Part shown: in pieces, positions 1 to 64,000 of the stretch | Layout of the letters: each line of letters starts with the position of its first letter | Numbering within the stretch: the first letter of the stretch is position 1 | NCBI RefSeq assembly: GCF_024138165.1 | Contig: NZ_CP100000.1 | Coordinates: 2,542,001-2,606,000 of the forward strand | Length of the DNA stretch: 64,000 nt | DNA from: Halorussus vallis | GTDB taxonomy: Archaea > Halobacteriota > Halobacteria > Halobacteriales > Haladaptataceae | Direction of reading: 5' to 3' | Made by a program: the position numbers and the translations under genes | The notes under the pieces: generated by a model | Database searches by the model: none | Seen by the model: the letters and a program-made list of their open reading frames with translations, nothing else | What the model was told of the DNA's origin: nothing

Positions 1-648
1 TGCGAGGCGCTTCGCGAGATCGGCGCCGCGCGTGAAGAAGTGCCCGGTCGCCGTGGGTACCCGGGTTACATGTACACCGACCTGGCCCAGCTCTACGAGC
101 GGGCGGGCCGCATCGAGGGTCGGGAAGGGTCGGTCACCCAGATTCCCATCCTCACGATGCCGGGTGACGACGACACGCACCCGATTCCGGACCTCACCGG
201 CTACATCACCGAGGGCCAGATCGTCGCCGACCGCGACCTCAACAGCCAGGGCATCGAACCGCCCATCAACGTGCTGCCGAGCCTCTCGCGGCTGATGGAC
301 GACGGTATCGGCGAGGGCTTCACCCGCGAGGACCACGCCGACGTCTCCGACCAGATGTACGCGGCGTACGCCGAGGGTGAAGACCTCCGCGACCTCGTGA
401 ACATCGTCGGCCGCGAGGCGCTCTCCGAGCGCGACAACAAGTACCTCGACTTCGCCGACCGATTCGAGGAGGAGTTCGTCGACCAGGGCTTCGAAACCGA
501 CCGCTCCATCGAAGAGACGCTCGACATCGGCTGGGACCTCCTCGGCATGCTGCCCAAGGAGGAACTCAACCGCGTCGACGAGGACTTCATCGAGAAGTAC
601 TACCCCGAAGGCGAGACCGAGACGGCCGAGGAAGTCGCGGCCGACTGA
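1..648 (+). CDS. atpB: A-type ATP synthase subunit B, C-terminal part (5' end outside window)
   Basis: Reading frame 1 is open from the first base and ends with TGA at 646-648, giving 215 visible residues of a subunit that is normally about 470 long. The segments [20 protein letters not shown] and [10 protein letters not shown] are typical of the nucleotide-binding but non-catalytic B subunit of archaeal A1Ao ATP synthase. With the catalytic A subunit it forms the cytoplasmic hexamer that makes ATP from the ion gradient. The tail is acidic ([13 protein letters not shown]), as expected in a halophile. Subunit D follows 150 bp downstream, so this is the end of the atp operon. The identification is secure; the start cannot be seen. 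Confidence 0.97.
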
Positions 649-798
649 CGGTCGTTCGTCCTTCCGCTTTCTACTCGCTTTCTACTCACTTTCCTCCCGA
701 CACCAGCGGTCGCGCCGCTCGAAACGGCTCGTTTCCCGCGCTCTCGCCGCCGCCGACTGTAAAAGGTTAACCCCTTCGAGCCACAAACTCCCGACAAC

Positions 799-1497
799 AT
801 GGCCAAGGACGTCAAACCGACTCGGAAGAATCTGATGCAGATAGAGGACCGCATCGAACTCTCCGAGCGGGGTCACGACACGCTCGAGAAGAAGCGTGAC
901 GGCCTCATCATGGAGTTCATGGACATCCTCGACCAGGCCCAGGACGTGCGCTCGGACCTGGAAGCCGACTACGACCGCGCCCAGGAAACCATCAACATGG
1001 CCCGCGCGATGGAGGGCGACGTGGCGGTCCGCGGGGCTGCGGCCGCGCTGAAAGAGCACCCCGAGATCACCACCGAATCGAAGAACATCATGGGCGTCGT
1101 CGTGCCCCAGATCGAGTCGAGCAAGGTCAAGAAGGACCTCGACGAGCGAGGCTACGGCGTCCTCGGGACGAGCGCCCGCATCGACGAGGCCGCGGAAGCC
1201 TACGAGGAACTGCTGGAGAGCATCATCCTCGCCGCGGAGGTCGAAACCGCGATGAAGAAGATGCTCACCGAGATCGAGACGACCAAGCGCCGCGTCAACG
1301 CCCTAGAGTTCAAACTCCTGCCCGAACTCAACGAGAACAAGGAGTACATCGAGCAGAAACTCGAAGAGCAGGAGCGCGAGGAGATGTTCCGGCTGAAGAA
1401 GATCAAGGCCAAGAAGGAAGAGGAGGAGAAAGAGGAGCGCGAGGCCGCCGCCACCGAGGCCGCCGAGAGCGAGGAAGTCGTCACGGCCGACGACTGA
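799..1497 (+). CDS. atpD: A-type ATP synthase subunit D
   Basis: This 232-residue protein begins [19 protein letters not shown]. It is mostly two long charged helices, the expected coiled coil of the central-stalk subunit D that rotates inside the A3B3 head. The last 40 or so residues are a highly charged E/K-rich tail with an alanine-rich acidic end. The length is normal for archaea. It lies 150 bp after atpB on the same strand. A TGTAAAAGG stretch about 40 bp before the ATG could give it a promoter of its own. Function is assigned by family resemblance and position; confidence is high. Confidence 0.95.
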
Positions 1498-1625
1498 TTC
1501 GCGCTCTCTCTCGTTCGTCGGATTCGCATCTCGAAGCCGCGTCTGCGCCACTGTTTCTCTCGCACCGTCGGCGACCATCGTCGACCGGTGATTCTATTTC
1601 GGGTCGAGCGGCCCTGCCGGCATCC

Positions 1626-2396
1626 TCACCGCCCGACGGTAGCGACGGCGACGCTTCCGTTCGGGGTGACGTAAACGAGTAGCTCCTGGGACGGCGGTTC
1701 GCCGACGGTCCAGTTTCGAGTCTTCGTCTCCCCTCGCTCCGGTTCGACTTCGACGCGGTAGGTCCCTCGTCGCACCGCGTCGTCGGTTTCCACGACGCCT
1801 CCAGCCGGCGGTACGGAGTAGTTCGTAGTTGTAGACGGGACTGCGGACGAATCGATACTCGCGATACGTATCGTCACGTTCGCGGTTTCCGAGGCGAAGT
1901 TGTAAGCCCGAAGCGATGCCGAGCCGTTTCGGGTGGAGGCGTTTCCGTCGGCGGGCGAGTCGGGAACGATATCGCGACCGAGTCTCCGATAGCCGGAGCT
2001 ACCGAATCGACCGATACGCTCGGTCGCAGTGTCGTTCACGAAGTACGCCGTCACCATGTGGGGGAGATCGAGGACGGAGTTTCCGCGGTCGACGGACGCC
2101 TCGCACGTGACGAGGCCGTAGAAGCCCCGTTCGGTACGGACGTCCATCGTCGCGTCGCAGAAGACGCTCGTCTCTGCGCCCGGTTCGTCTATCTCGTCCA
2201 TCAGGTACGCCTCTTCGTACTCGGTTACGTACTTCGCGACCGATTCGTTCGTTAGCGTCGACGGCTTGGTCGGATACGTCGTCTCCGCCGACGGTGTGAG
2301 AAACAGTGCGTAAGCGGCACTTCCGCCGCCTACCAGCAGGACGACGATTCCGATACAGACCGGGACGGCCCACCGCTGACGGAAGTCCGCTTTCAT
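1626..2396 (-). CDS. Predicted membrane-anchored exported protein, unknown function
   Basis: I do not recognise this protein (256 residues from the ATG at 2396). An ATG-less extension upstream to 2447 is open, but MKADFRQRW gives a normal N-terminus: a short basic region followed by one hydrophobic helix (about residues 10-33). The remainder is threonine/serine-rich and acidic, with several N-x-S/T sites and beta-rich segments. This fits an exported, membrane-anchored domain, perhaps immunoglobulin-like near the C-terminus (YRVEVEPERGETKTRNW). It converges on atpD, with 128 bp between stops, and diverges from the zinc protein at 2567. No pathway can be inferred from the neighbours. Confidence 0.72.
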   Translation of the reverse strand: MKADFRQRWAVPVCIGIVVLLVGGGSAAYALFLTPSAETTYPTKPSTLTNESVAKYVTEYEEAYLMDEIDEPGAETSVFCDATMDVRTERGFYGLVTCEASVDRGNSVLDLPHMVTAYFVNDTATERIGRFGSSGYRRLGRDIVPDSPADGNASTRNGSASLRAYNFASETANVTIRIASIDSSAVPSTTTNYSVPPAGGVVETDDAVRRGTYRVEVEPERGETKTRNWTVGEPPSQELLVYVTPNGSVAVATVGR

Positions 2397-2566
2397 ACTA
2401 TCGCATCCGATTCCTAACAAAAGAACGTTGTGACGGTTGCGGCCCAAATCACGACTCCGAATCCGTCCGACACCGTCGGAACCTACTCCCGTCCTGCCAC
2501 GACCCCGTCCTGTAACTACCGCCGTCCCACAACCACGTTTTTCTCGCTGGTGCTCGACCTTCCGGT

Positions 2567-2968
2567 ATGACCTGCTCCGAATGCGGCGGCGAGCGACTGC
2601 CGTTCGCCGTTCCCGAAGCGCTCCGGGAGTACCTCCGTGGCGACTCCCCGCACGTCGCGCTCTGTACGCGCTGTCTCACCCTCGACCCGGTCGGGGACGC
2701 ACCGGCCGAACTCCCCGACTTCACGACCATCAGCGACGCCTTCCCGGCCGACCGCGAGGCGGCCGCGGCGCTCGCGCTCGCGGTCGGCCTGCTGGCCGAC
2801 TCGCTCGCGCTCCACCGGAGCGAGATAGAGGCACTGCTCGAACGCGTCGAGCGTGCGGGCACCGACCCCCTACTGGCCATCGACCGCCTCGCGGGTGACC
2901 CGGGGCTGGACCCCGCCTTCGACTGGGACCGTCGCCAACCGCAACTCGAACAGTTGCTGTACGAATAG
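2567..2968 (+). CDS. Small conserved haloarchaeal zinc-ribbon-like protein (DUF6276-like)
   Basis: This is a 133-residue acidic protein. It opens with MTCSECGG and has a second CTRC pair about 30 residues later, so the four cysteines could bind one zinc ion. The rest is helical and leucine/alanine-rich, ending in DRRQPQLEQLLYE. From memory this layout matches the haloarchaeal family called DUF6276; the number should be checked. It stands alone, 69 bp before the predicted start of the nucleotidyltransferase gene and on the same strand, so co-transcription is possible. No enzymatic motif is visible. Confidence 0.8.
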   Translation: MTCSECGGERLPFAVPEALREYLRGDSPHVALCTRCLTLDPVGDAPAELPDFTTISDAFPADREAAAALALAVGLLADSLALHRSEIEALLERVERAGTDPLLAIDRLAGDPGLDPAFDWDRRQPQLEQLLYE

Positions 2969-3037
2969 TCCCACACCTCTCACCCGAACCCCGACGGTCG
3001 CGGTGTCTTTTTGCGACCGTCGTTCGTATCCCGAGAC

Positions 3038-3961
3038 GTGACCGACGTTCCGTGGGACTACGACGCCTTCCTCGACGATCTCGTCGCGTGGGCCGAACGG
3101 CGCGAGGACGTGCTGGCCGCGGTCGTCCTGGGTTCGCGCGCTCGGGACGCCGACCGCCCCGCCGACGAGTGGTCGGACCTCGACTGCCTGCTCGTGACGA
3201 CCGACCCGGACGGCTACCTCGCCGACGCCGACTGGCTGGCTGACCTGGGTGACGCCTGGCTCACCTTCCGGGAATCGACCGCGACCGGCGACCTGACCGA
3301 GCGCCGGGCGCTGTTCGCACCGGGCCTCGACGTCGACTTCGTGCCGGTGTCGGCCGACTCCCTCGAAGCGGTCGCGGCCGCGGGGAGCGACGTGCTGGCT
3401 CGCGGCTACCGCGTCGTCTACGACGAGACGGACGTCCGGACCGCACTCGCCGACGCGGTCGCGGCGTCGCAGACCTGCGACGCCGCGACCGACAATTTCT
3501 CGGACGATGGCGCCGCGACCGAGAAACGCGAGGCGTACCCCCTGCCCTCCGCCGAGGAGTTCCGCGAACGCCGAGCCGACTGCTGGTACCACGCGGTCTG
3601 GACCGCCAAGAAGCTCCGGCGCGGCGAAGTCTGGACCGCGAAGAGCTGTCTCGACGGCTACCTGAAGCGGGAGTGTCTCCTCCCGATGCTGGGCTGGCAC
3701 ACCCGCGCCCGTCACGGCCGCGAGCCGTGGTACGAGGGCCGATTCCTGGAGGAGTGGGCCGACGACCGCGCGCTCGCGGACCTCCGAGGAACGTTCGCCG
3801 ACTACGACGCCGAGGATTGCTGGCGGGCGCTGTTCGAGACGACCGACTGCTTCGAGTGGGTCGCCGACGAGGTGGCCGACGAACTTGGTTACGACCCCGA
3901 CCTGCGTGGCGAACGGCGCTCCCGGGACCTCCTCGCCGAACTCTACGACGGCCGAGAATAG
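3038..3961 (+). CDS. ANT(6)-like nucleotidyltransferase (aminoglycoside 6-adenylyltransferase family)
   Basis: The protein has 307 residues from the GTG at 3038; a TTG at 3011 is also in frame. The nucleotidyltransferase signature is visible as LGSRARDAD (GSR at residues 32-34) followed by WSDLDCLLV, whose Asp47 and Asp49 are the expected metal ligands. Length and overall pattern (VDFVPVS, WYHAVWTAKKLRRGE, LGYDPDLRGERR) fit the AadE/AadK family, which adenylylates streptomycin in bacteria. In an archaeon streptomycin is an unlikely natural target, so the true substrate is unknown. It converges on the phosphoesterase gene, with 14 bp between stops. The fold is confident; the substrate is not. 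Confidence 0.85.
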   Translation: MTDVPWDYDAFLDDLVAWAERREDVLAAVVLGSRARDADRPADEWSDLDCLLVTTDPDGYLADADWLADLGDAWLTFRESTATGDLTERRALFAPGLDVDFVPVSADSLEAVAAAGSDVLARGYRVVYDETDVRTALADAVAASQTCDAATDNFSDDGAATEKREAYPLPSAEEFRERRADCWYHAVWTAKKLRRGEVWTAKSCLDGYLKRECLLPMLGWHTRARHGREPWYEGRFLEEWADDRALADLRGTFADYDAEDCWRALFETTDCFEWVADEVADELGYDPDLRGERRSRDLLAELYDGRE

Positions 3962-3975
3962 CGGATGAACGCTTC

Positions 3976-5793
3976 CTACTGTCTGATGGCGAGGTCCGGG
4001 CCCTTGTCCATCGCCGCGAACCCGACCACCAGCGACTGCTGGCGTCCCGAGTCGCTCTGAAGCCGCGCGGTGAGCGTGTGGTCCGACCCCTTCTGCGAGG
4101 GCGACCCCGGTGAGAGGCCGAGTTTGGGCCGCGCGCCCCGCGGCCCGACCAGGAAGTTCACCCGGTCGAGTTCCCGCGAGTAGAACAACTGAAAGAGCGT
4201 CGGTTCGCCGTCGTCGAGCGAGGCGCCTTTGTGCGTCCTGACCTCGCCGCTCCCTCCCTGCCGGACGCCGCGGACCTCGCCGTCGTCGATGCGGTAGCCG
4301 ACGTAGTTGCTCTCGGGGTCGCCCCAGAGGAGTTCGACCGTGGCGTTCTGGACCGCTCGCGGGTGGACGTAACACCGCCAGACGCAGTTGGTCCAGCCGG
4401 CCGTCATCGGTTCGCTGGCGGCGTCGAACCCCCGGAGCTTCCGGAGGACCGCTCTCCCGCCGGAGCCGTCCACCGTCAGCTTCGCGCCGCGTTCGCCGAG
4501 TTCGACGCTTCCCCCGCCGGACGTCTCGGTGCCGAACCCGGCGATGGAGTCGAAGTGGGTCCGCCACCGGAGTCGCTTCCGGGCCGGCCGGAGGAACTCG
4601 TCCTCGGCGAACTGGGGCGTCCGCGCCCGTCCGTTGACCACGAACGTCTCGCGGGTGTCCGTGTCCGAGTAGGGCGCTTCCAGTCGGAGGTTGCCGTCGG
4701 GAAAGAGGTAGAGCTTCCCGTAGGGCGTGTAGTCGGCGTCCCACCGGAGGCGGTGGATCCACGGGACGAAGAAGTGCCGGAGGCCGTACCGGCGCTGTTC
4801 GCGCATCTGGTCGAAGAAGGCGGGCTGGTTCTTCTCGCTCGGCGGCGAACTGCTGTCGTGGTGGCAGTGGCCGAAGATGCAACACACCACGTTGTCGTAC
4901 CGGCTGAGAAGTCGTCCGACCTTGTCCTCGTTCTCGGCGTGGTCGTACTCCTGGCCGGTGCCGGCCGACAGCGGCAGGTGCGAGAGCACGACGACGGGCT
5001 TGCGCGTGGTCCGAAGCTCCCGGCGCAACCACTCGATCTGCTTCGGGAGGAACTTCGTGCGGACGTGGTCCGCCTCCGAGTAGCCGTTGTTCAACACGAG
5101 TATCTTCGCGACCGAGGCGTCGACGGCGTACCACGTCTCCTCGTGCTTCGAGATTCCCCAGGGCTCGTAGCTCCACTTTGTCCCCCACTCGGCGGCGTGC
5201 TGGTACTCGTGGTTGCCCCACACCATGTGGGTCGGGACCGAGAGGTCGTCTTCGATCAGGTGGCGGAGTTCGCGTATCTTCGCCCGCGAGCGCCGGCGGT
5301 TTCCCCACGCGGGCATCATGTCCCCCAGGAAGAACACCCGGTCGGGTCCCCACTCGTTCATCTCCGAAACGAACCGTTTCAGCTTCCGCTTGGTCCGCTC
5401 GGGTCCCACCGTGCCGAGACCAGGCGCATCGCCGGGATAGTGAGGGTCGGCGAGTAGACCGACTTTGACGGGTTCGACCGATAGCGACTCGGCCCTGAGC
5501 GACCGGAAGTTGCCCTCGGGAATCGGGTGGTCGGTCGTTCCGAGCGGAATCGCCGTCCAGCCGTCGCCGCCCTTCCTGAACTCGAACAGCCCCTGGTCGG
5601 TCACGCCGACGGCGGGCCGGACCTCCGGGTCGGGGAGTTCGTCTTTGGTCGGCCGCCGGTAGAACTGTTCGAACGCATCTTCGAGTTCGGGCACGTCCGC
5701 GATGGCGTTCTCGTCGACGGACGCAACGCTGCCGCCGAGCACGGCCGAGGCGCCGAGCGCCGCGAGCAGTTGGCGCCGCGAGAGCTCAGTCAC
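3976..5793 (-). CDS. Tat-exported calcineurin-like metallophosphoesterase
   Basis: The protein has 605 residues starting at GTG 5793. This start is preferred over the in-frame GTG at 5802 because GGAGGT lies 7 nt before it. The N-terminus SRRQLLAALGASAVLGG is a Tat signal. Metallophosphoesterase motifs follow in order: DPH (116-118), GD (157-158), GNHE (193-196), SHLPL (about 277) and GHCHHD (about 317). These are the ligands of a dinuclear metal centre. About 230 further residues look like a beta-sandwich domain. The enzyme should work outside the membrane; its substrate is not evident. Upstream lies a 600-bp gap containing structured repeats. Confidence 0.88.
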   Translation of the reverse strand: MTELSRRQLLAALGASAVLGGSVASVDENAIADVPELEDAFEQFYRRPTKDELPDPEVRPAVGVTDQGLFEFRKGGDGWTAIPLGTTDHPIPEGNFRSLRAESLSVEPVKVGLLADPHYPGDAPGLGTVGPERTKRKLKRFVSEMNEWGPDRVFFLGDMMPAWGNRRRSRAKIRELRHLIEDDLSVPTHMVWGNHEYQHAAEWGTKWSYEPWGISKHEETWYAVDASVAKILVLNNGYSEADHVRTKFLPKQIEWLRRELRTTRKPVVVLSHLPLSAGTGQEYDHAENEDKVGRLLSRYDNVVCCIFGHCHHDSSSPPSEKNQPAFFDQMREQRRYGLRHFFVPWIHRLRWDADYTPYGKLYLFPDGNLRLEAPYSDTDTRETFVVNGRARTPQFAEDEFLRPARKRLRWRTHFDSIAGFGTETSGGGSVELGERGAKLTVDGSGGRAVLRKLRGFDAASEPMTAGWTNCVWRCYVHPRAVQNATVELLWGDPESNYVGYRIDDGEVRGVRQGGSGEVRTHKGASLDDGEPTLFQLFYSRELDRVNFLVGPRGARPKLGLSPGSPSQKGSDHTLTARLQSDSGRQQSLVVGFAAMDKGPDLAIRQ

Positions 5794-5800
5794 GTTGACC

Positions 5801-5806
5801 ACCTCC
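5801..5806 (-). promoter_or_regulatory. Ribosome binding site that decides the phosphoesterase start
   Basis: On the minus strand GGAGGT lies 7 nt before GTG 5793. It matches the anti-Shine-Dalgarno end of archaeal 16S rRNA. The alternative in-frame GTG at 5802 overlaps this site and would leave no spacing, so 5793 is the better start. Confidence 0.65.
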
Positions 5807-6069
5807 GGAACGGAAAGGCCGGCGCAGCGCGTCGATTTCGGCAGGGCAGATAGAAGCTAGGCGAATCTCGGGGCGCGTGCCTGTCATCGGAACCTCTGGC
5901 ACCGAGCCTCTCCTTTGTTATTCGCTCGCGGAATCGAATTCGCGACCCGACGGAGCCGTCTCCCCCGATTCAATCGCGGACTTCCGGCGCGCAACGTCGA
6001 CTTCGAACCCGAAATCGGTCGTTGGTCCAACGCCTTCCTTCCGTGCGAATTTCGGAGCCACCTCCGGCA
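5807..6069. other. Intergenic region upstream of the phosphoesterase gene, no gene recognised
   Basis: No convincing coding sequence is seen here. Open frames on both strands encode arginine-rich peptides unlike the acidic proteins of this genome. The stretch should hold the promoter of the phosphoesterase gene on the minus strand, but no clear TATA-like box stands out. From 6070 onward the gap is occupied by the structured repeat described separately. Confidence 0.5.
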
Positions 6070-6102
6070 GGGCGCGGAGCGCCCGCACCAATCGCTGAAG
6101 AT

Positions 6103-6158
6103 GCGCTGACGCCGGGTCGCGACACGTCGCGACCCGGCGTCAGCGCGTGTCCTTTTTT
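6103..6158 (+). terminator. Perfect 21-bp hairpin followed by CCTTTTTT
   Basis: The arms 6103-6123 and 6126-6146 are exact reverse complements separated by two bases. GTGTCCTTTTTT follows at 6147-6158. This has the form of an intrinsic terminator for plus-strand transcripts, yet no coding gene on the plus strand lies upstream. Copy 2 at 32433-32469 keeps the same form, with paired base changes in both arms. It may therefore be the 3' end of a non-coding transcript. Confidence 0.6.
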
Positions 6159-6182
6159 GGTCTTCTCGTGAGCGAAGTCGTT

Positions 6183-6319
6183 CGAAAGGCGAAGCCTTTC
6201 GTGATGTCATCAGAAATCGGAGATTTCTGATTGCAAGCGGGAGCAGCGCTCCCGCAATGACGAGAGAGCTTCGCTCTCTCGAACCACGAACGAGAGCTCG
6301 TGGGAGCGGAGCTCCCACG
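6183..6319 (+). repeat. Array of five short perfect hairpins with C-NNN-G triloops
   Basis: Five different perfect stems follow one another. They are 6183-6201 (8 bp, loop GAA), 6209-6231 (10 bp, loop GGA), 6237-6255 (8 bp, loop AGC), 6261-6281 (9 bp, loop TTC) and 6299-6319 (9 bp, loop GGA). Stem sequences differ, but every loop is three bases closed by C and G. The whole array is absent from copy 2 of the surrounding element, so it looks inserted between GGTC and ATTTTTTCGAG. Confidence 0.8.
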
Positions 6320-6397
6320 GTGCAAATTTTTTCGAGAAGTGGTGGCTGATTCGCCGTCGGCGAGTCAGCGACCCGCCGAAGAAAAAAGGTGGGTTCT

Positions 6398-7639
6398 TTA
6401 GACGCCCGTCGAGTACCGCAGAATGCCGGCGACGCCGCCGAACGCCGACAGCAACTGGTCGCCCTTCTCGAAGTCGGTGGAGATGAACTTCGTCTCGGTG
6501 CCGCGCTGCTCGGCGATGTTGATGAGGAACTCGATGGCGTCCTCGCGCTCGACCATCTCGGCCTCGGAGCCGTCTTCGCAGGTGTGGGTCGGCGTCTCCT
6601 GGCGGCGGTCGATGAACTCGAACTCCTCTTTGTCGCCGCACTCGTAGCTGACGACGTCCTTGCGGAGGTCCTCGGAGATGAGCAGGCGGTCGACCGACCC
6701 CATCACGAGGTTCTTCCGGGTCGGCTCGAAGCCGTAGGTCGCCTTGTTGCCCTCGTGGAGCTGTTTGAAGAACTCCTCCATCTCCCGCTTGTCCTTCATC
6801 ACCTCGGCGTCGGCCAGCACGTCCTCGGCGTTGTCGACGAGGTCGTGGAGGCCCGACTCGTCGGTGTAGGCGACGTCGAACTTGCCCAGCACCTTCTGCT
6901 GAATCTCGTGGTGGAGGTAGTCGCCGTCGAGGAACTCGTCCTTGGTCGGCGAGGGGCCGCCGACGAGGATTCCGTCTATATTCCCGCGCTCGGGGACGAA
7001 CAGGTCGTTGGCCATCTCGGCGACCTCCTGGTAGAAGTTGTCGATGGCTTCGAGGCGCAGGCGGGCGAAACGCTGGGCGGACTGGCCACCTTTGCGCTGC
7101 TTGCCCGGCACCAGCGAGGACGCTGACTTGACCGGTTCGACGCGCTTGCCCTTCAGCCAGCCGACGTTCGCCTCGCGGCGGTCGAGGACGATGAGGCCGT
7201 AGAGGCCCTTGTCGGCCATCATGTCCTCCAGCGGGCCGGTCAGGAAGTTCGAGTCGCAGTGGTAGCGGAACGACTGGATGGGCTCGGGCGGACTCTCCAG
7301 GGTCTTGGTGACCATCTCGGTCCGGCCGCCGCCCGAGTCGATGGCGCCGCTGAAGATGACCATGCCGTTGTCCGGCGGGAAGGTGTCGTAGTAGCGCAGG
7401 CGGTCCTTGATGGAAGTCAGCGCGTCCTGGACGTTGGTCCGGGTCTGCTTGGACTTGATGTTGCTCGCCTCGCTGTGCTCCTGGGTGACGTGGGCGACTA
7501 CGTCGCTGATTTGTTTGTCTTCGGGGATGTAGATGGTGACGAGCTGGGTCCCGGAACCCTCGTACGAGTCGAGGTCCTCGATGACCTTCCGGAACTCGTA
7601 CTTCTTCCTGTCGGACTGCCCGTCCTCGTCGTCGCTCAT
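6398..7639 (-). CDS. prf1: Archaeal peptide chain release factor aRF1
   Basis: This 413-residue protein carries the stop-codon recognition motif NIKS at residues 60-63 and the peptidyl-hydrolysis motif GGQ at 184-186 (context PGKQRKGGQSAQRFARLR). It binds the ribosomal A site at all three stop codons and releases the finished chain, working with the aRF3/EF1A-type GTPase. A C-terminal zinc-ribbon-like segment is visible as YECG and THTCEDG. Length and domain order are normal for the archaeal class-I factor. It diverges from the MinD gene, with 289 bp between starts. Its 3' end abuts the structured element. Confidence 0.97.
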   Translation of the reverse strand: MSDDEDGQSDRKKYEFRKVIEDLDSYEGSGTQLVTIYIPEDKQISDVVAHVTQEHSEASNIKSKQTRTNVQDALTSIKDRLRYYDTFPPDNGMVIFSGAIDSGGGRTEMVTKTLESPPEPIQSFRYHCDSNFLTGPLEDMMADKGLYGLIVLDRREANVGWLKGKRVEPVKSASSLVPGKQRKGGQSAQRFARLRLEAIDNFYQEVAEMANDLFVPERGNIDGILVGGPSPTKDEFLDGDYLHHEIQQKVLGKFDVAYTDESGLHDLVDNAEDVLADAEVMKDKREMEEFFKQLHEGNKATYGFEPTRKNLVMGSVDRLLISEDLRKDVVSYECGDKEEFEFIDRRQETPTHTCEDGSEAEMVEREDAIEFLINIAEQRGTETKFISTDFEKGDQLLSAFGGVAGILRYSTGV

Positions 7640-7885
7640 TACGGTTATCTAGCCGTCCCAGACGGTAAGTAACCTACGACCTTACGGCAGGGCGTGACAG
7701 GGTCGCGCTACCGAGCGACGAGGCGGTGCTCGCGGTACCGCGCGACGAGGAAGCGAACCGCCGGAACCGTCGGAGCGTGGGAAATCACAGCCGACCGACC
7801 GGACGCCGACCGGCGCGCGTCGGGGACGCCGCGTCGTTCCCGAACGAGCCGGACGAACGCGGGAATCTGTCGCTTTGAACGGACT

Positions 7886-7895
7886 AATTTTATAT
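7886..7895 (+). promoter_or_regulatory. TATA-like box of the long-tailed MinD gene
   Basis: AATTTTATAT lies 33 nt before the ATG at 7929 in an otherwise GC-rich divergent intergenic region. The spacing suits a transcript with a very short leader, which is common in haloarchaea. Confidence 0.6.
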
Positions 7896-7928
7896 GTGTG
7901 TCATGGTTCGGTTGGGACAACGAGTATC

Positions 7929-9671
7929 ATGTCCGACACGGTTTACGCGATATCGAGCGGGAAGGGAGGTGTCGGAAAGACGACGACCGCGGTCAATCTG
8001 GGTGCGATGCTGGCCGACCGTGGCCACCGGGTCGTCGTCGTCGACACCGACCTCGGAATGGCGAATCTCGCGGGCTTCCTCGACTTCGAGATAGACGAAC
8101 CGACGCTCCACGAGGTGCTGGCCGGCGAGGCCGACCCCGAGGAGGGAATCTACGAGGCGCCGGGCGACATCGACGTGCTCCCGAGCGGGACCGACATCGA
8201 GGCGTTCGCCAAGTCGAACCCCGCGAACCTCCAGGGCGTCGTCGCCGACCTTCGCGAGACGTACGACTACGTGCTGCTGGACACCGGCGCGGGCGTCAGC
8301 TACGACACGCTGGTCCCGCTGGCGCTGGCCGACGCCGTCCTGCTGGTGGCGACGCCCGACGTGGCCTCGGTCCGGGACACCGCCAAGACCGGCGAACTGG
8401 CCGACCGCGTGGGCACCGAGGTGGCGGGTGCGGTGCTCACCCAGCGCAGCAGCGACATCCTGAACGCCGACGACGTCGAGGAGACGCTGGGCACCGACGT
8501 GCTCGCGGTCGTCCCCGACGACGAGGCGGTGCCGATGGGGGTCGACGCCGGGCGACCGCTGGCGGTGTTCGCGCCGAACGCGCCCGCCGGGGTGGCCTAT
8601 CGAAAGCTGGCGGCGGTCGTCGTCGGCGACGCCGAACCCGAACCGGAACTGGAGGTGGCCGACTCCGCGGAGAGCCTGGACCGCGCGCACGAGGACGGAA
8701 GCATCTTCGGCGAACCGACCGACGCCGACGGGAGCGAGGCCGACGACGGGACCGCGACCGACGATGGCGAGGCCGCCCCGACCGACGAGACGGAGGACGA
8801 AGACGACCCTGCCATCGGTGCGGCCGGCGTCTCCGCGGACGACGAGTCGAACGACCCCCTCGGCGGCTCCGACGCCGCCCGCCAGGCCCGCGCCATCGTC
8901 GAGGACGCCCACGGCATCGGCGACGACGCCGAAGCCGACGCGGGCGAGGCGGCCGACGGGGAATCGGACGTGGACACCGACGCTCGGAGCGTCGACGACC
9001 TCCTCAGCCAGCACATCGACGACGACCGACTCGGCGGCGGCGGCGACCCGCTGAGCGCGGTCGAGGAGTCTATCGACGCGCCCGCCGGTGAGGACGCCCC
9101 CGACCTCGACTCCGGAGAGAGCGAGTCCGACCTCGCCGACGCGGACGGAGACGCGCGGGCGACGGAGGAACCGACCGACTGGAACTTGGAGGACCCTGAC
9201 TCGGACGACCCTGAGCGGTCGGACGCAGAGCCCGACGAATCGGCCGACCTCGATTCGACGGGGGCGGAGTCGGCGGCTGACGCCGCCGACTCCGCCGAAT
9301 CCACAGGCTCCGCCGACCCGCTCGCCGGGACGGACGACCCGCTGGCGGGCGACGAAACCCCGGACTCTCTGGAGGAGTCCGACGAGTCCGCGGACCCCCT
9401 GGCTGAGAGCGACTCGGTCGACCCGCTGGCCGAGGACGGCGACTCGGACGAAGCGTCCGAAACCGCCCGCGACGACCTCGCGGGCGCGGTCCCCTTCGAG
9501 CGCGAGGACCCCTCGGACGAACCCTGGGACGAGGCTGAACCGTCGGCCACCGGGGACGATTCGGCCGACGGCTCGGGGGCCGACGACCGGAGCCGGAAGG
9601 TGTCAAAGAAGGACGGTGATTCGGAGGAAGGGTCGGGCGTCCTCGGTCGCATCGGTTCGCTGTTCAAGTGA
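7929..9671 (+). CDS. minD4: MinD/ParA-family ATPase with a 345-residue acidic tail (MinD4-like)
   Basis: The protein has 580 residues from ATG 7929. Residues 1-235 are a MinD-type ATPase: deviant Walker A KGGVGKTT (12-19), VVVVDTDLGMANL, and YDYVLLDTGAG. The remaining 345 residues are low-complexity Asp/Glu/Ser/Ala with DPL units at about 309, 375, 463, 470, 492 and 500 (mostly DPLA). The chain ends in the basic-hydrophobic GVLGRIGSLFK, which could be an amphipathic membrane anchor. In Haloferax volcanii MinD4, a MinD with a long C-terminal extension, positions archaella and chemosensory arrays at the pole. As I recall, its gene also lies near atp and release-factor genes. Orthology is therefore likely but inferred. 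Confidence 0.85.
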   Translation: MSDTVYAISSGKGGVGKTTTAVNLGAMLADRGHRVVVVDTDLGMANLAGFLDFEIDEPTLHEVLAGEADPEEGIYEAPGDIDVLPSGTDIEAFAKSNPANLQGVVADLRETYDYVLLDTGAGVSYDTLVPLALADAVLLVATPDVASVRDTAKTGELADRVGTEVAGAVLTQRSSDILNADDVEETLGTDVLAVVPDDEAVPMGVDAGRPLAVFAPNAPAGVAYRKLAAVVVGDAEPEPELEVADSAESLDRAHEDGSIFGEPTDADGSEADDGTATDDGEAAPTDETEDEDDPAIGAAGVSADDESNDPLGGSDAARQARAIVEDAHGIGDDAEADAGEAADGESDVDTDARSVDDLLSQHIDDDRLGGGGDPLSAVEESIDAPAGEDAPDLDSGESESDLADADGDARATEEPTDWNLEDPDSDDPERSDAEPDESADLDSTGAESAADAADSAESTGSADPLAGTDDPLAGDETPDSLEESDESADPLAESDSVDPLAEDGDSDEASETARDDLAGAVPFEREDPSDEPWDEAEPSATGDDSADGSGADDRSRKVSKKDGDSEEGSGVLGRIGSLFK

Positions 9672-9712
9672 AACCGGTAACGACTAAGGACTAGACCGTC
9701 CCACGCACTAGT

Positions 9713-9850
9713 ATGGCAGACGATAGTTCGGTTTCGCTCTGGTGGGTACTGCTGTTCGTGATACTGACTCTCGCCGTCGGAGCGGGTGCGGTCCTGTTCG
9801 TCGGCGGCAATCTGATCGTCCCGCCGGAGTTCGTCGCGCCGCTCTGGTGA
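9713..9850 (+). CDS. Small single-span membrane protein
   Basis: This 45-residue frame begins MADDSSVSLWWVLLFVILTL and ends in PPEFVAPLW. It consists of a short acidic start, one hydrophobic helix (about residues 9-32) and a short tail. It begins 42 bp after the stop of the MinD-like gene on the same strand and is probably co-transcribed. Acidic start plus one span suggests a real membrane peptide rather than a chance frame. Function is unknown; a partner role for the MinD protein is speculation. Confidence 0.65.
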   Translation: MADDSSVSLWWVLLFVILTLAVGAGAVLFVGGNLIVPPEFVAPLW

Positions 9851-9979
9851 CGCTCGGCGCGTTCTCTCGGTTTCTCGCTCGAATCCGTTTCTTTCCCGTA
9901 GTCGGCGGTATCGTCGCCGTCGCTCCGCGTCCGTTTCGAACGATAGAGACGAGAGTCACGCGATGAATCGCGGGACGAC

Positions 9980-11749
9980 CTACATCGAGCGCGGCGCGGC
10001 GACGCCCAGCACCTGCAGGGCGTTGCCGACCGCGTGCTTCGACGCCGCGACCAGCGCCAGGCGGGCGTCCCGGAGGTCGTCGTCCACGTCGTCCGAGAGC
10101 ACCGGGCACTCTCGGTAAAAGGCGTTGAACGTCTCGGCGAACTCCCGGGTGTAGGTGGCGACCACGTGGGGTTCGAGGTCGGCGGCGGCCTCCTCGATGA
10201 CGGCGGGGAAGCGAGCGATCACTTCGAGGAGTTCGCGCTCCGCGGGCGCCTCCAGTAGCGAGGCGTCGAAGTCCTGCGGGGTGGCCTCTCCCGGGGGGAT
10301 GCCGGCCTCGTCCAGGATGCCGCAGGTCCGGGCGTGGACGTACTGGACGTAGGGGGCGCTCTGGGCCTCGAAATCGAGCGCGCGGTCCCACTCGAAGGTG
10401 ATAGCCTTGGTCGGTTGCTTGGAGACGATGTCGTAGCGGACCGCGCCGATGCCGACCTGCTCGGCGATGCGCGCGACGTCCTCGTCGGTCAGGTCGTCGT
10501 CGCGGATGCGGTCGTCCAGGCGGTCTTCGACCTCCTGTCGGGCGCGCTCGATGGCCTCGTCGAGCAGGTCGTCCAGGTCGATGCCCGTCCCGGCGCGCGT
10601 GCTCATCTTGCCCTCCGGGAGGTTGACGTAGGAGTAGATGACCTGCCGGAGCTGGTCAGTGTCGTTACCGAGCAGTTCGAGCGTGGCGTTCATCTGGTCG
10701 GCCTGGAGCTTGTGGTCCTCGCCAAGCACGGTGACGGCGCGGTCGTACTCGTCGAACTTCCACTCGTGGTGGGCGAGGTCCCGGGTCGCGTAGAGGGTGG
10801 TGCCGTCCGACCGCAGGAAGACGAACTTCTTCTCGATGCCGAACTCCGAGAGGTCGAGTTGCCACGCCTCCTCCTCGTAGACGGACTCGTCGAGATTCTT
10901 GAGGCGGTCGACCACGTCGTCTGCCGACCCGTCGCGGAGGAATCGAGTCTCCTTGACGAACTCGTCGAACTCCGCGGGCAGGCGGTCGAGCGTCTCGCGC
11001 ATCCCGCCGAGCACGGTGTCGACGACCTCCTGGACGCGCTCGTAGGTCGTCTCGTCGCCCTCCTCCAGGCCCTGCATGATGGCCTGAATCTCGGCTTCGG
11101 CCGCCTCGACCTCGTCGGGGTCGCCTTCCTCCAGGAACTCGTTGCCCTTGCGGTAGTAGCGCACGAGGCCGTAGTCGGCCTTCTCGCGCTCGGGTTCCGA
11201 ATCGAGGTCGTCCTCGTCGAACGTCTCGTAGGCCCAGGTGAACACCGCCATCTGGCGGCCCGCGTCGTTGACGTAGTAGTGGCGGTCGACGTCGTGGCCC
11301 GCGAACGCCAGCACCCGCGCCACCGCGTCGCCGACGATGGGGTTGCGCGCTCGGCCGACGTGGACCGGTCCCGTGGGGTTCGCGGAGGTGTGTTCGACCA
11401 CGACCGACTCGCCCGTCGGTTCGAGGTGGCCGAAGTCCGACGACTGGGCCGCCTCGACCGTCCCCTCGTAGTAGGCATCGCTCGGCAGGAAGTTGACGTA
11501 CGGTCCCTGGGCCAGCGCGGCCTCGACGTAGTCGTAGTCACCGGCGTTGATCTCGCCGGCGATGTCGCTCGCGACCTCGGGCGGGGGCGCCCCGACCTCG
11601 CCGGCCAGCCGGAACGCCGCACTGGAGGCCAGTACGGCGTCCACGCCCTCCGGCGGCTCCTCGATGCCGAGGTCGTCCGTCGGCAGGTCGAGCGCGTCGA
11701 GCGCCGACCCGATGGCGGCCTCGACCTCGTCTCTGAACAGCAGGAACAT
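9980..11749 (-). CDS. argS: Arginyl-tRNA synthetase
   Basis: The protein has 589 residues and charges tRNA-Arg with arginine. The class-I HIGH motif appears as HVGR (130-133) in [17 protein letters not shown]. The KMSKS motif appears as KMSTRAGTG (near residue 380). The N-terminal tRNA D-loop binding domain and the C-terminal anticodon-binding domain ([28 protein letters not shown]) are both present. The substitution in KMSKS is common among ArgRS proteins. It converges on the small membrane protein gene and stands alone. Confidence 0.97.
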
Positions 11750-11921
11750 ATCCGCTCGTTCCGGGCGAGCGGGTATAGGAATTTCTTTCTCTCGACGCGT
11801 GCGCGGGGCGACTTCGGGACGCGATTCCGATACGGAACCGGGTTCGCACGTGAGCGGCGACGAACGACAGCATTTTACACCGATAATTCAAAATATCTAA
11901 CACGAACACGGAACCGGACGC

Positions 11922-12809
11922 ATGCTCACTCTACACGACATCGTCGCCGGCTACGGCCGACGGCGAGTGCTGGACGGACTCGATCTGCGCGCCGATTCGG
12001 GCTGTACCGTCGTTCTGGGGCCGAACGGTGCTGGCAAGACCACTCTCTTTCGCGTCGGGGCGGGAGTGCTCGAACCGACGCGGGGAACGGTGTCGATAGT
12101 TGGGGACGACCCCTTCGAGAACCCTGCGGTGAAACGGGACGTCGGGTACGTCCCCCACGTCCCATCGCTGACACCGAACCTCTCCGTCCGGGAGAACCTC
12201 CGGTTCTGGGGCCGCGTCGACGGTCTCGACCCGGTGTACGTCGGCGAACGGATCGATTCGCTGGCCCGCTCACTTGACTTCAGCGACCTGCTCTCGCGGG
12301 ACGGGAGCGAGTTGAGTCGGGGGCAGTCCCAGCGGGTCGCCGTCGCGCGAGGGTTGCTCTCGGAACCGTCGCTGCTCTTCCTCGACGAACCGACCTCGGG
12401 ACTCGACCCGTCGGCGCGGGGGAAACTACTCGCGTTGCTCCGGGACCTCGCCGCGTCCGACCGGACGCTCGTCTACACCACCCACAACCTCCACGAGGCC
12501 GACGAACTCGCCGACGATATCGCGCTCCTCCGCGACGGTGAAATCGTCGCCTCGGGTCCGAAAGACGAAGTCGTCGACCGGCGAGGCGCGCGCACGGTTC
12601 GGATGAAACTGTCGGCCGACGACGGAGCCTCGCACCTCCGCGCGCTAGGATACGACCCGGTCGACGACGGCGAATACGTTCGATTCGAACTCGATTCGGA
12701 GACGACGGTCACCGACCTCGTCGAACTGCTCGACGAGCGGGGCGTGACGGTCAGCGACGTGGAGACCGATGGGAGTCCGTTGCAGGGACTGTTCGAGGAG
12801 GTCGACTGA
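11922..12809 (+). CDS. ABC transporter ATP-binding protein
   Basis: The protein has 295 residues and all the expected motifs: Walker A GPNGAGKTT (33-41), signature LSRGQSQRVAVARGL, Walker B LLFLDEPTSGLDP and H-loop TTHNLHEADEL. About 80 residues after the ATPase core match the C-terminal extension of ABC-2 type exporters (EYVRFELDSETTVTDLVELL). The permease gene begins 2 bp after its stop, so the two are translated from one message. Substrate cannot be told from sequence; drug, lipid or copper-type exporters share this build. Confidence 0.92.
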   Translation: MLTLHDIVAGYGRRRVLDGLDLRADSGCTVVLGPNGAGKTTLFRVGAGVLEPTRGTVSIVGDDPFENPAVKRDVGYVPHVPSLTPNLSVRENLRFWGRVDGLDPVYVGERIDSLARSLDFSDLLSRDGSELSRGQSQRVAVARGLLSEPSLLFLDEPTSGLDPSARGKLLALLRDLAASDRTLVYTTHNLHEADELADDIALLRDGEIVASGPKDEVVDRRGARTVRMKLSADDGASHLRALGYDPVDDGEYVRFELDSETTVTDLVELLDERGVTVSDVETDGSPLQGLFEEVD

Positions 12810-12811
12810 CG

Positions 12812-13621
12812 GTGTTCGATTCGACTCCTTCGATTCGGCTCGCGAAGGCGCTGATACGGCGACAGTGTCGCGCCTCGGGCGCGAAGATGTTCGTCGCGCC
12901 GGTCGGGTTCGGCCTGCTGTTTCTAGTCGTGAACCTCGTCGCCGCCCAGTCGCCGAACCTCCTGACCGGACCGACGGAGCGAGCGATCCGTCGGTACGCT
13001 CGCCTCTACTTCGACGGCGTCGACGGCACCAGCGCGAGCGTCCTGGCGATGTTGCTCGTTCAGGGGCCGTACCTCCTGTCGATATTCGGCGCGCTCACGG
13101 GGCTTCGCGTCGGTCGAAAGTTCACCCGCCGGGAGGTCGAGAGCGGCCGGTTCGAACTGTTGCTGGCGTCGCCGTACGACCCGGACGAGGTCTTTCGCGG
13201 CCTCGTCGCGAGTTCGGCGATACTGACGCTGCTCCAGTTGCTCGCGCTCGCGGTGGTCGGACTCGGCGGCGTCCTGGTCGTCCTCCTCGCCCTCGGCGTC
13301 TCGTTCCGGACGCAAGTCGGCGAACTTGTCTACGCGTCGTTCCTGACGCCGATTCCGGCGGCGCTGTGGGCGGTGGTCGTCACGGTCGTCGTCGTCGCCC
13401 TGTTCTCGAACGAGCACAGGATCGTCGGCAACGTCGAGAACATCACGAACATCGTCGGTATCGCACCGGCGTTCGCGACGCTGTTGGTTCTGAACTTCGC
13501 ACCGGGGGTGAACCTCCTGCAGGTGACGTTCGCGACGCTCGGAGTGAGTCTCGCCGGAACGGTCGTCGGATCGTGGGCCGTGGACCGGTGGTTCACGGTC
13601 GAGGGGGCCCTGTCGCAGTAG
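12812..13621 (+). CDS. ABC-2 type permease, partner of the upstream ATPase
   Basis: This 269-residue membrane protein starts at GTG 12812, 2 bp after the ATPase stop. Six hydrophobic segments are visible (around 25-47, 75-100, 130-165, 180-203, 215-235 and 240-260). The cytoplasmic loop RKFTRREVESGRFELLLASPYDPDEVF is the ABC-2 permease hallmark that contacts the ATPase. It forms the membrane half of an exporter. The substrate is unknown. A three-span membrane protein gene converges on it 67 bp downstream. Confidence 0.88.
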   Translation: MFDSTPSIRLAKALIRRQCRASGAKMFVAPVGFGLLFLVVNLVAAQSPNLLTGPTERAIRRYARLYFDGVDGTSASVLAMLLVQGPYLLSIFGALTGLRVGRKFTRREVESGRFELLLASPYDPDEVFRGLVASSAILTLLQLLALAVVGLGGVLVVLLALGVSFRTQVGELVYASFLTPIPAALWAVVVTVVVVALFSNEHRIVGNVENITNIVGIAPAFATLLVLNFAPGVNLLQVTFATLGVSLAGTVVGSWAVDRWFTVEGALSQ

Positions 13622-13688
13622 CGGGCGAGTCGCTCGCGTCCGACGACGCGTCCGGCCGGTTCCCGAGAACGAGCGTCGCCGGGACGTG

Positions 13689-14048
13689 TCACACGGTTCG
13701 GGCTTTCACCAGCATTCCGACGATGAGGACCACGACCACGACTTCGTACGCCGTGCTAAGGGCGTCACCGGCGAGCCCCTGCGCGAGCACGACGCCGTAG
13801 GCGAACGTGAGCACGCTGATGAGAACGAGCGTCCCGCCGACGAGTTCGGCCAGACGCTCCTGGTCGCTGACCATCTCGGGGTTGATGCCGGCTATCAACT
13901 CGGTCATCTGCCGATATCGAATCAGGTATCCCAACACGAGCATGACGACGCCGAGTCCGAACGTCGCCGTCGGGAAGGAATCCCCGAAAAATTGGAGCGG
14001 TACGACGTTCCGCAGCCGCGCCGTCGAGTCGGAGTACAGCGTTCTCAT
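13689..14048 (-). CDS. Small membrane protein with three predicted spans
   Basis: This 119-residue protein begins MRTLYSDSTARLRNVV. Three hydrophobic helices are visible (about 29-44, 70-92 and 95-115) with the charged loop QMTELIAGINPEMVSDQERLAEL between the first two. I do not recognise the family. It converges on the ABC transporter genes, and its link to them is positional only. The 283 bp upstream, shared with the divergent SDR gene, contain an AT-rich stretch near 14170-14215 where promoters may lie. Confidence 0.7.
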   Translation of the reverse strand: MRTLYSDSTARLRNVVPLQFFGDSFPTATFGLGVVMLVLGYLIRYRQMTELIAGINPEMVSDQERLAELVGGTLVLISVLTFAYGVVLAQGLAGDALSTAYEVVVVVLIVGMLVKARTV

Positions 14049-14331
14049 CGTCGGACTCCTCGGCGGTGACGCCGTCTGGGCTGTCGGTTCGAACTGCCGG
14101 ACGAGTGGTCGCGAGCGTCGGCGGGGAGTCGGCGACGCGACCGGCGTTGCCGTCTCCGATTCTCCTCATACATGTTTTCGTTCTAACTTCTTTCCAACGG
14201 TGGTATTTAATTCGACCTATGGGGCGCGCCCGTATCCGTAGCGCGACGGTACCGCACGGCGGTCGCGAATCTGCGACGGTGTCTCTCCGCTCGGACCCGG
14301 CGATTAACTGCCTCGCCGACGAAGCGCGCGC

Positions 14332-15210
14332 ATGGGAGAGACGGTTCTCGTCACCGGCTGTTCGACCGGCATCGGCCGCGCGACCGCGCTCGAATTCCTC
14401 GAAGATGGCTGGGAGGTGTACGCCACCGCCCGGAATCCCGCGGACATCGAGGATCTCGGTGAGAAGGGATGCAACGTCGCCACCCTCGACGTGACCGAGG
14501 CCGACGATGTCGAGCGGGTCGTCGACCGTATCTTCGACGACGAGGGTCGCCTCGACTGCCTGGTCAACAACGCGGGCTACGGCCAGTTCGGACCGGTCGA
14601 GGACGTGCCGATGGAGAAGGTGATCGAGCAGTTCGAGGTGAACACGTTCGGCCCGCTCCGGCTGATTCGGGCCGCGCTCCCGCGAATGCGCGAACGCGGC
14701 CGTGGCACCGTCGTCAACGTCACGGCCGGGGTCGGCGGCCTGACCGTGCCCGGACTCGGCGTCTACACCGGTTCGAAGTTCGCGCTCGAATCCGCGACCG
14801 ACGCGCTTCGCCAGGAACTGTCGCCGTTCGGCGTCGACGCGGTGCTAGTCGAACCCGGCATCGTGGCGACCGACTTCTACGACCGCGCGCTCGCCGAACT
14901 CGCCGCACTCGACCACTCAGCGGCCTACGACGACCTCTACCGGGTGCTCGACGATATCGGCGCGGTCGAGGCGGGCGGCCCCGGCATCAACCGACCGGAG
15001 CAGGTGGCCCGGACCATCGTGCGGGCCGCGAGCGCCGACGACCCCGACCCCGTGTATCGGGTGGGTCCGAGCGCGACGCTCGGCACCTACGCCGGCAGCG
15101 TCGTCCGGGGCCGGACGCGCGATAAGGCGTCTCGGCTGGGCGTGAAACTGGCGTCCCGCGAGTCGGTCCAGCGCCTCCTTCGGCGGCGGGCCCAGGACGC
15201 CCGGCGGTGA
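14332..15210 (+). CDS. Short-chain dehydrogenase/reductase with altered catalytic serine
   Basis: The protein has 292 residues with a Rossmann fold: TGCSTGIG (8-15, cofactor loop), LDVTEADD, NNAG (79-82), and YTGSK with Tyr145 and Lys149 of the catalytic triad. The third triad residue, normally Ser 13 positions before Tyr, is Ala132 here, preceded by Thr131. The enzyme may therefore use Thr or be impaired. ARNP after the second strand suggests NADP(H). Its substrate is unknown; the extended C-terminus (about 40 residues) resembles SDRs acting on lipids or steroids. The next gene overlaps its stop by 4 nt (GTGA), which implies translational coupling with a hydrolase. Confidence 0.88.
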   Translation: MGETVLVTGCSTGIGRATALEFLEDGWEVYATARNPADIEDLGEKGCNVATLDVTEADDVERVVDRIFDDEGRLDCLVNNAGYGQFGPVEDVPMEKVIEQFEVNTFGPLRLIRAALPRMRERGRGTVVNVTAGVGGLTVPGLGVYTGSKFALESATDALRQELSPFGVDAVLVEPGIVATDFYDRALAELAALDHSAAYDDLYRVLDDIGAVEAGGPGINRPEQVARTIVRAASADDPDPVYRVGPSATLGTYAGSVVRGRTRDKASRLGVKLASRESVQRLLRRRAQDARR

Positions 15211-16112
15211 CGCCGAGCGACCTCGCGACCGCAGAGGGAAGCGCGAACGACGGGCGACCCGCGTGGCTCGACGCCGACCGCTACCCCTTCGAATCCCGCT
15301 GGGCCGACCTCCCGGCGGGCCGACTCCACTACCTCGACGAGGGCGAGGGCCGGCCGGTGGTCCTGCTCCACGGCAACCCCACGTGGTCGTTCCTCTACCG
15401 CCGCCTCGTCGCGGAGCTATCGGCCGACTACCGGTGTCTCGCGCCCGACCTGCTCGGGTTCGGGTTGTCGGAGAAGCCCCCGACGTTCTCGCACCGCCCA
15501 GCGGCCCACGCCCGCGTCCTCCGGCGGTTCCTCGACTCGCTCGACCTCGACGGCGCGGTGGTGGCGGGCCACGACTGGGGCGGCCCGCTGGGGTTCGACT
15601 ACGCCACCCGCCGCCCGGACAGGGTCGCGGGCTTCGTCACGATGAACACGTGGGCGTGGCCGCGGGACCGACTCCGCGACCGCGTGGTCGCCCGAACCGT
15701 CGCCGGCCGTCCCGGGCGAGCGCTCGTCGGCAGGTACAACGCCTTCGCGCGGGTCGCGCTCGCGCCCGCAATGGTCCGGCACGGGCGGTCGGCCCGGTCG
15801 GTCTATCGCCAGTACGCCGCGCCGCTGGCCGACCCCGTCGCCCGGCGGGGCACGTGGACGCTCGCCGGGGCGGTGGTTGACTCCCGAGCGTGGCTCGAAC
15901 GACTCTGGGACCGCCGGGCGGCGCTCGCGGGGACGCCGGTCGCGCTCCTGTGGGGCCGGCGCGACCCGATGCACGCGTCGCTGATTCGGCGGTGGCGGGC
16001 GGCGTTCCCCGACGCTTCCTCGGTCGTCTACGACGACGTCGGTCACTTCGTGCCCGAGGAGGCGGAACCGAGGCTCGCGGCGGCGTTTCGGCAGTTTTTG
16101 AATCGAGTGTGA
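15207..16112 (+). CDS. Alpha/beta hydrolase, haloalkane dehalogenase-like
   Basis: The protein has 301 residues starting with the GTG that overlaps the SDR stop. HGNPTWSFLYR (from residue 55) forms the oxyanion-hole region. GHDWGG places Asp123 as nucleophile instead of Ser. GRRDPMH and VGHFVPEEA supply the acid and the histidine. Asp nucleophile plus HGNPTW are marks of the haloalkane dehalogenase and epoxide hydrolase branch, which hydrolyses carbon-halogen or epoxide bonds. The true substrate is unknown, and many such proteins are misnamed. Coupling to an SDR suggests successive steps on one organic substrate. Confidence 0.87.
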   Translation: MTPSDLATAEGSANDGRPAWLDADRYPFESRWADLPAGRLHYLDEGEGRPVVLLHGNPTWSFLYRRLVAELSADYRCLAPDLLGFGLSEKPPTFSHRPAAHARVLRRFLDSLDLDGAVVAGHDWGGPLGFDYATRRPDRVAGFVTMNTWAWPRDRLRDRVVARTVAGRPGRALVGRYNAFARVALAPAMVRHGRSARSVYRQYAAPLADPVARRGTWTLAGAVVDSRAWLERLWDRRAALAGTPVALLWGRRDPMHASLIRRWRAAFPDASSVVYDDVGHFVPEEAEPRLAAAFRQFLNRV

Positions 16113-16125
16113 GCGACTCGGTGGT

Positions 16126-18219
16126 TCACGCCCGGTCGGAAGTCGCCCACCGGACCGCGTCGGCGAACTTCAGCGCCGAATCGTAGCGGTCGTCGGGGTC
16201 GGACGCGAGCGCCCGAGAGAGTACCGCGACGAGTTCGTCGGGAAGACCTGCCTTCGGGTCCTTCACGGCATCACCGGTCGGCGAGACGCCGCCCGCGGGC
16301 GGCGTCTCGCCGACGAGCACGTCGAACGCGAGCGCCCCGAGCCGGTAGACGTCGGCGAGCGCGGAATCGGAATCTCCCTCGGGCAGAACGTATCCCGCCG
16401 GCGGGTCCCGGAGCGCGGCGGCGAGTCGCCAGTCGGCGACTCGCGCGGCACCGCCGGTGAACAGGACGTTTCCGGGCACGAGACGGCCGTGGGTGACCTC
16501 TTCGCGGCGGACGAGATGGACGATTTCGGCGACGTCGGCGACGACGCGACCGATCTCCGTTAGGGGCAGTTTGCCAGCGCGGTCGGCGAGACTTCCGCCG
16601 GCCGCCCACTCGGCCGCCACCCAGGGCCGGGGTTCGGTTCCCCACTGCCGCACTTCGAGGACGCCCTCGCAGTCGAGGCCCGCCCACGCCTCGACCGCCG
16701 CCGCGAACGCCTCGGGCGCGAGCACGTCGGGCGCGAGGCGGGCGAGCGCGACGCGCCCGCCCGCCGGCGTGCGCGCCCGGAAGAGTTCCTTTTTCGGGCT
16801 CTCGGCGACGAGCGTCTCACGCTCGAAGTCGGCGAACGCGGTCGGTTCGGGCGGCGGGGCGTTCGCCCGTTTCCGCCGGCGGTACGCGGCCGCGAGCGCA
16901 CCGCCGGCGAGCAGACCGCCCGCGGCGACGCCGAACGGGCCGGTGGCGACCCTGGCGGCGTCGTACAACGGCGTCGGACCGTCGGGACCCGAGACGGCGT
17001 AGACGGTGCCCGACTCGGTGCCGAAGTAGGCGATGCCATTGCGGACCTCCGGGGGCCACGTCGACTCGCCCGAGTAGGGAAAGCGCCACCGCAGGCGGCC
17101 GCTCCGGGCGTCCAACCCGTAGAGGGCGTCCGTTCTGCTGTCGACGAAGACGGTGCCATCGTCGACTCCCGCGACGACGGCGGCGGCGTCCGTTCTGGTG
17201 TCGAACGTCCAGCACCTCGTCCCGTCGGTGGTCGAGACGGCGTGGACTCCGCCGGCCGCGCCGACGTACATCGTCTCGTCGGCGAACCGCGGCCAGTTCG
17301 CGACCGCCTCGCCCGCGTCGTACCGCCAGCGTACGGTGCCGGACGCGGCGGAGCGGGCCCGCAGGACCGAACCGTCGGCGATGTAGACGGTCGACTTCCG
17401 CACGGTGCCGGGGAATCCGGTCGGGGCGGCGTTCGTCGCGACCGTCCACCGCGGACTCCCGTCGTCGGCGTCGAACGCCGCCAGGACGCTCTCGCTGGAA
17501 TTCCACGCGAAGGCGACGCCGTCGGACGTGCCGGCCGCGAGGACGTACGGGCCGTCGTCGCCGGACGCTTCGAGCGCGGTCCGCCACCGGACCTCGCCTC
17601 CGGCGGCGTCGAGGGCGTAGAACCCGCCTCGAATCGTCCCGACGTAGAGCGTCCCCTCGTGGAATTGCGACGAGAGCCAGACGGGGCCGTCGGGTTCGAA
17701 CCGCCAGCGTTCGGTTCCGTCCTCGGCGTCGAGCGCGGTGAGGCCGTTCTCGCTCAGGAACACCGTCTCGGCGGTCGCCAGCGAGACGTCGACGTGCCGG
17801 CGACCGTCGTCGTCGCCGTACCGCCAGCGGACGCTCCCGTCGGCGGCATCGATGGCGGCGAGGCCCCGCCGAGTCTCGACGTAGAGCGTCTCTGTGGCGC
17901 CGTCGGTTTCGGCGGCGTACGTCTCGACGAGGGATTCGGGGTCGCCGGAATCGACCTCGAATCGCCAGCGCTCGGCGCCGTCGGGTCCGAGCGCGCGGAC
18001 GCCGCCGGGAGTCCTGACGTAGAGTCGGTCGCGGGCGCTGAACCGGGAGACGGCCGCCGGGCCGTCGCCGGTCCCGACAGACCACTCCACCGACCCGCGC
18101 GGTGCAAGCAGGTGGTCGGGCACCGCGTCGGTCGCGTTGGTCCACGAGAAATCCCCGACGCCGACACCCCCGACTGCCGCGCCGGCGAGGAACTCGCGTC
18201 GGGTCGGAGACCACTGCAT
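16126..18219 (-). CDS. Tat-exported PQQ-type beta-propeller with transmembrane helix and cytoplasmic pseudokinase domain
   Basis: The protein has 697 residues from ATG 18219; an upstream in-frame ATG at 18273 is less likely because RREFLAGAAVGG then would not be N-terminal. After the Tat signal come about eight PQQ/BamB-like repeats (for example LTALDAEDGTERWRF, FYALDAAGGEVRWR). A transmembrane helix follows (about 420-445) with an RRRKR stop-transfer, then about 230 residues resembling a protein kinase. The catalytic loop reads HGRLVPGN, where HRDLKPxN is expected, and DFG reads DWR. Catalytic aspartates are thus missing, so it is probably a pseudokinase. It looks like a sensor passing an outside signal inward. 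Confidence 0.82.
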   Translation of the reverse strand: MQWSPTRREFLAGAAVGGVGVGDFSWTNATDAVPDHLLAPRGSVEWSVGTGDGPAAVSRFSARDRLYVRTPGGVRALGPDGAERWRFEVDSGDPESLVETYAAETDGATETLYVETRRGLAAIDAADGSVRWRYGDDDGRRHVDVSLATAETVFLSENGLTALDAEDGTERWRFEPDGPVWLSSQFHEGTLYVGTIRGGFYALDAAGGEVRWRTALEASGDDGPYVLAAGTSDGVAFAWNSSESVLAAFDADDGSPRWTVATNAAPTGFPGTVRKSTVYIADGSVLRARSAASGTVRWRYDAGEAVANWPRFADETMYVGAAGGVHAVSTTDGTRCWTFDTRTDAAAVVAGVDDGTVFVDSRTDALYGLDARSGRLRWRFPYSGESTWPPEVRNGIAYFGTESGTVYAVSGPDGPTPLYDAARVATGPFGVAAGGLLAGGALAAAYRRRKRANAPPPEPTAFADFERETLVAESPKKELFRARTPAGGRVALARLAPDVLAPEAFAAAVEAWAGLDCEGVLEVRQWGTEPRPWVAAEWAAGGSLADRAGKLPLTEIGRVVADVAEIVHLVRREEVTHGRLVPGNVLFTGGAARVADWRLAAALRDPPAGYVLPEGDSDSALADVYRLGALAFDVLVGETPPAGGVSPTGDAVKDPKAGLPDELVAVLSRALASDPDDRYDSALKFADAVRWATSDRA
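16277..16314. repeat. 38-bp perfect palindrome inside a coding region
   Basis: Positions 16277-16295 are the exact reverse complement of 16296-16314, with no spacer. It encodes a Gly/Pro/Thr-rich part of the pseudokinase domain. A second 38-bp spacer-free palindrome lies in another gene at 41100-41137. Confidence 0.9.
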
Positions 18220-18594
18220 CGCTTCGGTCGTCTCGGCCGCCCTACATGTGTCTTTCTCAGCGCCGCGCATCAAAGTTCGAACCGGCGGAACTTACGGCAC
18301 CACGGAGCGAGCGCTCCCTCGTCGGAAACAGACGTCGAGAAGACGGAGGGTGCGGAATCGGTCGAGTCGACGCTCCGCCCGTCGTGGCTGGTCGGTTTCG
18401 CGATTCCCGTCGTCGCGTTCGTCGTCATCTCGGGCGCGGTTCTGCGCGAGATTCGGGAGTGCGTACCGACGTGGGAACGTTCCCCGAACTCTCCGAATTC
18501 GCCCGGAAAATCGGACGAACGAAGGGTTCCACCGCGAGGACGCGGCACGAACGACGACTCCGAGGGGGCCGAACGAACGCCGCGACTCCGAAAC
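18220..18594. other. Gap with an orphan transmembrane-like frame, no start codon seen
   Basis: Between the pseudokinase gene and the NhaC stop, plus-strand frame 1 encodes an acidic stretch (SSETDVEKTEGAESVES), then LRPSWLVGFAIPVVAFVVIS and a charged tail, about 18318-18530. This looks like a single-span membrane protein, but no ATG, GTG or TTG in a sensible place starts it. It may be a remnant, or a small gene with an unusual start. The promoter of the pseudokinase gene should also be here. Confidence 0.35.
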
Positions 18595-20157
18595 TCAGTC
18601 CGCGTCCGAACCGAACACCCGCGGCATCGCGACCGCGGTGCGTTCCGAGAGCGCGTAGGCGGCCACGGCGAGCGCGACGACGCCCACGGCGAGGAGGGGA
18701 AGCGGCGACACGCCGTAGCCGCTGGCGAGGAACAGTCCGGTCGCGACCACTCCGCAGAGGACGGCGTACGGAATCTGCGTGTTCACGTGGTCGACGTGGT
18801 CGGCGCCGGCGAACATCGACGACAGCACCGTCGTGTCGCTGATTGGCGAGCAGTGGTCGCCGAACAGCGACCCGGTGAGGATGGCGCCGATGGCCGCCGG
18901 GAGCGGTGCCCCGAGGTTGAACGCCAGGGGGACGGCCACGGGGAACATGATGCCCATCGTCCCCCACGAGGTGCCGATACTGAACGAGATGATGGCCGCC
19001 GCGAGGAAGACGACCGCGGGGAGGAGTTCGGCGGTGATGACGCCCTGCGCCACCGAAACGACGAAGGGGCCCACGTTGAGCGCCTCGCTCACGGAGCCGA
19101 TGGTCCACGCCAGCGAGAGGACGGCGACCGGGAACATCACCATCTTGAACCCCTCGAAGATGGAGTCGCTGATGGCCTCCAGTTCGACCCGGGCGTGTCC
19201 GACGAGGATGGCGAGCAGCAGGGCGCAGGCCGAGAAGACGCCCCAGAGGATGGCGTCGGCGGTCGCCGCGTCCTTGAGCGCCTCCACCGGGGTCACGCCC
19301 GGCCAGCCACCGGACGTGAGCAGGCCGAGACCCGTGACCCCCACGAGGACGACGATGGGGGCCGCGAAGTACCACCACCGCGCGTCGACGTGGTCGGGCG
19401 TGACGATGTCCTCCTCGCGGGTTTCCAGCAGCGGGTCGGCGTCGTCGCGGAGGACCTTGCCGGTTTCCTTCGCGCGCTTTTCCGCACGCTTCATCGGGCC
19501 GAAGTTCCACCCGGTCGTGACGACCACGAACACGAGCACCACGGCGAGGAGGCTGTAGAACCGGTACGGGATGCTCTGGAGGAACACGACGAACGCGCTC
19601 TGGTCGATGCCCAGCGACGTGAACTGCTCTCTGATGAGTCCGACTTCGAATCCGACCCACGTCGAGACGACGGCGATGCTGACGACGGGCGACGTGGTCG
19701 AGTCGAGCAGGTACGCGAGTTTCTCCCGGCTGACGTCGAACTTGTCGGTGATCGGTCGCATCACCGACCCGGTGATCATCGTGCTCGCGTAGGAGTCGAC
19801 GAAGATGAGCATCCCGAGGATGCTCGTTCCCAGTTCCGCCTGCCGGCGCGTCCGAATGCGGGCGATGATGCGCTCGGCGAGAGCGCTCATCCCGCCCGAG
19901 AGGAATATCATTCCGAGCATCGCTCCCGAGAGGAACGTGAATAACAGCAGTTTGCTGTTGAACGACGCGGTGATGTTGTCGATGACCAACTGGAGGGCGT
20001 GTGCGGCCCCGACGACCGGGTTCCACCCGACCAGGATGGTCGCGCCGATCCAGATACCCGCGAAGAGCGACAGCAATACCTGCCTGCTCAACAGCGTCAG
20101 TACGATGGCGAACAGCGCCGGCAGTAGGCTGATGATGCCGTACGTGTCTGGTGGCAT
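18595..20157 (-). CDS. nhaC: NhaC-family Na+/H+ antiporter
   Basis: The protein has 520 residues from ATG 20157. The frame is open to an ATG at 20250, but those 31 residues are Asn/Gln-rich and unlike the rest. A CTTTAACC box also lies about 33 nt before 20157. There are about 12 hydrophobic segments. Characteristic motifs are TSWGTMGIMFPVAVPLA and GDHCSPISDTTVLSSM, which carry the acidic and polar residues of the NhaC ion path, and FVDSYASTMITGSVMRP. It should exchange Na+ for H+ across the cytoplasmic membrane, supporting salt and pH homeostasis. Some relatives carry amino acids instead. Confidence 0.92.
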   Translation of the reverse strand: MPPDTYGIISLLPALFAIVLTLLSRQVLLSLFAGIWIGATILVGWNPVVGAAHALQLVIDNITASFNSKLLLFTFLSGAMLGMIFLSGGMSALAERIIARIRTRRQAELGTSILGMLIFVDSYASTMITGSVMRPITDKFDVSREKLAYLLDSTTSPVVSIAVVSTWVGFEVGLIREQFTSLGIDQSAFVVFLQSIPYRFYSLLAVVLVFVVVTTGWNFGPMKRAEKRAKETGKVLRDDADPLLETREEDIVTPDHVDARWWYFAAPIVVLVGVTGLGLLTSGGWPGVTPVEALKDAATADAILWGVFSACALLLAILVGHARVELEAISDSIFEGFKMVMFPVAVLSLAWTIGSVSEALNVGPFVVSVAQGVITAELLPAVVFLAAAIISFSIGTSWGTMGIMFPVAVPLAFNLGAPLPAAIGAILTGSLFGDHCSPISDTTVLSSMFAGADHVDHVNTQIPYAVLCGVVATGLFLASGYGVSPLPLLAVGVVALAVAAYALSERTAVAMPRVFGSDAD

Positions 20158-20388
20158 TCCATTCGACCACTTCTCAGCCCCCAAGGTTAAAGTTTGTCCA
20201 TTTTTTGAACCATAATTAGTATCTCCGTCTACATTATTCTGTCCAAACATCGAATAATTATTGATACTTCACTTGACAAATGACGTCCGGCGGGCCGGAT
20301 TTTGGAGCGACCCGCCACCGGCGACGGAACGGACCGGCCGGGCGCAACGGGCGCAACGTATACTCCCGTACCCACCGTGGCGTTTCGT

Positions 20389-21336
20389 ATGAGAGCGATG
20401 GTCATCACCGACTTCGGCGACACCGAGGTCTTCGAGCGGCGCGAGGTCGAGAAGCCGACTCCGGGCGCGACCGAAGTCCTCGTCCGCGTCCACGCGTCGT
20501 CGATCAACCCCGTCGACACCAAGATTCGCGAGGCGGGGTCGTGGGCCGGCATCTCGCCGCCGACGGTCATCGGCTACGACGTCTCGGGCGTCGTCGAGGC
20601 CGTCGGCGGCGAGGTGACCGACTTCGCGGTCGGCGACGAGGTGTTCTACACACCCGAGATATTCGGCGAGGAGGGGAGCTACGCCGAGTACCACACCGCC
20701 GACGAGTCCATCGTCGCGCGCAAACCCGAGTCCCTCTCGCACGCCGAGGCCGCCGCGCTCCCGCTGGCTGGCGCCACCGCCTGGGAAGCCATCGTCACGC
20801 GCGGGGAGGTCGAGGCCGGCGAGACGGTGTTGATTCACGGCGCCGGCGGCGTCGGCGCGCACGCCGTCCAAATCGCGGCCGCGAGCGGCGCGCGGGTCGT
20901 CGCGACGGCCAGTCCCCAGACGGTCGAGCAGACCGAGGACCTCGGGGCGACCCGGGCCGTCGACTACGAGTCCGAGGACTTCCGCGACGTCCTCGACGCG
21001 GAGTTCGACGAACCGGTCGACCTGGTGTTCGACACCGTCGGCGGGGAGACGCTGGTCGAGAGCACCGGCGTCGTGCGGCCCTACGGCCGGATGGTCACCA
21101 TCCTCGAACCCGAGGGTGCCTGGGGGTCTGCCTACCAGAAGAACCTCGACGTCCGCATGCTGTTCCTGGAGCGCGACCGCCGACCGCTCGACGCGCTCCG
21201 GCGCCTCGCCGACCGCGGGCAACTCGAACCGGTCGTCGACTCCGTGCTCCCGCTCGAAGAGGTCGCGAAGGCCCACGAGATGGTCGAATCGGGCGGCCTC
21301 ACCGGAAAGGTCGTGCTGGACGTCGCCGGCGAGTGA
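20389..21336 (+). CDS. NADPH:quinone reductase-like zinc-free medium-chain dehydrogenase
   Basis: The protein has 315 residues starting MRAMVITDFGDTEVFERREV. The in-frame ATG-like start at 20302 is rejected because a TATACTCC box lies about 30 nt before 20389. The family is visible from the N-terminal GroES-like fold (SSINPVDTKIREAG, VIGYDVSGVVEAVG) and the Rossmann motif HGAGGVGAHAVQIA. The cysteines that hold structural zinc in true alcohol dehydrogenases are absent. It probably reduces quinones or activated alkenes with NADPH. It stands alone and diverges from nhaC. Confidence 0.9.
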   Translation: MRAMVITDFGDTEVFERREVEKPTPGATEVLVRVHASSINPVDTKIREAGSWAGISPPTVIGYDVSGVVEAVGGEVTDFAVGDEVFYTPEIFGEEGSYAEYHTADESIVARKPESLSHAEAAALPLAGATAWEAIVTRGEVEAGETVLIHGAGGVGAHAVQIAAASGARVVATASPQTVEQTEDLGATRAVDYESEDFRDVLDAEFDEPVDLVFDTVGGETLVESTGVVRPYGRMVTILEPEGAWGSAYQKNLDVRMLFLERDRRPLDALRRLADRGQLEPVVDSVLPLEEVAKAHEMVESGGLTGKVVLDVAGE

Positions 21337-22319
21337 CGAGGAGCGCCGGCAACGTCGAAGCATGCTGACCGAACCGTTCTACACCTCCTTCGAAGTGATT
21401 TCGGTAACTAAGAGGCCGCGATAGAGGCAGTAGTCGGCCATCGATTCGTCTACACCCCGAAATTTCCCCGGGAGAATGGTGGTAGTAGAGGGGTGTAGAT
21501 TTTAGCGGTGTCCTTAGTCTCTTTTCCAGTGAGTAGGGCAGTGCCCATATTCGAGAGTAGAGGGTAGCAGGCCTGTCGCTCCAGCATAGGACTCCATGCT
21601 TTTGAACCGCTCAATCGCTCAAGTCTCATATTTGACTGCAACACTGGGGTGTATCGCTGGTTTCGGTTTCGTAGTAACACTCTTCTCGGCTCACTACTGC
21701 ATCTCTCGATAGACTGTATTCTATGTTACCGGGGGATAGATGCATACTGGGGGCTGTTTAGGGTGAGATGGTCGAACAGAAATCAGGAGCGCTGTGAATC
21801 CGCGAAACGCCTGAATTTGACACGGAAACCAGGGATGTACCGTCGGATCGTACTTTGACGGTCCTCCGACGCGCTTGCGGACGGTATTCGCTCATCGAAC
21901 ACCATCACCCTCGAAAAGTTGAAATTCAGAGTACAACCGCTCTCCCCTGCGAAAACGAACACTAACAGAGACGCCGTGGCTTTATGAACAACTTATCATA
22001 CTGGAATCCGAAAACTGTAGTCTACACCCCCTAACTCAACATATCTCCCGGAAATTCGGGCTTTTGGTATTCGTGCGCTTCGAAGGTAGTGAGGATGGAT
22101 TGACGAGAAGACGGTCGTTTGAATAGGTGTAGAGCGGCGTGTATCACACGCAAGTGATGAACCGCTTTCGCAGGGAATTTTTCAGCGCCCTAACGGGCGG
22201 GGCGCTCACAGAAACATCTGCGTACGAACCCACGACGAACAGACTGACTCATCGAGAGTTGCATCGACAATGACAGTCTTCAGTGCCGACTGAAGACTCT
22301 CGAATTCATCATAGTGACA
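21337..22319. other. 983-bp lower-GC gap before the integrase with repeated TCTACACC motifs
   Basis: Base composition drops clearly here compared with both flanks. No convincing gene is seen: frames of 69-76 codons (21649-21858 plus, 21450-21680 minus) have no recognisable features. The eight-base motif TCTACACC occurs at 21379, 21449 and 22021 on the plus strand and at 21492-21499 and 22126-22133 on the minus strand. Two of these sit in a 10-bp inverted repeat (21449-21458 with 21490-21499). The stretch probably belongs to the same acquired element as the integrase gene. It may hold recombinase arm sites, regulatory sites or decayed genes. Confidence 0.6.
22275..22298 (+). promoter_or_regulatory. 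Perfect 10-bp inverted repeat just before the integrase start
   Basis: AGTCTTCAGT, a 4-nt spacer GCCG, and ACTGAAGACT end 21 nt before ATG 22320. It would lie at the transcription start or in the short leader of the integrase message. It could be a repressor operator or an RNA hairpin. Confidence 0.6.
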
Positions 22320-23468
22320 ATGGCACAGGGCCCAATAAAGAAACTCCACAGCGAGCGAACGCGAATCGAACGATACGACGACGACGGAACACTTCCCCGG
22401 GAAACGACCGACGCCCTGCTTGAATGGGCGTCAGCGCTCCATCCTCACGAGACAGAGTTCGAATACGTCACGCCGGATGGTGAACGGAACGAGTTCGCTA
22501 TATCGACAGTCCAATCGTATCTCCGTTCGATGCGGAAAGTCGCACAGCGTGCATTTCCCAACCTTCTAGGGACATCTCCGGATACGTTCAACGATGCGAT
22601 TGACGCCATGCAGACGGGCGAAAATCCGAACGTGAAAGAGGGAGGACTTGCGAAAACGACGCTCGGGATAACGCAATCAGCAGCGAAGACCTTCTTCTGG
22701 TACTTCGAGCTTGCTCACCCGGACGAAATCAATGCGTATGGCGAAAGGAGTACTCCGAAACACGATGAAGACGATCTCTTCTCACGTGAAGACGTACAGG
22801 CACTGAGAGCGCACATCAAGCGACCGCGGGACCGTGCGCTCCTCGAACTCCTGTTGAACACTGGCCAGCGAATCAGCGCGATCCAAGGTCTCAGAATCAA
22901 GGACATCGACATCGAAGCGGGATTGTTCTCTTTGAACACCGAACGTGGAGGGCTGAAGGGTGCAGCACGACGTAGCGAGCACCGTCCTCTACTGGGTTCG
23001 AAGCCGTTTCTTGCCGACTGGCTCGACGCGCATCCGCTCTCAGACAATCCCGATGCCTACCTGTTCGTCGGTGATCCGGAACACCACTACACAGATATTA
23101 ACCAGCCATTATGTCAGAGTTCGATTCGCCGAATGCTTGAACGGACGGCAGAGCGTGCCAACGTCGAGAAACCGGTGAACCCCCACAACTTCCGGCACTA
23201 CTGGACGACGACGATGAAACAAGACTACGGTCTGAACGACGAGGAGATAAAGTACCTGCTCGGGCATAAGCGAGAAGGAAACGGTGTGAACTTCGTGTAC
23301 AACCATTCGACGGATGCGAAGCTCCAGACGAACACGGAACGGAAGGTTGGAACGAGGGATGGGCCAACAGCTAAACCGTTGACCCCTGAGAGTTGTGGAG
23401 AATGTGGCGAAGACCTCGAGTCACATTGGACGTGCTGTCCGGTCTGCGGGACAAGGTACTGCCTCTAA
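22320..23468 (+). CDS. Tyrosine recombinase / integrase with C-terminal zinc finger
   Basis: The protein has 382 residues from ATG 22320 (a GTG two codons earlier is possible). Catalytic residues of the tyrosine recombinase family are in place: Arg184 in TGQRISAIQGL, the likely Lys213, HNFRHYW with His289 and Arg292, His316 in LLGHKREG, and Tyr327 in NFVYNHST. An N-terminal SAM-like core-binding domain precedes them. The end carries CGECG...CCPVCG, a probable zinc finger. It should cut and rejoin DNA at specific sites. Its GC content and codon use differ from its neighbours, which suggests acquisition. No further phage or plasmid genes are present. Confidence 0.92.
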   Translation: MAQGPIKKLHSERTRIERYDDDGTLPRETTDALLEWASALHPHETEFEYVTPDGERNEFAISTVQSYLRSMRKVAQRAFPNLLGTSPDTFNDAIDAMQTGENPNVKEGGLAKTTLGITQSAAKTFFWYFELAHPDEINAYGERSTPKHDEDDLFSREDVQALRAHIKRPRDRALLELLLNTGQRISAIQGLRIKDIDIEAGLFSLNTERGGLKGAARRSEHRPLLGSKPFLADWLDAHPLSDNPDAYLFVGDPEHHYTDINQPLCQSSIRRMLERTAERANVEKPVNPHNFRHYWTTTMKQDYGLNDEEIKYLLGHKREGNGVNFVYNHSTDAKLQTNTERKVGTRDGPTAKPLTPESCGECGEDLESHWTCCPVCGTRYCL

Positions 23469-23558
23469 CGAAGCCGAACTAACCCCCGGACACAACTCGA
23501 GTGAGAAGCAGCACACAGAGGAAAGAACGTTTTAGCCTTCGACGACATTCATCCGGTA

Positions 23559-24536
23559 ATGAGCGACTCGGATGGACCGAAACAGGTAGACAGTCCGGAC
23601 TACCACAGTGAGAATCATACGGCGACCCAGACCTGTGGCTGGACGGCCAACGCACTTCGGGGCGAGGGAAAATGTTATAAAAATGTGTGGTACGGCATCG
23701 AATCGCACCGCTGCATCCAGATGACGCCCGTCGTCAAGTGCAACGAGCGGTGCGTCTTCTGCTGGCGCGACCACGCCGGCCACGCCTACGAACTGGGGGA
23801 CGTCGAGTGGGACGACCCGGAGGCGGTGGTCGACGCCTCGATTCGCCTCCAGCAGAAACTGCTCTCGGGGTTCGGCGGCAACGAGAAGGTCCCCCGCGAG
23901 GCGTTCGAGGAGTCGATGGAACCGCGCCACGTCGCCATCAGCCTCGACGGCGAACCTACCCTGTATCCCTACCTGGCCGAACTCATCGAGGCGTTCCACG
24001 ACCGGGACATCACCACCTTCCTCGTCTCCAACGGCACGCGTCCGGAGGTCATCCGGGAGTGCGACCCGACCCAGCTATACGTCAGCGTCGACGCCCCCGA
24101 GCGGGCCACCTTCGACCGCGTGGTGAAGGCGATGGAGGACGACGCCTGGGAGAAACTGGTCGAGACGATGGACATCCTCGCCGAGAAGGACGAGACCCGC
24201 ACGGTCATCCGGACCACGCTCGTCGGCGGCCAGAACGTCGAGAACCCCGACTGGTACGCCGGATTCTACGAGCGCGCCGACCCCGACTTCGTCGAACTCA
24301 AATCGTACATGCACGTCGGCGAGTCCCGCGACAGGGTGGACCGCTCGTCGATGCTCGACCACGAGGACGTGATGGCGTTCGCCGAGGCGGTCCAGGAACA
24401 CATGCCCGACCACGGCGTGCTGAAGGGCGTGCCCGCCTCGCGGGTCGCCCTGCTATCGAAGACCGAGGACACCTGGGTGCCGAAGTTGCAGAAGGACAGC
24501 GAGTTCTGGGCGCGCGACCCCGTCACCGGGGACTGA
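23559..24536 (+). CDS. taw1: S-adenosyl-L-methionine-dependent tRNA 4-demethylwyosine synthase
   Basis: The protein has 325 residues. The radical-SAM motif is CNERCVFC (Cys61, Cys65, Cys68). Cys26, Cys39 and Cys52 match the three ligands of the second iron-sulfur cluster known in archaeal TYW1. This enzyme joins pyruvate carbons to N1-methylguanosine 37 of tRNA-Phe, the step that makes the tricyclic wyosine base. SLDGEPTLYPYL and FVELKSYMHVGES are further family motifs. A GTTTTAGC box lies about 25 nt before the ATG, so the message is probably leaderless. It is unrelated to the integrase upstream. Confidence 0.95.
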   Translation: MSDSDGPKQVDSPDYHSENHTATQTCGWTANALRGEGKCYKNVWYGIESHRCIQMTPVVKCNERCVFCWRDHAGHAYELGDVEWDDPEAVVDASIRLQQKLLSGFGGNEKVPREAFEESMEPRHVAISLDGEPTLYPYLAELIEAFHDRDITTFLVSNGTRPEVIRECDPTQLYVSVDAPERATFDRVVKAMEDDAWEKLVETMDILAEKDETRTVIRTTLVGGQNVENPDWYAGFYERADPDFVELKSYMHVGESRDRVDRSSMLDHEDVMAFAEAVQEHMPDHGVLKGVPASRVALLSKTEDTWVPKLQKDSEFWARDPVTGD

Positions 24537-24674
24537 CGAGGATTCGGCGACGCTCTCCCTTCTTCGGTTCGTAGCGCCTCTAGGGTCCTGCTTGTCCTCG
24601 CTCGACTCGTCGCGGGAAAAGCCGAGGAAGGCGGCCGCAGTGCGGTCGTGGACCCGGCCACGAGACGCCCCGAA

Positions 24675-26183
24675 TCAGTACGGGGCGTAGAACACCCAGC
24701 CCTCCGCCGGCACCGATAGGTCGACCCAGCCATTCCCGTCGGTGGTGACGTCGCTGGCGGTGCCGCTGTAGTCGTGGAGCGTGGTGTTCGTCCACGACGT
24801 GTACACTCGCCGAGAACGAGTTCCGGTGGCGTTGTTGATGCCGACCAGCAGGTTGTTGTACCGCTCGTACACCGCGAGGTCGGTCCCGGCGTGGCGCCAG
24901 TAGGTTTCTCCGCCGGCGAGGTTCTTCTTCACCCACACCATGTTGTTGACGGCGTCGTCGTCGAGGATGGCGTTTGGATAGAGGTTGTAGATCATCGGCG
25001 TCCCCTCGACGGTCAGGACGAACGCGTGGGCGAGGTGGTACTGGTCGGGCGCGCCCTCGTCGTGGTTCTGGACGAAGGGATGAGCGTGCCAGGGGTCTTG
25101 GGCGACCAGCCCCGCACCCTTCAACTGGCTCAGGTCGCCGCCGGAGAACGCGTCGTGGAGCACCCAGTACAGCGGGTAGTCGAAGGCGTCCATCCCGGTG
25201 TCGACGTACCCCTGGACGTAGTCGACGCTCCCGCTGTACACCTCGCCGATGCGGGCCATCCCGAGTTCGTCGGCCTTCGGGTTGGCGTGGTCGCGCCAGT
25301 ACTTCTCCTCGACGTGCTTGGCCGCGTCGTAGCGGTAGCCGTCGGCCCCGAACGACGCGATCTTCTCCATGTAGTTCATCAGTTCGCCCCGGACGTAGTC
25401 GGAGGTCGAGGACTCGTACTGGGCGAGGTCGGGCAGTCCGAGGAGTTCGCCGTGTTCGACCTGGTGGTCGTCGCTCCAGTCGTCGATGGAGCCGACATCG
25501 TGGTGGAAGTCGCTGTAGGAGAACCGCGGGAAGTCGTAGTCGTAGCCCGTTGCCATGTGGTTCATTACGCAGTCGACGTACACCTCCAGCCCCTGGTTGT
25601 GGGCCTCGTCGATCAGCGCCTGGAGGTCGGCCTCGGTGCCGAACTCACTGTCGAACGTGGTGAAGTCGACGGGCTGGTACCCCAGCGGCGGGTCGTTGCG
25701 GCCGCTCTGGTCCTCCCAGGTCAGGTCGCTCTTCTGGGGCGCCTGTATCCAGACGGCGTCGTACCCCCGGTCTGCGACCGTCGAGAGGTTGCCGGTGATG
25801 GTGGGCCACGTCTCGTGGAAGTACTGGAAGTGGATGGGTTCGCCCGCCGCCGACGCCTTCCCCGAGAACTCCCGCAGGCCCGCGCCGACGCCGACGGCAG
25901 AGAGGCCGCCGACGAACGCCCGCCGGGTCAGACTCGCGCTCGGGATACTGCCCGCGGTCCGTTCTCCGCCGGCGCACTCCTTGACCGCGTCTCCGCCGCC
26001 CGCGCCTCTACCCACTGCGTCACCGCCGGATTCGTCGGAGTCGCGTTGGTCTGAGTCGCGGGCGGCGCACGTCTCGGAGACGGACGCCGCGCTTGAGTCC
26101 GCTTCCCGCGTAGCGCGTTCGCACGCCGGTTCTCGCCGCTCTCGAACGTCGGTCGTTCGCTCGCTGGGTGACTCGTCTATCAT
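24675..26183 (-). CDS. Tat-exported alpha-amylase (glycoside hydrolase family 13)
   Basis: The protein has 502 residues from ATG 26183. All four GH13 regions are present: DCVMNH, GYRYDAAKH (catalytic Asp), IGEVYSG (catalytic Glu) and FVQNHDEG. It should hydrolyse internal alpha-1,4 bonds of starch or glycogen outside the cell. The Tat signal LTRRAFVGGLSAVGVGAG has its arginines at 87-88, after an unusually long charged leader. An internal GTG start could therefore be the real one. A C-terminal beta domain of about 80 residues completes the enzyme. A TATA-like box and a short inverted repeat lie just upstream. Confidence 0.92.
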   Translation of the reverse strand: MIDESPSERTTDVRERREPACERATREADSSAASVSETCAARDSDQRDSDESGGDAVGRGAGGGDAVKECAGGERTAGSIPSASLTRRAFVGGLSAVGVGAGLREFSGKASAAGEPIHFQYFHETWPTITGNLSTVADRGYDAVWIQAPQKSDLTWEDQSGRNDPPLGYQPVDFTTFDSEFGTEADLQALIDEAHNQGLEVYVDCVMNHMATGYDYDFPRFSYSDFHHDVGSIDDWSDDHQVEHGELLGLPDLAQYESSTSDYVRGELMNYMEKIASFGADGYRYDAAKHVEEKYWRDHANPKADELGMARIGEVYSGSVDYVQGYVDTGMDAFDYPLYWVLHDAFSGGDLSQLKGAGLVAQDPWHAHPFVQNHDEGAPDQYHLAHAFVLTVEGTPMIYNLYPNAILDDDAVNNMVWVKKNLAGGETYWRHAGTDLAVYERYNNLLVGINNATGTRSRRVYTSWTNTTLHDYSGTASDVTTDGNGWVDLSVPAEGWVFYAPY

Positions 26184-26192
26184 GATGCAAAC

Positions 26193-26221
26193 GTGTGATA
26201 CAATATTTTCACACTTTAATA
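26193..26221 (-). promoter_or_regulatory. Amylase promoter with GTGTGA-N10-TCACAC inverted repeat
   Basis: On the minus strand CTATATTAAA sits about 30-40 nt before ATG 26183. GTGTGA (26193-26198) and TCACAC (26209-26214) form a 6-bp inverted repeat between this box and the start codon. The position, over the transcription start, suits a repressor operator for sugar control. Confidence 0.5.
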
Positions 26222-26426
26222 TAGGGTGTAGGTTCAAATCATCAAACGGAAGAAGGGAGGAAAAGATCATGCGGAGCACCGAAAGTCGGCAACTCCCGGC
26301 AATTGCGAGCAACGACGGGCAAGTACCGCAGCGACTCGGCACCCCGTCGATGTCCCTGCCCGTTCCAATTCTGGGAACCGTTCCAAACCCGTTACTCTTA
26401 AATCGGGCGCGGCCGCAGTTCTAGCC

Positions 26427-27134
26427 ATGTCAGCGACGCGACCGCGCGCGGTCGGCTACGACGAACTCGCCGCGCTCAAACTCCTCGCGCTCGACGGCGG
26501 GCTGGAGGGAGAGGTCAAGGTTTCGTGCTCGGCGCTCGCCGAGCGCCTCGACGCCTCGAACCAGACCGCCTCCCGCCGCCTCCAGGGACTCGACGACGCC
26601 GGACTCGTCGAGCGCGAACTGGTCAGCGACGGCCAGTGGATCTCCATCACCGACGACGGCGAGTGGGCGCTCAAGCGCGAGTACGAGGACTACCGTCGCA
26701 TCTTCGAGACGCCCGCGGGCGTCGACCTCACCGGGACGGTCACCAGCGGGATGGGCGAGGGCCGCCACTACATCTCGCTGCCGGGCTACATGGAGCAGTT
26801 CGAGGACCGACTGGGCTACGAGCCGTTCCCCGGGACGCTGAACGTCGAACTCACCGCCGAGAGCGTCCGCGCCCGGTCGGCGATGGAGGCGCTCGAGCCG
26901 GTCCCCATCGACGGCTGGGAGGACGACGACCGGACCTACGGCCCGGCGGTCTGTTACCCCGCCGTGGTCGAGACGCAGGACGGCGACGTCTACGAGGAGG
27001 CCCACACCATCGCGCCCGAGCGCACCCACCACGACGAGGACCAACTGGAGGTCATCGCGCCCGAGAAACTCCGCGAGAAACTCGGCCTGGAGGACGGCGA
27101 CCACGTGACCGTCCACGTCGAGGAACAGCCATGA
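26427..27134 (+). CDS. ribK: CTP-dependent riboflavin kinase with N-terminal winged helix
   Basis: The protein has 235 residues. Residues 1-90 are a winged helix-turn-helix ([25 protein letters not shown]). Residues 100-235 are the archaeal riboflavin kinase fold ([39 protein letters not shown]). The kinase makes FMN from riboflavin using CTP, and the fused DNA-binding domain suggests that it also regulates riboflavin genes. The stop overlaps the ATG of the ribB gene by 4 nt, which ties the two steps of flavin metabolism into one operon. A CTTAAAT box lies about 30 nt upstream. Confidence 0.93.
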
Positions 27135-27787
27135 GTCGGGCCACCGCGGGCGTCGAAGCCGCCGTCGAGGCGTTCCGCGAGGGGTCGCCGGTGCTCGTCC
27201 ACGACGCCGCCGACCGCGAGGGGGAAACCGACCTCATCTACCCGGCCGGTGCGGTCGCCCCCAAGGACGTCTCGCGTATGCGCAACGACGCCGGCGGCCT
27301 CGTCTGCGTCGCGCTCTCGGACGAGGTGGCCGACGCCTTCGACCTCCCGTTCCTCCAGGAGGCGCTCGACCACCCCGCGAGCGGAGCCCACGACCTGGGC
27401 TACGACGAACGGTCGTCGTTCTCGCTGACGGTGAACCACCGCGACACCTACACCGGCATCACCGACGAGGACCGCTCGACGACGATTCGCGAACTCGCGG
27501 CGGCCGCGACCGACCCCGACGCGACCGACTTCGCCGCGGCGTTCCGCGCGCCGGGTCACGTCCACCTGCTCCGGGCCGCCCCGGGCCTGCTGGCCGACCG
27601 CGAGGGCCACACCGAACTCGGCATCGCGCTGGCCGCCGCCGCCGACCGCGAACCCGCCGTCGTCGTCTGCGAGATGCTCGACGACCGGACGGGGAAGGCG
27701 CTCTCGCCCGACGACGCCCAGGCCTACGCCGACCGCCACGGCTTCCCGTACGTCGAGGGTGCGACGCTCATCGACCGACTCGGATAG
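27131..27787 (+). CDS. ribB: 3,4-dihydroxy-2-butanone 4-phosphate synthase
   Basis: The protein has 218 residues from the ATG that overlaps the ribK stop (ATGA). It converts ribulose 5-phosphate to the four-carbon precursor of riboflavin and formate. Family motifs are visible: [16 protein letters not shown] (metal and substrate loop), [25 protein letters not shown] and [10 protein letters not shown], followed by [10 protein letters not shown]. The length is normal for a stand-alone archaeal RibB. Co-translation with riboflavin kinase links the start and end of FMN synthesis. Confidence 0.94.
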
Positions 27788-27818
27788 TCCGTCTCGCGCT
27801 TTCTCTCTCTATCTTTCT

Positions 27819-28064
27819 CTACCGTCGGTAGTCGAGGCCCGCCTCGCCGCGGAGCGCTCGCTGTCGGCGAATCGAATCGTTTCGAAACAGCGCCCAGACC
27901 AGTAGCGCGTCGGCCGCGAGCAGGAGCGCGACGATACCGCCGGACACTGCGCGGGGATACGGGGTCGAAAGCGCGACGCGCACCGCCGCGCCGGAGGAAG
28001 CCGCGAGCAGGACGAGCAACGTCGCCCACTCCGCGAGGGTGACGCGCGAGGGGAGGTTGAACAC
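27819..28064 (-). CDS. Small two-span membrane protein
   Basis: This 81-residue protein begins MFNLPSRVTLAEW. It has two hydrophobic helices (about 12-33 and 39-60), then a short basic-to-mixed tail (RNDSIRRQRALRGEAGLDYRR). I do not recognise a family. It converges on ribB with 31 bp between stops. Upstream, two perfect hairpins (28119-28150 and 28206-28241) separate it from the next gene on the same strand. Confidence 0.68.
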   Translation of the reverse strand: MFNLPSRVTLAEWATLLVLLAASSGAAVRVALSTPYPRAVSGGIVALLLAADALLVWALFRNDSIRRQRALRGEAGLDYRR

Positions 28065-28118
28065 GGCCGGCGGTTTCCGGTCGTCGTACTTATCGACGCC
28101 GAAAGTCGCCTGGGTGGG

Positions 28119-28150
28119 GTCGGCCGGCCCGCAACCGCGGGCCGGCCGAC
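28119..28150. repeat. Perfect 14-bp hairpin, loop AACC
   Basis: Arms 28119-28132 and 28137-28150 are exact reverse complements. The hairpin lies between the DUF4383-like gene and the small membrane protein gene. It may be a transcription barrier or a processing site. Confidence 0.75.
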
Positions 28151-28205
28151 CGCGTCTTCGCGTCGTCTCCGTGTCGTCTCACCGTCACGACGAACGAAGC
28201 TCTCT

Positions 28206-28241
28206 CGCCGTTTCGGCGGTCCGTAGACCGCCGAAACGGCG
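28206..28241 (-). terminator. Perfect 16-bp hairpin directly after the DUF4383-like stop
   Basis: Arms 28206-28221 and 28226-28241 are exact reverse complements with loop CGTA. It begins 2 nt past the stop codon at 28244. No T-run follows on the minus strand, so it may protect or shape the 3' end rather than act as an intrinsic terminator. Confidence 0.5.
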
Positions 28242-28243
28242 AC

Positions 28244-28774
28244 TCACCGAACGTCGCGGTCGGCGGGTCGGTCGGCCTCGGCCCGGCGAGTATCCGCGTC
28301 GGGGAGCATGAACCCGACGCCGCCGAACGCCAGCGCAAGTCCGACGTGGAGCAGGAGGTCGGCGGTGTCGGCGTTCAGGAGCGCCTCGGCCGCGGCCGGC
28401 GCGACGAGTTGGAAGACGACCAGCAACCCGTAGACGACCCCGGCGGTCTTGTTGAACTCGTCCGCGTACTCGCCGTTCGCGTACAGGCCCGCCGCGACAG
28501 CGAGCAGTCCGGTCAGCGCGTGGAAGGCGTTGTGGAGCGGGTTGACGCCGAAGACGAGCAACTGTTCTCCTGCGGCGAATCCCACGATGCCGACGACCAG
28601 CAGCGTCGCGCCGAGCAACACGGTCACCGAGAGCTGAATGCCGCTGTCGAAGCGTCCCTCGTCGTCCTCGCCGACACCCCCGGACGGCGTCTCGCCGGGG
28701 TCGATCGCTTCGCCGGACGGCGCCTCCTCGGAGCGCCCCTCGTCGGCCCCGTTCGCGTCGTCGTTCGTTCCCAT
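28244..28774 (-). CDS. DUF4383-like membrane protein
   Basis: The protein has 176 residues. The first 45 are an acidic, disordered cytoplasmic tail. Four hydrophobic helices follow, with NPLHNAFHALTGLLAVAAGL between the first and second. This histidine-containing NxxHNxxHxxxG pattern is typical of the DUF4383 membrane family found in actinobacteria and haloarchaea. The function of the family is unknown. It diverges from the aminotransferase gene, with 209 bp between starts, and ends at a hairpin. Confidence 0.82.
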   Translation of the reverse strand: MGTNDDANGADEGRSEEAPSGEAIDPGETPSGGVGEDDEGRFDSGIQLSVTVLLGATLLVVGIVGFAAGEQLLVFGVNPLHNAFHALTGLLAVAAGLYANGEYADEFNKTAGVVYGLLVVFQLVAPAAAEALLNADTADLLLHVGLALAFGGVGFMLPDADTRRAEADRPADRDVR

Positions 28775-28983
28775 ACGCGCGGTACGCGTCCCGGCCCAAA
28801 GTGGGTTTTCGCCGGCCGACTCCGGTCCCGCCGGGTTCGTCGGTCATTCGACTCCTCCGCCCCGGTCGGGGGGGTTCCCGGACTCACGTGGGTACCCGGA
28901 AACCGTTTTCGCGGCGCCTCGCAGAACTCGCCCCGGCCGGAACCGTCAATACTGATAAGGGAGGGCTCCGTCCGTCCGGACGT

Positions 28984-29919
28984 ATGAGCTTCGACGAGAT
29001 GGACGTCGACACGATCTGGATGAACGGCGAGTTCGTCGACTGGGACGACGCCCAGATCCACGTCCTCACCCACGGCCTGCACTACGGGTCGGGCGTCTTC
29101 GAAGGCGTCCGGTGCTACGACACCGAGAACGGTCCGGCCATCTTCCGCTGGGAGGAACACCTCGACCGACTCTACAAGTCCTGCAAGCCCTACGACCTCG
29201 ACATCGGCCACGACCCCGAGGAACTGACCGAGGCGACCAAGGAACTCATCCGGCGCCAGGACTTGGAGTCCTGCTACATCCGGCCCATCGCCTACTACGG
29301 CTACGGCAGCCTCGGCGTCAGCCCCGGCGACAACCCGACCGACGTCGCCATCGCGGCGTGGCCGTGGGGCGCGTACCTCGGCGAGGAGGCCCTCGAAGAG
29401 GGCGTGGAGGTCATGGTGTCGTCGTGGCGCAAGCACGCCTCCAGCCAGATTCCGACCAACGCCAAGACCACCGGCCTGTACGTCAACAGCATGCTCGCGG
29501 GCGAGGAGGCCCGCCGCAACGGCTTCGTCGAGGCCATCGTGCTGAACAAGGAGGGCAACGTCGCCGAGGGTCCCGGCGAGAACCTCTTCATGGTGAAGGA
29601 CAGCGAGGTCTTCACGCCCGGTCTGGCCGAGAGCATCCTCGACGGCATCACCCGCGACACCGTCATCACGCTGGCCGAGGAGTTGGGCTACGAGGTCCAC
29701 GACCAGGCGACCATCTCCCGCGGCGAACTCAACACCGCCGACGAACTGTTCTTCACCGGTTCGGCGGCGGAGGTCACGCCCATCCGGAAGGTCGACAACG
29801 TCACCATCGGCGAGGGCACCCGCGGCCCGGTCACCGAGGAGATTCAGTCGGCGTTCTTCGACCTCGTCGAGCGGCGCACCGACGACCACGACGAGTGGTT
29901 CGAGTACGTCGAGGAGTAG
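28984..29919 (+). CDS. ilvE: Branched-chain amino acid aminotransferase
   Basis: The protein has 311 residues and carries fold-type IV PLP enzyme features: THGLHYGSGVFEG, YIRPIAYYGYGSLGV, the PLP-binding Lys161 in PTNAKTTGLYVNS, NVAEGPGENLFMV and FFTGSAAEVTPI. It moves the amino group between glutamate and the keto acids of leucine, isoleucine and valine. Length and motifs match IlvE rather than D-amino acid transaminase. The start ATG 28984 follows an ATACTGATAAG box by about 30 nt. Confidence 0.95.
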   Translation: MSFDEMDVDTIWMNGEFVDWDDAQIHVLTHGLHYGSGVFEGVRCYDTENGPAIFRWEEHLDRLYKSCKPYDLDIGHDPEELTEATKELIRRQDLESCYIRPIAYYGYGSLGVSPGDNPTDVAIAAWPWGAYLGEEALEEGVEVMVSSWRKHASSQIPTNAKTTGLYVNSMLAGEEARRNGFVEAIVLNKEGNVAEGPGENLFMVKDSEVFTPGLAESILDGITRDTVITLAEELGYEVHDQATISRGELNTADELFFTGSAAEVTPIRKVDNVTIGEGTRGPVTEEIQSAFFDLVERRTDDHDEWFEYVEE

Positions 29920-30070
29920 TGGAGCCCGGCGGACCGAGCGTCCGCATCCGACCACGAGGTTTCGTTTTCTGCGAGCGTTCGATTACCCCACGCCACCACG
30001 AACTGCCCCGCCGCGGAGTTACGCGCATCGAGGCGCGACGTTCTCGCTCGACCGCTACTGTGTGGCCGGC

Positions 30071-30673
30071 CTACTGTGCGGCCGGCGACTCCTTCTCGTC
30101 CTCGACGTCGATGGGAATTCCCGAGTCGCCGGTGTCACCGAATCCGGCGCTGAGGATGCGGGTCAACGCGTCCTCGACGGTTTCGTCGGCCTCCTCGAAG
30201 TCGCTCGGCTTGGCCTCGATGACGAAACCAGTGGTGATGTTCGGAGCGGTCGGCATGAAGAGCAGTTCGCGGCCGTCGTCGGTCTTCTTCCCGGTCTTGA
30301 ACGCGGTCATCCGCATGTTGCCGAAGGCGTTGACCTTCACGGGGGCTTGGAGGTCGGTCGTGTCCGAGAGGGCGGTTTCGGCCGCCATCTTCGAGGCGTT
30401 GTAGACGACCCGCAGAACGGGGAGGCGATTCATCAGGCCGTCGATGGCACCTTCGAACAGGGAGCCGACCGCGGTTCGCATCATGTAGCCGACGCTGAGG
30501 ACGAGCATCGAGAACACCACGAGGACGGTGGCCACCTTCACCGGGGGCTTGAGGCCGTCGAGAAACGGGATTCCCGCTATCGCCAGGTAGAGCCACGCGA
30601 TGATGTACGCGGTGACCATGATGGGCAACAGCACGATGAGCCCGCTCGCGACGTCGCGCTTCCAGGAGGTCAT
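30071..30673 (-). CDS. DUF502 family membrane protein
   Basis: The protein has 200 residues with two hydrophobic helices (about 10-34 and 46-66), then a cytoplasmic or periplasmic domain. The segment LPVLRVVYNASKMAAETALS and the run ELLFMPTAPNITTGFV are typical of DUF502. The family occurs in plants (COV proteins), bacteria and archaea and has no established biochemical role. The C-terminus is acidic. It lies between ilvE (convergent) and the proline dehydrogenase gene (same strand, 88 bp), but no shared pathway is evident. Confidence 0.88.
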   Translation of the reverse strand: MTSWKRDVASGLIVLLPIMVTAYIIAWLYLAIAGIPFLDGLKPPVKVATVLVVFSMLVLSVGYMMRTAVGSLFEGAIDGLMNRLPVLRVVYNASKMAAETALSDTTDLQAPVKVNAFGNMRMTAFKTGKKTDDGRELLFMPTAPNITTGFVIEAKPSDFEEADETVEDALTRILSAGFGDTGDSGIPIDVEDEKESPAAQ

Positions 30674-30760
30674 TCGTCCGGTGGTATCCGACCGCAGAGT
30701 TATAAACTAGATGCTATCCGTCGAGAGGGTATCGGCCGAAGCGGAGTCCGTGGGGTCGAC

Positions 30761-31597
30761 TCACCGACCGAGTATCGCGCGCAGGCCGAACAGCAGGTTC
30801 TCCTTGCGCTCCATCATCCGCCGGTAGAAGTACGACGCCCACTTGCCGCCGTAGGGGACGTACTGGTAGACCTCGTAGTCGCGCGCCAGTTCGTACTGGG
30901 CGTCCTCGCGCACGCCCATCAGCATCTGTACCTCGAAGTCGGTGCCGTGTTCCTCGTGGAGTTCCTCGGCGAGTTCAATCATCGCGGGGTCGTGGCTCCC
31001 GACCGCGACGCCGCCCTCGAAGTGCTCGAACATGTACGCCAGATACTCGCGGTAGACGGCGTCGACCGTCGCCTTGTCCTTGTACGCGATGGACTTCGGT
31101 TCGTCGTAGGCGCCCTTGACGAGTCGGACCTTGCCTGGCAGGTCGGCCAGTCGCTCCAGGTCCTCCTCGGTCCGCTTCAGGTTGGCCTGGACGCAGACGC
31201 CGACGCCGCCGTCGTGTTCGAGCGCCAACTGCTCGTAGGCGTCCAGCGTCGCGTCGGTCGTCTCGTGGTCCTCCATGTCGATCCAGCAGAAGACGTCGCG
31301 GTCGGCCGCGGCCGCCGCGATGCGCTCGACGTTCTCGCGGAAGACGGTCACGTCGACGCCGAGGCCGATCTGGGAGGGCTTGACCGAGATGCAGGCGTCG
31401 ACGCCGGCGGTGTCGATGTCCTCCAGCAGTCGCACGTACGCCTCGGCGTCCTCGTCGGCGGGGCCGCGGTCGTGGTAGTGCTCGCCGAGGAGGTTCAGGA
31501 TGGCCTTCACGTCCCGGTCGTTCAACCCCCGGACGTGCTCCAGCGCCTCCGCCGGCGACTCCCCGGCGACGAACTTGCTCGCGATGGGCGGAATCAT
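30761..31597 (-). CDS. putA: Proline dehydrogenase (FAD-dependent)
   Basis: The protein has 278 residues from ATG 31597. The frame is open to an ATG at 31624, but a TATTTTAAT box at about 31622-31630 fits a leaderless start at 31597. Motifs of the beta/alpha-barrel are visible: ISVKPSQIGLG, VFCWIDMEDH, CVQANLKRTEEDL, VRLVKGAYDEP, VAVGSHDP, FEVQMLMGV and VPYGGKWASYFYRRMMER. It oxidises proline to pyrroline-5-carboxylate with FAD and passes electrons to the membrane quinone pool. It is the single-domain form, so the second step needs another gene not seen here. Confidence 0.93.
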   Translation of the reverse strand: MIPPIASKFVAGESPAEALEHVRGLNDRDVKAILNLLGEHYHDRGPADEDAEAYVRLLEDIDTAGVDACISVKPSQIGLGVDVTVFRENVERIAAAAADRDVFCWIDMEDHETTDATLDAYEQLALEHDGGVGVCVQANLKRTEEDLERLADLPGKVRLVKGAYDEPKSIAYKDKATVDAVYREYLAYMFEHFEGGVAVGSHDPAMIELAEELHEEHGTDFEVQMLMGVREDAQYELARDYEVYQYVPYGGKWASYFYRRMMERKENLLFGLRAILGR

Positions 31598-31783
31598 GGC
31601 CGGGGATTTTCGCCGACCGACCATTAAAATACGTTATTCGTGCCGGAGTACGGTGTTCCCGGCGCCGGTGGGACGAGCGTCGGTAGCGAGGCGCACGCGG
31701 CCGCCCGCCGCTTCGACGGCCCTCCCGGCGATTCCACCGCGAACCGCCCGCCCTTAAGACCCCTCGCGTTCGCGTATTCTGAC

Positions 31784-32329
31784 ATGGGCGTATTCGAAAC
31801 GGTCGCGGTCGCACTGTGGGCGATGTTGCCCGCCTACGTGCCGAACAACGCGGCCGTGCTGGCGGGCGGCGGGCGACCGATAGACGGCGGGCGAACCTGG
31901 GGCGGGCGCCGGGTCCTCGGCGACGGGAAGACCTGGCGGGGCACGGCGGTCGGCATCCTGGTGGGCGCGGCGCTGGCGCTGGGTCTCAACGCGGTCGAAC
32001 CCGCCATCGCCGACCTCGTGGGCGTCGACCTCCCGGCGTTCCCGCTCGCGGTGGTGCTCGCGCTCCCGGCGGGCGCGATGCTCGGCGACATCGCCGCGTC
32101 GTTCCTCAAGCGCCGGACCGGCCGCCAGCGCGGCGCGGCGTTCCCCGGTGTCGACCAACTCGACTTCGTGGTGTTCGCGCTCCTGTTCACGTTCCTGGTC
32201 GCACCCGCGTGGTTCGGCGACGTGTTCACGCTCCCGGTGCTGGTGGTCGTGGTCGTCGCCACGCCGCTGTTGCACGTCACCACGAACGGTATCGCCTATC
32301 TGCTGGGGCTGAAGAACGAGCCCTACTAA
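31784..32329 (+). CDS. carS: CDP-archaeol synthase (CDP-2,3-bis-(O-geranylgeranyl)-sn-glycerol synthase)
   Basis: This 181-residue integral membrane protein has about five hydrophobic helices. [16 protein letters not shown] and [13 protein letters not shown] form the conserved N-terminal signature. [28 protein letters not shown] carries the Asp-rich cytoplasmic active-site loop. It activates the archaeal ether lipid core with CTP, the branch point to all polar lipid head groups. The ATG at 31784 follows a CTTAAG-containing box by about 30 nt. The structured element, copy 2, begins 12 nt past its stop. Confidence 0.95.
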
Positions 32330-32340
32330 CCCCCACCTTT

Positions 32341-32526
32341 CGTTCCCACCTTTTTTCCTCGTCGGGTCGCTGATTCGCCGTCGGCGAATCAGCCACCGCT
32401 CCTCGAAAAAATCTGGACCAAAAAAGGACACACCCTAACGCCGAGTCGCACTGCGACTCGGCGTTAGGGCATCTTCGACTGCTCGTGCGTCTACCGCTCT
32501 AACGATAATGCGGGCGCTTCGCGCCC
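32341..32526 (-). repeat. Structured intergenic element, copy 2 (inverted relative to copy 1)
   Basis: Read on the minus strand the order matches copy 1: GGGCGC-GAA-GCGCCC (32526-32512), GAAGATGC, a perfect 18-bp hairpin (32433-32450 with 32452-32469), TGTGTCCTTTTTTGGTC, ATTTTTTCGAG, the conserved 11-bp hairpin (32369-32393), then GACCCG and GAAAAAAGG. The short-hairpin array of copy 1 is missing. About 25 nt are inserted between the triloop hairpin and GAAGATGC. On the plus strand CCTTTTTTC at about 32349-32357 would end the carS transcript. Confidence 0.75.
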
Positions 32527-32833
32527 TGTTGACCGCGTTCGGAACGTCGTTTCAGCGCACGCGGAGGTCACACCCGATTCCGTACTGAACTGTCACGCCG
32601 AGTACACCGACAACTCGGCTAGCGTTGTAACCAGAAATCACGGCCGAATCGCCGCGTGCGCTCGGCCGCGTCGCGGCCGAGCGCACGAGTTCGGCGGTTC
32701 GGTTCGCCGGGCGTAACTGTCGTTAATTCCACGTTTCGACCCAGTAATCGCCGGACGACGAATCCGCCGGCACTTTCACTTTCGCGGTGGTTTACGAAGG
32801 TTCATACCGGAGGAGGAACTAGGGAAGAGTCGA
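32527..32833. other. Gap upstream of mcm with a 16-bp hairpin
   Basis: No gene is seen. A perfect 16-bp inverted repeat with a single-base loop lies at 32655-32670 and 32672-32687. Near the mcm start the plus strand reads GGAGGAGGAACTAGGG, with the purine-rich part 18-27 nt from the ATG. That is too far for a normal Shine-Dalgarno. The mcm promoter is probably in the AT-richer stretch around 32780-32805. Confidence 0.5.
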
Positions 32834-35800
32834 ATGGCTCGCGCGGAGAATACGGAGCTAGTCGACAGGTTCGAGCAGTTCTACCGTCGGTACTACAGCG
32901 ACCAGATCGGTCGGCTCGCGGCGAACTACCCCGGCGAACAGCGCTCGCTCTACGTCGATTGGGACGACCTCTATCGCTACGACGCTGATCTCGCCGACGA
33001 CTACCTCTCCAAGCCCGAACAGCTACAGGAGTACGCCGAGGAAGCGCTTCGGCTGTACGACCTGCCCGTCGACGTCAGCCTCGGTCAGGCCCACGTCAGA
33101 ATCCAGAACCTGCCGGAGGCGACCGACATCCGCGCCATCCGCGCCCGACACGTCAACACGCTCGTCGCCGCCCAGGGCATCGTCCGGAAGGCGACGAACG
33201 TCCGGCCGAAGATACAGGACGCTGCCTTCGAGTGCCAGCGCTGCGGCACGCTGACCTACATCCCCCAGAGCGGCGGCGACTTCCAGGAACCCCACGAGTG
33301 CCAGGGCTGCGAACGCCAGGGTCCGTTCCAGATCAACTTCGACCAGTCGGAGTTCGTCGACTCCCAGAAGATTCGGGTCCAGGAGAGCCCCGAGGGACTC
33401 CGCGGCGGCGAGACGCCCCAGAGCATCGACGTCCACATCGAGGACGACATCACCGGCAACGTGACCCCCGGCGACCACGTGACGGTGACCGGTATCCTCC
33501 ACCTCGAACAGCAGGGTAGCGCCCAGGAGAAGTCGCCCGTCTTCGACGTCTACATGGACGGCATCTCGGTGACCATCGAGGACGAGGAGTTCGAGGACAT
33601 GGACATCACCGACGAGGACAAGAAGGAGATCGTCGAACTCTCGAACGAGAACGCCATCTACGAGCAGATGGTCGACTCGATGGCGCCGGCCATCTACGGC
33701 TACGACCAGGAGAAACTCGCGATGATTCTCCAGTTGTTCTCCGGCGTCACCAAGCACCTCCCGGACGGGTCGCGGATTCGCGGCGACCTCCACATGCTCC
33801 TCATCGGCGACCCCGGTACGGGTAAGTGCGTTAAAGGAGATACGCGGGTCACGCTCGCCGACGGGACGGAACGCAAGATTCGAGAACTGGTCGAGGAGAA
33901 CTTAGGCGACCCAAAGCCGATAGACGACGGTGTGTATCAGGAAGTGGACATCCCGCTTCCTTCGATGCGAGACGACGGTTCGCTCGCACAGAAGCGCGCG
34001 ACGAAGGTCTGGAAGCGCGAAGCGCCCGATGAAATGTACCAGATTCGGACGAGCAGCGGCACGAAGTTGGAGGTGACGCCTTCTCACCCACTGTTCGTCC
34101 AATCGGGCGGTGCGTTCCAGGCACTCCGTGCCGAGGATCTTCAGGAAGGGCAGTTCGTCGCTACGCCGCGAACCATTCCGACGAAAGGAGACGACACCCT
34201 CGACGTCGAATACCGCCGGTCGAAGGCACACAACGCCGTTCGACTCGACCTTCCCGACGAGTGGACTCCGGAACTCGCTCGTCTCGTCGGGTACGTCGTC
34301 GCCGAAGGATACGTCGAATCGCGGAAAGACGACACCGGCTACGTCACAATCACGAACGAAGACCGAGAGATACTCGACGACGTCGCGGACTCGCTCGAAC
34401 GACTGGGTCTGAACTACACCGAGCGCGAGTCGCGCTCGGGCAAGTCCGCCAGCGAAGTCTGCTGCTCGTCTGGCGAGTTCGTCAGCTTCCTCGAAGCGCT
34501 CGAACCTGCCATCCTCGAACCGTCGGCCGACCAGCGCGTCCCGGACGCGCTGATGCGAGCAACCCAGGAGAGCAAGATTGCGTTCCTCCGCGCGTACATT
34601 GACTCCGAAGGGCACGTTTCGGCGAAGCAACGCGAAATAACGGTCGCTTCGACGAGCGAAGAACTCCTGAAACAAGTCCGGAGTCTCCTCCTTTCGCTCG
34701 GTATCACTTCGCAGTTGTCGGAACGACAGAACGGGAGCTACCAGCTTCGAATCAGCGGAAATCAGTTCGGCCGATACGTCGACCGCGTCGGGTTCATCAC
34801 CGACCGGAAGGCCCGCAGTGCCGCCGCGAGGGACGACGGCGAGCAGAACACGAACCGAGACGTAGTTCCCGCACTCGACGACGACCTCCGCCGAATCCGC
34901 ACGTCGCTCGGTCTCTCGCAGTTCGACTGTGCAATTCCGCGCTCGACGTACCAGCACTACGAACGCGGCGATAGAACCCCGAGTCGGACGAGCCTACGAG
35001 AGGTCGTCTCTAAGTTCGAGACTCGACTCGCCGAACTCCGAGAACTCCGCCAGAAGGTGACCGAAGGCGAGTGGTCCGCAGTCGAAACCGCTCGCGAAGA
35101 ACTGGGCCTCTCCCAACAAACGCTCGCCGACGGAATCGGTGTCTGCCAGCGGTCGGTCAGCCTCTACGAGCAGGGCGAAGTCATCCCGGATGGCGGGCGC
35201 GTCACCGACGCGAAAGACGTCGTCCGTGACCAGATTGAGGACGCACTCGCCGTCGAGAGTGACGTACGGAGTCTCCGGTCGCTCACTGACGGTGACGTCG
35301 CGTGGGACAGAATCGAGTCCATCGAGCGCGTGAAACCGGACTACGACTGGGTGTACGACCTCGAAGTCGCAGGGACGCACAACTACCTCACGAACAACGT
35401 GGTTTCGCACAACTCCCAGATGCTCTCGTACGTCCAGAACATCGCGCCGCGCTCGGTCTACACCTCCGGCAAGGGTTCGTCGTCTGCAGGTTTGACCGCC
35501 GCCGCGGTCCGCGACGACTTCGGCGACGGCCAGCAGTGGACGCTCGAAGCCGGCGCGCTCGTGCTCGCCGACAAGGGCATCGCGGCGGTGGACGAACTCG
35601 ACAAGATGCGCCCCGAGGACCGCTCGGCGATGCACGAGGGCCTCGAACAGCAGAAGATATCGGTTTCGAAGGCCGGCATCAACGCCACGCTCAAGTCGCG
35701 GTGCTCGCTGCTCGGCGCGGCGAACCCCAAGTACGGTCGGTTCGACCAGTACGAGTCCATCGGCGAGCAAATCGACCTCGAACCCGCGCTCATCTCGCGG

Positions 35801-36517
35801 TTCGACCTCATCTTTACGGTCACCGACCAGCCCGACGAGGAACACGACAAGCGGCTGGCCGAGCACATCCTCCAGACCAACTACGCGGGCCAGCTCAACA
35901 CCCAGCGGACCGAGATGAACGCGCCCAACATCTCCGAGGAGGAGGTCAACAGCCAGACCGAGGAGGTCGCGCCCGCCATCGACGCCGACCTGCTCCGGAA
36001 GTACATCGCCTATTCGAAGCGCAACTGCTACCCGACGATGACCGACGAGGCGATGGAGACCATCCGGGACTTCTACGTCGACCTCCGGACGAAGGGCGCC
36101 GACGAGGACGCCCCCGTGCCGGTCACCGCCCGGAAACTGGAGGCGCTGGTTCGGCTCTCGGAGGCGAGCGCCCGCGTTCGACTCTCCGACAGCGTCGAAA
36201 TCGAGGACGCCGAGCGCGCGGTCGAGATTACCCGGTCGTGTCTCCAGGACATCGGCGTCGACCCCGAGACGGGTCAGTTCGACGCCGACGTGGTCGAGAC
36301 GGGCACCTCGAAGAGCCAGCGCGACCGCATCAAGAACATCAAACAGCTCATCGCCGAGATCGAAGAGGAGTACGACGACGGCGCGCCCGTCGACGTGGTG
36401 CTCGACCGCGCCGAGGAGATCGGCATGGACCACTCGAAGGCCGAACACGAGATAGACAAGCTGAAACAGAAGGGCGAGGTGTACGAACCCTCGACCGACC
36501 ACCTCCGGACGACGTAA
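32834..36517 (+). CDS. mcm: Replicative helicase MCM containing one intein
   Basis: The precursor has 1227 residues; without the intein (332-860) the helicase is 698 residues, the usual haloarchaeal size. The N-domain carries a zinc-binding CQRCG...CQGC. The Walker A motif GDPGTGKS is split by the intein after Lys331. Walker B (LADKGIAAVDELDKM), sensor and arginine-finger regions (LISRFDLIF) follow. A C-terminal winged helix (LIAEIEEEYDDGAPVDVVLDRAEEIGMD) ends the protein. MCM is the hexameric DNA-unwinding motor of archaeal replication. The P-loop is interrupted, so the protein can work only after splicing. It stands alone and converges on the beta-helix gene. Confidence 0.97.
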   Translation: MARAENTELVDRFEQFYRRYYSDQIGRLAANYPGEQRSLYVDWDDLYRYDADLADDYLSKPEQLQEYAEEALRLYDLPVDVSLGQAHVRIQNLPEATDIRAIRARHVNTLVAAQGIVRKATNVRPKIQDAAFECQRCGTLTYIPQSGGDFQEPHECQGCERQGPFQINFDQSEFVDSQKIRVQESPEGLRGGETPQSIDVHIEDDITGNVTPGDHVTVTGILHLEQQGSAQEKSPVFDVYMDGISVTIEDEEFEDMDITDEDKKEIVELSNENAIYEQMVDSMAPAIYGYDQEKLAMILQLFSGVTKHLPDGSRIRGDLHMLLIGDPGTGKCVKGDTRVTLADGTERKIRELVEENLGDPKPIDDGVYQEVDIPLPSMRDDGSLAQKRATKVWKREAPDEMYQIRTSSGTKLEVTPSHPLFVQSGGAFQALRAEDLQEGQFVATPRTIPTKGDDTLDVEYRRSKAHNAVRLDLPDEWTPELARLVGYVVAEGYVESRKDDTGYVTITNEDREILDDVADSLERLGLNYTERESRSGKSASEVCCSSGEFVSFLEALEPAILEPSADQRVPDALMRATQESKIAFLRAYIDSEGHVSAKQREITVASTSEELLKQVRSLLLSLGITSQLSERQNGSYQLRISGNQFGRYVDRVGFITDRKARSAAARDDGEQNTNRDVVPALDDDLRRIRTSLGLSQFDCAIPRSTYQHYERGDRTPSRTSLREVVSKFETRLAELRELRQKVTEGEWSAVETAREELGLSQQTLADGIGVCQRSVSLYEQGEVIPDGGRVTDAKDVVRDQIEDALAVESDVRSLRSLTDGDVAWDRIESIERVKPDYDWVYDLEVAGTHNYLTNNVVSHNSQMLSYVQNIAPRSVYTSGKGSSSAGLTAAAVRDDFGDGQQWTLEAGALVLADKGIAAVDELDKMRPEDRSAMHEGLEQQKISVSKAGINATLKSRCSLLGAANPKYGRFDQYESIGEQIDLEPALISRFDLIFTVTDQPDEEHDKRLAEHILQTNYAGQLNTQRTEMNAPNISEEEVNSQTEEVAPAIDADLLRKYIAYSKRNCYPTMTDEAMETIRDFYVDLRTKGADEDAPVPVTARKLEALVRLSEASARVRLSDSVEIEDAERAVEITRSCLQDIGVDPETGQFDADVVETGTSKSQRDRIKNIKQLIAEIEEEYDDGAPVDVVLDRAEEIGMDHSKAEHEIDKLKQKGEVYEPSTDHLRTT
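33827..35413 (+). mobile_element. Intein with LAGLIDADG endonuclease and two HTH-like segments inside mcm
   Basis: This is a 529-residue intein, precursor residues 332-860. It starts at Cys332 (CVKGDTRVTLADG) and ends VVSHN before extein Ser861. The splicing block B is LEVTPSHPLF. LAGLIDADG-type motifs are LVGYVVAEGY (484-493) and FLRAYIDSEG (584-593); both keep an acidic residue, so the endonuclease may be active. Between endonuclease and C-terminal splicing block lie two Xre-like segments, LGLSQFDCAIPRSTYQHYERG (from about 692) and LGLSQQTLADGIGVCQRSVS (from about 757). The insertion point is the ATP-binding P-loop, a classical intein site. Confidence 0.93.
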
Positions 36518-36587
36518 GATAGACCGCACAACGGGCTAATCCTGTATAGGGGCTGTATAGTCGACTGCAAGCGGTAGCATGAGTAAT

Positions 36588-37883
36588 TCACCGTCCAGCG
36601 GTTTCGGTCGCTGATTGATTTTCAGACTCCACGCTCCCCCACGCAATCCTAAGGTCGATGAACGCGTCCGCACTCGTGTTGGTCACGGTCACGCCCTCGA
36701 TGACCGGCGTTACAGTCGTCTCGTTACCCGCGTCCGAAGGAACTGTCGTCGTCGGCCCGAGTGCGACATCACGTGCCTCGAAGGTGACGGCGGCGGCGTC
36801 AGTCTGGAAGTTCTGCACGGTGTTCGTTGCGTCGTTCACCGCGACGTACGCCCAGGACGCCTGGTCACGGGCGTCAGTGTCAGTGAATACGTTTCCCGAG
36901 GCACCATCGGCGATGACCCCCGCAGACGGAACCGGAGGGTTTCGTCCCGGTGGGAGCGTTCCTTGGGTACCGACGACGTTGTTGTTCGAGAACGTACTGT
37001 TCGTCACGGCGAACAGTACGATGCCGGCATAGCCGTTACGGCTGAAGTCGTTGTCGGCAACCGTCACGTTTTCCACGACGTTCCCGATTGGCTCGTCCAC
37101 TATTCCGAAACCACGGAACCCGTTCTCGGTCGCAGTGACGTTTCGAACGGTGCTCTCGGACGAGTTCGTCAGTTCGATTCCGCTGAACCCGTTAGAGTTC
37201 GCAGTGACGCGTCGAACCGTACTGTTCCTCGAGTTCACCGCGTAGACGCCGTTGAACCCGTTGCGGTTCGCCGTGCTGTCCTGGACCGTACTGTCGTGAG
37301 AATCGCCCGTTCGTATTCCGAAAAGAGCGTTTTCGGCGGCGGTGGCGTTGCTCACAGTGGAATCGGTCGCAGTGGACATCTCTACCCCGACTCCACTGGT
37401 GGTGGCGGTGATGTCACGAACGGTCACCCGTGTCGAATTTCGGGCAACGACTCCACGGAACCATTCGGTGACGGTCACGTTCGTGATGGTGACGTTCGAG
37501 AGCGAGGACGAGCCGTTTGGATTGACACTGACCCCGACACCTGCTTCTGGTGGAGGGCCTCGCAACGCGTCCAGCAGTTCCTGCCGAGTGATGCTCCCGT
37601 CGATCGTGTGGCCACCCCCGTCGAAATGGACGTTGCTCGCCCGGATCTCGATGCAGGTATTTTCGGTACTATTCTCGATGGGTTCGGTGAGCTGGTACGT
37701 GCCTGGCTCGTCGATTACGGTACAGGAGTCGAGGGATGTCGCCTGCTGGTAGGTACCTCGATCAAAATCCTCGATTGCTCCCCCAACCGTGACGCCTGCA
37801 AGGGATAAAATTAGTACAACCACTACCGCTGTGAGAGTCTGGAGTCGGTTGCTTCGTCTTTCTGCCACGCCGAATCGAGACAT
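36588..37883 (-). CDS. Secreted right-handed beta-helix (NosD/pectate-lyase-like) protein
   Basis: The protein has 431 residues from ATG 37883; the upstream in-frame region to 37988 is not protein-like. Residues 14-34 form a hydrophobic Sec signal or anchor (LTAVVVVLILSLAGVTVGG). A short cap (CTVIDEPGTYQLTEPIENST...CIEIRASNVHFDGGGHTIDG) leads into about ten repeats such as NSTVRRVTANSNGFSGIEL, the ladder pattern of a parallel beta-helix. Many N-x-T/S sites suggest surface glycosylation. Such proteins bind or cleave polysaccharides, but no catalytic residues can be named. The GC content is slightly lower than that of the neighbours. Confidence 0.85.
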   Translation of the reverse strand: MSRFGVAERRSNRLQTLTAVVVVLILSLAGVTVGGAIEDFDRGTYQQATSLDSCTVIDEPGTYQLTEPIENSTENTCIEIRASNVHFDGGGHTIDGSITRQELLDALRGPPPEAGVGVSVNPNGSSSLSNVTITNVTVTEWFRGVVARNSTRVTVRDITATTSGVGVEMSTATDSTVSNATAAENALFGIRTGDSHDSTVQDSTANRNGFNGVYAVNSRNSTVRRVTANSNGFSGIELTNSSESTVRNVTATENGFRGFGIVDEPIGNVVENVTVADNDFSRNGYAGIVLFAVTNSTFSNNNVVGTQGTLPPGRNPPVPSAGVIADGASGNVFTDTDARDQASWAYVAVNDATNTVQNFQTDAAAVTFEARDVALGPTTTVPSDAGNETTVTPVIEGVTVTNTSADAFIDLRIAWGSVESENQSATETAGR

Positions 37884-38202
37884 AGGAGCGGTTCGCTGAC
37901 ACTCGTATTCGTTATTGGGGGCATGCACTCGGCAATTCTCGATATCTACGACGTCACAACGGAAACCGCGAGTTTCCGTTTCTCTCACTGACGGTATTGT
38001 ATGCAGGCGTAGTGAGGAAGAACGAGGCCTTTATACAGGCTCTCGTCTTGATTTTCGGCGAAGAAGGTTCGACCAGACCAGTACGGAAGGTATTAGTGTA
38101 ACTGACGAGTGTTCGACACCAAGCGGCCACCTCACGAACGGCGACAGGACTAAGTCGCGTGACCGTGACGCGAGGGTGACACAACGAACGACAGTACTCA
38201 TC
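37884..38202. other. Divergent intergenic region between the beta-helix gene and a small conserved gene
   Basis: No gene is seen. AACGGAAA and TTTCCGTT form an 8-bp inverted repeat at about 37957-37980. The stretch is AT-richer than the average here and should contain both divergent promoters; GGCCTTTATACAGG near 38030 is one TATA-like candidate. Confidence 0.45.
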
Positions 38203-38481
38203 ATGGACCGCATCTCCGCCCTCCGGAACGTCGAGGACGCCCTGGCCGACTTCGAGTCGGGCGAGGCCGACCTCCGGGCGACCGAGCGCCGCGTGCTGAA
38301 CGTCCTCCGGACCTACGCGACCGAGTTCGGCGAGGACGACCTGGCCGCCTACCGCGCGTCCGGTTCGGACCGGGCCGACGGACTCGTGGTCGTCGCCGAC
38401 TCGCGGTCGCAGGCCCGCACCCGAATCGGGGATTTACTGGACGCCGAAGAGTTAGAATTCGAGATCGAACGACTCGGCTGA
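38203..38481 (+). CDS. Small conserved haloarchaeal protein, unknown function
   Basis: This acidic protein has 92 residues from ATG 38203 (MDRISALRNVEDALADFESG). It is predicted to be helical in the first half (DLRATERRVLNVLRTYATEF), then DGLVVVADSRSQARTRIGDLL and a C-terminal LEFEIERLG. It resembles the haloarchaea-only families numbered near DUF7854 that occur beside DUF7855-7857 genes; the number is from memory. It precedes, on the same strand, a run of five genes leading to a MinD-like ATPase. Confidence 0.72.
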   Translation: MDRISALRNVEDALADFESGEADLRATERRVLNVLRTYATEFGEDDLAAYRASGSDRADGLVVVADSRSQARTRIGDLLDAEELEFEIERLG

Positions 38482-38607
38482 CGGTCCTGATGACGGAAAA
38501 GAGAGGGGAAAATAAATAAGCTAGGTCGTCTAAGAACAACGTAGACGAACGGGTGTGCCGCCCGAATCGGGTCGGCACGGCCGAGGGACGAACCACACAA
38601 CGAACAG

Positions 38608-39237
38608 ATGCAAACGAAGGGTCACAACGGGGACGGGTCGCTACGGGACAGCGTAGAGCGAGGTACCTCCATCTTGCTGTTGTCGCCGTCGCTCGACGAA
38701 GCGACCGACGACGCCTGTCTCGACCTTCTGACGCTCGACCGTCCGCGAGCGGAGAACGTGCTCTGGGTGACGTACACGCGCTCGCCGGACTCCTGCGTGC
38801 AGGACTGGCTGAGCCACGCCGGCGAGCAACCGAACAACATGCGGTTCGTCAGCGTCGGCGAGACGACCCGCTCGGCGGCGGCCGCCCCGAGCGACGGACG
38901 CGACGTGGGCGGCGAACTGGTCGAGACGCTGTCGAGTCCCGGCGACCTCACCGGACTCGGCATCAAACTGAGCGAGATCCTCAAGGAGTGGAGCGCCGCC
39001 GACGCGGATACCGTCGCGTGCTTCCACTCGCTGACGGCCCTGCTCCAGTACGCCGACCTCCAGACGGTGTACAAGTTCCTCCACGTCCTCACCGGTCGGT
39101 TCGAGGCGGCCGGCGTGACCGGTCACTTCCACCTCGACCCCGACGCCTGCGACGCCCAGACGGTGAGCACGCTCACGTCGCTGTTCGACACGGTGGTCGA
39201 GCGCGACGACGGTGAATGGGTCGTCCGTTCGAGGTAG
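38608..39237 (+). CDS. DUF7504/DUF835-like haloarchaeal protein
   Basis: The protein has 209 residues. SILLLSPSLDEATDDACLDLL, NVLWVTYTRSPDSCVQDWL and ADTVACFHSLTALLQYADLQTVYKFLHVLTGRF have the strand-helix order of the KaiC/RecA-like core seen in haloarchaeal DUF7504 and DUF835 proteins, but the P-loop is absent. The role is unknown; relatives are linked to signalling. It starts the tightly packed plus-strand group. An AATTTTAAAT box 3 bp after its stop suggests a separate promoter for the next genes. Confidence 0.75.
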   Translation: MQTKGHNGDGSLRDSVERGTSILLLSPSLDEATDDACLDLLTLDRPRAENVLWVTYTRSPDSCVQDWLSHAGEQPNNMRFVSVGETTRSAAAAPSDGRDVGGELVETLSSPGDLTGLGIKLSEILKEWSAADADTVACFHSLTALLQYADLQTVYKFLHVLTGRFEAAGVTGHFHLDPDACDAQTVSTLTSLFDTVVERDDGEWVVRSR

Positions 39238-39240
39238 GAT

Positions 39241-39250
39241 AATTTTAAAT
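39241..39250 (+). promoter_or_regulatory. TATA-like box for the overlapping gene group at 39275
   Basis: AATTTTAAAT ends 24 nt before GTG 39275. This fits a leaderless message that begins at the GTG itself. It fixes that start over the open frame running back to 39212. Confidence 0.65.
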
Positions 39251-39274
39251 CGAGTCGGCGGGAAACATCGGGTA

Positions 39275-39613
39275 GTGCTACTGGTCGTGACGTACTCGCG
39301 GGCCGCCCGCCAGACGCTCAGGAACGCTTGCGACGCCCACGAGGCGACCGTCGTCCAGCGGTTCGGCCGCGCGGCGCTGCTCGAACCGACCGAACTCGGC
39401 GCGTTCCTCGCGCTCCGCCTGCGCGCCAAGCACGGCGGCGACGTGCAGGTCGAACGGACCGCGCCGTTCAACGAGTTCGCCGACGTCCCCGAGTCGGTTC
39501 GAACGGCCGCCGAGGCCTACGAGCGCCGCGACAGCCCGAGTACCCCCTACGCGAAGTTCGCAGCCGGAACCGACCTCCCCGACCCCGACCGGATGGCAGA
39601 CCACGACCTATGA
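39275..39613 (+). CDS. Small conserved haloarchaeal protein (DUF7855-like), first of a coupled group
   Basis: The protein has 112 residues from GTG 39275 (MLLVVTYSRAARQTLRNACDAHEATVVQRFGRAALLEPTEL). It has a strand-helix start, then LGAFLALRLRAKHGGDVQVERT and an acidic, disordered end with SPSTPYAKFAAGTDLPDP. The next gene's ATG overlaps its stop (ATGA), which indicates translational coupling. From memory this matches the family DUF7855. No enzymatic motif is visible. Confidence 0.78.
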   Translation: MLLVVTYSRAARQTLRNACDAHEATVVQRFGRAALLEPTELGAFLALRLRAKHGGDVQVERTAPFNEFADVPESVRTAAEAYERRDSPSTPYAKFAAGTDLPDPDRMADHDL

Positions 39614-40506
39614 AGGTCCGCGTCGGCGGGCGGGTACTGGCCGGCGACGCGGTCGACCTCCGCCGACTCGACCGAACCCCTCGGCCCGAGTCGCTTCTCG
39701 TCGAGATTCGAGGTGGCGGTGGTGCGGGCGAACGAGCGAACGAAACCGAACGCGGTGACGCCGGGCGCGGCGCGCCCGGTGTCTCCGTCGCCGTCGACTG
39801 TCCGGCCCCCGGTCCCGCCCACGAGTTCGTCGGCTTCGTCTCTCCCGGCGCGACGATTTCGCTTCGGCCCGCGCTCGCGGCGGCCGCCCGAACGCGAGGC
39901 CACGAGGCGCCCCAGGACGCCGAACTCACGACTCTCCAAGAACGCTTCGCCGCGCTCGACCCGGCCGACGTCGACCTGACGGCCGCCCGTCGCCGGGTCG
40001 CCGACGCGACCGGCGCGGAAACCGACCTCCGCGAGCGCGTGGCGGCGCTGCGCGGGCGAGTCGCCACGCTCCGCGAGACGCCGGACGCCGACCCCGCGTC
40101 GGCCGCGGCCGAACTCGCCGACGCCGCCGGACGCCTCGCGGAGGCCGAAACCGAGCGTATCGCCGCCGAGCAGGCGCTGGCGGGCGCGCGAAACCGCGCC
40201 CGCCGAAGCCGCGAGCGCCGACGCGAGCGACTCAGTCTCCGCGACCGAATCGACAACCTCCGGCGAGACGCCCGGGCGGACCTCGCGGATTCGATTCGCG
40301 CCGAGTTCGACGCGGCGCTCGCCGACGTGCCGGACACTCCGCCCGACCGCGAACCGGGCCGAGACGCCGACACGGACCCCGTCTCGGCCGCGCTGGCGGT
40401 CGCGCGCGTGGCCGACCTCGACGCGCCGGTCGTCCTCGCCTGCGACCGGTTCGAGAGCGCGGCCGCGGCCGCGTCGTGGCTCGACGCCGCCGTGCTGAAG
40501 GTTTAA
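39610..40506 (+). CDS. Coiled-coil conserved haloarchaeal protein (DUF7856-like)
   Basis: The protein has 298 residues from the ATG overlapping the preceding stop. Residues 1-85 form a beta-rich domain (MKVRVGGRVLAGDAVDL, VAVDCPAPGPAHEFVGFVSPG). Residues about 95-235 are a long arginine- and alanine-rich coiled coil (TDLRERVAALRGRVATLRETP, ERIAAEQALAGARNRARRSR). A short C-terminal alpha/beta part ends ADLDAPVVLACDRFESAAAAASWLDAA. This build suggests a structural or scaffold protein. It belongs to the coupled group and is thought to match DUF7856. Confidence 0.78.
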   Translation: MKVRVGGRVLAGDAVDLRRLDRTPRPESLLVEIRGGGGAGERANETERGDAGRGAPGVSVAVDCPAPGPAHEFVGFVSPGATISLRPALAAAARTRGHEAPQDAELTTLQERFAALDPADVDLTAARRRVADATGAETDLRERVAALRGRVATLRETPDADPASAAAELADAAGRLAEAETERIAAEQALAGARNRARRSRERRRERLSLRDRIDNLRRDARADLADSIRAEFDAALADVPDTPPDREPGRDADTDPVSAALAVARVADLDAPVVLACDRFESAAAAASWLDAAVLKV

Positions 40507-40532
40507 CACCGAAGACGGAACCAAGCCGGGGC

Positions 40533-41408
40533 GTGCAGTTGGACTGTCGATGCGACGCCCGAGACGGCGTCACGCTCGTCGAACTGGTGGTCGAGAACGA
40601 CGCCGCGGTCGCCCGTCGGGTCCGAATCGGCAACCGACTCGACGGTACGGTGTGGCCGCCCCGGTGCGAGGGCGTCCCCGAAGCGGGGTGGGACGACGGC
40701 GGATTCGAGGGCGTCGTGGCGCCGGGCGAGCGCCTGGCGGTCGGCTACGCGTCACCCGCTGGACCGCGGGACCCGCCGGCAGAAATCGTCTGGACCGAGC
40801 GGGCGGCCCGCGACCCCGACGCGAGTTCCGAACGGGTTTCGGCCCCCGAACGCGACACAGACGCGCGTCCCGAGACGGGAGCCGATTCGATTTCCGTCGG
40901 GGCGGTCGCCGCGACGCCGGAAAGCGTCGTGCGCTCGCTGGGCGACCCGCGTCCGCCCGCCGACGCGGTTCCGCTGGCGGCTCCCGAAGCGCGTTCCGAC
41001 TCGACTGAGAAACGGGACCGACCGAATCAGGACGACGAGAGCGACGGTGAGACGGACCGAGACGACCCGAACGAGTCGGATATCGATTCCGGAGGCGATT
41101 CGACCGAGGTGCCGGCCGCGGCCGGCACCTCGGTCGACGATGCGCACCCCGAACCCGTCGACGCCTGGCTGTCGGCCGCCGAACGCCGAATCGAGCGCGT
41201 CAAGTCGCTGGCGGCGGCGACGACGCTCGACGAGGCCGCGGCGGAACTCGAAGCCCTCGGCGGACTGGCGGCCGCAGAGGATATGCTCGCGGTCGTCGCC
41301 GACGACCGCGAGCGACTCCTCGCAGTCGCCGAGCGGGCGGCCGAACTGGGCGACCGGGCGGCGGCGGCCGAGGCGGTGCCCCTCGACGCCTACCGGAGGT
41401 TGTCGTGA
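40533..41408 (+). CDS. Conserved haloarchaeal protein with beta domain, acidic linker and helical end (DUF7857-like)
   Basis: The protein has 291 residues from GTG 40533, 26 bp after the preceding stop. Residues 1-90 are beta-rich (LDCRCDARDGVTLVELVVENDAAVARRVRIGNRL, GVVAPGERLAVGY). Residues about 95-205 are an acidic, disordered linker that contains a 38-bp DNA palindrome. Residues about 210-291 are helical (AWLSAAERRIERVKSLAAATTLDEAAAELEALGG). The last 4 nt overlap the start of the MinD-like gene. From memory this is the family DUF7857. Function is unknown. Confidence 0.78.
   Translation: MQLDCRCDARDGVTLVELVVENDAAVARRVRIGNRLDGTVWPPRCEGVPEAGWDDGGFEGVVAPGERLAVGYASPAGPRDPPAEIVWTERAARDPDASSERVSAPERDTDARPETGADSISVGAVAATPESVVRSLGDPRPPADAVPLAAPEARSDSTEKRDRPNQDDESDGETDRDDPNESDIDSGGDSTEVPAAAGTSVDDAHPEPVDAWLSAAERRIERVKSLAAATTLDEAAAELEALGGLAAAEDMLAVVADDRERLLAVAERAAELGDRAAAAEAVPLDAYRRLS
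41100..41137. repeat. 38-bp perfect palindrome inside a coding region
   Basis: Positions 41100-41118 are the exact reverse complement of 41119-41137, with no spacer. It lies in the disordered linker of the DUF7857-like protein and encodes STEVPAAAGTSVD. It has the same length and GC-rich style as the palindrome at 16277-16314, but the sequence differs. Confidence 0.9.
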
Positions 41409-42070
41409 TTCTGGCCGTCGCCGGGGGGAAGGGCGGCGTCGGTAAATCGACGGTCGCGCTGAACCTCGGGGCGGAACTGGACGCGGTGGTCGTGGACGCC
41501 GACCTCGGGATGGCCGACTTACCGGACGCTCGCGGCCCCGACCTCCACGACGTCCTGGCCGGCCGCGCGACGCCCGTCGAGGCGGTCCGGGAGGTCGGTC
41601 CCGTCGGCTTGCTCCCGTGCGGGCGGACGCTGGCGGGCGCGCGGGCGGGCGAGGTCACCCGTTTCGTCGAAGCCGTCGAGGCTGTCGAAGACGCGTACGG
41701 CTCGGTCGTCGTCGACTGTCCGGCGGGGCTGGCCGCCGACGCCGGACTCCCGCTGTTCGCCGCCGAGGCGTGTGTCCTCGTCACGACGCCGCGAGAGTTC
41801 GCGCTGGCCGACGCCCTGCGGACGCGGGCGCTGGCCCGGCGACTCGACTGCGGGCTGGCGGCCGTCGCGCTCAATCGGTCGGGACCGAACCCGCCGACGG
41901 AGAAGATTCGGCGGGCGCTGGGCGCGCCGGTCGTGGCGATTCCCGACGCCGACTCGCTCCGGCGCGCCCAGCGCCACGGTCGGCCGGTCGCATCGCTCGC
42001 GGCCGAGTGTGCGCCGGCGAAGCAACTCGCCGAGTTGGCGGGAGAAGTGCGTCGGTGTGCGCGGAACTGA
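41405..42070 (+). CDS. Small MinD/ParA-family ATPase
   Basis: The protein has 221 residues starting with the GTG that overlaps the previous stop (GTGA). It has the deviant Walker A KGGVGKS (9-15), VVVDADLGMADLPDARG and YGSVVVDCPAGLAADAG, all typical of the MinD/ParA switch ATPases. There is no tail or clear C-terminal amphipathic helix. It is therefore the minimal form, unlike the long-tailed MinD at 7929. Its strict coupling to three haloarchaea-only proteins suggests they are its partners. It converges on the tfb gene (11 bp). Confidence 0.9.
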   Translation: MILAVAGGKGGVGKSTVALNLGAELDAVVVDADLGMADLPDARGPDLHDVLAGRATPVEAVREVGPVGLLPCGRTLAGARAGEVTRFVEAVEAVEDAYGSVVVDCPAGLAADAGLPLFAAEACVLVTTPREFALADALRTRALARRLDCGLAAVALNRSGPNPPTEKIRRALGAPVVAIPDADSLRRAQRHGRPVASLAAECAPAKQLAELAGEVRRCARN

Positions 42071-42081
42071 GTCTCGGGTCG

Positions 42082-42960
42082 CTATTCCTGCAAATCGTAG
42101 AACGTCGAGCGGAGCGTCACGGGGGTCACGTCGGCCACGTCGGCGGCCTCGCGCTGGGTCAGGTGCCGCCCGGCCTCCCGCGCCGCGGTGTAGAGGCAGG
42201 CCGCGGCGAAGCCGCTGGGGTCTCTGCCCGAGACGAGGTTCTCCTCGTGGCCGCGCTCGACCAGTTCGCCCGCTCGGTTCTCGACTTCGACCGGGAGGCC
42301 GAGCCTGCTGGCGAACCGTGCCAGGTACTCGCGGGGGTCGATTGGGCCGGTCGGCAGACCCAGTTCGCGGTTCAGGGCGTCGTAGGCGACCGTGAGTTCG
42401 GCGCGGTCGGCGCGGGCGTTCTTCAGGACCTCTTCGAGCGTCCGCGAAACCGAGTCGGTGCGGCAGGTGGCGTACACCGCGGCGGCCGCGAACCCCTCCA
42501 GCGACCGCCCGCGGAGCAGGTCCTCCGACTGGGCCGACTCGAAGAGGACGCAGGCGCGGTCCCGGATGGTCCGGGGCAACTGGAGGGCCGAAACCAGCCG
42601 TCGAATCTCGGTGAAGGCGTACACCTGATTTCGCTCGGCCTTCGAGGAGATTCGCGCGCGTTCGTGTTCCCTGCGCATCCGCGTGACCTGCCGGCGCTTG
42701 CGCCCCGTCAGTCGGAGGTCGCCGTTGCCGCCGTGGCCGATCTCGGTCGTCAGCCCGCGGTCGTGGCGCGAGCGGGTCAGGGGCGCGCCGGTCCGCTCCT
42801 TCTCGGTTTCGTCGTCGGCGAACGCGCGCCACTCCGGACCGCGGTCGATGCGGTCCTCGGCGACCACGAGGCCGCAGTCGGCGCAGACGGTTTCGTCGCG
42901 CTCGGGGGTCAGTCGGCCGTCGCACTCGGGACAGGCGGGTTCGGCGTGTGCTTTGCTCAT
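42082..42960 (-). CDS. tfb: Transcription initiation factor TFB
   Basis: The protein has 292 residues from ATG 42960. The N-terminal zinc ribbon is CPEC...CADCG. Next comes the reader region (GPEWRAFADDETEKERTGAPLTRSRHDRGLTTEI). The first cyclin-like repeat follows (LVSALQLPRTIRDRACVLFESA...GRSLEGFAAAAVYATCR). The second repeat (YLARFASRLGLPVEVENRAGEL...GRDPSGFAAACLYTAAR) ends in a helix-turn-helix. It bridges TBP and RNA polymerase at promoters. Haloarchaea carry several TFBs, and which one this is cannot be told. A GTTTAAATAC box lies about 25-35 nt upstream. Confidence 0.95.
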   Translation of the reverse strand: MSKAHAEPACPECDGRLTPERDETVCADCGLVVAEDRIDRGPEWRAFADDETEKERTGAPLTRSRHDRGLTTEIGHGGNGDLRLTGRKRRQVTRMRREHERARISSKAERNQVYAFTEIRRLVSALQLPRTIRDRACVLFESAQSEDLLRGRSLEGFAAAAVYATCRTDSVSRTLEEVLKNARADRAELTVAYDALNRELGLPTGPIDPREYLARFASRLGLPVEVENRAGELVERGHEENLVSGRDPSGFAAACLYTAAREAGRHLTQREAADVADVTPVTLRSTFYDLQE

Positions 42961-43106
42961 CACACTCGAAACTTCTCCCGAGATGGTATTTAAACGAACG
43001 CGGATACGGGGAGAAACGACCGCTCGCGCCCGGTGGAACGTACCGGTTACCGGTACGCTCTCTCCGGCGAGCGCCCGGCGGTACTATTCCGGGCGTAATT
43101 GTCTGG

Positions 43107-43117
43107 AAATATTTAAG
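43107..43117 (+). promoter_or_regulatory. TATA-like box with a short operator-like repeat before GTG 43142
   Basis: AAATATTTAAG lies 25 nt before GTG 43142, the spacing of a leaderless start. CGGAAC-AA-GTTCCG at 43125-43138 is a perfect 6-bp inverted repeat between this box and the start, a possible repressor site. Confidence 0.55.
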
Positions 43118-43141
43118 TCGAAGACGGAACAAGTTCCGCGC

Positions 43142-43657
43142 GTGACGCTGGCCGACATCGCCGACGGACTCGAGGTGACGACCGAGCAGCGCGACTCGGG
43201 CGTCGCGGCGGTGGACGCCACCGAAACCGACCTCCGGGACGCGCTGGCCGAGTACGCATCCGACCTCCCCTGCGACGCCGAAGCGGCGGCCGAGATAGTC
43301 GAGGGCCACACTTCCGGCCGGTCGGTCGGCGACACCGCGCGCGCGGCGGGCGTCGCCCCGATGACCGCCGCCAAGACGCTCCACCTGCTGGGCTGCGAGG
43401 GCGTCTCGCCGCTGACGCCGCGCGCCCACGAGATTCTCGCCGACTGGCTGTCGGCCGACCTCTCGCGGACCGAAGCGCTCGAACTCACCGGCGCGTCGGA
43501 GTCGGAGTTCGCGCTGGCGACGTTCGTCGAAACCCACGACCCGCTGGCGGGAGCGAGCGAGGTCGTGGAGGGCGCGTACGCGCTCGGCGGCGACGCCGCC
43601 GTACGCAAGCGCGACGCGCTGGCCGAGACGATGAGCGACGTCGGCGACCTCTACTGA
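43142..43657 (+). CDS. Conserved haloarchaeal HTH-like protein (DUF7858-like)
   Basis: The protein has 171 acidic residues from GTG 43142 (MTLADIADGLEVTTEQRDSG). The helical segment SVGDTARAAGVAPMTAAKTLHLLGCEG looks like a helix-turn-helix. LSADLSRTEALELTGASESEFALATFVETH may be a second one. The start is set by the TATA-like box 25 nt upstream. The longer open frame back to 42683 runs antisense to tfb and is not real. From memory this is DUF7858, usually found next to tfb. It could be a DNA-binding regulator. Confidence 0.78.
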   Translation: MTLADIADGLEVTTEQRDSGVAAVDATETDLRDALAEYASDLPCDAEAAAEIVEGHTSGRSVGDTARAAGVAPMTAAKTLHLLGCEGVSPLTPRAHEILADWLSADLSRTEALELTGASESEFALATFVETHDPLAGASEVVEGAYALGGDAAVRKRDALAETMSDVGDLY

Positions 43658-43669
43658 AGCGTCGACGTC

Positions 43670-44083
43670 TCAGCGCAACTCCTCGAACCGTTCGACGCCC
43701 GCCCGAGCGACTTCCATGTCGTCTTCGACTTCGCTCCCGCTGGCGCCGATCGCGCCGACGATGTCGCCGTCGCGCTCCAGCGGGAAGCCGCCGCCGAAGA
43801 CGACGATGCGGCCCTCGTCGGTCGTCTGGAGGCCGTACAGCGAACCGCCGGGCTGGCTCGGCTCCGCGAGGGCGTCGGTCGGCTGTTTGAGCGCCGCCGC
43901 GGTGTAGGCCTTGTTCTTCGAGATGTTGACGCTGGCGAGCCACGCGCCGTCCATCCGGTGCTGGGCGACGAGGTTCCCCTCGGCGTTCGTGACGGCTATC
44001 ACCATCGAGAGGTCCATCTCCTCGGCCCGCGCCTCGGCGGCCGCGAGGAGTTCCGTCGCGGTGTCGAGCGTGATGTCGTTCAT
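43670..44083 (-). CDS. GlcG/HbpS family heme-binding-like protein
   Basis: The protein has 137 residues from ATG 44083. MNDITLDTATELLAAAEARAEEMDL, VIAVTNAEGNLVAQHRMDGAWLASVNISKNKAYTAAAL and IVVFGGGFPLERDGDIVGAIGASGS match the GlcG/HbpS (DUF336) fold. Members bind heme or cobalamin or act as accessory proteins of glycolate or propanediol use. No glycolate genes are nearby, so the partner is unknown. The length is normal. It converges on the DUF7858-like gene with 12 bp between stops. Confidence 0.9.
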   Translation of the reverse strand: MNDITLDTATELLAAAEARAEEMDLSMVIAVTNAEGNLVAQHRMDGAWLASVNISKNKAYTAAALKQPTDALAEPSQPGGSLYGLQTTDEGRIVVFGGGFPLERDGDIVGAIGASGSEVEDDMEVARAGVERFEELR

Positions 44084-44211
44084 GGGACTCGCGCTCTGTG
44101 ACCATTCCCCTTTCAGTAAAGCTGGTGGGCGGCGGCCCCCGACCGCCGGTACCCGACTCGCGGTCGTCCGAGCGCCGGCCGAGCGCAGTCCCGGTATTCG
44201 TTCCCTCTGCG

Positions 44212-44997
44212 TTACGTCAGCGCGTCCGGCAGGTACCGCTCGGCGTCGAACTCGAACAGCCCCGGTTCCTCGAATTCGAGTTCCACCGTCGTCCGACACA
44301 CCACCTCGGCGGCGTTCGCCACCGCTGGCGCGAACGCCGTCTCGGGATGCAGGACGCTGCTGGGGACGCCGTCGACGCCGGTCACCTCGCTCTCGGGCAC
44401 CGCGGCGTCGGCGCTCCGGAGCGGTTGTTCGGACGCCTCCGGAACTACCCGGTTGGCGACCACGGCGTCGGCTTCGGTCCCGACGTCGGCGAGGCGGCCG
44501 CGCAGTCGCCCGACGGCGTCCACGCCGCGGTCGGTCGCGGGCGCGACGACCGCGACCCGCTCGGCCTCGGTGACCGCCGCGACGGCCTGGTTGGAGGCGA
44601 CCGGCGGCACGTCGACGAGCACGTGGTCGAACGCCTCGACGGCCTCGGCGAGGAGGTCGCCGAATCGCTCGGCCGCGCCCGCGGTCTTCGCGCGGGCCAT
44701 CCGCTCGAACGACGCCCGAGCGGGACAGAGCGCCAGTCGACCCGGGAGGTCGGCGCTCGCGTCGTGGTCGTACAGCCCCTCCGCGAGACTCGATTCCTCC
44801 TCGGCCGTGAGCAGTTTCGTGACGTCGGCGTCGATGCGGCCGGCGATGTGGCGCGCGAGTCCTTCCGTCGCGAACGCGGCGTCGAGAATCGCCACCTCGC
44901 GGCCGTCGCGGGCGAGCGTCGCGCCGACTTCGACGGCGAGTCGAGTCGTGCCGGCGCCGCCCGTCGCGCCGACCAGCGCGGCAGTCGAAACGGTCAT
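44212..44997 (-). CDS. Divergent ParA/CpaE-like ATPase with degenerate P-loop
   Basis: The protein has 261 residues. The N-terminal loop reads GATGGAGTTR (10-19) where MinD/ParA has KGGxGKT, so both signature lysines are missing. Later strands are kept: REVAILDAAFATEGLARHIAG and FDHVLVDVPPVASNQAVAAV. Loss of the lysine also occurs in CpaE-type pseudo-ATPases that act as localisation factors. It may bind nucleotide weakly or not at all. The C-terminal 40 residues form an acidic extension (VELEFEEPGLFEFDAERYLPDALT). It stands alone on the minus strand. Confidence 0.82.
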   Translation of the reverse strand: MTVSTAALVGATGGAGTTRLAVEVGATLARDGREVAILDAAFATEGLARHIAGRIDADVTKLLTAEEESSLAEGLYDHDASADLPGRLALCPARASFERMARAKTAGAAERFGDLLAEAVEAFDHVLVDVPPVASNQAVAAVTEAERVAVVAPATDRGVDAVGRLRGRLADVGTEADAVVANRVVPEASEQPLRSADAAVPESEVTGVDGVPSSVLHPETAFAPAVANAAEVVCRTTVELEFEEPGLFEFDAERYLPDALT

Positions 44998-45094
44998 TGC
45001 TTCGAGTTGTCACTCGATGATATAAAAAGGTCGGCTTCGCCGCTCGTCGCGACCGTCGGCGCACCGCGCAGACGGTCGCGGCCACTTCCGGGGT

Positions 45095-45523
45095 CTACCG
45101 CTGGTTGTGAATCTCCTCGGCGATCTCGTCGAGTTCCGCGTCGGTGAGGGTCGGCCGCTCGCCCGCCACCGCGTGGACGGGGCTGCCGCCGTCGCCCTCG
45201 AACCGCGGGATGATGTGACCGTGGACGTGCGGGACCTCCTGACCGGCGGCCGCGCCGTCGTTGAACGCGACGTTCGCGCCGTCGGCGTCGACGGCGTGCT
45301 GGACCGCCGTGTTGAGTCGATGGAGGACGCCGAAGACGTGGGCCGCCACGTCGCCGGGGACGTCTTCGAGTTCCTCGTAGTGCTCCTTCGGGATGACGAG
45401 CGTGTGGCCCGGCGAGAGCGGGTTAGCGTCGAGGAACGCCATCGCGGTGTCGTCCTCGAAGACGGTTCGGCTCGGGATGTCTCCGTCGACTATCTGGCAG
45501 AAGATGCAGTCGTCCTGGCTCAT
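45095..45523 (-). CDS. HIT family protein
   Basis: The protein has 142 residues from ATG 45523. CIFC (residues 6-9) starts the typical HIT N-terminus DDCIFCQIVDGDIPSRTVFEDD. The histidine triad is PHVHGHIIPR. Such enzymes cleave nucleoside monophosphates linked to amines or other groups (HinT-like), or dinucleotide polyphosphates. The length matches the archaeal single-domain form. The cellular substrate is not known. It stands alone; about 320 bp upstream carry no visible gene. Confidence 0.93.
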   Translation of the reverse strand: MSQDDCIFCQIVDGDIPSRTVFEDDTAMAFLDANPLSPGHTLVIPKEHYEELEDVPGDVAAHVFGVLHRLNTAVQHAVDADGANVAFNDGAAAGQEVPHVHGHIIPRFEGDGGSPVHAVAGERPTLTDAELDEIAEEIHNQR

Positions 45524-45842
45524 GGATGTCGTCCGAAGCGTTCGTTCGCGCGGCGTATCAAGGTTGAGGCTCCTTCGGAGCGAAGGCCGATTGCTCGACC
45601 GCCTCGGCCGCGCGGACGCGACGGGCCTCCGACGAGGGCGCGAAACCGCGACTTGATCGTGACTGTGACGGGACGTGTCGCGGCAGCGACCTCGACCGCT
45701 ACGTACGCTAGACGAGTGAGGACCGCGCCGCCACGGCCACGCGCCTCGCCGGGTGATTCCCTCGCAGTATCGGGCGTGGCCCCGTGTCACGCCAATGCGC
45801 CGGTCGGCAGGTAAAGTCCGCGCTCGCGCCGCTGCAACGCCC
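45524..45842. other. Gap upstream of the HIT gene, nothing recognised
   Basis: I see no gene or clear repeat here. The open frames encode arginine-rich peptides unlike this proteome. CTCCTTCGGAG near 45570 is a small 4-bp hairpin only. The promoter of the HIT gene should be in the first 60 bp; TATCAAGG is a weak candidate. Confidence 0.5.
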
Positions 45843-46274
45843 TCACTCCCGCAGTCGCTCGCGCTCGCGCTTCGCGCGGTCCTCGACGCTCTCCAGCGTC
45901 TCGGTGTCGAGGAGTCGCTCCAGCTTTCGCTCGAACTGCTCGTCGGTGAGTTCCCCGCGGGCGTACCGCTCTCTGAGCGTTTCGAGCGCGTCGCGGTTGT
46001 TGGGTTCGGCGGGTTCGGACTCGTCTTCGGATTCCTCGCCGGTCCAGGCGCCTCCCCAGTCGGCGTCGTCGCCGTCGTCCCACCACTCGCTGATGTCGTC
46101 CTCGTCGCCGAACAGGAGCGCGACGATGGGGACGACGACGAAGTAGCCGACGAACAGCGCGGCCAGCCACCAGTCCTGCCCGGTGAACATGGCGACGAGC
46201 CAGAGTCCGGTGACCAGCGTGCTCGCTACCTTCGTCGCGTTCTCGCGGAGGCGTTCGCCGGGCGTCGCGGCCAT
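45843..46274 (-). CDS. Membrane protein with SHOCT domain
   Basis: The protein has 143 residues. Two hydrophobic helices (about 15-31 and 36-55) are followed by an acidic stretch rich in Asp, Trp and Glu. The C-terminal short domain is ALETLRERYARGELTDEQFERKLERLLDTE. That last part is the SHOCT signature, a short helical domain at the ends of many membrane proteins that is thought to mediate oligomerisation or binding. The final residues are strongly charged. It diverges from ileS with 132 bp between starts. Confidence 0.88.
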   Translation of the reverse strand: MAATPGERLRENATKVASTLVTGLWLVAMFTGQDWWLAALFVGYFVVVPIVALLFGDEDDISEWWDDGDDADWGGAWTGEESEDESEPAEPNNRDALETLRERYARGELTDEQFERKLERLLDTETLESVEDRAKRERERLRE

Positions 46275-46406
46275 ACGAGCGTCTACGTAGCTGACCGTTA
46301 TAATCGGTGCGTCGTCGGCGACGACACGTCGCCTCGCGCGACCGCGAATTGCAGACGCGCCTGCGTAACCGAACCCAATTTAACTCCGTAGGCGAACAGA
46401 ACCACT

Positions 46407-49400
46407 ATGAGCAGGTTCGAGGAAGTCGACGACCAGTACGAACCCCGCGCGGTCGAGGACCGCGTGTTCGGCTACTGGGACGAGGTCGACGCCTACGAGA
46501 AGGCCAAGCAGCACCGCGCCGACGGCGAGGACTTCTTCTTCGTCGACGGCCCGCCGTACACCTCCGGGGCGGCCCACATGGGCACGACGTGGAACAAGAC
46601 CCTGAAGGACGCCTACATCCGCTACAAGCGGATGTGCGGCTACGACGTGACCGACCGGCCGGGCTACGACATGCACGGCCTCCCCATCGAGACGAAGGTC
46701 GAGGAGCAACTCGGCTTCGAGAACAAGAAGGACATCGAGGAGTTCGGCGAGGAGAACTTCATCGAGGCCTGCAAGGAGTACGCCGACGACCAACTGGAGG
46801 GCCTGCAGTCGGACTTCCAGTCGTTCGGCGTCTGGATGGACTGGGACAACCCCTACCGGACGGTCAGCCCCGAGTACATGGAGGCCGCCTGGTGGGGCTT
46901 CTCGCAGGCCCACGAGAAGGGACTGGTCGAGCAGGGCCAGCGCTCCATCTCCCAGTGCCCCCGGTGCGAAACTGCCATCGCCAACAACGAGGTCGAGTAC
47001 GAGGACGTCGAGGACCCCTCCGTCTACGTGAAGTTCCCCCTGCGGGACCGCGAGGGCTCCCTGGTCATCTGGACCACGACGCCGTGGACCATCCCCGCCA
47101 ACACCTTCGTCGCGGTGGACGGCGACCTCACGTACCAGCAGGTCCGCGCCACGAAAGACGGCCAAGAGGACGTGCTCTACGTCGCCGCCGAGTGCGTCGA
47201 GGGCGTCCTGAAGGCGGGCCGCTACGACGACTACGAGGTCGAAGACGAGTTCACCGGCGAGGAGATGGTGGGCTGGCAGTACGACCACCCGCTCGACGAG
47301 GAGGTCCCCGCCCACGCGTCCGACGAGGGCACCCTGCAGGTCTACACCGCCGACTACGTGGAGGCCGACCGGACGGGTCTGGTCCACTCCGCGCCCGGCC
47401 ACGGTGAGGAGGACTTCGAGCGCGGGACCGAACTCGGCCTCGACGTGTTCTGCCCGGTGGGCGGCGACGGCGTCTACACCGAGGCCGGTGGCGAGTACGA
47501 GGGTCAGTTCGTCAAGGACGCCGACGAGAACATCGTCGCCGACTTGGAGGAGAAGGGCCTGATGCTCCGGGCCGACACCGTGGTCCACAGCTACGGCCAC
47601 TGCTGGCGGTGTGACACCGGCATCCTCCAGATCGTCACCGACCAGTGGTTCATCACCATCACCGACATCAAGGACGAACTGCTGGCCAACATCGAGGACA
47701 GCGAGTGGCATCCCTCGTGGGCGCGGGACAACCGCTTCCGAGACTTCGTCGAGGACGCCCCCGACTGGAACGTCTCCCGCCAGCGCTACTGGGGCATCCC
47801 CATCCCCATCTGGACGCCCGAGGACTGGGACGGCGACATGGACGACGTGGTCGTCGTCGGCACGCGCGAGGAACTCGCCGAACTGGTCGACCAGGACGTC
47901 GACCCCGACGAGGTCGACCTCCACAAGCCCACCGTGGACGACCTCACCATCACGAGGGACGGCGAAACCTACACCCGCATCGCGGACGTCTTCGACGTCT
48001 GGCTCGACTCCTCGGTCGCCTCGTGGGGCACGCTCGACTACCCCGAGAACGAGGAGGCCTTCGAGGAACTGTGGCCCGCCGACCTCATCATGGAGGCCCA
48101 CGACCAGACCCGCGGGTGGTTCTGGTCGCAACTTGGCATGGGGAGCGCCGCGCTCGGCGAGGTCCCCTACGACGAGGTGCTGATGCACGGGTGGGCGCTC
48201 GCGGAGGACGGCCGGAAGATGTCCAAGTCCATCGGCAACATCGTCGCGCCCGAGGAGGCCATCGAGCGCCACGGCGCCGACCCGATGCGGACGTTCCTGC
48301 TCGCCCAGAACCCGCAGGGCGACGACATGCGGTTCTCCTGGGACGAGATGGAGAACGTCCAGCGGGACCTGAACATCTTCTGGAACGTGTTCCGGTTCCC
48401 GCTGCCGTACATGCGCTTAGACGACTTCGACCCCGAGGAAACCACGCTCGAAGCGGTCGACGAGGACCTCGAACTCGTCGACGAGTGGGTGCTGTCGCGG
48501 CTCCAGACCGTCACGGCCGAGATGACCGACCACTGGGAGGACTTCCGCCAGGACAAGGCGCTGTCGGCGCTCCTGGAGTTCGTCGTCGAGGACGTCTCGC
48601 GGTTCTACATCCAGGTCGTCCGCGAGCGCATGTGGGAGGAAGAGGACAGCGCGAGCAAGCAGGCGGCCTACGCGACGTTCTACGCGGTCCTGTCGGACCT
48701 CGTCGCGCTGCTGGCGCCGTACGCGCCGTTCGTCGCCGAGACGGTCTACCAGAACCTCACCGGCGACGCCGGCCACGAGACGGTCCACATGCGCGACTGG
48801 CCCGAGATCGACGAGTACTGGCAGGACGCCCAACTCGAAACGGACGTGAGCCTCCTGCGCGCCGTCGAGGAGGCCGGGTCGAACGCCCGCCAGCAGGCCG
48901 AGCGAAAGCTCCGCTGGCCCGTCACCCGAGTCGTGGTCAACGCCGACGACGAGCGCGTCGTCGAGGCGGTCGAGCGCCACGGCGACTTGCTGGCCGACCG
49001 GTTGAACGCCCGCGAGGTCCGGGTGGTCGCGCCCGGCGAGAGCTGGGGCGAACTCCACTACAGCGCCGAGGCCGACATGAGCGTGCTCGGCCCGGCGTTC
49101 GGCGACGACGCCGGCCGCGTGATGCAGGCGCTCAACGACGCCCAGGTGCAGGAAACATCGCTCGACGCGCTCGAGGACGCCGTCTCCGAGGCGCTCGGCG
49201 AGGACGTCGAACTCACCGACGAGATGGTCGAGTTCGTCACTGAAACCCCCGAGGGCGTCACGGGCGTCCCGTTCGACACCGACGGCGACCAGCGCGGGGT
49301 CGTCTACGTCGACACCGAACTCACCGAGGACATCGAGAGCGAGGGCTACGCCCGCGAGGTCATCCGCCGGGTCCAGGAGATGCGCAAGGAGATGGACTTA

Positions 49401-49604
49401 GACATCGAGGAGCGCGTGCGCCTCGAACTCGACGTCGCCGACGCCCGCGTCGCCGATCTGATAGACGAGCGCATGGACCTCGTCCGCGAGGAGGTCCGCG
49501 CCGACGAGGTGGGGACCGTCGAGGACGGCTACCGCAAGGAGTGGGACGTCGAGGGCGTCGAGATGACCATCGCGCTCGCGCCGCTGGCGGAAGCCCAGGC
49601 GTAG
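46407..49604 (+). CDS. ileS: Isoleucyl-tRNA synthetase
   Basis: The protein has 1065 residues. The HIGH motif reads HMGT (57-60) in GPPYTSGAAHMGTTWNK, and KMSKS is intact (about 604-608, GRKMSKSIGN). WTTTPWTIPANT opens the editing domain that removes mischarged valine. Cysteine pairs CPRC (about 184) and CWRC (about 399) are probable zinc sites. The C-terminal anticodon-binding region is long, as in archaeal and eukaryotic IleRS. It charges tRNA-Ile with isoleucine. It is a single gene with an AT-rich box (CCAATTTAAC) about 30 nt upstream. Confidence 0.97.
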   Translation: MSRFEEVDDQYEPRAVEDRVFGYWDEVDAYEKAKQHRADGEDFFFVDGPPYTSGAAHMGTTWNKTLKDAYIRYKRMCGYDVTDRPGYDMHGLPIETKVEEQLGFENKKDIEEFGEENFIEACKEYADDQLEGLQSDFQSFGVWMDWDNPYRTVSPEYMEAAWWGFSQAHEKGLVEQGQRSISQCPRCETAIANNEVEYEDVEDPSVYVKFPLRDREGSLVIWTTTPWTIPANTFVAVDGDLTYQQVRATKDGQEDVLYVAAECVEGVLKAGRYDDYEVEDEFTGEEMVGWQYDHPLDEEVPAHASDEGTLQVYTADYVEADRTGLVHSAPGHGEEDFERGTELGLDVFCPVGGDGVYTEAGGEYEGQFVKDADENIVADLEEKGLMLRADTVVHSYGHCWRCDTGILQIVTDQWFITITDIKDELLANIEDSEWHPSWARDNRFRDFVEDAPDWNVSRQRYWGIPIPIWTPEDWDGDMDDVVVVGTREELAELVDQDVDPDEVDLHKPTVDDLTITRDGETYTRIADVFDVWLDSSVASWGTLDYPENEEAFEELWPADLIMEAHDQTRGWFWSQLGMGSAALGEVPYDEVLMHGWALAEDGRKMSKSIGNIVAPEEAIERHGADPMRTFLLAQNPQGDDMRFSWDEMENVQRDLNIFWNVFRFPLPYMRLDDFDPEETTLEAVDEDLELVDEWVLSRLQTVTAEMTDHWEDFRQDKALSALLEFVVEDVSRFYIQVVRERMWEEEDSASKQAAYATFYAVLSDLVALLAPYAPFVAETVYQNLTGDAGHETVHMRDWPEIDEYWQDAQLETDVSLLRAVEEAGSNARQQAERKLRWPVTRVVVNADDERVVEAVERHGDLLADRLNAREVRVVAPGESWGELHYSAEADMSVLGPAFGDDAGRVMQALNDAQVQETSLDALEDAVSEALGEDVELTDEMVEFVTETPEGVTGVPFDTDGDQRGVVYVDTELTEDIESEGYAREVIRRVQEMRKEMDLDIEERVRLELDVADARVADLIDERMDLVREEVRADEVGTVEDGYRKEWDVEGVEMTIALAPLAEAQA

Positions 49605-49907
49605 GTCGAACGTCCGAAACGGGACGCGATTCGGAGACGGGACGCGGATTTCGAGGGCGGACGCGATTCCGAGGCGCGATGCGCCTCGGAATCGCGGGCC
49701 GACGGGAGCCTCCGCCGCGGCGAGACGACGATTCGGTTCGCCGGCTGTACGGTGACGGTCACCAGCGACGGCGTCGTCACCGCCGAGCGACCGGCCGACG
49801 AGTAGTCATGTTCTGTCGAAGCGGGACCGGCGAGTACACTTTTGCGGACGCGGCCCGTTGAGCCGTCCGTCACCCGAGTACGGGAAGTCCGTCTCTCAGC
49901 CGGGGGA
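49605..49907. other. Gap after ileS with a 16-bp hairpin and a degraded coding fragment
   Basis: Arms 49662-49677 and 49681-49696 form a perfect hairpin with loop GAT, 58 nt after the ileS stop; no T-run follows. Beyond it, one frame ending at TAG 49803-49805 reads TIRFAGCTVTVTSDGVVTAE. This has the composition of a normal protein here but lacks a start codon. It may be the last part of a decayed gene. Confidence 0.45.
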
Positions 49908-50513
49908 ATGGGGGTTTCGATGGAACGAGCGAACCGGAAGCCGATACTGCTACTGCTACTCTTCGCGGACCGCGCGACGAGCGACGACGCCGAGCGCGCC
50001 GGCGACTCGGCCGAACTCTACGCCGGGACGGCGTTCGAACTGCTCGACAATCCGCGCCGACGCCGCCTGCTGGCCTACCTCGTCGAGTGCGGCGGGTCGG
50101 CCCCGCTGGCCGACGCCGTCGACCACGTGGCGGCCTGGGAGCACGACTGCGACCCCGAGGAGGTGTTCTCGACCGACCGGAAGACGGTCTACGACTCGCT
50201 CCGGCGTCGCCACGTCCCGCGACTCTCCCGGGTCGGCGTCGTCGTCCACGACGAGCGTCGGGGCGTCGTCTCCCTCGGGCCGGCGGCCGACGCCGTGATC
50301 GACCGACTCGGCGACCGGCGGTCGCCCTGTGCTCACTGGGAGACGTACTTCCTCGGTCTGGCGGCCACGGTCGGGGCGTTCGTCGCCGCGGAGGTCGCGG
50401 CGACCGTCCCGGAACTGCTCTTCGGCGGGGAACACGCCGTCGTGGCCGGACTGTTCGGCGCGCTGACGCTGGTCGCGGCGCTCGACGCGCGCTATCGGTT
50501 CAGCGCGCGCTAG
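49908..50513 (+). CDS. Winged-helix (DUF7344-like) membrane protein
   Basis: The protein has 201 residues from ATG 49908; ATG 49920 is an alternative start. Residues about 40-135 form a winged-helix domain of the haloarchaeal DUF7344 type (AFELLDNPRRRRLLAYLVECG, STDRKTVYDSLRRRHVPRLSRVGVVVHDERRGVVSLGPAAD). Two hydrophobic helices follow (about 148-170 and 178-195) and tether it to the membrane. It is probably a membrane-bound transcription regulator; its targets are unknown. Nearly 400 bp without a recognised gene follow. Confidence 0.85.
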   Translation: MGVSMERANRKPILLLLLFADRATSDDAERAGDSAELYAGTAFELLDNPRRRRLLAYLVECGGSAPLADAVDHVAAWEHDCDPEEVFSTDRKTVYDSLRRRHVPRLSRVGVVVHDERRGVVSLGPAADAVIDRLGDRRSPCAHWETYFLGLAATVGAFVAAEVAATVPELLFGGEHAVVAGLFGALTLVAALDARYRFSAR

Positions 50514-50907
50514 TTCTTTGACCCGTCGGCAGAATCGTCCCATCACCTCCGCTCGCCGCTCGAAACAGTCGTCACCGAAGTGACGACTGGGCACGTAGTC
50601 GCGGTAGGTGGTTGGTTGTCGGCCTACGCGCCAGTGTCGCCTTCGAACCCCGCCCCTATGAAACTTTTTGTGATTTTTTGAGTGAACCCTATTGCGCATC
50701 GTCTCCCGGTTTCGGTCGAAGATGCGCGTTTCGTTTCCATTTTCCCCGCCGGCGCGCGGTGCGCCGACGTTCGTTCGGCCGCCCTACGGCGCTCGGGGAC
50801 CGAGATTCCTATATATCCGGGGCCGAAACTCCGCCTCGAAACCCGCAGGCAGTTCCGGACGACGCCGCGCATCGCGCGGCGTCGTCCGACCGCGGTAGGT
50901 GGTTGGA
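50514..50907. other. Gap holding the TrmB-like promoter, a hairpin leader and a 15-bp direct repeat
   Basis: No convincing gene is seen; frames here are arginine-rich. A minus-strand stretch near 50525-50620 reads YRDYVPSRHFGDDCFERR and could be a decayed gene end. GCGGTAGGTGGTTGG occurs at 50601-50615 and again at 50892-50906, directly before the TrmB-like start. AGTCGTCA and TGACGACT form an 8-bp inverted repeat near 50569-50590. The promoter box CTATATAT is at 50809-50816. Confidence 0.5.
50809..50906 (+). promoter_or_regulatory. TATA box, 15-bp hairpin and Shine-Dalgarno before the TrmB-like gene
   Basis: CTATATAT (50809-50816) implies a start near 50840 and an untranslated leader of about 68 nt, long for this genome. 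A perfect 15-bp hairpin (50856-50870 with 50874-50888, loop ATC) fills the leader. TAGGTGG ends 5 nt before ATG 50908 and matches a ribosome binding site. A hairpin this close to the site could control translation or be a DNA operator. Confidence 0.55.
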
Positions 50908-51771
50908 ATGACTCACGAAAAGCAGACGACGGTGGTCGAGTTGTTACAACAACTCGGTCTGAAGGAGTACGAAGCGAAAGTGTTCGCGGCGCTGGCGCAG
51001 GTTTCCCAGGCCACCGCCAAGGAGATAAGCGAACTCGCGGACGTGCCCCGAACTCGGGTGTACGACGCGGGCGAGGAGTTGGCACTGCGCGGCCTCGTGG
51101 AGGTTCAACAGTCGAACCCCCAGCGGTATCGCGCCATCCCCATCGAGGAGGCGGTGGAGGTGATTCGACGCCAGTACGACCGGCGCTTCGAGACGCTGTC
51201 GGAGACGTTGTCGGACCTCGAAGCGTCGGGTGACACCCGGCGACGCCCCGAGGGCGTCTGGTCGCTCACCGGCGCGGAGGCCATCGCCGAGCGGGTCGCC
51301 AAGTTGGTCGAGTCGGCGACCGAGGAGGTCGTCGTCCTCTTCGGCTCGGACCCCGGCGACGCCGCGCCGATACTCGAACGGCTCGGGGCGGCGGTCGACC
51401 GCGGCGCGACCGTCTACGTCGGCTCGCTGGCCCCCGACGAGGCCGACCGGCGGCGGGTCGTCGACGCGGTTCCCGGCGCCCGCCGCGCCGACGTCCTGGA
51501 GGAGTTGCTCTCCTCGCCCGCCGCCGACACTGCCGACGCCGCCGACATCGGTTTCCTCGTCGTCGCCGACCGGGACGAACTCCTGTTGAGCGCGGTCGGC
51601 GACCGCGAGGGCGACGTCGAGGCGGCGGTCCGCTCGACCGAGTTCGGCAACGGCCTCCTGGCCGTCGTCAGGCGACTCCTCGACGGCGCCCTCCCGACGG
51701 AGGGCGCGGAGAGCGAGCAGGAGGAAGAGGCGGACGCGCCCGCGTCCGAGGACGACACGCTGGCGGAATAG
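50908..51771 (+). CDS. TrmB-family transcriptional regulator
   Basis: The protein has 287 residues from ATG 50908, supported by TAGGTGG 5 nt upstream. The N-terminal winged helix is LGLKEYEAKVFAALAQVSQATAKEISELADVPRTRVYDAGEELALRGLVE. A short coiled coil (RRFETLSETLSDLE) follows, then a phospholipase-D-like effector domain (EEVVVLFGSDPGDAAPILERL, GATVYVGSLA) without the sugar-binding part of classical TrmB. The C-terminus is acidic. It probably represses or activates genes in response to an unknown ligand. Confidence 0.9.
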   Translation: MTHEKQTTVVELLQQLGLKEYEAKVFAALAQVSQATAKEISELADVPRTRVYDAGEELALRGLVEVQQSNPQRYRAIPIEEAVEVIRRQYDRRFETLSETLSDLEASGDTRRRPEGVWSLTGAEAIAERVAKLVESATEEVVVLFGSDPGDAAPILERLGAAVDRGATVYVGSLAPDEADRRRVVDAVPGARRADVLEELLSSPAADTADAADIGFLVVADRDELLLSAVGDREGDVEAAVRSTEFGNGLLAVVRRLLDGALPTEGAESEQEEEADAPASEDDTLAE

Positions 51772-51798
51772 TGGCGAGAACTGACGGCCGACAATGGC

Positions 51799-52683
51799 CT
51801 ACAGCGCGTCGGCGAGCACCGGCGCGACCGACACCTCGCTGACCGCGCGCTCGATGGTGTCGGTGCCGTAGACCGCCTCGACGCCCGCCCGCGAGAGTTT
51901 CGCGTAGGCGTCGGCGGCCAGCATCGGGTGGACGCAGGCGACGAACACCCGGCCGGCGCCGCGCTCGCCCAGGATCTCGACCGCGCCCGCCATCGTCGAC
52001 CCGGTGGCGATGATGTCGTCGGTGACGACCACGTCGCGGTCGGCCACGTTGGTGTCACTGGGGGTCAGTTCGACCTCGGTGCCCGAGAGGCGCTTCTTCT
52101 CGAAGTAGTCGACGGTGCCCTCGCCGTAGGCGTCCCGGACGGTTTCGGCGATGTCGAGCGCGCCTTCGTCGGGCGAGAGGAAGACGGGGTCGGCGAGGTC
52201 CGCCGGAAGCGGGTCGGCGAGGACGCCGGCGGCGTCGACCGATTCGGCAGGGGTGTCGAAAAAGTCGCAGACCGACTCCTCGTGGGGGTTGACCGTCACC
52301 ACGCGGTCGGCGTTCGCCGAGAGGGCCTTCGCGACCGCGCGGGCCGAGACTGGCTGGCCCGCCTCGAACGCGGCGTCCTGGCGGGCGTACCCCATGTACG
52401 GCAGGACGGTGACGACCTCGGTGGCGCCCCACTCGCGGGCGGCGTCCTGCAACTGGATGAGTTCGAGGTGGGCGTCCGAGGAGACGGTCGAGGCGACGAT
52501 AATCGCGCGATTTATCCGTCCAGCCGCGCTGCGCTCGGCGAACTCGCCCTCGGCCAGGCCGGGTGCGGCCGCCAGCAGTTCGCCGTCGGGGAATCGCTCG
52601 AACTCGATGCTCGCCAGGGGTTCGTCCAGCGCGGCGGCGAGTTCCGCCGCCAGCACCTGCGAGGTTGACCCGCTGATAATCAT
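51799..52683 (-). CDS. prs: Ribose-phosphate pyrophosphokinase
   Basis: The protein has 294 residues from ATG 52683. It makes PRPP from ribose 5-phosphate and ATP, for nucleotide, histidine and tryptophan synthesis. Family motifs are RFPDGELLA, VLPYMGYARQD, VNPHEESVCDFF, and the PRPP-binding loop VVVTDDIIATGSTM. The length is that of archaeal class enzymes, shorter than the bacterial type. It converges on the TrmB-like gene with 27 bp between stops. Confidence 0.95.
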   Translation of the reverse strand: MIISGSTSQVLAAELAAALDEPLASIEFERFPDGELLAAAPGLAEGEFAERSAAGRINRAIIVASTVSSDAHLELIQLQDAAREWGATEVVTVLPYMGYARQDAAFEAGQPVSARAVAKALSANADRVVTVNPHEESVCDFFDTPAESVDAAGVLADPLPADLADPVFLSPDEGALDIAETVRDAYGEGTVDYFEKKRLSGTEVELTPSDTNVADRDVVVTDDIIATGSTMAGAVEILGERGAGRVFVACVHPMLAADAYAKLSRAGVEAVYGTDTIERAVSEVSVAPVLADAL

Positions 52684-52873
52684 ACGAGTTGGGTGCACCC
52701 CGGCGGGTAAATCGGTTTTCACTCGGGTCGGAAGCTTCCTACCGTCGGCTGTCACTCCGTCTCGATTCTCGCGGAAACACTCGTCTCGCGGGCGCGGACA
52801 CAGTCTTCTGCGCCGGCCGATTCGATGAATTACAGTCGACAGTATTAACGTCGCCCGGTGGGACCGGCCGGAC

Positions 52874-53053
52874 GTGTCGAAACACGTCGCCATGGTGTTC
52901 GGCCTGTTCGTCTCGCTGGCGATGTTCCTCGGCGTCGTCGCGGTAGCGACGGGTGGCGGGATTAGCGTGAACCTCGCGGCGGTGGTCGTCTGGGTGGGTC
53001 TGTTCGTGGCGGTGGGACTGGGGTTCGTGTTGATGGGCGTCTCGACGAGGTAG
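52874..53053 (+). CDS. Small two-span membrane protein
   Basis: This 59-residue protein starts at GTG 52874 (MSKHVAMVFGLFVSLAMFLGVV). It is almost entirely two hydrophobic helices (about 6-26 and 31-54) joined by TGGGIS, and ends STR. An AGTATTAACG box about 30 nt before the GTG supports a leaderless transcript. I do not recognise a family. It lies between prs (divergent) and a membrane protein gene (convergent). Confidence 0.65.
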   Translation: MSKHVAMVFGLFVSLAMFLGVVAVATGGGISVNLAAVVVWVGLFVAVGLGFVLMGVSTR

Positions 53054-53131
53054 CGTCGAGAAACCCCGTGGAATTCTTCAGAACGAGACGGACTCTTCGC
53101 GCTCCCCCACGTCGCGTTGTCGACCCTGTAA

Positions 53132-53458
53132 TCAGTCCCGCTCGTCGTCCCCGCCGGGAAGCCGACGGACCGCTTTCTCCCATCTGTCCTTGGCCGCCTG
53201 CCCGGGGTCCGCGAACGGGTCGTACGTGATGTCCTCGGCCGTACCGACGCGATTCGGCCCGTCGCCGTCGGTCGTCGTCCGCCACACGCCGACCACCGCC
53301 ACGACCACCAATAACGCGAACAAGAACGCTAGCGCGATACTGGCCAAACCGTCGAGGGGGAACGCCACGAAGAGCAGGGCCAGCAGAAGCGCAGCGAGTT
53401 GGGACGCGTAGAGGAAACGACTGAGCCAGTCGCCCGGAATCTCGAAAGCTCGTCCCAT
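53132..53458 (-). CDS. Small two-span membrane protein with acidic tail
   Basis: The protein has 108 residues from ATG 53458; GGGAGAAAG just upstream may assist initiation. The GTG at 53482 is in frame but adds SGRK residues of doubtful value. Two hydrophobic helices (about 20-40 and 42-60) precede a soluble acidic tail (TTTDGDGPNRVGTAEDITYDPFADPGQAAKDRWEKAVRRL). I do not recognise the family. The neighbours do not suggest a role. Confidence 0.7.
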   Translation of the reverse strand: MGRAFEIPGDWLSRFLYASQLAALLLALLFVAFPLDGLASIALAFLFALLVVVAVVGVWRTTTDGDGPNRVGTAEDITYDPFADPGQAAKDRWEKAVRRLPGGDDERD

Positions 53459-53858
53459 CTTTCTCCCGGAAATCTGACCCACAGACGTTTAACGTTTCTC
53501 ACACGATTCCTGTACGACTACTCGACGCTACGGTATCGAACGATACGAGCGACGCTGACCGCGGAGTGGAACGCCTCGAACGCTCGCCGCTTCGTGCGGC
53601 GACAATCCTCGCGAGGGATGAGCGAACGACCGGAGCGAGTGATCGAATCGGCTGGGGAGGCGTGTGGCCTGCGTCTGCGCGAGCAAAGCGAGTGCAGGCT
53701 CGTCGGACCGCCGGTCCGACGGCGGTCGCAGTGCGGTTGCTCGTTCGCATCGTGCGAGTAGCAGTCTACGGTGCGGTGGCCATCGCGGTTCTGACTCGTA
53801 GCCATCGTACGAGGCACAGACACGGCCACCACTCGCATAACCGAAAACCACGGACGAC
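53459..53858. other. Gap resembling a dispersed haloarchaeal intergenic repeat
   Basis: No real gene is seen. The run GATGAGCGAACGACCGGAGC (about 53628) and GGCTGGGGAGGCGTGTGG (53651-53668) resemble, from memory, a repeat family found in many haloarchaeal intergenic regions. A perfect 9-bp hairpin with loop GCC lies at 53701-53721. Open frames crossing the gap are arginine-rich and not credible proteins. Confidence 0.45.
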
Positions 53859-54056
53859 TCAGTTCGTAAGCTCCGGATTCCGCAGTACCTTCAGCCCCGC
53901 GTACGAGTAGTAGCATCCGTGAAAGGCGAACACGAGTATCGCGGCTCCCGTCGCCCACCCGTCTCCCACTTCGCCCGTCCGGAGGTGGTAGAACTGCAGA
54001 CCCATCATGAGGAATCCCCCGAAAGCCAGCGCGAAGTAGATCAGCCACTGCTTCAT
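53859..54056 (-). CDS. Small two-span membrane protein
   Basis: This 65-residue protein runs from ATG 54056 (MKQWLIYFALAFGGFLMMGLQFYHL) to PELTN. It has two hydrophobic helices (about 4-23 and 35-55) joined by RTGEVGDGWATGA. Aromatic residues cluster in FAFHGCYYSYAGLKVLRNPEL. I do not recognise the family. It is a likely real gene because its composition fits a membrane protein and it starts cleanly. It lies 80 bp beyond the stop of the beta-propeller gene, on the same strand. Confidence 0.68.
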   Translation of the reverse strand: MKQWLIYFALAFGGFLMMGLQFYHLRTGEVGDGWATGAAILVFAFHGCYYSYAGLKVLRNPELTN

Positions 54057-54136
54057 ACGGCCGGAACGTGACAACCTCCAATCAAACCTCCGGAAGAGAA
54101 ACCCGAAGACGCGACCGAAGATAGCCGAGAGTCCGA

Positions 54137-54970
54137 TTACGGCGCGGCGACGGCCTTCACACCCTGCAAGCCAAGCATCTGGGAACGCCAGCCGTCGCCG
54201 ACCGAGAGCAGGAACGTCCCGTCCGCCGTCGCGGCGTAGACGCCCTCGCCGTGGTCGAGCGCGACGATTTCGCCCTCGGCGGGCACCTCCTCTTCGTGCC
54301 ACTCGCCGTCCTCGTGGGCGAACAGCCCCGTTTCCCCCGCGACGTGCGCCCAGCCGAGTCGCCCCGCCTCGCCCGACGCGGCGCCGACCGCCCGGAAGTC
54401 GCCGTCGAGTTCGTCCATCCAGCCGTTGCCGAGCTTGTAGAGTCCCGCGGCGGTCGCGGCCAGCGGGACGCCTGCGGTCGATACGTCCCGAACGTCTTCG
54501 AGGCCGACGTGCTCGACGCCCGACGCGGTAGCGCGATAGACGCCCGACTCCGCGGCGAGCAGGTCGCCGTCGATGGCCCGCACCTCCTCGATACTCCCGA
54601 GTTCGGTCCACGCCGAGTCACCGGTTTCGTCGCCGTCGTCACCGTCTTCCTCGCGTCGTAGCACCGCGCCGTCCTCGCGGGCGACCAGCAGGTCACCCGC
54701 ATCGCCGAACCCCACCGCGACCGCCGGACCGACGTCCAGCGACTCGAATCTGTCCTCCCCGCCTATCAGCACCGTCTCGTCGGTCGCCACCGCGAGTCGG
54801 CCGTCGCGCCCGGCGGCGTCCCGGGCCGTACACCGGCGCTCCAGGCCGAATCGTCCCACCAGGTCGTCGGAGGTCTCGACCACCGCCACCCCGAAGTCGC
54901 CGACGACGTACACCGGGACCTCCTCGCCGTCGCCGCGGTACACCCGCTTCTCGTCGATGCTGATGCCCAT
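54137..54970 (-). CDS. HVO_0234-type beta-propeller protein
   Basis: The protein has 277 residues from ATG 54970. It is acidic, with repeated blade-like strands such as GVAVVETSDDLVGRFGL, GLYKLGNGWMDELDGDFRAVG, GVYAATADGTFLLSVGDGW and TGLFAHEDGEWHEEEV. This fits a six- or seven-bladed propeller, and I recall the haloarchaeal family as named after HVO_0234. No signal peptide is seen, so it should be cytoplasmic. The biochemical role is unknown. It diverges from the glmM-like gene with 157 bp between starts. Confidence 0.85.
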   Translation of the reverse strand: MGISIDEKRVYRGDGEEVPVYVVGDFGVAVVETSDDLVGRFGLERRCTARDAAGRDGRLAVATDETVLIGGEDRFESLDVGPAVAVGFGDAGDLLVAREDGAVLRREEDGDDGDETGDSAWTELGSIEEVRAIDGDLLAAESGVYRATASGVEHVGLEDVRDVSTAGVPLAATAAGLYKLGNGWMDELDGDFRAVGAASGEAGRLGWAHVAGETGLFAHEDGEWHEEEVPAEGEIVALDHGEGVYAATADGTFLLSVGDGWRSQMLGLQGVKAVAAP

Positions 54971-55127
54971 GTCCGGAAATCCGCCCGCCCGCGGGTTAGG
55001 CGTTGGGATTTCGCGACCCGCCGAGCGGGAGACCCTCCCCGAAAACGCGCCCGAAACGCCCCCAGCGGGGGCGAACCGACGACCGCGCTCCGGAATGTCT
55101 TTGGCCCGCGAGTCCTCACGCTCGCAC

Positions 55128-56492
55128 ATGAAAGTATTCGGGTCCAGCGGCACGCGCGGGGTCGCCAACGAGGAGTTGACCCCGCAGTTCGCGCTGAAGG
55201 TCGCGGAGGCGGCCGGGACGGTGTGGCGCGCCGACCGCGTGGCGGTCGCCCGCGACACGCGCGCGACGGGGGAGATGCTGGCCGACGCCGCCGCCAGCGG
55301 ACTGGCGAGCGTCGGCGCCGACGTCGACCGCCTCGGCATCATCCCCACGCCGGGCGCGCAGGCCTACGCCGAGCGCGAGCAGATGCCGGTCGTGATGATA
55401 ACCGCCAGCCACAACCCCTCGGAGTACAACGGCGTGAAACTGATCGGAGCCGACGGCGTCGAACTCGCGGTCGAGGACCTAGAACGCATCGAGCAGAAGT
55501 TCCTCGCCGAGAAGTTCGAGACGGTCCGGTGGAGCGAGACGGGCGAGAGTCGCCGCGTCGAGGGTGCCCGCCGGGAGTACGTCGAGGGGATGCTCGCCGC
55601 GGTCGACCGCGAGAGAATCGCCGACGCCGACCTCACCGTGGCGCTGGACCCCGGCCACGGCGCGGGTTCGCTGACCTCCCCGGAGTTCTTCCGCGAACTC
55701 GGCTGTCGGGTCGTCACCGCCAACAGCCAACCCGACGGCCACTTCCCCGGCCGGGACCCCGAACCGGTCCCCGAAAACCTCGGCGACCTCGGTCGCCTCG
55801 TCGCGGCGACCGACGCCGACGTGGGCATCGCCCACGACGGCGACGCCGACCGGGCCATCTTCTACGACGAGAACGGCGAGTACGTCGAGGGCGACGCCAC
55901 GCTGGCGGCGCTGGCGGCCGCCGAACTCGAACCCGGCGACTCGGTCGTCTCGGCGGTCAACGTCTCCCAGCGACTCGTCGACGTGGCCGACGACGCCGAG
56001 GCGTACCTCGAACTCACGCCCATCGGGAGCACCAACATCATCACCCGCATCGAGGGCCTGTGGAAGAACGACCGCCCTGTCCCGGTCGCGGGCGAGGGCA
56101 ACGGCGGCATCTTCTTCCCCGACTACCGGTTGGCCCGCGACGGCGCGTACACCGCCGCGAAGTTCCTCGAACTGCTGGCCGACCGGACCGTCAGCGAGGT
56201 GGTCGAACCGTACGACGACTATCACAACGTCCGGATCAACATCGGCTACGCGAACGACGCCGAGCGCGAGGCGCTGCTGGAGGCGGCCGAGCGCGAGGCC
56301 GACGAGGCGACGGCCGACGTGACCACCCTCGACGGCTACCGACTCGACTACGGCGACGCCTGGGTGCTGGCCCGGCCGAGCGGCACCGAACCGATGGTCC
56401 GCATCTACGCCGAGGCCCGAGAGCTATCGCGGGCCGAGGAACTCGCCGAGGCGATGGCCGAGGAGCTCCGCGAGGCGAAGGCGGCGGTCTGA
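55128..56492 (+). CDS. glmM: Phosphoglucosamine mutase / phosphohexomutase
   Basis: The protein has 454 residues from ATG 55128. The catalytic phosphoserine is Ser94 in TASHNP. The metal loop is DGDADR (about 225-230), the sugar-binding loop GEGNGG and the phosphate-binding loop RPSGTEP. The start MKVFGSSGTRG is typical. It should interconvert glucosamine 6- and 1-phosphate for UDP-GlcNAc synthesis, though archaeal members may also act on glucose or mannose phosphates. The substrate is an inference from the GlmM-like start and length. Confidence 0.92.
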   Translation: MKVFGSSGTRGVANEELTPQFALKVAEAAGTVWRADRVAVARDTRATGEMLADAAASGLASVGADVDRLGIIPTPGAQAYAEREQMPVVMITASHNPSEYNGVKLIGADGVELAVEDLERIEQKFLAEKFETVRWSETGESRRVEGARREYVEGMLAAVDRERIADADLTVALDPGHGAGSLTSPEFFRELGCRVVTANSQPDGHFPGRDPEPVPENLGDLGRLVAATDADVGIAHDGDADRAIFYDENGEYVEGDATLAALAAAELEPGDSVVSAVNVSQRLVDVADDAEAYLELTPIGSTNIITRIEGLWKNDRPVPVAGEGNGGIFFPDYRLARDGAYTAAKFLELLADRTVSEVVEPYDDYHNVRINIGYANDAEREALLEAAEREADEATADVTTLDGYRLDYGDAWVLARPSGTEPMVRIYAEARELSRAEELAEAMAEELREAKAAV

Positions 56493-56558
56493 GCGTCCGA
56501 GGCGGTTAATTCGGACGCCAACAAGGTTATTCGACTCGCCTCCGTTACTCTGTCTGGC

Positions 56559-56873
56559 ATGGAGGAGCGAGAACCCAGAGACGTTTCCGGCGGCGATCGT
56601 GACGACAAAGTCCACCAGCGGTACTACCCCGAAGAAGACCGAAAACTGAGCACCGCGGTTCTGGAGGCCATCGAGGACCAGAAGGGCGAGGACCTCTCGA
56701 AGGCCGACTTCCGGTTGTACGACGACGTCGACCCCGACGCGCTCGACGCGCTGTTCCGCTCGGACGCCGACGCGAACACGTCGGTCCAGTTCAACACCGA
56801 CGACGTGACCGTGACGCTCTGGGGCGACGGCGGCGTCGAAATCCGAATCACGCCGCGCGAGGAGAAACCGTAG
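56559..56873 (+). CDS. HalOD1 output-domain protein
   Basis: The protein has 104 acidic residues. LSTAVLEAIEDQKGEDLSKADFRLYDDVDPDALDALF followed by VQFNTDDVTVTLWGDGGVEIRI is the HalOD1 pattern, a small haloarchaeal domain found alone or at the ends of signalling proteins. Its target is unknown. The ATG at 56559 follows an AAGGTTATTCG box by about 25 nt. It converges on the coiled-coil protein gene with only 3 bp between stops. Confidence 0.9.
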   Translation: MEEREPRDVSGGDRDDKVHQRYYPEEDRKLSTAVLEAIEDQKGEDLSKADFRLYDDVDPDALDALFRSDADANTSVQFNTDDVTVTLWGDGGVEIRITPREEKP

Positions 56874-56876
56874 CGT

Positions 56877-58034
56877 TCACCGCTCGGGGTACTCGGCGAG
56901 CGCCTCGTTCAGCGTCTCCTTTTGCTCGCGCAACTCGGCCAGTTCCGACTCCACCGCGCCGCCGGCCAGTCGCTCGCGCTCGTCGTCGGATAGCTCCTCG
57001 CGCGCCCGCGCGGCGGTCCGCAGGCGCTCGAAGCGCTCCTCGTCGCGGGTGAACTGCCGGATTTCGCGCAACCTGGCCACCGTCTCCTCGGGGGCGAACT
57101 TCGAGACGACCGAGATCAACTCCTCGATGCGCCACCGGAGGTCGGCGGCCGACCGGGGCGGCCAGTCGATTCGGAGAGGTCGGGCGTCGAGGCGTTCGAG
57201 GTACGTCTCGTTGGTCGCCACCGCGCGCTTGAGCGCCTGGGGGTCGCCGACGTAGTGGTCGAGTTTCGAGTTGGAGTAGCGGGCGTACTCCAGCAGTTTC
57301 GGTATCGACTCCGCGCCCGCCTCCCGTTCCCGGACGTACTCGACGAGCGACTCGGGCGGCCGGTCGAACTCGACCAGCGGGTAATCGCGGGTCGCGGCCA
57401 CGAACGCCAGCACCTCGCGGGCGCTCGACCCGCGCTTGAACTCGGCGAACGCCTCGTCGACGGCGTCGTCGTAGGCCGAAATCGGATTCCGGAGTTCCTC
57501 GACCGGCGCGTCGAGGTCGGCCTCGCCCAACTCCAGCAGGTGCTCGCGGTCGCGTATCTCCCGGTCGACCTCCCGGCGGCGCGCCGCGACGTCGCGGCGC
57601 GCCTCGCGGTAGGCCGCGAGCGCCTCGTCCCGCCGGTCGAGGAGCGCCGCGACGTCTCCGGCGGGTTCGAGGTCGGCGCGGGCGCGCTCGAAGTCCGACT
57701 CGCTCAGCCGGCGCTTGTCGAAGCGGTCGTTGGCCGCCTCGAAGGCGTCGCCGGCGGGCAGGTCGTCGTCCAGTCGGCCGACGAGCGCGGCGAAGCGGTC
57801 CTGGAACTCGATGAAGTTCTTGAAGTTCTCCTGACCCGTGCCCGTGGCCTTCCCCTCGTAGCGGTTCAGCAGGTCGGTCGCCTCGTCGTAGGCCGCGGCG
57901 ACCGAGTCGACGGTCGCCGCGCCGTACTCCTCGATGCGGTCGTCGGCCCGTTCGAGTTCGTCGGCGGCCTCGGCCAGCGCGGCGACCGGGTCGTCGCGCT
58001 CGCCGTCGGCCGGTGCGGTGGAGTCTGAGTTCAT
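56877..58034 (-). CDS. Coiled-coil haloarchaeal protein (DUF7118-like)
   Basis: The protein has 385 residues and is almost wholly helical and charged. It starts with an acidic tail, then AAVDSVAAAYDEATDLLNRYEGKATGTGQENFKNFIEFQDRF. Coiled-coil stretches surround residues 125-170 (YREARRDVAARRREVDREIRDREHLLEL) and 330-385. A conserved-looking central part reads SIPKLLEYARYSNSKLDHYVGDPQALKRAV. From memory it matches DUF7118. Function is unknown. hisI ends 18 bp upstream on the same strand, so the two may be co-transcribed. Confidence 0.82.
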   Translation of the reverse strand: MNSDSTAPADGERDDPVAALAEAADELERADDRIEEYGAATVDSVAAAYDEATDLLNRYEGKATGTGQENFKNFIEFQDRFAALVGRLDDDLPAGDAFEAANDRFDKRRLSESDFERARADLEPAGDVAALLDRRDEALAAYREARRDVAARRREVDREIRDREHLLELGEADLDAPVEELRNPISAYDDAVDEAFAEFKRGSSAREVLAFVAATRDYPLVEFDRPPESLVEYVREREAGAESIPKLLEYARYSNSKLDHYVGDPQALKRAVATNETYLERLDARPLRIDWPPRSAADLRWRIEELISVVSKFAPEETVARLREIRQFTRDEERFERLRTAARAREELSDDERERLAGGAVESELAELREQKETLNEALAEYPER

Positions 58035-58052
58035 CGGTGGAACACGGTCAGA

Positions 58053-58451
58053 TTACGACTCGTAGACCTCGTCGGGTTCGAACGCCCGCTCGCCGACGAC
58101 GTCGCCGTCGAGGGTGCGGTAGAAGCAACTCTCGTAGCCGGTGTGACACGCCCCGCCCTCCTGGTCGACCAGGTAGAGCAGCGCGTCGCCGTCGCAGTCG
58201 ACCCGGACCTCTTGGACCCGCTGGACGTGACCGCTGGTTGCGCCCTTCTGCCAGAGTTCCTCGCGACTCCGCGAGTAGTAGTGAGCCAGGCCGGTTTCGC
58301 GGGTCTTCTCGACGGCCTCGGGCGTGACGTAGGCCAGCATCAGCACCTCGCCGGTGTCGGCGTCCTGGGCGACGGCGGGGATGCGACCGCGCTCGCCGAA
58401 GTCGAGCGCGACGGCGGGGTCGGCGTCGTCGGTGTCGGCGGCGTCGCTCAT
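58053..58451 (-). CDS. hisI: Phosphoribosyl-AMP cyclohydrolase
   Basis: The protein has 132 residues from ATG 58451. It opens the adenine ring of PR-AMP in histidine synthesis. Motifs are [51 protein letters not shown] and [13 protein letters not shown]. These supply the zinc cysteines and the aspartates for magnesium. It is the single-domain form without HisE. A 17-bp perfect hairpin sits 47 bp upstream, in the divergent promoter region. Confidence 0.95.
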
Positions 58452-58498
58452 GTCCGGACGATTCGGCGCGTCGGGCGATATGTCTTGTGTGTCCGAGA

Positions 58499-58535
58499 GG
58501 TGAGGGAGTCGGCGCGTGGCGCCGACTCCCTCACC
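58499..58535. promoter_or_regulatory. 17-bp perfect inverted repeat in the hisI divergent promoter
   Basis: Arms 58499-58515 and 58519-58535 are exact reverse complements with GTG between. It lies 47 nt from the hisI start and 50 nt from the ATG of the opposite gene. It may be a shared operator or an upstream barrier. TGAAAAGATTG at about 58548 is a box candidate for the plus-strand gene. Confidence 0.65.
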
Positions 58536-58585
58536 GGCCCGTAACTGTGAAAAGATTGAAGCGACCGCCGGGGCAACTCCCCCGC

Positions 58586-59185
58586 ATGACCGCCGCACTC
58601 CGCTCCGCAGGTTCCCTCCTCCGCCCGAACCGACGCCTCGCATTCCCGTTCGCCGCGGTGCTGTACCCGCTGCTGTGGTTCGTCGCTCGAGACGCCGATA
58701 TCGCCGCGCGCGTCGGGTCGGCGGACCCGACGCGGACAATCGGCCTCGCCGCCGTCTCGGTCGTCGCGAGCTACGCCCTCGCGGTGCTGGCCGCCGCCGT
58801 CGCGGCGACCGTCAGTTCGCGCCGTGGTTCCGCCCCGGCGTGGACCCGACCGCTGGTCCGACCCTCGGACGCGACGCTCGCGGTCTTCGCCGGCGTCTCG
58901 CTCGCGCTCGGCTACGTCGTCTTCTCGGGGTCGCCGCTCGGCCTCTCCGGGTGGCTCTCCCCGGTCACGCGCCTGCTAGGTGCGGTCGTCGGCTGGCCGC
59001 TCGTCGTCTCGTACGCCGCGACCGTCGCCGCGAGCGACGCGCTCGGCGTCTCCTCCTTCGCCGCCGAGGTCGCGGCGGTCGTCCTCGGCGTCGGCCTCTC
59101 GGTCGCGTGGCTGTTCGTCCTGTCGGGGTGGCTGGTGGCACTGCTCGGCGGGCGGTCGGTCGCGTCGCCCGCGACTGCGCGATAG
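58586..59185 (+). CDS. Membrane protein with five to six predicted spans
   Basis: The protein has 199 residues from ATG 58586. After a basic start ([17 protein letters not shown]) there are hydrophobic helices at about 19-34, 50-73, 92-110, 125-147 and 155-185. The loops are short and alanine/valine-rich. I do not recognise the family and see no catalytic or transport motif. It diverges from hisI around a long inverted repeat and converges on the gamma-glutamyltransferase gene (59 bp). Confidence 0.75.
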
Positions 59186-59244
59186 CCCGCCCCAGCGCGA
59201 CCCGTCGGACTTCCCGAGAAAAAAGCGCGAACGTCGCGGGTCGG

Positions 59245-61329
59245 CTACGACCCGGGTCCGTCGACCGCGCCCGAGCGCCGGAAGTCGGCCGCGCCGAGGT
59301 AGGTGCCGTCCCGCACCATGATGGCCTGGGCGTTGCCGAGTTCGGTCGGTTCGTCCTGCAACCGGTGGCCGAGTCGGCGGAGGCGCTCGCGCACCCCGCG
59401 AGGGACGCGCCGCTCCCAGTACACCTCCGGGTCGGCGTCGTTGTAGATTCGCGGTGCCGCGATGGCCGCCGGTAGCGACATGTCGTACGTCGCCACGTTC
59501 TGGATTATCTGGGCGACGGTCGTGATGATGGTCTTGCCGCCGGGCGACCCGAGCGTCATCAGCGGGTCGCCGTCGCTGAACACGATGGTCGGACTCGTGG
59601 AACTGAGCGGGCGCTTGTTCGGCTGGACCTCGTTGGGGCCGCCGGGCGTCGCGTCGAAGTCGGTCAGTTCGTTGTTCAGCATGAAGCCGTAGCCCGGCAC
59701 CATCATCTTCGTCCCGAAGAACTGCTCGATGGTGCTGGTCCACGACACCATGTTGCCGTCGCCGTCGGCGGTGGTGAAGTGGGTCGTCTGACCCCGGTCG
59801 ACCGCGAGCGGTGTCGGCCGTCGCCCGACCCCGCCGCCGGCCCGCGCCGAACTCCCGGTCGCGTTTCCGCTTCCGCCCTTCGACCCGCCGCGCTTGCTCA
59901 TCGCCAGCAGCGTCGCGAGTAGCGCGAGCAGTCGCCGCGCGGTTTCGCCGTCGAGGCGGCTCAAATCGAGGTCGCTCAGGTCGAATTCCGACGGGCTCGG
60001 TCGCCCGGCCACGCCGTCGCCGCCGACCAGCGACCCGATGCGGTAGGGGTCGCCTGGCTGGTACGACCACGGGTCGCCCGGCTTCCACGGCGGGTTGCTG
60101 GCTTGAGACAGCGGAATCTTGCTCCGGCGCTGGTCGGTGTACTCTTCGTCGAGGAGGCCCTGCCACGGCGCGTCGACGAACAGTTTGTCGCCCATGAACG
60201 CGCCCCGGTCGGCGTACGACCGGTGGAACGTCTCGATGAGCGCGTGGTACCGCTCGGCCGACCGCGGTCCGTACTGTCCGAGGTCGAACTCCTCGGTTAT
60301 CTTGAGTATCTGGCCGACGGTGAGGCCGCCGGAACTCGGCAGCGACATCGTGCGGACGACCACGTCCTCGTACTCGACGTAGTCGGGGTGGTCCATCGTG
60401 ACGTTGTACGCCGCCAGGTCGTCGACGGTCATGCTCCCGCCGGCCCGCTGGACCGTGTCGGCGATGGCCCGCGCTATCTCGCCCCGGTAGAACGCGCTGA
60501 CGCCCCGCTCGCGAATGAGCCGAAACGTCTTCGCCAGGTCGGGTTGGACCAGTTCGTCGCCGGCCTGCAACGGCTGTCCGCCCGGCACGAACACGTTCCG
60601 GGCGGCCTCGTTGAAGTTGTCGACCTCCTCGGCGATGGTCTCGGCGAGATGTTGGTCGACCGTCGCCGTCCGCCCGCCGGGCGCGGCCAACTCGACGGCC
60701 GGCCCGATCAGTTCGTCGATGGACATGGTGCCGAAGCGCTTGAGCGCCACGTCGATGGCCCGAAGCGTCCCCGGCACGCCGACCGCGTCACCGCTCTTGT
60801 GTCGGCGCTCGAACGGAATCGGGTCGCCCTGCTCGTTCAGGAACATCCCCGGTTTCGCTCCGGCGGGCGCGCGTTCGCGGTTGTCCACCGCGTAGGTCAC
60901 GTCCTCGTCGGCGTCGTAGACGAGCATGAACCCGCCGCCGCCGATGCCGGAACTGTGCGGCTGGACCACGTTCAGCGCGAACTGGACCGCCGCCGCGGCG
61001 TCGACCGCGTTCCCGCCCTCGCGCAGGACGTTCGTCCCGATTTCGGTGGCTGCCGGGTGGACCGACGACACCATCCCGTCGTCGCTCCTGGCCGTCTCGA
61101 CCTGCCCCGGCTGAGTCGCCCGCGGCGCGCCGTCGACCGTCGCGCGCTCCCGCGCGGCGGCGGGCGCGGCGCTCGCCCCCAGCGCGACCGCGGTCCCCCG
61201 CAGGAACGTCCGTCGTTTCGTTCCCCGTTTCGATTCCCCGTCTCGCCCGGCGCTCCGTTCGTCGCTCCGCCCGGCGTCTCCCTCGGTCGTCGGCTCGGCG
61301 TCGCCCGAGCCCGCGTCGTTTTCCCCCAT
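59245..61329 (-). CDS. ggt: Tat-exported gamma-glutamyltransferase
   Basis: The protein has 694 residues. An acidic start is followed by a Tat signal, KRRTFLRGTAVALGASAAP (arginines 39-40). The large subunit carries HSSGIGGGGFMLVYD and VDNRERAPAGA. The autoprocessing site is TTHFT (about 515), whose threonine becomes the nucleophile of the small subunit. GSPGGKTIITTVAQ forms the oxyanion region. It transfers or hydrolyses gamma-glutamyl groups outside the cell. About 90 residues before the cleavage site are a Gly/Ser/Lys-rich insert, making the linker unusually long. Confidence 0.93.
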   Translation of the reverse strand: MGENDAGSGDAEPTTEGDAGRSDERSAGRDGESKRGTKRRTFLRGTAVALGASAAPAAARERATVDGAPRATQPGQVETARSDDGMVSSVHPAATEIGTNVLREGGNAVDAAAAVQFALNVVQPHSSGIGGGGFMLVYDADEDVTYAVDNRERAPAGAKPGMFLNEQGDPIPFERRHKSGDAVGVPGTLRAIDVALKRFGTMSIDELIGPAVELAAPGGRTATVDQHLAETIAEEVDNFNEAARNVFVPGGQPLQAGDELVQPDLAKTFRLIRERGVSAFYRGEIARAIADTVQRAGGSMTVDDLAAYNVTMDHPDYVEYEDVVVRTMSLPSSGGLTVGQILKITEEFDLGQYGPRSAERYHALIETFHRSYADRGAFMGDKLFVDAPWQGLLDEEYTDQRRSKIPLSQASNPPWKPGDPWSYQPGDPYRIGSLVGGDGVAGRPSPSEFDLSDLDLSRLDGETARRLLALLATLLAMSKRGGSKGGSGNATGSSARAGGGVGRRPTPLAVDRGQTTHFTTADGDGNMVSWTSTIEQFFGTKMMVPGYGFMLNNELTDFDATPGGPNEVQPNKRPLSSTSPTIVFSDGDPLMTLGSPGGKTIITTVAQIIQNVATYDMSLPAAIAAPRIYNDADPEVYWERRVPRGVRERLRRLGHRLQDEPTELGNAQAIMVRDGTYLGAADFRRSGAVDGPGS

Positions 61330-61400
61330 AGTTTCTCCATTGCCACGCTAGAACATGGCACGGTTTGCTACGGGAGAAGCGGCTTAATTCTAGGGGAGCG

Positions 61401-62036
61401 TCAGCTGACCTGTCCGGAATCGGTAATCTCGGCCCGCCCGCTGGTCGCGCTCCGGATGCGGTCGCGGAGCGCCTCGGCCTCCTCCACGGGCACGCGCACG
61501 TCCAAGGTGACCCGCTCGGCGTAGTCGGCGTCGAACTCCGCGCCCTCGGACTCTACTATCCCCCGCACCGTCCCCGAGTCGTCGTACTCGACCGTCACCG
61601 AGAACCGCTCGTGGGGGCGCTCCTCGACCGTCCCGGCGTCCTCGAGGGCCTCCTTGACGGCCCGCGAGTAGGCCCGCGCGAGGCCGCCGACGCCGAGGTT
61701 CGTCCCGCCGTAGTAGCGGGTCACGACCACCGCGACGTTCTCGACGCCCTCCTGCTGGAGGACGTTGAGCGCGGGCTTGCCGGCCGACCCGGACGGTTCG
61801 CCGTCGTCGCTGGCCCACTCGCGCAGGGGGTCCGCCCGGACGCGGTAGGCGGGGACGTTGTGGGTCGCGTCGGCGAACGCCTCCTGAACCTCGGCGACGA
61901 ACGCCTCGGCCGCCTCGCGGTCTTCGGCGGGCGCGGCGCGGCCGACGAACTCCGAGCCCCGAACCTCGAAGGCGGCCTCGCCGCGTCCGGCGACGGTGCG
62001 ATACGTCTCGTCGCTCCGGTCGACGTCGTCGCTCAC
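61401..62036 (-). CDS. IMPACT (YigZ) family protein
   Basis: The protein has 211 residues. The N-terminal Impact domain is seen from GEAAFEVRGSEFVGRAAPAEDREAAEAFVAEV, DDGEPSGSAGKPALNVLQQEGVENVAVVVTRYYGGTNLGVGGLARAYSRAV. The second, ferredoxin-like domain (DUF1949 type) is FSVTVEYDDSGTVRGIVESEGAEF...VTLDVRVPVEEAEAL. Relatives act in translation stress control or peptide turnover, but the archaeal role is not established. It overlaps the stop of the AI-2E family gene by 4 nt, so the two are co-translated. Confidence 0.92.
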   Translation of the reverse strand: MSDDVDRSDETYRTVAGRGEAAFEVRGSEFVGRAAPAEDREAAEAFVAEVQEAFADATHNVPAYRVRADPLREWASDDGEPSGSAGKPALNVLQQEGVENVAVVVTRYYGGTNLGVGGLARAYSRAVKEALEDAGTVEERPHERFSVTVEYDDSGTVRGIVESEGAEFDADYAERVTLDVRVPVEEAEALRDRIRSATSGRAEITDSGQVS

Positions 62037-63244
62037 GAGTCGGTCCCTCCGTCGCGCCGGGACGCGTTTCCGGCCGGACTCTCGTCGCTCGTCACGTCTT
62101 CGGGCGCATCGTCGGGTGCGAGGTCACTTGCGTCTGCCGCTTCGTCCGGGGTCGACCCGATGGACTCGGCGGCCTGAATCCGGCGGGTGACGGGCTCGCC
62201 GTGGACCAGTTCGGGGACGACGATGCGCGCGAGGTGGACCGCGACGACGACCAACAGCGGGCCGAGGAACAGTCCGTACCAGCCGAACAGCATCGTGCCG
62301 CCGACGTAGGCGAACACCATCAGGCCGCCGTGGACGTTCCGGCCCGCGATGTACGGCCGCAGCACCGCCACCGGCAGGAGGTCCAACAGCAGGAAGCAGA
62401 CCGCGAAGAAGACCAGCGGGAACCACACCGGACCCCCGCCGTTGACGGCCTGGTAGGCCATGTACGCGCCCACGGGGACGTAGACCACCTTCCCGACCAC
62501 GAGCGGAATCAGCGTCGCCACGCCGGTCAGGAGCGCCAACAGCGTCGGGACCGGGACGCCGTCGGAGGCCACCGGCGCCAGCACGTTCAGTCCGTTGTAG
62601 ACCACGACGCCCAGGCCGGTCACGACGAAGACGGTCAGGACGTTGCCGACGTACACCTCCCGGAGGTCGTCGTCGACCGCCATCGCGTAGGCGTGGGCGG
62701 CCGACCCCTTCGCGCCGAACTGGTCGCGGAACCACGCCGCGATGCGGTGGTCCTCGCGCAGAAGGACGAACGCCAGCAGCATCGACAGCACGAAGTGGGC
62801 GAGGCCGGTCGCCACTGCGCTCCCGATCGACACAGCCGTCGAGAGCATCTTCTCGCGGGGCGTCTGGGTCGGTTGCGGGCCGAGGGCCTTCTGGAGGTCC
62901 TCGGCCAGCGCGGTCGCTTGTTCGGGGGTGCCGGGGACGAACCGGGCGAACGACGACAGCGGCGCGCCGGTGAACTGACTGAGTTCCTGGAGGCCGACGA
63001 ACGCGGTGTAGCCGACCAGCGCGAACACCGGGAGGGAAACCAGCAGGACGGTCACGTCGGCGGCGACGTCGGAGGAGAACACGCCCCGCAGTCGCCGGTA
63101 GACCGGCCGCATCCCGTAGTAGATGAATATCCCCAGCACGACCGTGCCGACGAACGCCCAGAGGACGAACGCGAACACGCCCACCACCGCGAACGTGAAC
63201 GCCCACCAGGCGAGTCGCTCGCGGTCCTCGGGGAGTACGCTCAT
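62033..63244 (-). CDS. AI-2E family (PerM/UPF0118) transporter-like membrane protein
   Basis: The protein has 403 residues with about eight hydrophobic helices and a soluble loop between residues about 85 and 125. The C-terminal membrane part LVFFAVCFLLLDLLPVAVLRPYIAGRNVHGGLMVFAYVGG and MLFGWYGLFLGPLLVVVAVHL are family hallmarks. Members export autoinducer-2 or act as Na+/H+ antiporters in other organisms; the substrate here is unknown. The tail is acidic. Its gene is translationally coupled to the IMPACT-family gene that follows. Confidence 0.9.
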   Translation of the reverse strand: MSVLPEDRERLAWWAFTFAVVGVFAFVLWAFVGTVVLGIFIYYGMRPVYRRLRGVFSSDVAADVTVLLVSLPVFALVGYTAFVGLQELSQFTGAPLSSFARFVPGTPEQATALAEDLQKALGPQPTQTPREKMLSTAVSIGSAVATGLAHFVLSMLLAFVLLREDHRIAAWFRDQFGAKGSAAHAYAMAVDDDLREVYVGNVLTVFVVTGLGVVVYNGLNVLAPVASDGVPVPTLLALLTGVATLIPLVVGKVVYVPVGAYMAYQAVNGGGPVWFPLVFFAVCFLLLDLLPVAVLRPYIAGRNVHGGLMVFAYVGGTMLFGWYGLFLGPLLVVVAVHLARIVVPELVHGEPVTRRIQAAESIGSTPDEAADASDLAPDDAPEDVTSDESPAGNASRRDGGTDS

Positions 63245-63341
63245 GCGGGGAGATTGGCCGGCCAGCCGTAAATATCGACTCGCCGACGGGCCGTTCGCGA
63301 TGGGTGTCGCAGAAGCGGGAAGCGAACGCGGACGCCGAGCG

Positions 63342-63845
63342 CTACTTCAGTTCTATCTTCCTGACGAAGCCGAGGTTCTTCAGTTCGTTCAACACGTCGC
63401 CGGGGATGTCGGCGTCGGTGACGAGGTAGAGTCGGGGTTCGTCGGTGAACTCCGGGTCCTCGCTGATGGTCTGGCGAATCGAGATGTCGTGTTCGGCGAG
63501 CAGGCCGGTGACGGTGGCGACGATGCCGGGTTCGTCGGCGTCGGCCACGTCGATGGTCAGCACCGTCAGGTCGAGCACGGGCGCCAGGTCCATCAGGCTC
63601 GGAATCGAGGAGATGTTCTGGAAGATGCGCCGCAACTGCTCGTCGGCGAGGATGGCGTCCGTCGTGGAGTCGACCACCCGGCGGTCCACGTCGATTTCGC
63701 GGGCGATCTGGGTGTTGGGAATCTCGATGCCGCCCGAGACGACCCGGCCGTCGTCGTTGACCGAGAAGCCGCGTTCGAGGAGCAGGCGTATGACGGCTTG
63801 CTGGGAGGGGCTTCCCTCGAACTTCTGCATAATCTCGTCGAACAT
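63342..63845 (-). CDS. ACT-domain regulator of amino acid metabolism
   Basis: The protein has 167 residues. Residues 1-75 resemble a winged helix (PSQQAVIRLLLERGFSVNDDGRVVSGGIEIPNTQIAREIDVDRRVVDSTTDAIL). Residues about 90-167 are an ACT domain (VLTIDVADADEPGIVATVTGLLAEHDISIRQTISED...RLYLVTDADIPGDVLNELKNLGFV). ACT domains bind amino acids, so this is probably a transcription regulator responding to one of them. The ligand and targets are unknown. The 155 bp up to the window end hold its promoter and no visible gene. Confidence 0.9.
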   Translation of the reverse strand: MFDEIMQKFEGSPSQQAVIRLLLERGFSVNDDGRVVSGGIEIPNTQIAREIDVDRRVVDSTTDAILADEQLRRIFQNISSIPSLMDLAPVLDLTVLTIDVADADEPGIVATVTGLLAEHDISIRQTISEDPEFTDEPRLYLVTDADIPGDVLNELKNLGFVRKIELK

Positions 63846-64000
63846 CTGTTTGTAGGTGATGGGGTTGGAGGGGGCTTAGTGGTGTTGTCTCTCGGCGCTT
63901 CGCCGGTCGCTGTGAGGCGTATCTGGTTCGCTGAGTGAACGGAGCGGTACGTACCGCGCGGATTCCACGTCGGAAGAAAGACCGTAAGTTGTAGACTATT

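Follow-up and report, generated by a model that had tools for sequence, protein, structure and literature searches.

A dispersed two-hairpin element at gene ends of Halobacteriales is a probable bidirectional transcription terminator

Introduction

Haloarchaeal RNA polymerase terminates at T-tracts, and a bare T-tract suffices for archaeal termination. In bacteria, typical bidirectional terminators consist of a single shared hairpin flanked by A and T runs, and REP/BIME repeats are dispersed intergenic palindromes that lie after genes, can influence transcript 3' ends and have the stems as their conserved part.

The element family that we report from Halorussus vallis likewise consists of dispersed intergenic palindromes after genes, but here the stems vary and the linkers are conserved. 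It shares with archaeal T-tract terminators (aCPSF1/FttA; Haloferax volcanii) an intergenic position and T-runs just past stop codons, followed by C; however, Haloferax volcanii terminators have a short T-stretch and an occasional hairpin (PMC7237163), whereas the present element is about 130 bp long, combines two covarying hairpins with conserved linkers and has T-tracts in either strand. Palindromic units with T-runs for both strands also lie between bacterial genes, as in the bidirectional intrinsic terminators of Bacillus, and their stems likewise show compensatory changes, but their pairs switch mostly via G-U (PMC5381666), whereas the element has two hairpins, is asymmetric and conserves its linkers. 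Haloquadratum MITEs, PATEs and small mobile repeats are similarly short, dispersed, palindrome-rich and haloarchaeal, with up to tens of copies (PMC3119063). Those repeats show fresh insertion between strains, often into other mobile elements, and their terminal repeats or terminal palindromes are alike between copies (PMC3119063), whereas here the stems differ and the positions are common to species. The family appears undescribed in the open-access literature searched, a search outside which most subscription papers lie and which is not proof of novelty.

The analysis started from a stretch of 64,000 nucleotides of the H. vallis genome (hereafter the window), in which an initial annotation had noted a structured intergenic unit present twice, in inverted orientation, beside prf1 and carS. 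A small RNA family, a paired terminator module and a miniature mobile element had been offered as explanations, and the evidence below favours the terminator module.

Results

The two window copies belong to a dispersed family

All the parts named in the initial annotation were present in both copies, in the order given (Table 1). Both copies are real, but they are two of about 35, and copy 1 differs from copy 2 by the insertion of an array of roughly 160 bp between its two T-tracts, which is also found in the copy at C1:2076173. This array consists of about six short hairpins, pieces of which occur elsewhere in the genome. The folding of hairpin 1 as RNA was far beyond chance in both copies (z = -8.0 in copy 1 and -8.4 in copy 2), and hairpin 2, on the plus strand of the element, gave z = -4.2 and -6.0, respectively.

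Each copy ends just past the stop codon of the facing gene, as had been claimed, at a distance of 5 nt from prf1 (copy 1) and 16 nt from carS (copy 2), and the minus strand of copy 1 reads CCACC-T6 directly past the prf1 stop. The genes on the far side, encoding a metallophosphatase and Mcm, both point away from the element, so that hairpin 1 and the following T6 are not entered from any coding gene, in agreement with the annotation. The mcm gene contains an intein with LAGLIDADG and HTH domains.

Table 1. Positions of the element copies, their parts, neighbouring genes and associated motifs (window coordinates unless C1 or a locus is given)
Feature	Position	Strand	Basis or remark
Copy 1, whole unit	6070-6392	+	
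Copy 1 outer triloop hairpin GGGCGC-GGA-GCGCCC	6070-6084	+	sequence
Copy 1 hairpin 1	6101-6148	+	about 22 bp; start in GAAGATGC
Copy 1 first T6 (T6a)	6153-6158	+	sequence; terminator-like match
Copy 1 inserted short-hairpin array, about 160 bp	about 6163-6322	+	absent from copy 2
Copy 1 second T6 (T6b)	6327-6332	+	pairs with A6 of hairpin 2
Copy 1 hairpin 2 with A6 and GGTGG end	6333-6392	+	A6 6382-6387; GGTGG 6388-6392
Copy 2, whole unit	32526-32346	-	
Copy 2 outer triloop hairpin GGGCGC-GAA-GCGCCC	32512-32526	-	sequence
Copy 2 hairpin 1	32431-32471	-	
Copy 2 T6a	32420-32425	-	sequence
Copy 2 T6b	32406-32411	-	sequence
Copy 2 hairpin 2	32346-32416	-	CCA/TGG base; A6 32351-32356; GGTGG 32346-32350
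Metallophosphatase gene, hairpin 1 side of copy 1	3976-5802	-	reads away
prf1 (archaeal release factor aRF1), abutted by copy 1	6398-7639	-	Pfam eRF1 domains
carS (CDP-archaeol synthase), abutted by copy 2	31784-32329	+	Pfam CarS-like
mcm gene, hairpin 1 side of copy 2	32834-36517	+	reads away
Second GGTGG-like end	32331-32350; C1 2528481, 1289591, 2356872, 2951848, 2641719, 1421325		
Motif TCGGYTGGGGAGGYGTGTGGC	53648-53668	+	80 other places in genome
Gene-end copies in other species	loci L080, L169, L174, L180-L199, L211-L270		sometimes tandem arrays

When copy 1 was used as the BLAST query against its own genome, 89 pieces were obtained, which grouped into about 31 copies, nearly all located on the 3.96-Mb chromosome. 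A covariance model trained on 24 copies, whose E-values are rough, brought in about four others, of which some are degenerate, giving a total of about 35 dispersed copies. The core runs in the order hairpin 1, T5-6, GGTCCAGA, T5-6, hairpin 2, A5-6 and GGTGG. In full, it reads 5' to 3' as GAAGATGC, hairpin 1, GTGTCC, T6, GGTCCAGA, T6, C, a conserved purine-rich GAGGAG stretch, hairpin 2, CCGACGAA, A6 and GGTGG, and the stem of hairpin 1 has 17-23 bp and is frequently perfect. Seen from the gene side, on the opposite strand, the order is stop codon, CCACC, T6 and C. The outer triloop block of copy 1 also lies upstream of many other copies.

Two further repeats were seen. A second GGTGG-like end (GGTGGGAACGAAAGGTGGG or close to it) precedes the stop codon in seven copies, which suggests a longer end common to these seven. 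A separate dispersed motif, TCGGYTGGGGAGGYGTGTGGC, occurs in 81 genome copies with at most one mismatch (reversed control, 0), often in inverted pairs about 200 nt apart; it is preceded by a GAGGGATGA block where this was looked at, and about 10 of its copies neighbour the element on the side of hairpin 1.

The element abuts gene ends and carries stop-like signals on both strands

Placement was assessed with genes called by a simple gene finder and scorer trained on the window. In 25 of the 31 copies, a facing stop codon was located 1-21 nt from the GGTGG end, which places CCACC-T5-6 on the coding strand within the same distance past the stop, as in an archaeal T-tract terminator; in another five copies, the GGTGG end lay 36-90 nt before a start codon, near a promoter. 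Over all fetched loci, 53 of 95 distinct elements had a facing stop within 30 nt, compared with an expectation of 4.8% from the intergenic positions of the window. In genomes of other families, the GGTGG end also adjoins the 3' ends of tRNAs (L188, L240). The genes served include what we take, from their sequences, to be conserved housekeeping genes, namely aRF1, CarS, transcription factor S (TFS), a ribosomal protein and succinate dehydrogenase. For 18 of the 25 copies next to a stop, the gene on the other side is directed away from the element and no coding gene enters hairpin 1, so that hairpin 1 and its T-tracts would face non-coding transcription, if any.

The T-runs on the two strands change length together, being (6,6,6) in 64 and (5,5,5) in 42 of 134 elements. 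The base following the gene-side (minus-strand) T-run was C in 108 of the 134, and the intergenic termination sites of Haloferax volcanii likewise have a T-stretch with termination at C (PMC7237163). On the plus strand, hairpin 1 with its T6 resembles an intrinsic terminator, and termination-like signals are present on both strands, as expected of a bidirectional terminator.

Copies of gene ends adjoin the element in other species

In other families, as well as in Halorussus amylolyticus and Haladaptatus, some elements are followed by a copy of the 3' end of the gene that they abut. Directly after GGTGG, 40 of 82 elements examined carried a frameshifted copy of the 3' end of the upstream gene, involving about 20 different genes, so that the order at such loci is gene stop, element, and then the copied 3' end of the same gene. 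Among the 29 cases with an offset of 4-5, 20 had their first three bases matching the gene exactly, followed by 1-2 extra bases that shift the frame, after which the match resumes. With three misregistered cases left out, 59 of the 97 differences between gene and copy fell at third codon positions, and some pairs thus look like two functional alleles. No gene-end copies were found in the H. vallis genome.

These copies may have arisen by allele replacement whose junction is fixed at the base of the hairpin, or by template switching at hairpin 2. A diversity-generating retroelement, which would confine the differences to adenines of its template repeat and have a reverse transcriptase nearby, seems less likely, since the substitutions are mixed; third codon positions are over-represented, and an adenine bias was judged by eye only. 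Target duplication was also considered as the source of the three nucleotides after GGTGG, and the 1-2 extra nucleotides that come next remain unaccounted for by it. Beyond acting as a terminator, the element may be a distinct DNA unit that ends exactly at GGTGG, where hairpin 2 has its base, and that is spread or multiplied by an undescribed hairpin-dependent process. This process would copy the 3' end of the adjoining gene, leave a frameshifted fragment and so replace gene ends and terminators across Halobacteriales; we put this forward tentatively and think it rather unlikely.

Positions are shared between species while copy number varies

The search of the genome and of other haloarchaea, together with the covariance model, revealed a family across Halobacteriales. 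Of 195 genomes belonging to the order, 77 contained the exact 18-mer TTTTTGGTCCAGMTTTTT and none its reversed control; the 18-mer was absent from all 101 genomes of the same phylum searched outside the order. Exact core matches in public genomes were mostly to Halorussus among the named matches. The covariance model matched 1 to 40 times per congener, with about 40 matches in H. halophilus, and tandem arrays of the element were seen. Eleven matches to the 18-mer on viral contigs lay in AT-rich DNA with the rest of the element missing and were attributed to chance; in the plasmid collection, only two Halorussus plasmids matched, with nothing annotated under the match.

Among 38 elements of relatives, 16 adjoin the ortholog of a gene that has an element in H. 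vallis, where about 0.3 would be expected at random; the positions are common to species and the stem sequences are not. The initial annotation had named a lack of further copies or orthologous positions in related genomes as part of what would refute it, and both were found here. Orthologs were searched for four sites (prf1, carS, TFS and L10e). At the ends of carS and TFS, 6 of 18 congeners each were picked out by a script as having the architecture, and further diverged versions were visible by eye. Several other species thus have, at the 3' ends of both genes, an element built alike but with other hairpins. The L10e end had it in 2 of 18 congeners, and among 29 readable prf1 ends, the element was present only in H. 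vallis and H. halophilus. Given this rare occupation of the prf1 site and the range of copy number among congeners, no given site is indispensable.

These data bear on the proposal that the family is a non-autonomous mobile element of the MITE, PATE or small mobile repeat type, which inserts at gene ends and whose T-tracts are incidental. The dispersal of about 35 copies, their very uneven number among congeners, the tandem arrays, the sharp right end at GGTGG where gene-end copies come next, and linkers more conserved than function seems to require all fit such an origin, and to this extent the suggestion of a miniature mobile element in the initial annotation keeps some plausibility. The orthologous positions do not fit it, nor does the confinement mostly to gene 3' ends or promoter edges. 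PATEs are IS605-derived, with near-terminal palindromes related to IS605-type ends; the palindromes of the present element vary in sequence from copy to copy, whereas mobile palindromes normally conserve their stems. The flanks in this genome showed no long direct repeats (best local score 19), a search that duplications of a few bases would escape; target duplications are not made by all MITEs. Simple transposition is thus disfavoured, and we regard the mobile-element explanation as unlikely.

Both stems turn over while remaining paired

In the consensus structure, 99.1% of 1056 cells were paired. Two-sided changes affected 19 of 44 pairs (155 cells), compared with one-sided changes in eight cells, whereas a control with the partner slid by 1 to 3 columns gave 36-52% pairing and 5-26 two-sided cells. 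The initial annotation had reported at least two matched base-pair changes in the long hairpin; these are genuine and far more numerous than two, with many hairpin 1 pairs differing genome-wide, and covariation between copies is massive in both hairpins. A comparison of genomes shows CCA/TGG, the basal triplet of hairpin 2, changed to GCA/TGC or CGA/TCG, which indicates that this base is also paired. The hairpin 2 triloop differs in frequency between strands (GNA 50, TNC 20), a bias judged too weak as evidence for an RNA role.

The kind of change matters for what the covariation means. A G-U pair could have been the intermediate in only 41% of pair contrasts, whereas 79% of switches in Bacillus cereus terminators pass through G-U (PMC5381666). 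In three copies (C1 2528481, 2277218 and 2140916), one arm of hairpin 2 has been rewritten as the complement of the other, suggesting that arms were copied onto each other at the DNA level. The covariation, which the initial annotation took as an argument for selection on structure, therefore supports RNA function less strongly than it seems to: it is massive, but alone it is no proof regarding RNA, and the substitutions point to arm-copying in DNA.

Hairpin 1 identity was 0.69 within each of two genomes, H. vallis and H. halophilus, compared with 0.52 between their orthologous sites, the level of non-orthologous sites. The sites thus persist and the stems are homogenised, as gene conversion would give. 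We infer that gene conversion together with arm-onto-arm copying homogenises the copies within one genome and probably keeps the stems paired while their sequence turns over. In a polyploid haloarchaeon, gene conversion has been described as very efficient (PMC8223754, PMC11276520).

The excess of two-sided changes, the low share of G-U-passable contrasts and the three rewritten arms would also suit a chromosome element whose hairpins act as DNA, either as a cruciform or as a binding site for a nucleoid or replication protein. Such an element seems very unlikely to us, since the T-tracts, the abutment to stop codons and the placement at tRNA ends are explained by termination instead, and the arm pattern is also expected from template switching combined with selection on a two-strand terminator. 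A family of small non-coding RNAs whose transcripts start on the hairpin 1 side and end at T6a is hardly credible: the 18 copies into whose hairpin 1 no coding gene reads and the nearly 2800 sRNAs of Haloferax volcanii (PMC6560208) would suit it, but a scan of the 64-kb window gave no Rfam covariance-model match at gathering score, comparison of the copies of this genome found no conserved body upstream of hairpin 1 common to all of them, G-U pairs are few, and the opposite end is tied to gene stops, needless for an sRNA, with the location set by gene ends and promoters.

Discussion

We consider the element to be probably a bidirectional transcription terminator or insulator of Halobacteriales, with a probability of roughly two in three, judged from sequence. 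Its T-tracts, present on both strands, would be the sites of termination, strengthened by hairpin 1, a strong hairpin on the side away from the gene, and hairpin 2 would serve as a spacer. A polymerase arriving from the gene side would meet CCACC-T6-C a few nucleotides past the stop codon or the tRNA 3' end and terminate at the T-tract. A polymerase from the opposite side would meet hairpin 1 and then two T-tracts 8 nt apart, and would terminate there; it could come from a converging gene, from a tandem upstream gene or, in non-coding transcription, from the rear of the next promoter. Divergent transcription behind promoters, described for prokaryotes (PMC10268837), is a possible target of hairpin 1. 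Hairpin 2 would keep the stops for the two directions apart and thereby prevent an overlap of opposing transcripts.

Several features count against a terminator. Archaeal termination needs no more than a bare T-tract, so hairpin 2 and the conserved linkers exceed the requirement. The uneven number of matches among congeners and the rare occupation of the prf1 site also speak against it, and a plain terminator does not predict the duplicated gene ends that adjoin the element in other families. These duplications may point to a new route of gene-end exchange.

If termination is confirmed, selected haloarchaeal genes and tRNAs would have a structured, order-wide, two-sided stop, in contrast to the prevailing view of archaeal terminators as simple U-tracts or runs of T. 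The elements would then offer ready-made insulators for archaeal genetics, and their hairpins would form a natural, fast-turnover set for the study of gene conversion and palindrome correction in polyploid archaea.

Follow-up and report, generated by a model that had tools for sequence, protein, structure and literature searches.

A MinD-family ATPase and its DUF7857 partner form one of two two-gene units beside mcm in haloarchaea and appear to track a type IV pilus-like machine

Gene content of the locus

We analysed 64,000 nucleotides of Halorussus vallis (the window; contig NZ_CP100000.1, positions 2,542,001 to 2,606,000), in which five successive plus-strand genes encode a DUF7504 protein, DUF7855, DUF7856, DUF7857 and a small ATPase, here MinD1 (Table 1). 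An earlier note on this DNA had given coordinates, strands and junctions for these genes, and the sequence bears all of them out, including an ATGA overlap between DUF7855 and DUF7856 and a 26-nt gap between DUF7856 and DUF7857. DUF7855 most likely starts at the GTG at 39275 rather than at 39212, where its open reading frame begins, and an AT-rich box, TTTTAAA (39243-39249, plus strand), lies upstream of it. The note's family names (DUF7504 and DUF7855 to DUF7858) are likewise correct, each scoring above its Pfam cut-off, as does DUF7854; DUF7857, for example, reaches 130.4 bits against PF25256, for which the cut-off is 27. The last gene is indeed a small MinD-type ATPase, above cut-off for PF10609/PF01656, and tfb and DUF7858 sit beside the group as described.

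Table 1. Features of the mcm-tfb interval and its surroundings in the window
Feature	Position	Strand	Basis	Remark
DUF7854 protein	38203..38481	+	Pfam	Conserved neighbour 3' of mcm, just upstream of DUF7504
DUF7504 protein	38608..39237	+	Pfam, E=8e-45	Optional neighbour
DUF7855, 112 aa	39275..39613	+	Pfam, 8e-57	First gene of the DUF7855-DUF7856 unit
DUF7856, 298 aa	39610..40506	+	Pfam, 1e-77	Small globular head with a coiled-coil hairpin
TATA-like TTTAA	40502..40506	+	Sequence	27-31 nt 5' of the DUF7857 start; candidate leaderless promoter
DUF7857 protein, 291 aa	40533..41408	+	Pfam, 7e-38	Proposed MinD1 adaptor
GTGA overlap	41405..41408	+	Sequence	4-nt stop/start overlap, DUF7857/MinD1
MinD1, 221 aa	41405..42070	+	Pfam, PDB sequence matches, tree	MinD/FleN-type ATPase
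TFB (TFIIB homologue)	42082..42963	-	Pfam and locus survey	Convergent with MinD1
DUF7858 protein	43142..43657	+	Pfam, 4e-76

Two units in the mcm-tfb interval

The arrangement of the locus is non-random, because mcm, DUF7855, DUF7856, DUF7857, MinD1 and a convergent tfb keep identical order and orientation in all 27 loci that hold all six. Our survey of 56 full-length DUF7855/DUF7856 neighbourhoods found mcm in 49 and DUF7504 in 14. The earlier note had treated the five genes as one functional group, a view not borne out, given the rarity of DUF7504 and the division of the other four into two. That note also proposed that DUF7855, DUF7856, DUF7857 and MinD work as a single four-protein positioning or assembly system, as might be expected from the fixed order, the short gaps between the genes and the distance of at most 5 kb between DUF7855 and DUF7857 in 109 of the 115 genomes with both. 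Yet each pair can depart without the other: DUF7855-DUF7856 stands at mcm without DUF7857-MinD1 in nine of the 56 full-length loci, and for four of these nine, as for one shorter locus, the missing pair lies elsewhere in the same genome. Promoter-like elements are separate as well, a TATA-like word being found 5' of 75% of 100 DUF7857 genes at the place given in Table 1 (against 1% of random positions), but before 4% of 96 MinD1 genes and none of 12 DUF7856 genes, which makes DUF7857 a candidate for having its own promoter inside the cluster. Phyletic profiles differ too, and the genome distribution of DUF7858 fits DUF7855/DUF7856, not MinD1. We regard a single four-gene system as quite unlikely and reject it, since DUF7857-MinD1 and DUF7855/DUF7856 behave independently; the four closely packed genes divide into two units of two genes, and each unit has a TATA-like element of its own.

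Pairing of DUF7857 with MinD1 is well supported. Among 32 loci that lack DUF7855 or have it apart from DUF7857, 31 place MinD1 immediately 3' of DUF7857, as do 40 of the 43 full-length mcm loci with DUF7857; the other three mcm loci, which keep DUF7857 without MinD1, all belong to one genus (g20), and that genus has the pilus-linked gene DUF7311 (see below). The lone miss among the 32 is a 59-residue fragment. A 4-nt overlap is possible at 70 of 72 DUF7857/MinD1 junctions, and the two genes leave mcm together, sitting in other genomes in a type IV pilus-like locus. This comparison shows DUF7857-MinD1 to be a near-obligate pair that travels as a cassette. According to the earlier note, its proposal would be refuted if homologues of these genes were found dispersed and unlinked to the ATPase; DUF7857 keeps its linkage and DUF7855-DUF7856 do not, and what remains is therefore a MinD system of two genes, with an unrelated pair of genes next to it. 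The note's dedicated MinD system thus survives as a MinD-type switch with a haloarchaea-specific partner, DUF7857, but loses its coiled-coil component, DUF7856. Its description "haloarchaea-only" holds for DUF7857: the Pfam profile finds it above cut-off in 67 of 392 genomes of the phylum, all within the same order, with a single sub-threshold match outside that order.

The DUF7855-DUF7856 unit

AlphaFold models DUF7856 as a small globular head from which a coiled-coil hairpin extends (pLDDT 90). Its top Foldseek matches, cohesin, condensin and Smc5-6 heads, are weak (E 0.1 or worse), it aligns with Rad50 over 277 residues (Z 10.0, rmsd 8.0), and these structural matches fall in the chance range for helical hairpins. 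No P-loop motif was seen in the DUF7856 alignment, and an SMC-like nature of the protein is no more than a hint. DUF7855 has no sequence match in the PDB. DUF7857-MinD1 might serve DNA replication or chromosome segregation in ParA-like fashion, as the frequent presence of mcm would suggest, with DUF7856 as a degenerate SMC-like partner. We find this highly doubtful, however: the pair is missing from 48 of 194 Halobacteria genomes (absence of DUF7857 in the profile search being taken as absence of the pair), it moves off mcm, and DUF7856 is, on the comparative evidence, outside the MinD unit.

MinD1 and DUF7857

MinD1 is a MinD/ParA deviant Walker A ATPase, with an intact GGKGGVGKST, VVDADLGMADLP and VVVDCPAGL conserved across the alignment, as expected from the P-loop with its signature lysine and from the Walker A' and Walker B aspartates that define the superfamily. 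In our tree, the MinD1 proteins group together (98/95), and the six other MinD/ParA/Mrp-type proteins lie outside their clade. The best PDB match is Archaeoglobus fulgidus MinD-1 (1hyq), over residues 3-216; the FlhG/FleN structures 4v03, 4rz2 and 5j1j match at E 1e-9 to 2e-6, more weakly than archaeal MinD, and the minD_arch model (TIGR01969) matches at E=1.6e-35 and 122.5 bits, under its curated cut-off of 201.75. MinD1 has no C-terminal amphipathic membrane-targeting tail, ending at about residue 233 of the 263-residue 1hyq, and by eye its C-terminal end is neither conserved nor amphipathic in the alignment. By position and family, it is presumably the orthologue of MinD1 (HVO_0225) of Haloferax volcanii. 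That species has four MinD paralogues, and a 2024 paper states that functions for MinD1 to MinD3 were so far undescribed and that a clear MinE-like partner was not known (PMC11621097). Membership in the MinD family might suggest a MinCDE-like division-site system, but we consider this extremely improbable, as the quadruple minD deletion in H. volcanii is reported to grow and divide normally (PMC11588486) and the pair is absent from many species.

DUF7857 is the partner for which a beta domain, an acidic linker and a helical end had been noted, and the AlphaFold model agrees, placing an Ig-like beta domain at residues 1-90, then a disordered acidic linker, and a helical domain at 209-290 that is optional in the family. 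The linker carries a conserved motif, LGDPRPPxDA (LGDPRPPADAVP in the window). A regular expression for it matches 63 of 71 paired DUF7857 proteins against 5.6% of shuffled ones, a figure that describes the motif and does not test it, because the expression was tuned on the same 71 proteins. Locus L085, which has DUF7855 and DUF7311 and no recognised DUF7857, contains a diverged open reading frame adjoining MinD1 that keeps LADPRPTRDAV. Foldseek gave no match to DUF7857 at E <= 0.001, and structure searches barely covered the linker and helical end; because the Ig-like domain finds only generic beta-sandwiches (best VIA, Z 8.1, rmsd 5.8), it is uninformative about a ligand.

Association with a pilus-like machine

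One pilus-like system has DUF7311 next to its secretion ATPase, and we use DUF7311 as a proxy for the entire pilus. DUF7857 and DUF7311 are both present in 143 of 194 Halobacteria genomes, one without the other in 7 and neither in 44 (phi 0.90), and once the 23 genomes in which they adjoin are removed, the counts are 119, 8 and 44 of 171 (phi 0.88). Eight genomes have DUF7855 while no DUF7857 was recognised in them, and five of these are without DUF7311 as well; L085 is one of the remaining three. Exceptions and distance should be kept in mind: one genome (G100) kept DUF7311 and lost the pair, and the pair is not near pilus genes in 119 of 142 genomes. The two might co-occur, with no direct link, because certain lineages or ecological types typically have both, since co-losses cluster in some genera and sister genomes are not independent. 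We think this unlikely, because phi 0.88 is reached in 3 of 20000 within-genus shuffles (which leave some shared ancestry) and in none of 20000 within-family shuffles, because the mcm neighbours (DUF7855 0.59, DUF7856 0.61, DUF7858 0.60) and archaellum FlaD/E (0.15) track DUF7311 far worse, and because the pair is physically near pilus genes in the non-mcm clade, where 19 of 23 loci have at least one pilus-locus component (by Pfam) in the roughly 20 kb examined. These comparisons show that DUF7857-MinD1 is kept almost only by genomes with one particular type IV pilus-like machine.

The pilus-like locus encodes a cysteine-bearing T2SSE/PilB-type ATPase, a TadC-like membrane protein, DUF7311 and the coiled-coil protein DUF7310, to which the genome of the window adds DUF7283/7284/7286. 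By its position in, or shared distribution with, a locus that has a secretion ATPase and a TadC-like protein, MinD1 fits a type IV pilus-associated MinD. Both secretion ATPases that we inspected have CxC...C...C, DUF7310 is adjacent, and a tentative likeness to pilus subclade 4F rests solely on two features described for it, a Cys-rich ATPase N-terminus and an intracellular coiled-coil protein (Makarova 2016). We sought to identify the DUF7311-linked ATPase with a named H. volcanii PilB and established no match. Counting against the pilus link, the accessible text on transposon mutants screened for altered motility and adhesion lists no hit in HVO_0220-0227 (PMC5198076).

Discussion

We consider it probable that the mcm-tfb interval holds two independent two-gene units, and that MinD1 is an FlhG/FleN-type regulator of a pilus with DUF7857 as its adaptor. 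MinD1 would then be a FleN/FlhG/TadZ-like ATPase switch of the DUF7311-linked pilus. DUF7857 might bind ATP-bound MinD1 dimers through LGDPRPPxDA, a motif that could in addition regulate ATP hydrolysis, and its Ig-like domain could touch the pilus base or another anchor. The site at which MinD1 acts would be determined by DUF7857 and not by the membrane, since MinD1 has no membrane-targeting tail. The output might be how many pili are assembled, or where or when; we infer a positioning role. More tentatively, we speculate that DUF7857-MinD1 is a minimal, movable two-protein pilus-positioning system, in which an Ig-fold adaptor controls a tail-less MinD through a new class of MinD-binding peptide, and that the cassette works for one and the same machine both when it sits beside mcm and when it is in the pilus locus.

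MinD1 thereby gains a nearly strict partner and a likely target, and both proposals can be tested in an archaeon amenable to genetics. If the adaptor role is true, DUF7857 would be a MinD-effector family without a relative in the libraries searched. Set against the pilus proposal, the quadruple minD mutant is described as equal in its motility defect to the minD2/minD4 double mutant (PMC11621097), and the accessible portions of the accounts of the quadruple mutant say nothing on pili (PMC11588486, PMC11621097). MinD1-specific effects may have gone unseen in motility and division assays because its phyletic profile tracks the pilus, not the archaellum. Our literature searches, with subscription papers mostly outside their reach, returned no paper on DUF7855/56/57/58/7286/7310 and neither the assignment of MinD1 to a pilus nor its partnership with DUF7857; for HVO_1634, MinD3, DUF7125 and DUF7311, the matches listed were only MinD papers and unrelated items.

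Several known systems resemble the one proposed here. FlhG/FleN regulate the number and place of bacterial flagella and pili, and MinD1 is their relative in sequence and, we suggest, in acting as a switch of a surface machine; it differs in having no membrane-targeting tail and in its proposed partner, an Ig-like protein rather than FlhF. Compared with A. fulgidus MinD-1, MinD1 lacks the equivalent of about 30 residues at the C-terminus of 1hyq. TadZ/CpaE of the bacterial Tad pilus is also a MinD-like pilus ATPase, as we propose for MinD1, but it has an N-terminal receiver-like domain, for which the 221 residues of MinD1 leave no room. Within haloarchaea, H. volcanii MinD2 has an operon partner, HVO_0596, much as MinD1 has DUF7857, and MinD4 positions motility machinery, akin to the role proposed here, although these are different paralogues with differently named partners (PMC11588486, PMC11621097). 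FleN/MinD ATPases and TFIIB homologues are described as going with archaeal type IV pili, and a MinD regulator for such pili was predicted in 2016 (arCOG00589; Makarova et al., PMC4858521). Like MinD1, the arCOG00589 ATPases are tied to pili by comparative genomics and usually encoded apart from pilus genes; what differs from that prediction is that one orthologous group, MinD1, is here assigned to one pilus type and given a near-strict partner, DUF7857.

Results

Gene order in the window runs mcm, a minus-strand gene, DUF7854, DUF7504, DUF7855, DUF7856, DUF7857, a 221-aa MinD, a convergent TFB, DUF7858 and a minus-strand MinD/ParA-like gene. The DUF family names given in the earlier note are right, as every one passes its Pfam cut-off, and the closest named relative found is Halorussus amylolyticus (75% in DUF7855). 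An intein-like stretch interrupts mcm, and many relatives have at least one such insertion, at several places; mcm and DUF7854 adjoin in most relatives, and the 466-aa gene between them resembles a local insertion. In H. volcanii, mcm is given as HVO_0220 (PMC3972481), MinD1 as HVO_0225 (PMC11621097) and a TFB variant as HVO_0226 (PMC13286277); if gene order is equated between the two species, this numbering would make the 221-aa MinD MinD1 by position. The 591-aa MinD elsewhere in the window is possibly of the MinD4 type.

Features of the locus and its surroundings (window positions)
Feature	Position	Strand	Remark
MinD, 591 aa	7896-9671	+	long C-terminal extension; ~32 kb from MinD1
mcm	32834-36517	+	with inserted stretch
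466-aa gene	36588-37988	-	between mcm and DUF7854
TTTTAAA	39243-39249		upstream of DUF7855
DUF7855	39275-39613	+	
DUF7856	39610-40506	+	
TTTAA	40502-40506		upstream of DUF7857
DUF7857	40533-41408	+	
MinD1	41405-42070	+	221 aa
DUF7858	43142-43657		
MinD/ParA-like protein	44212-44997	-	beside DUF7858

The five genes from DUF7504 to MinD had been read as a single positioning or assembly system driven by a MinD-type switch. The locus is real and conserved, but that reading was partly mistaken: the four packed genes form two units, DUF7855-DUF7856 and DUF7857-MinD1, not one. DUF7855 and DUF7856 overlap at 69 of 74 junctions (a 4-nt overlap being possible in 32 of those), and a 4-nt overlap is possible at 70 of 72 DUF7857-MinD1 junctions; DUF7856 and DUF7857 are separated by a median gap of 34 nt, with overlaps in 3/71. 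In the stretch 18-40 nt upstream, 78% of the 87 DUF7855 genes scored have a hexamer made up entirely of A and T, as do 46% of the 100 DUF7857 genes; a TATA-like word is present there in 59% and 75%, respectively, against a baseline of ~1-2% at random positions. The TATA-like word is nearly missing upstream of MinD1 (4% of 96); for DUF7856, with only 12 scorable starts, the hexamer occurs in 8% and the TATA-like word in 0%.

The DUF7857-MinD1 pair moves as a cassette. Among 194 genomes of the class Halobacteria, DUF7855 and DUF7857 are co-present in 115 and lie within 5 kb in 109 of them; contig ends leave their separation undecided in G121. In five genomes (G013, G065, G136, G142, G097) DUF7857 is separated from DUF7855 by 137, 171, 758 or 26 kb, or sits on a different contig; each of the five has MinD1 directly downstream of DUF7857, with DUF7855-DUF7856 still in place. 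Of the 31 genomes that have DUF7857 and lack DUF7855, 24 supplied further loci, and three second copies were also examined. In all, MinD1 follows DUF7857 at 31 of the 32 examined loci where DUF7857 is away from DUF7855 or DUF7855 is absent; the sole miss (L121) has a 59-residue fragment. Of 56 full-length mcm-type neighbourhoods, 38 have DUF7855, DUF7856, DUF7857 and MinD1 complete, nine lack only the pair and nine are otherwise incomplete. Against strict pairing, three loci of genus g20 (L064, L125, L126) carry DUF7857, including its C-terminal part, without MinD1 downstream. That genus carries DUF7311, the gene beside the secretion ATPase of a type IV pilus-like machine, although these loci lack MinD1. 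The one apparent case of MinD1 without DUF7857 (L085) has a diverged ORF at that position, which keeps LADPRPTRDAV.

MinD1 proteins form one clade, separate from the six other MinD/ParA/Mrp-type proteins of the tree (98/95), and five relocated pairs (labelled B) fall among those of mcm type. In a clade of 23 (support 100/99) the pair is located away from mcm, and DUF7857 is short, at 118-123 aa in 22 and 141 aa in L119. Two related loci (L099, L116) read mcm-DUF7857-MinD1-tfb, without DUF7854-7856. At 19 of the 23 loci the examined DNA holds genes, recognised with Pfam, that belong to a type IV pilus-like locus. They encode T2SSE secretion ATPase, DUF7311, HerA-like ATPase, a pilin-like protein and membrane proteins including TrkA_C; a MinD-DUF7125 fusion and a TFB frequently accompany them. 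The fusion, a second MinD joined to the KaiC/RecA-like DUF7125, occurs at L094, L095, L097, L098, L100-L102, L113 and others; DUF7125 itself is present in 187/194 genomes.

The association with the pilus also holds in trans. The genome from which the window comes has the matching pilus genes (DUF7310, DUF7311, T2SSE, TadC-like, DUF7283, DUF7284 and DUF7286) 1.06 Mb away, without the pair there. Across the 194 genomes DUF7857 occurs in 146, DUF7311 in 147, both in 143 and neither in 44 (phi 0.90). Excluding 23 genomes in which the two lie within 25 kb leaves 171 (both 119, one only 8, neither 44; phi 0.88), and agreement at least this high was reached in 3/20000 within-genus and 0/20000 within-family shuffles. 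Controls gave phi 0.59 (DUF7855), 0.61 (DUF7856), 0.60 (DUF7858) and, for archaellum FlaD/E, 0.15 (within-genus p 0.40). Seven genomes are discordant, with DUF7857 only (G045, G184, G192) or DUF7311 only (G100, G125, G129, G190), and in several of them gene decay or an incomplete assembly seems to be the cause: G192 has a 59-aa fragment, G184 is 93% complete, the G125 DUF7311 has an internal TAG and G129 has the diverged partner ORF. G100 looks like a genuine loss of the pair by deletion. Eight genomes have DUF7855 without recognised DUF7857; DUF7311 is absent from five (G018, G029, G047, G054, G183) and kept in G100, G125 and G129. DUF7858 and DUF7856 share the same genomes (119/194, to which G056 can be added for a DUF7858 fragment scoring below threshold), so DUF7855-DUF7856-DUF7858 may be a second functional set.

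MinD1 has intact P-loop and Walker motifs, and residues 3-216 match A. fulgidus MinD-1 (1hyq), with weaker FlhG/FleN matches; its C-terminal end is ~30 residues shorter than that of 1hyq, and therefore the membrane-targeting tail is missing. The DUF7857 model combines a confident beta-sandwich (blocks at pLDDT 84-95) and a confident helical end, joined by a disordered linker in which residues 129-135 form a small helix; structural searches found no specific relative. In alignments its best conserved part beyond the sandwich is the linker motif L-G-D-P-R-P-P-x-D-A, which overlaps the end of that helix. The model of DUF7856 (pLDDT 90) shows a small head carrying a long coiled-coil hairpin. SMC-type heads lead its Foldseek matches, at E 0.1 or worse, and its best structural matches, all weak, are to SMC, condensin and Rad50 heads, only a hint that it is possibly a P-loop-less SMC-like protein. 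The MinD/ParA-like protein beside DUF7858 has the P-loop GATGGAGTTR, without the usual lysines, and 32 mcm-locus relatives have the same GG-G-TT/AT kind; judged by this motif, it is probably a conserved, non-hydrolysing MinD-like protein.

Discussion

DUF7857 and MinD1 are paired, mobile and overlapping genes whose phyletic distribution matches that of the pilus marker. How might they work? The analogies here are FlhG/FleN and the FleN/MinD ATPases assigned in general to archaeal pili by Makarova et al. (PMC4858521); on these, MinD1 would most likely switch by ATP-dependent dimerisation and act, via DUF7857, on pilus assembly. We infer that MinD1 binds DUF7857, that the linker motif has a role, that the pilus is the cargo and that positioning is the output. 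Published minD work, in the portions available to us, covered motility, shape and division and gave no report on pili (PMC11621097, PMC11588486). A MinD protein serving surface machines is a known kind of regulator; what is new for MinD1 is its partner, DUF7857, and a specific predicted target, the pilus.
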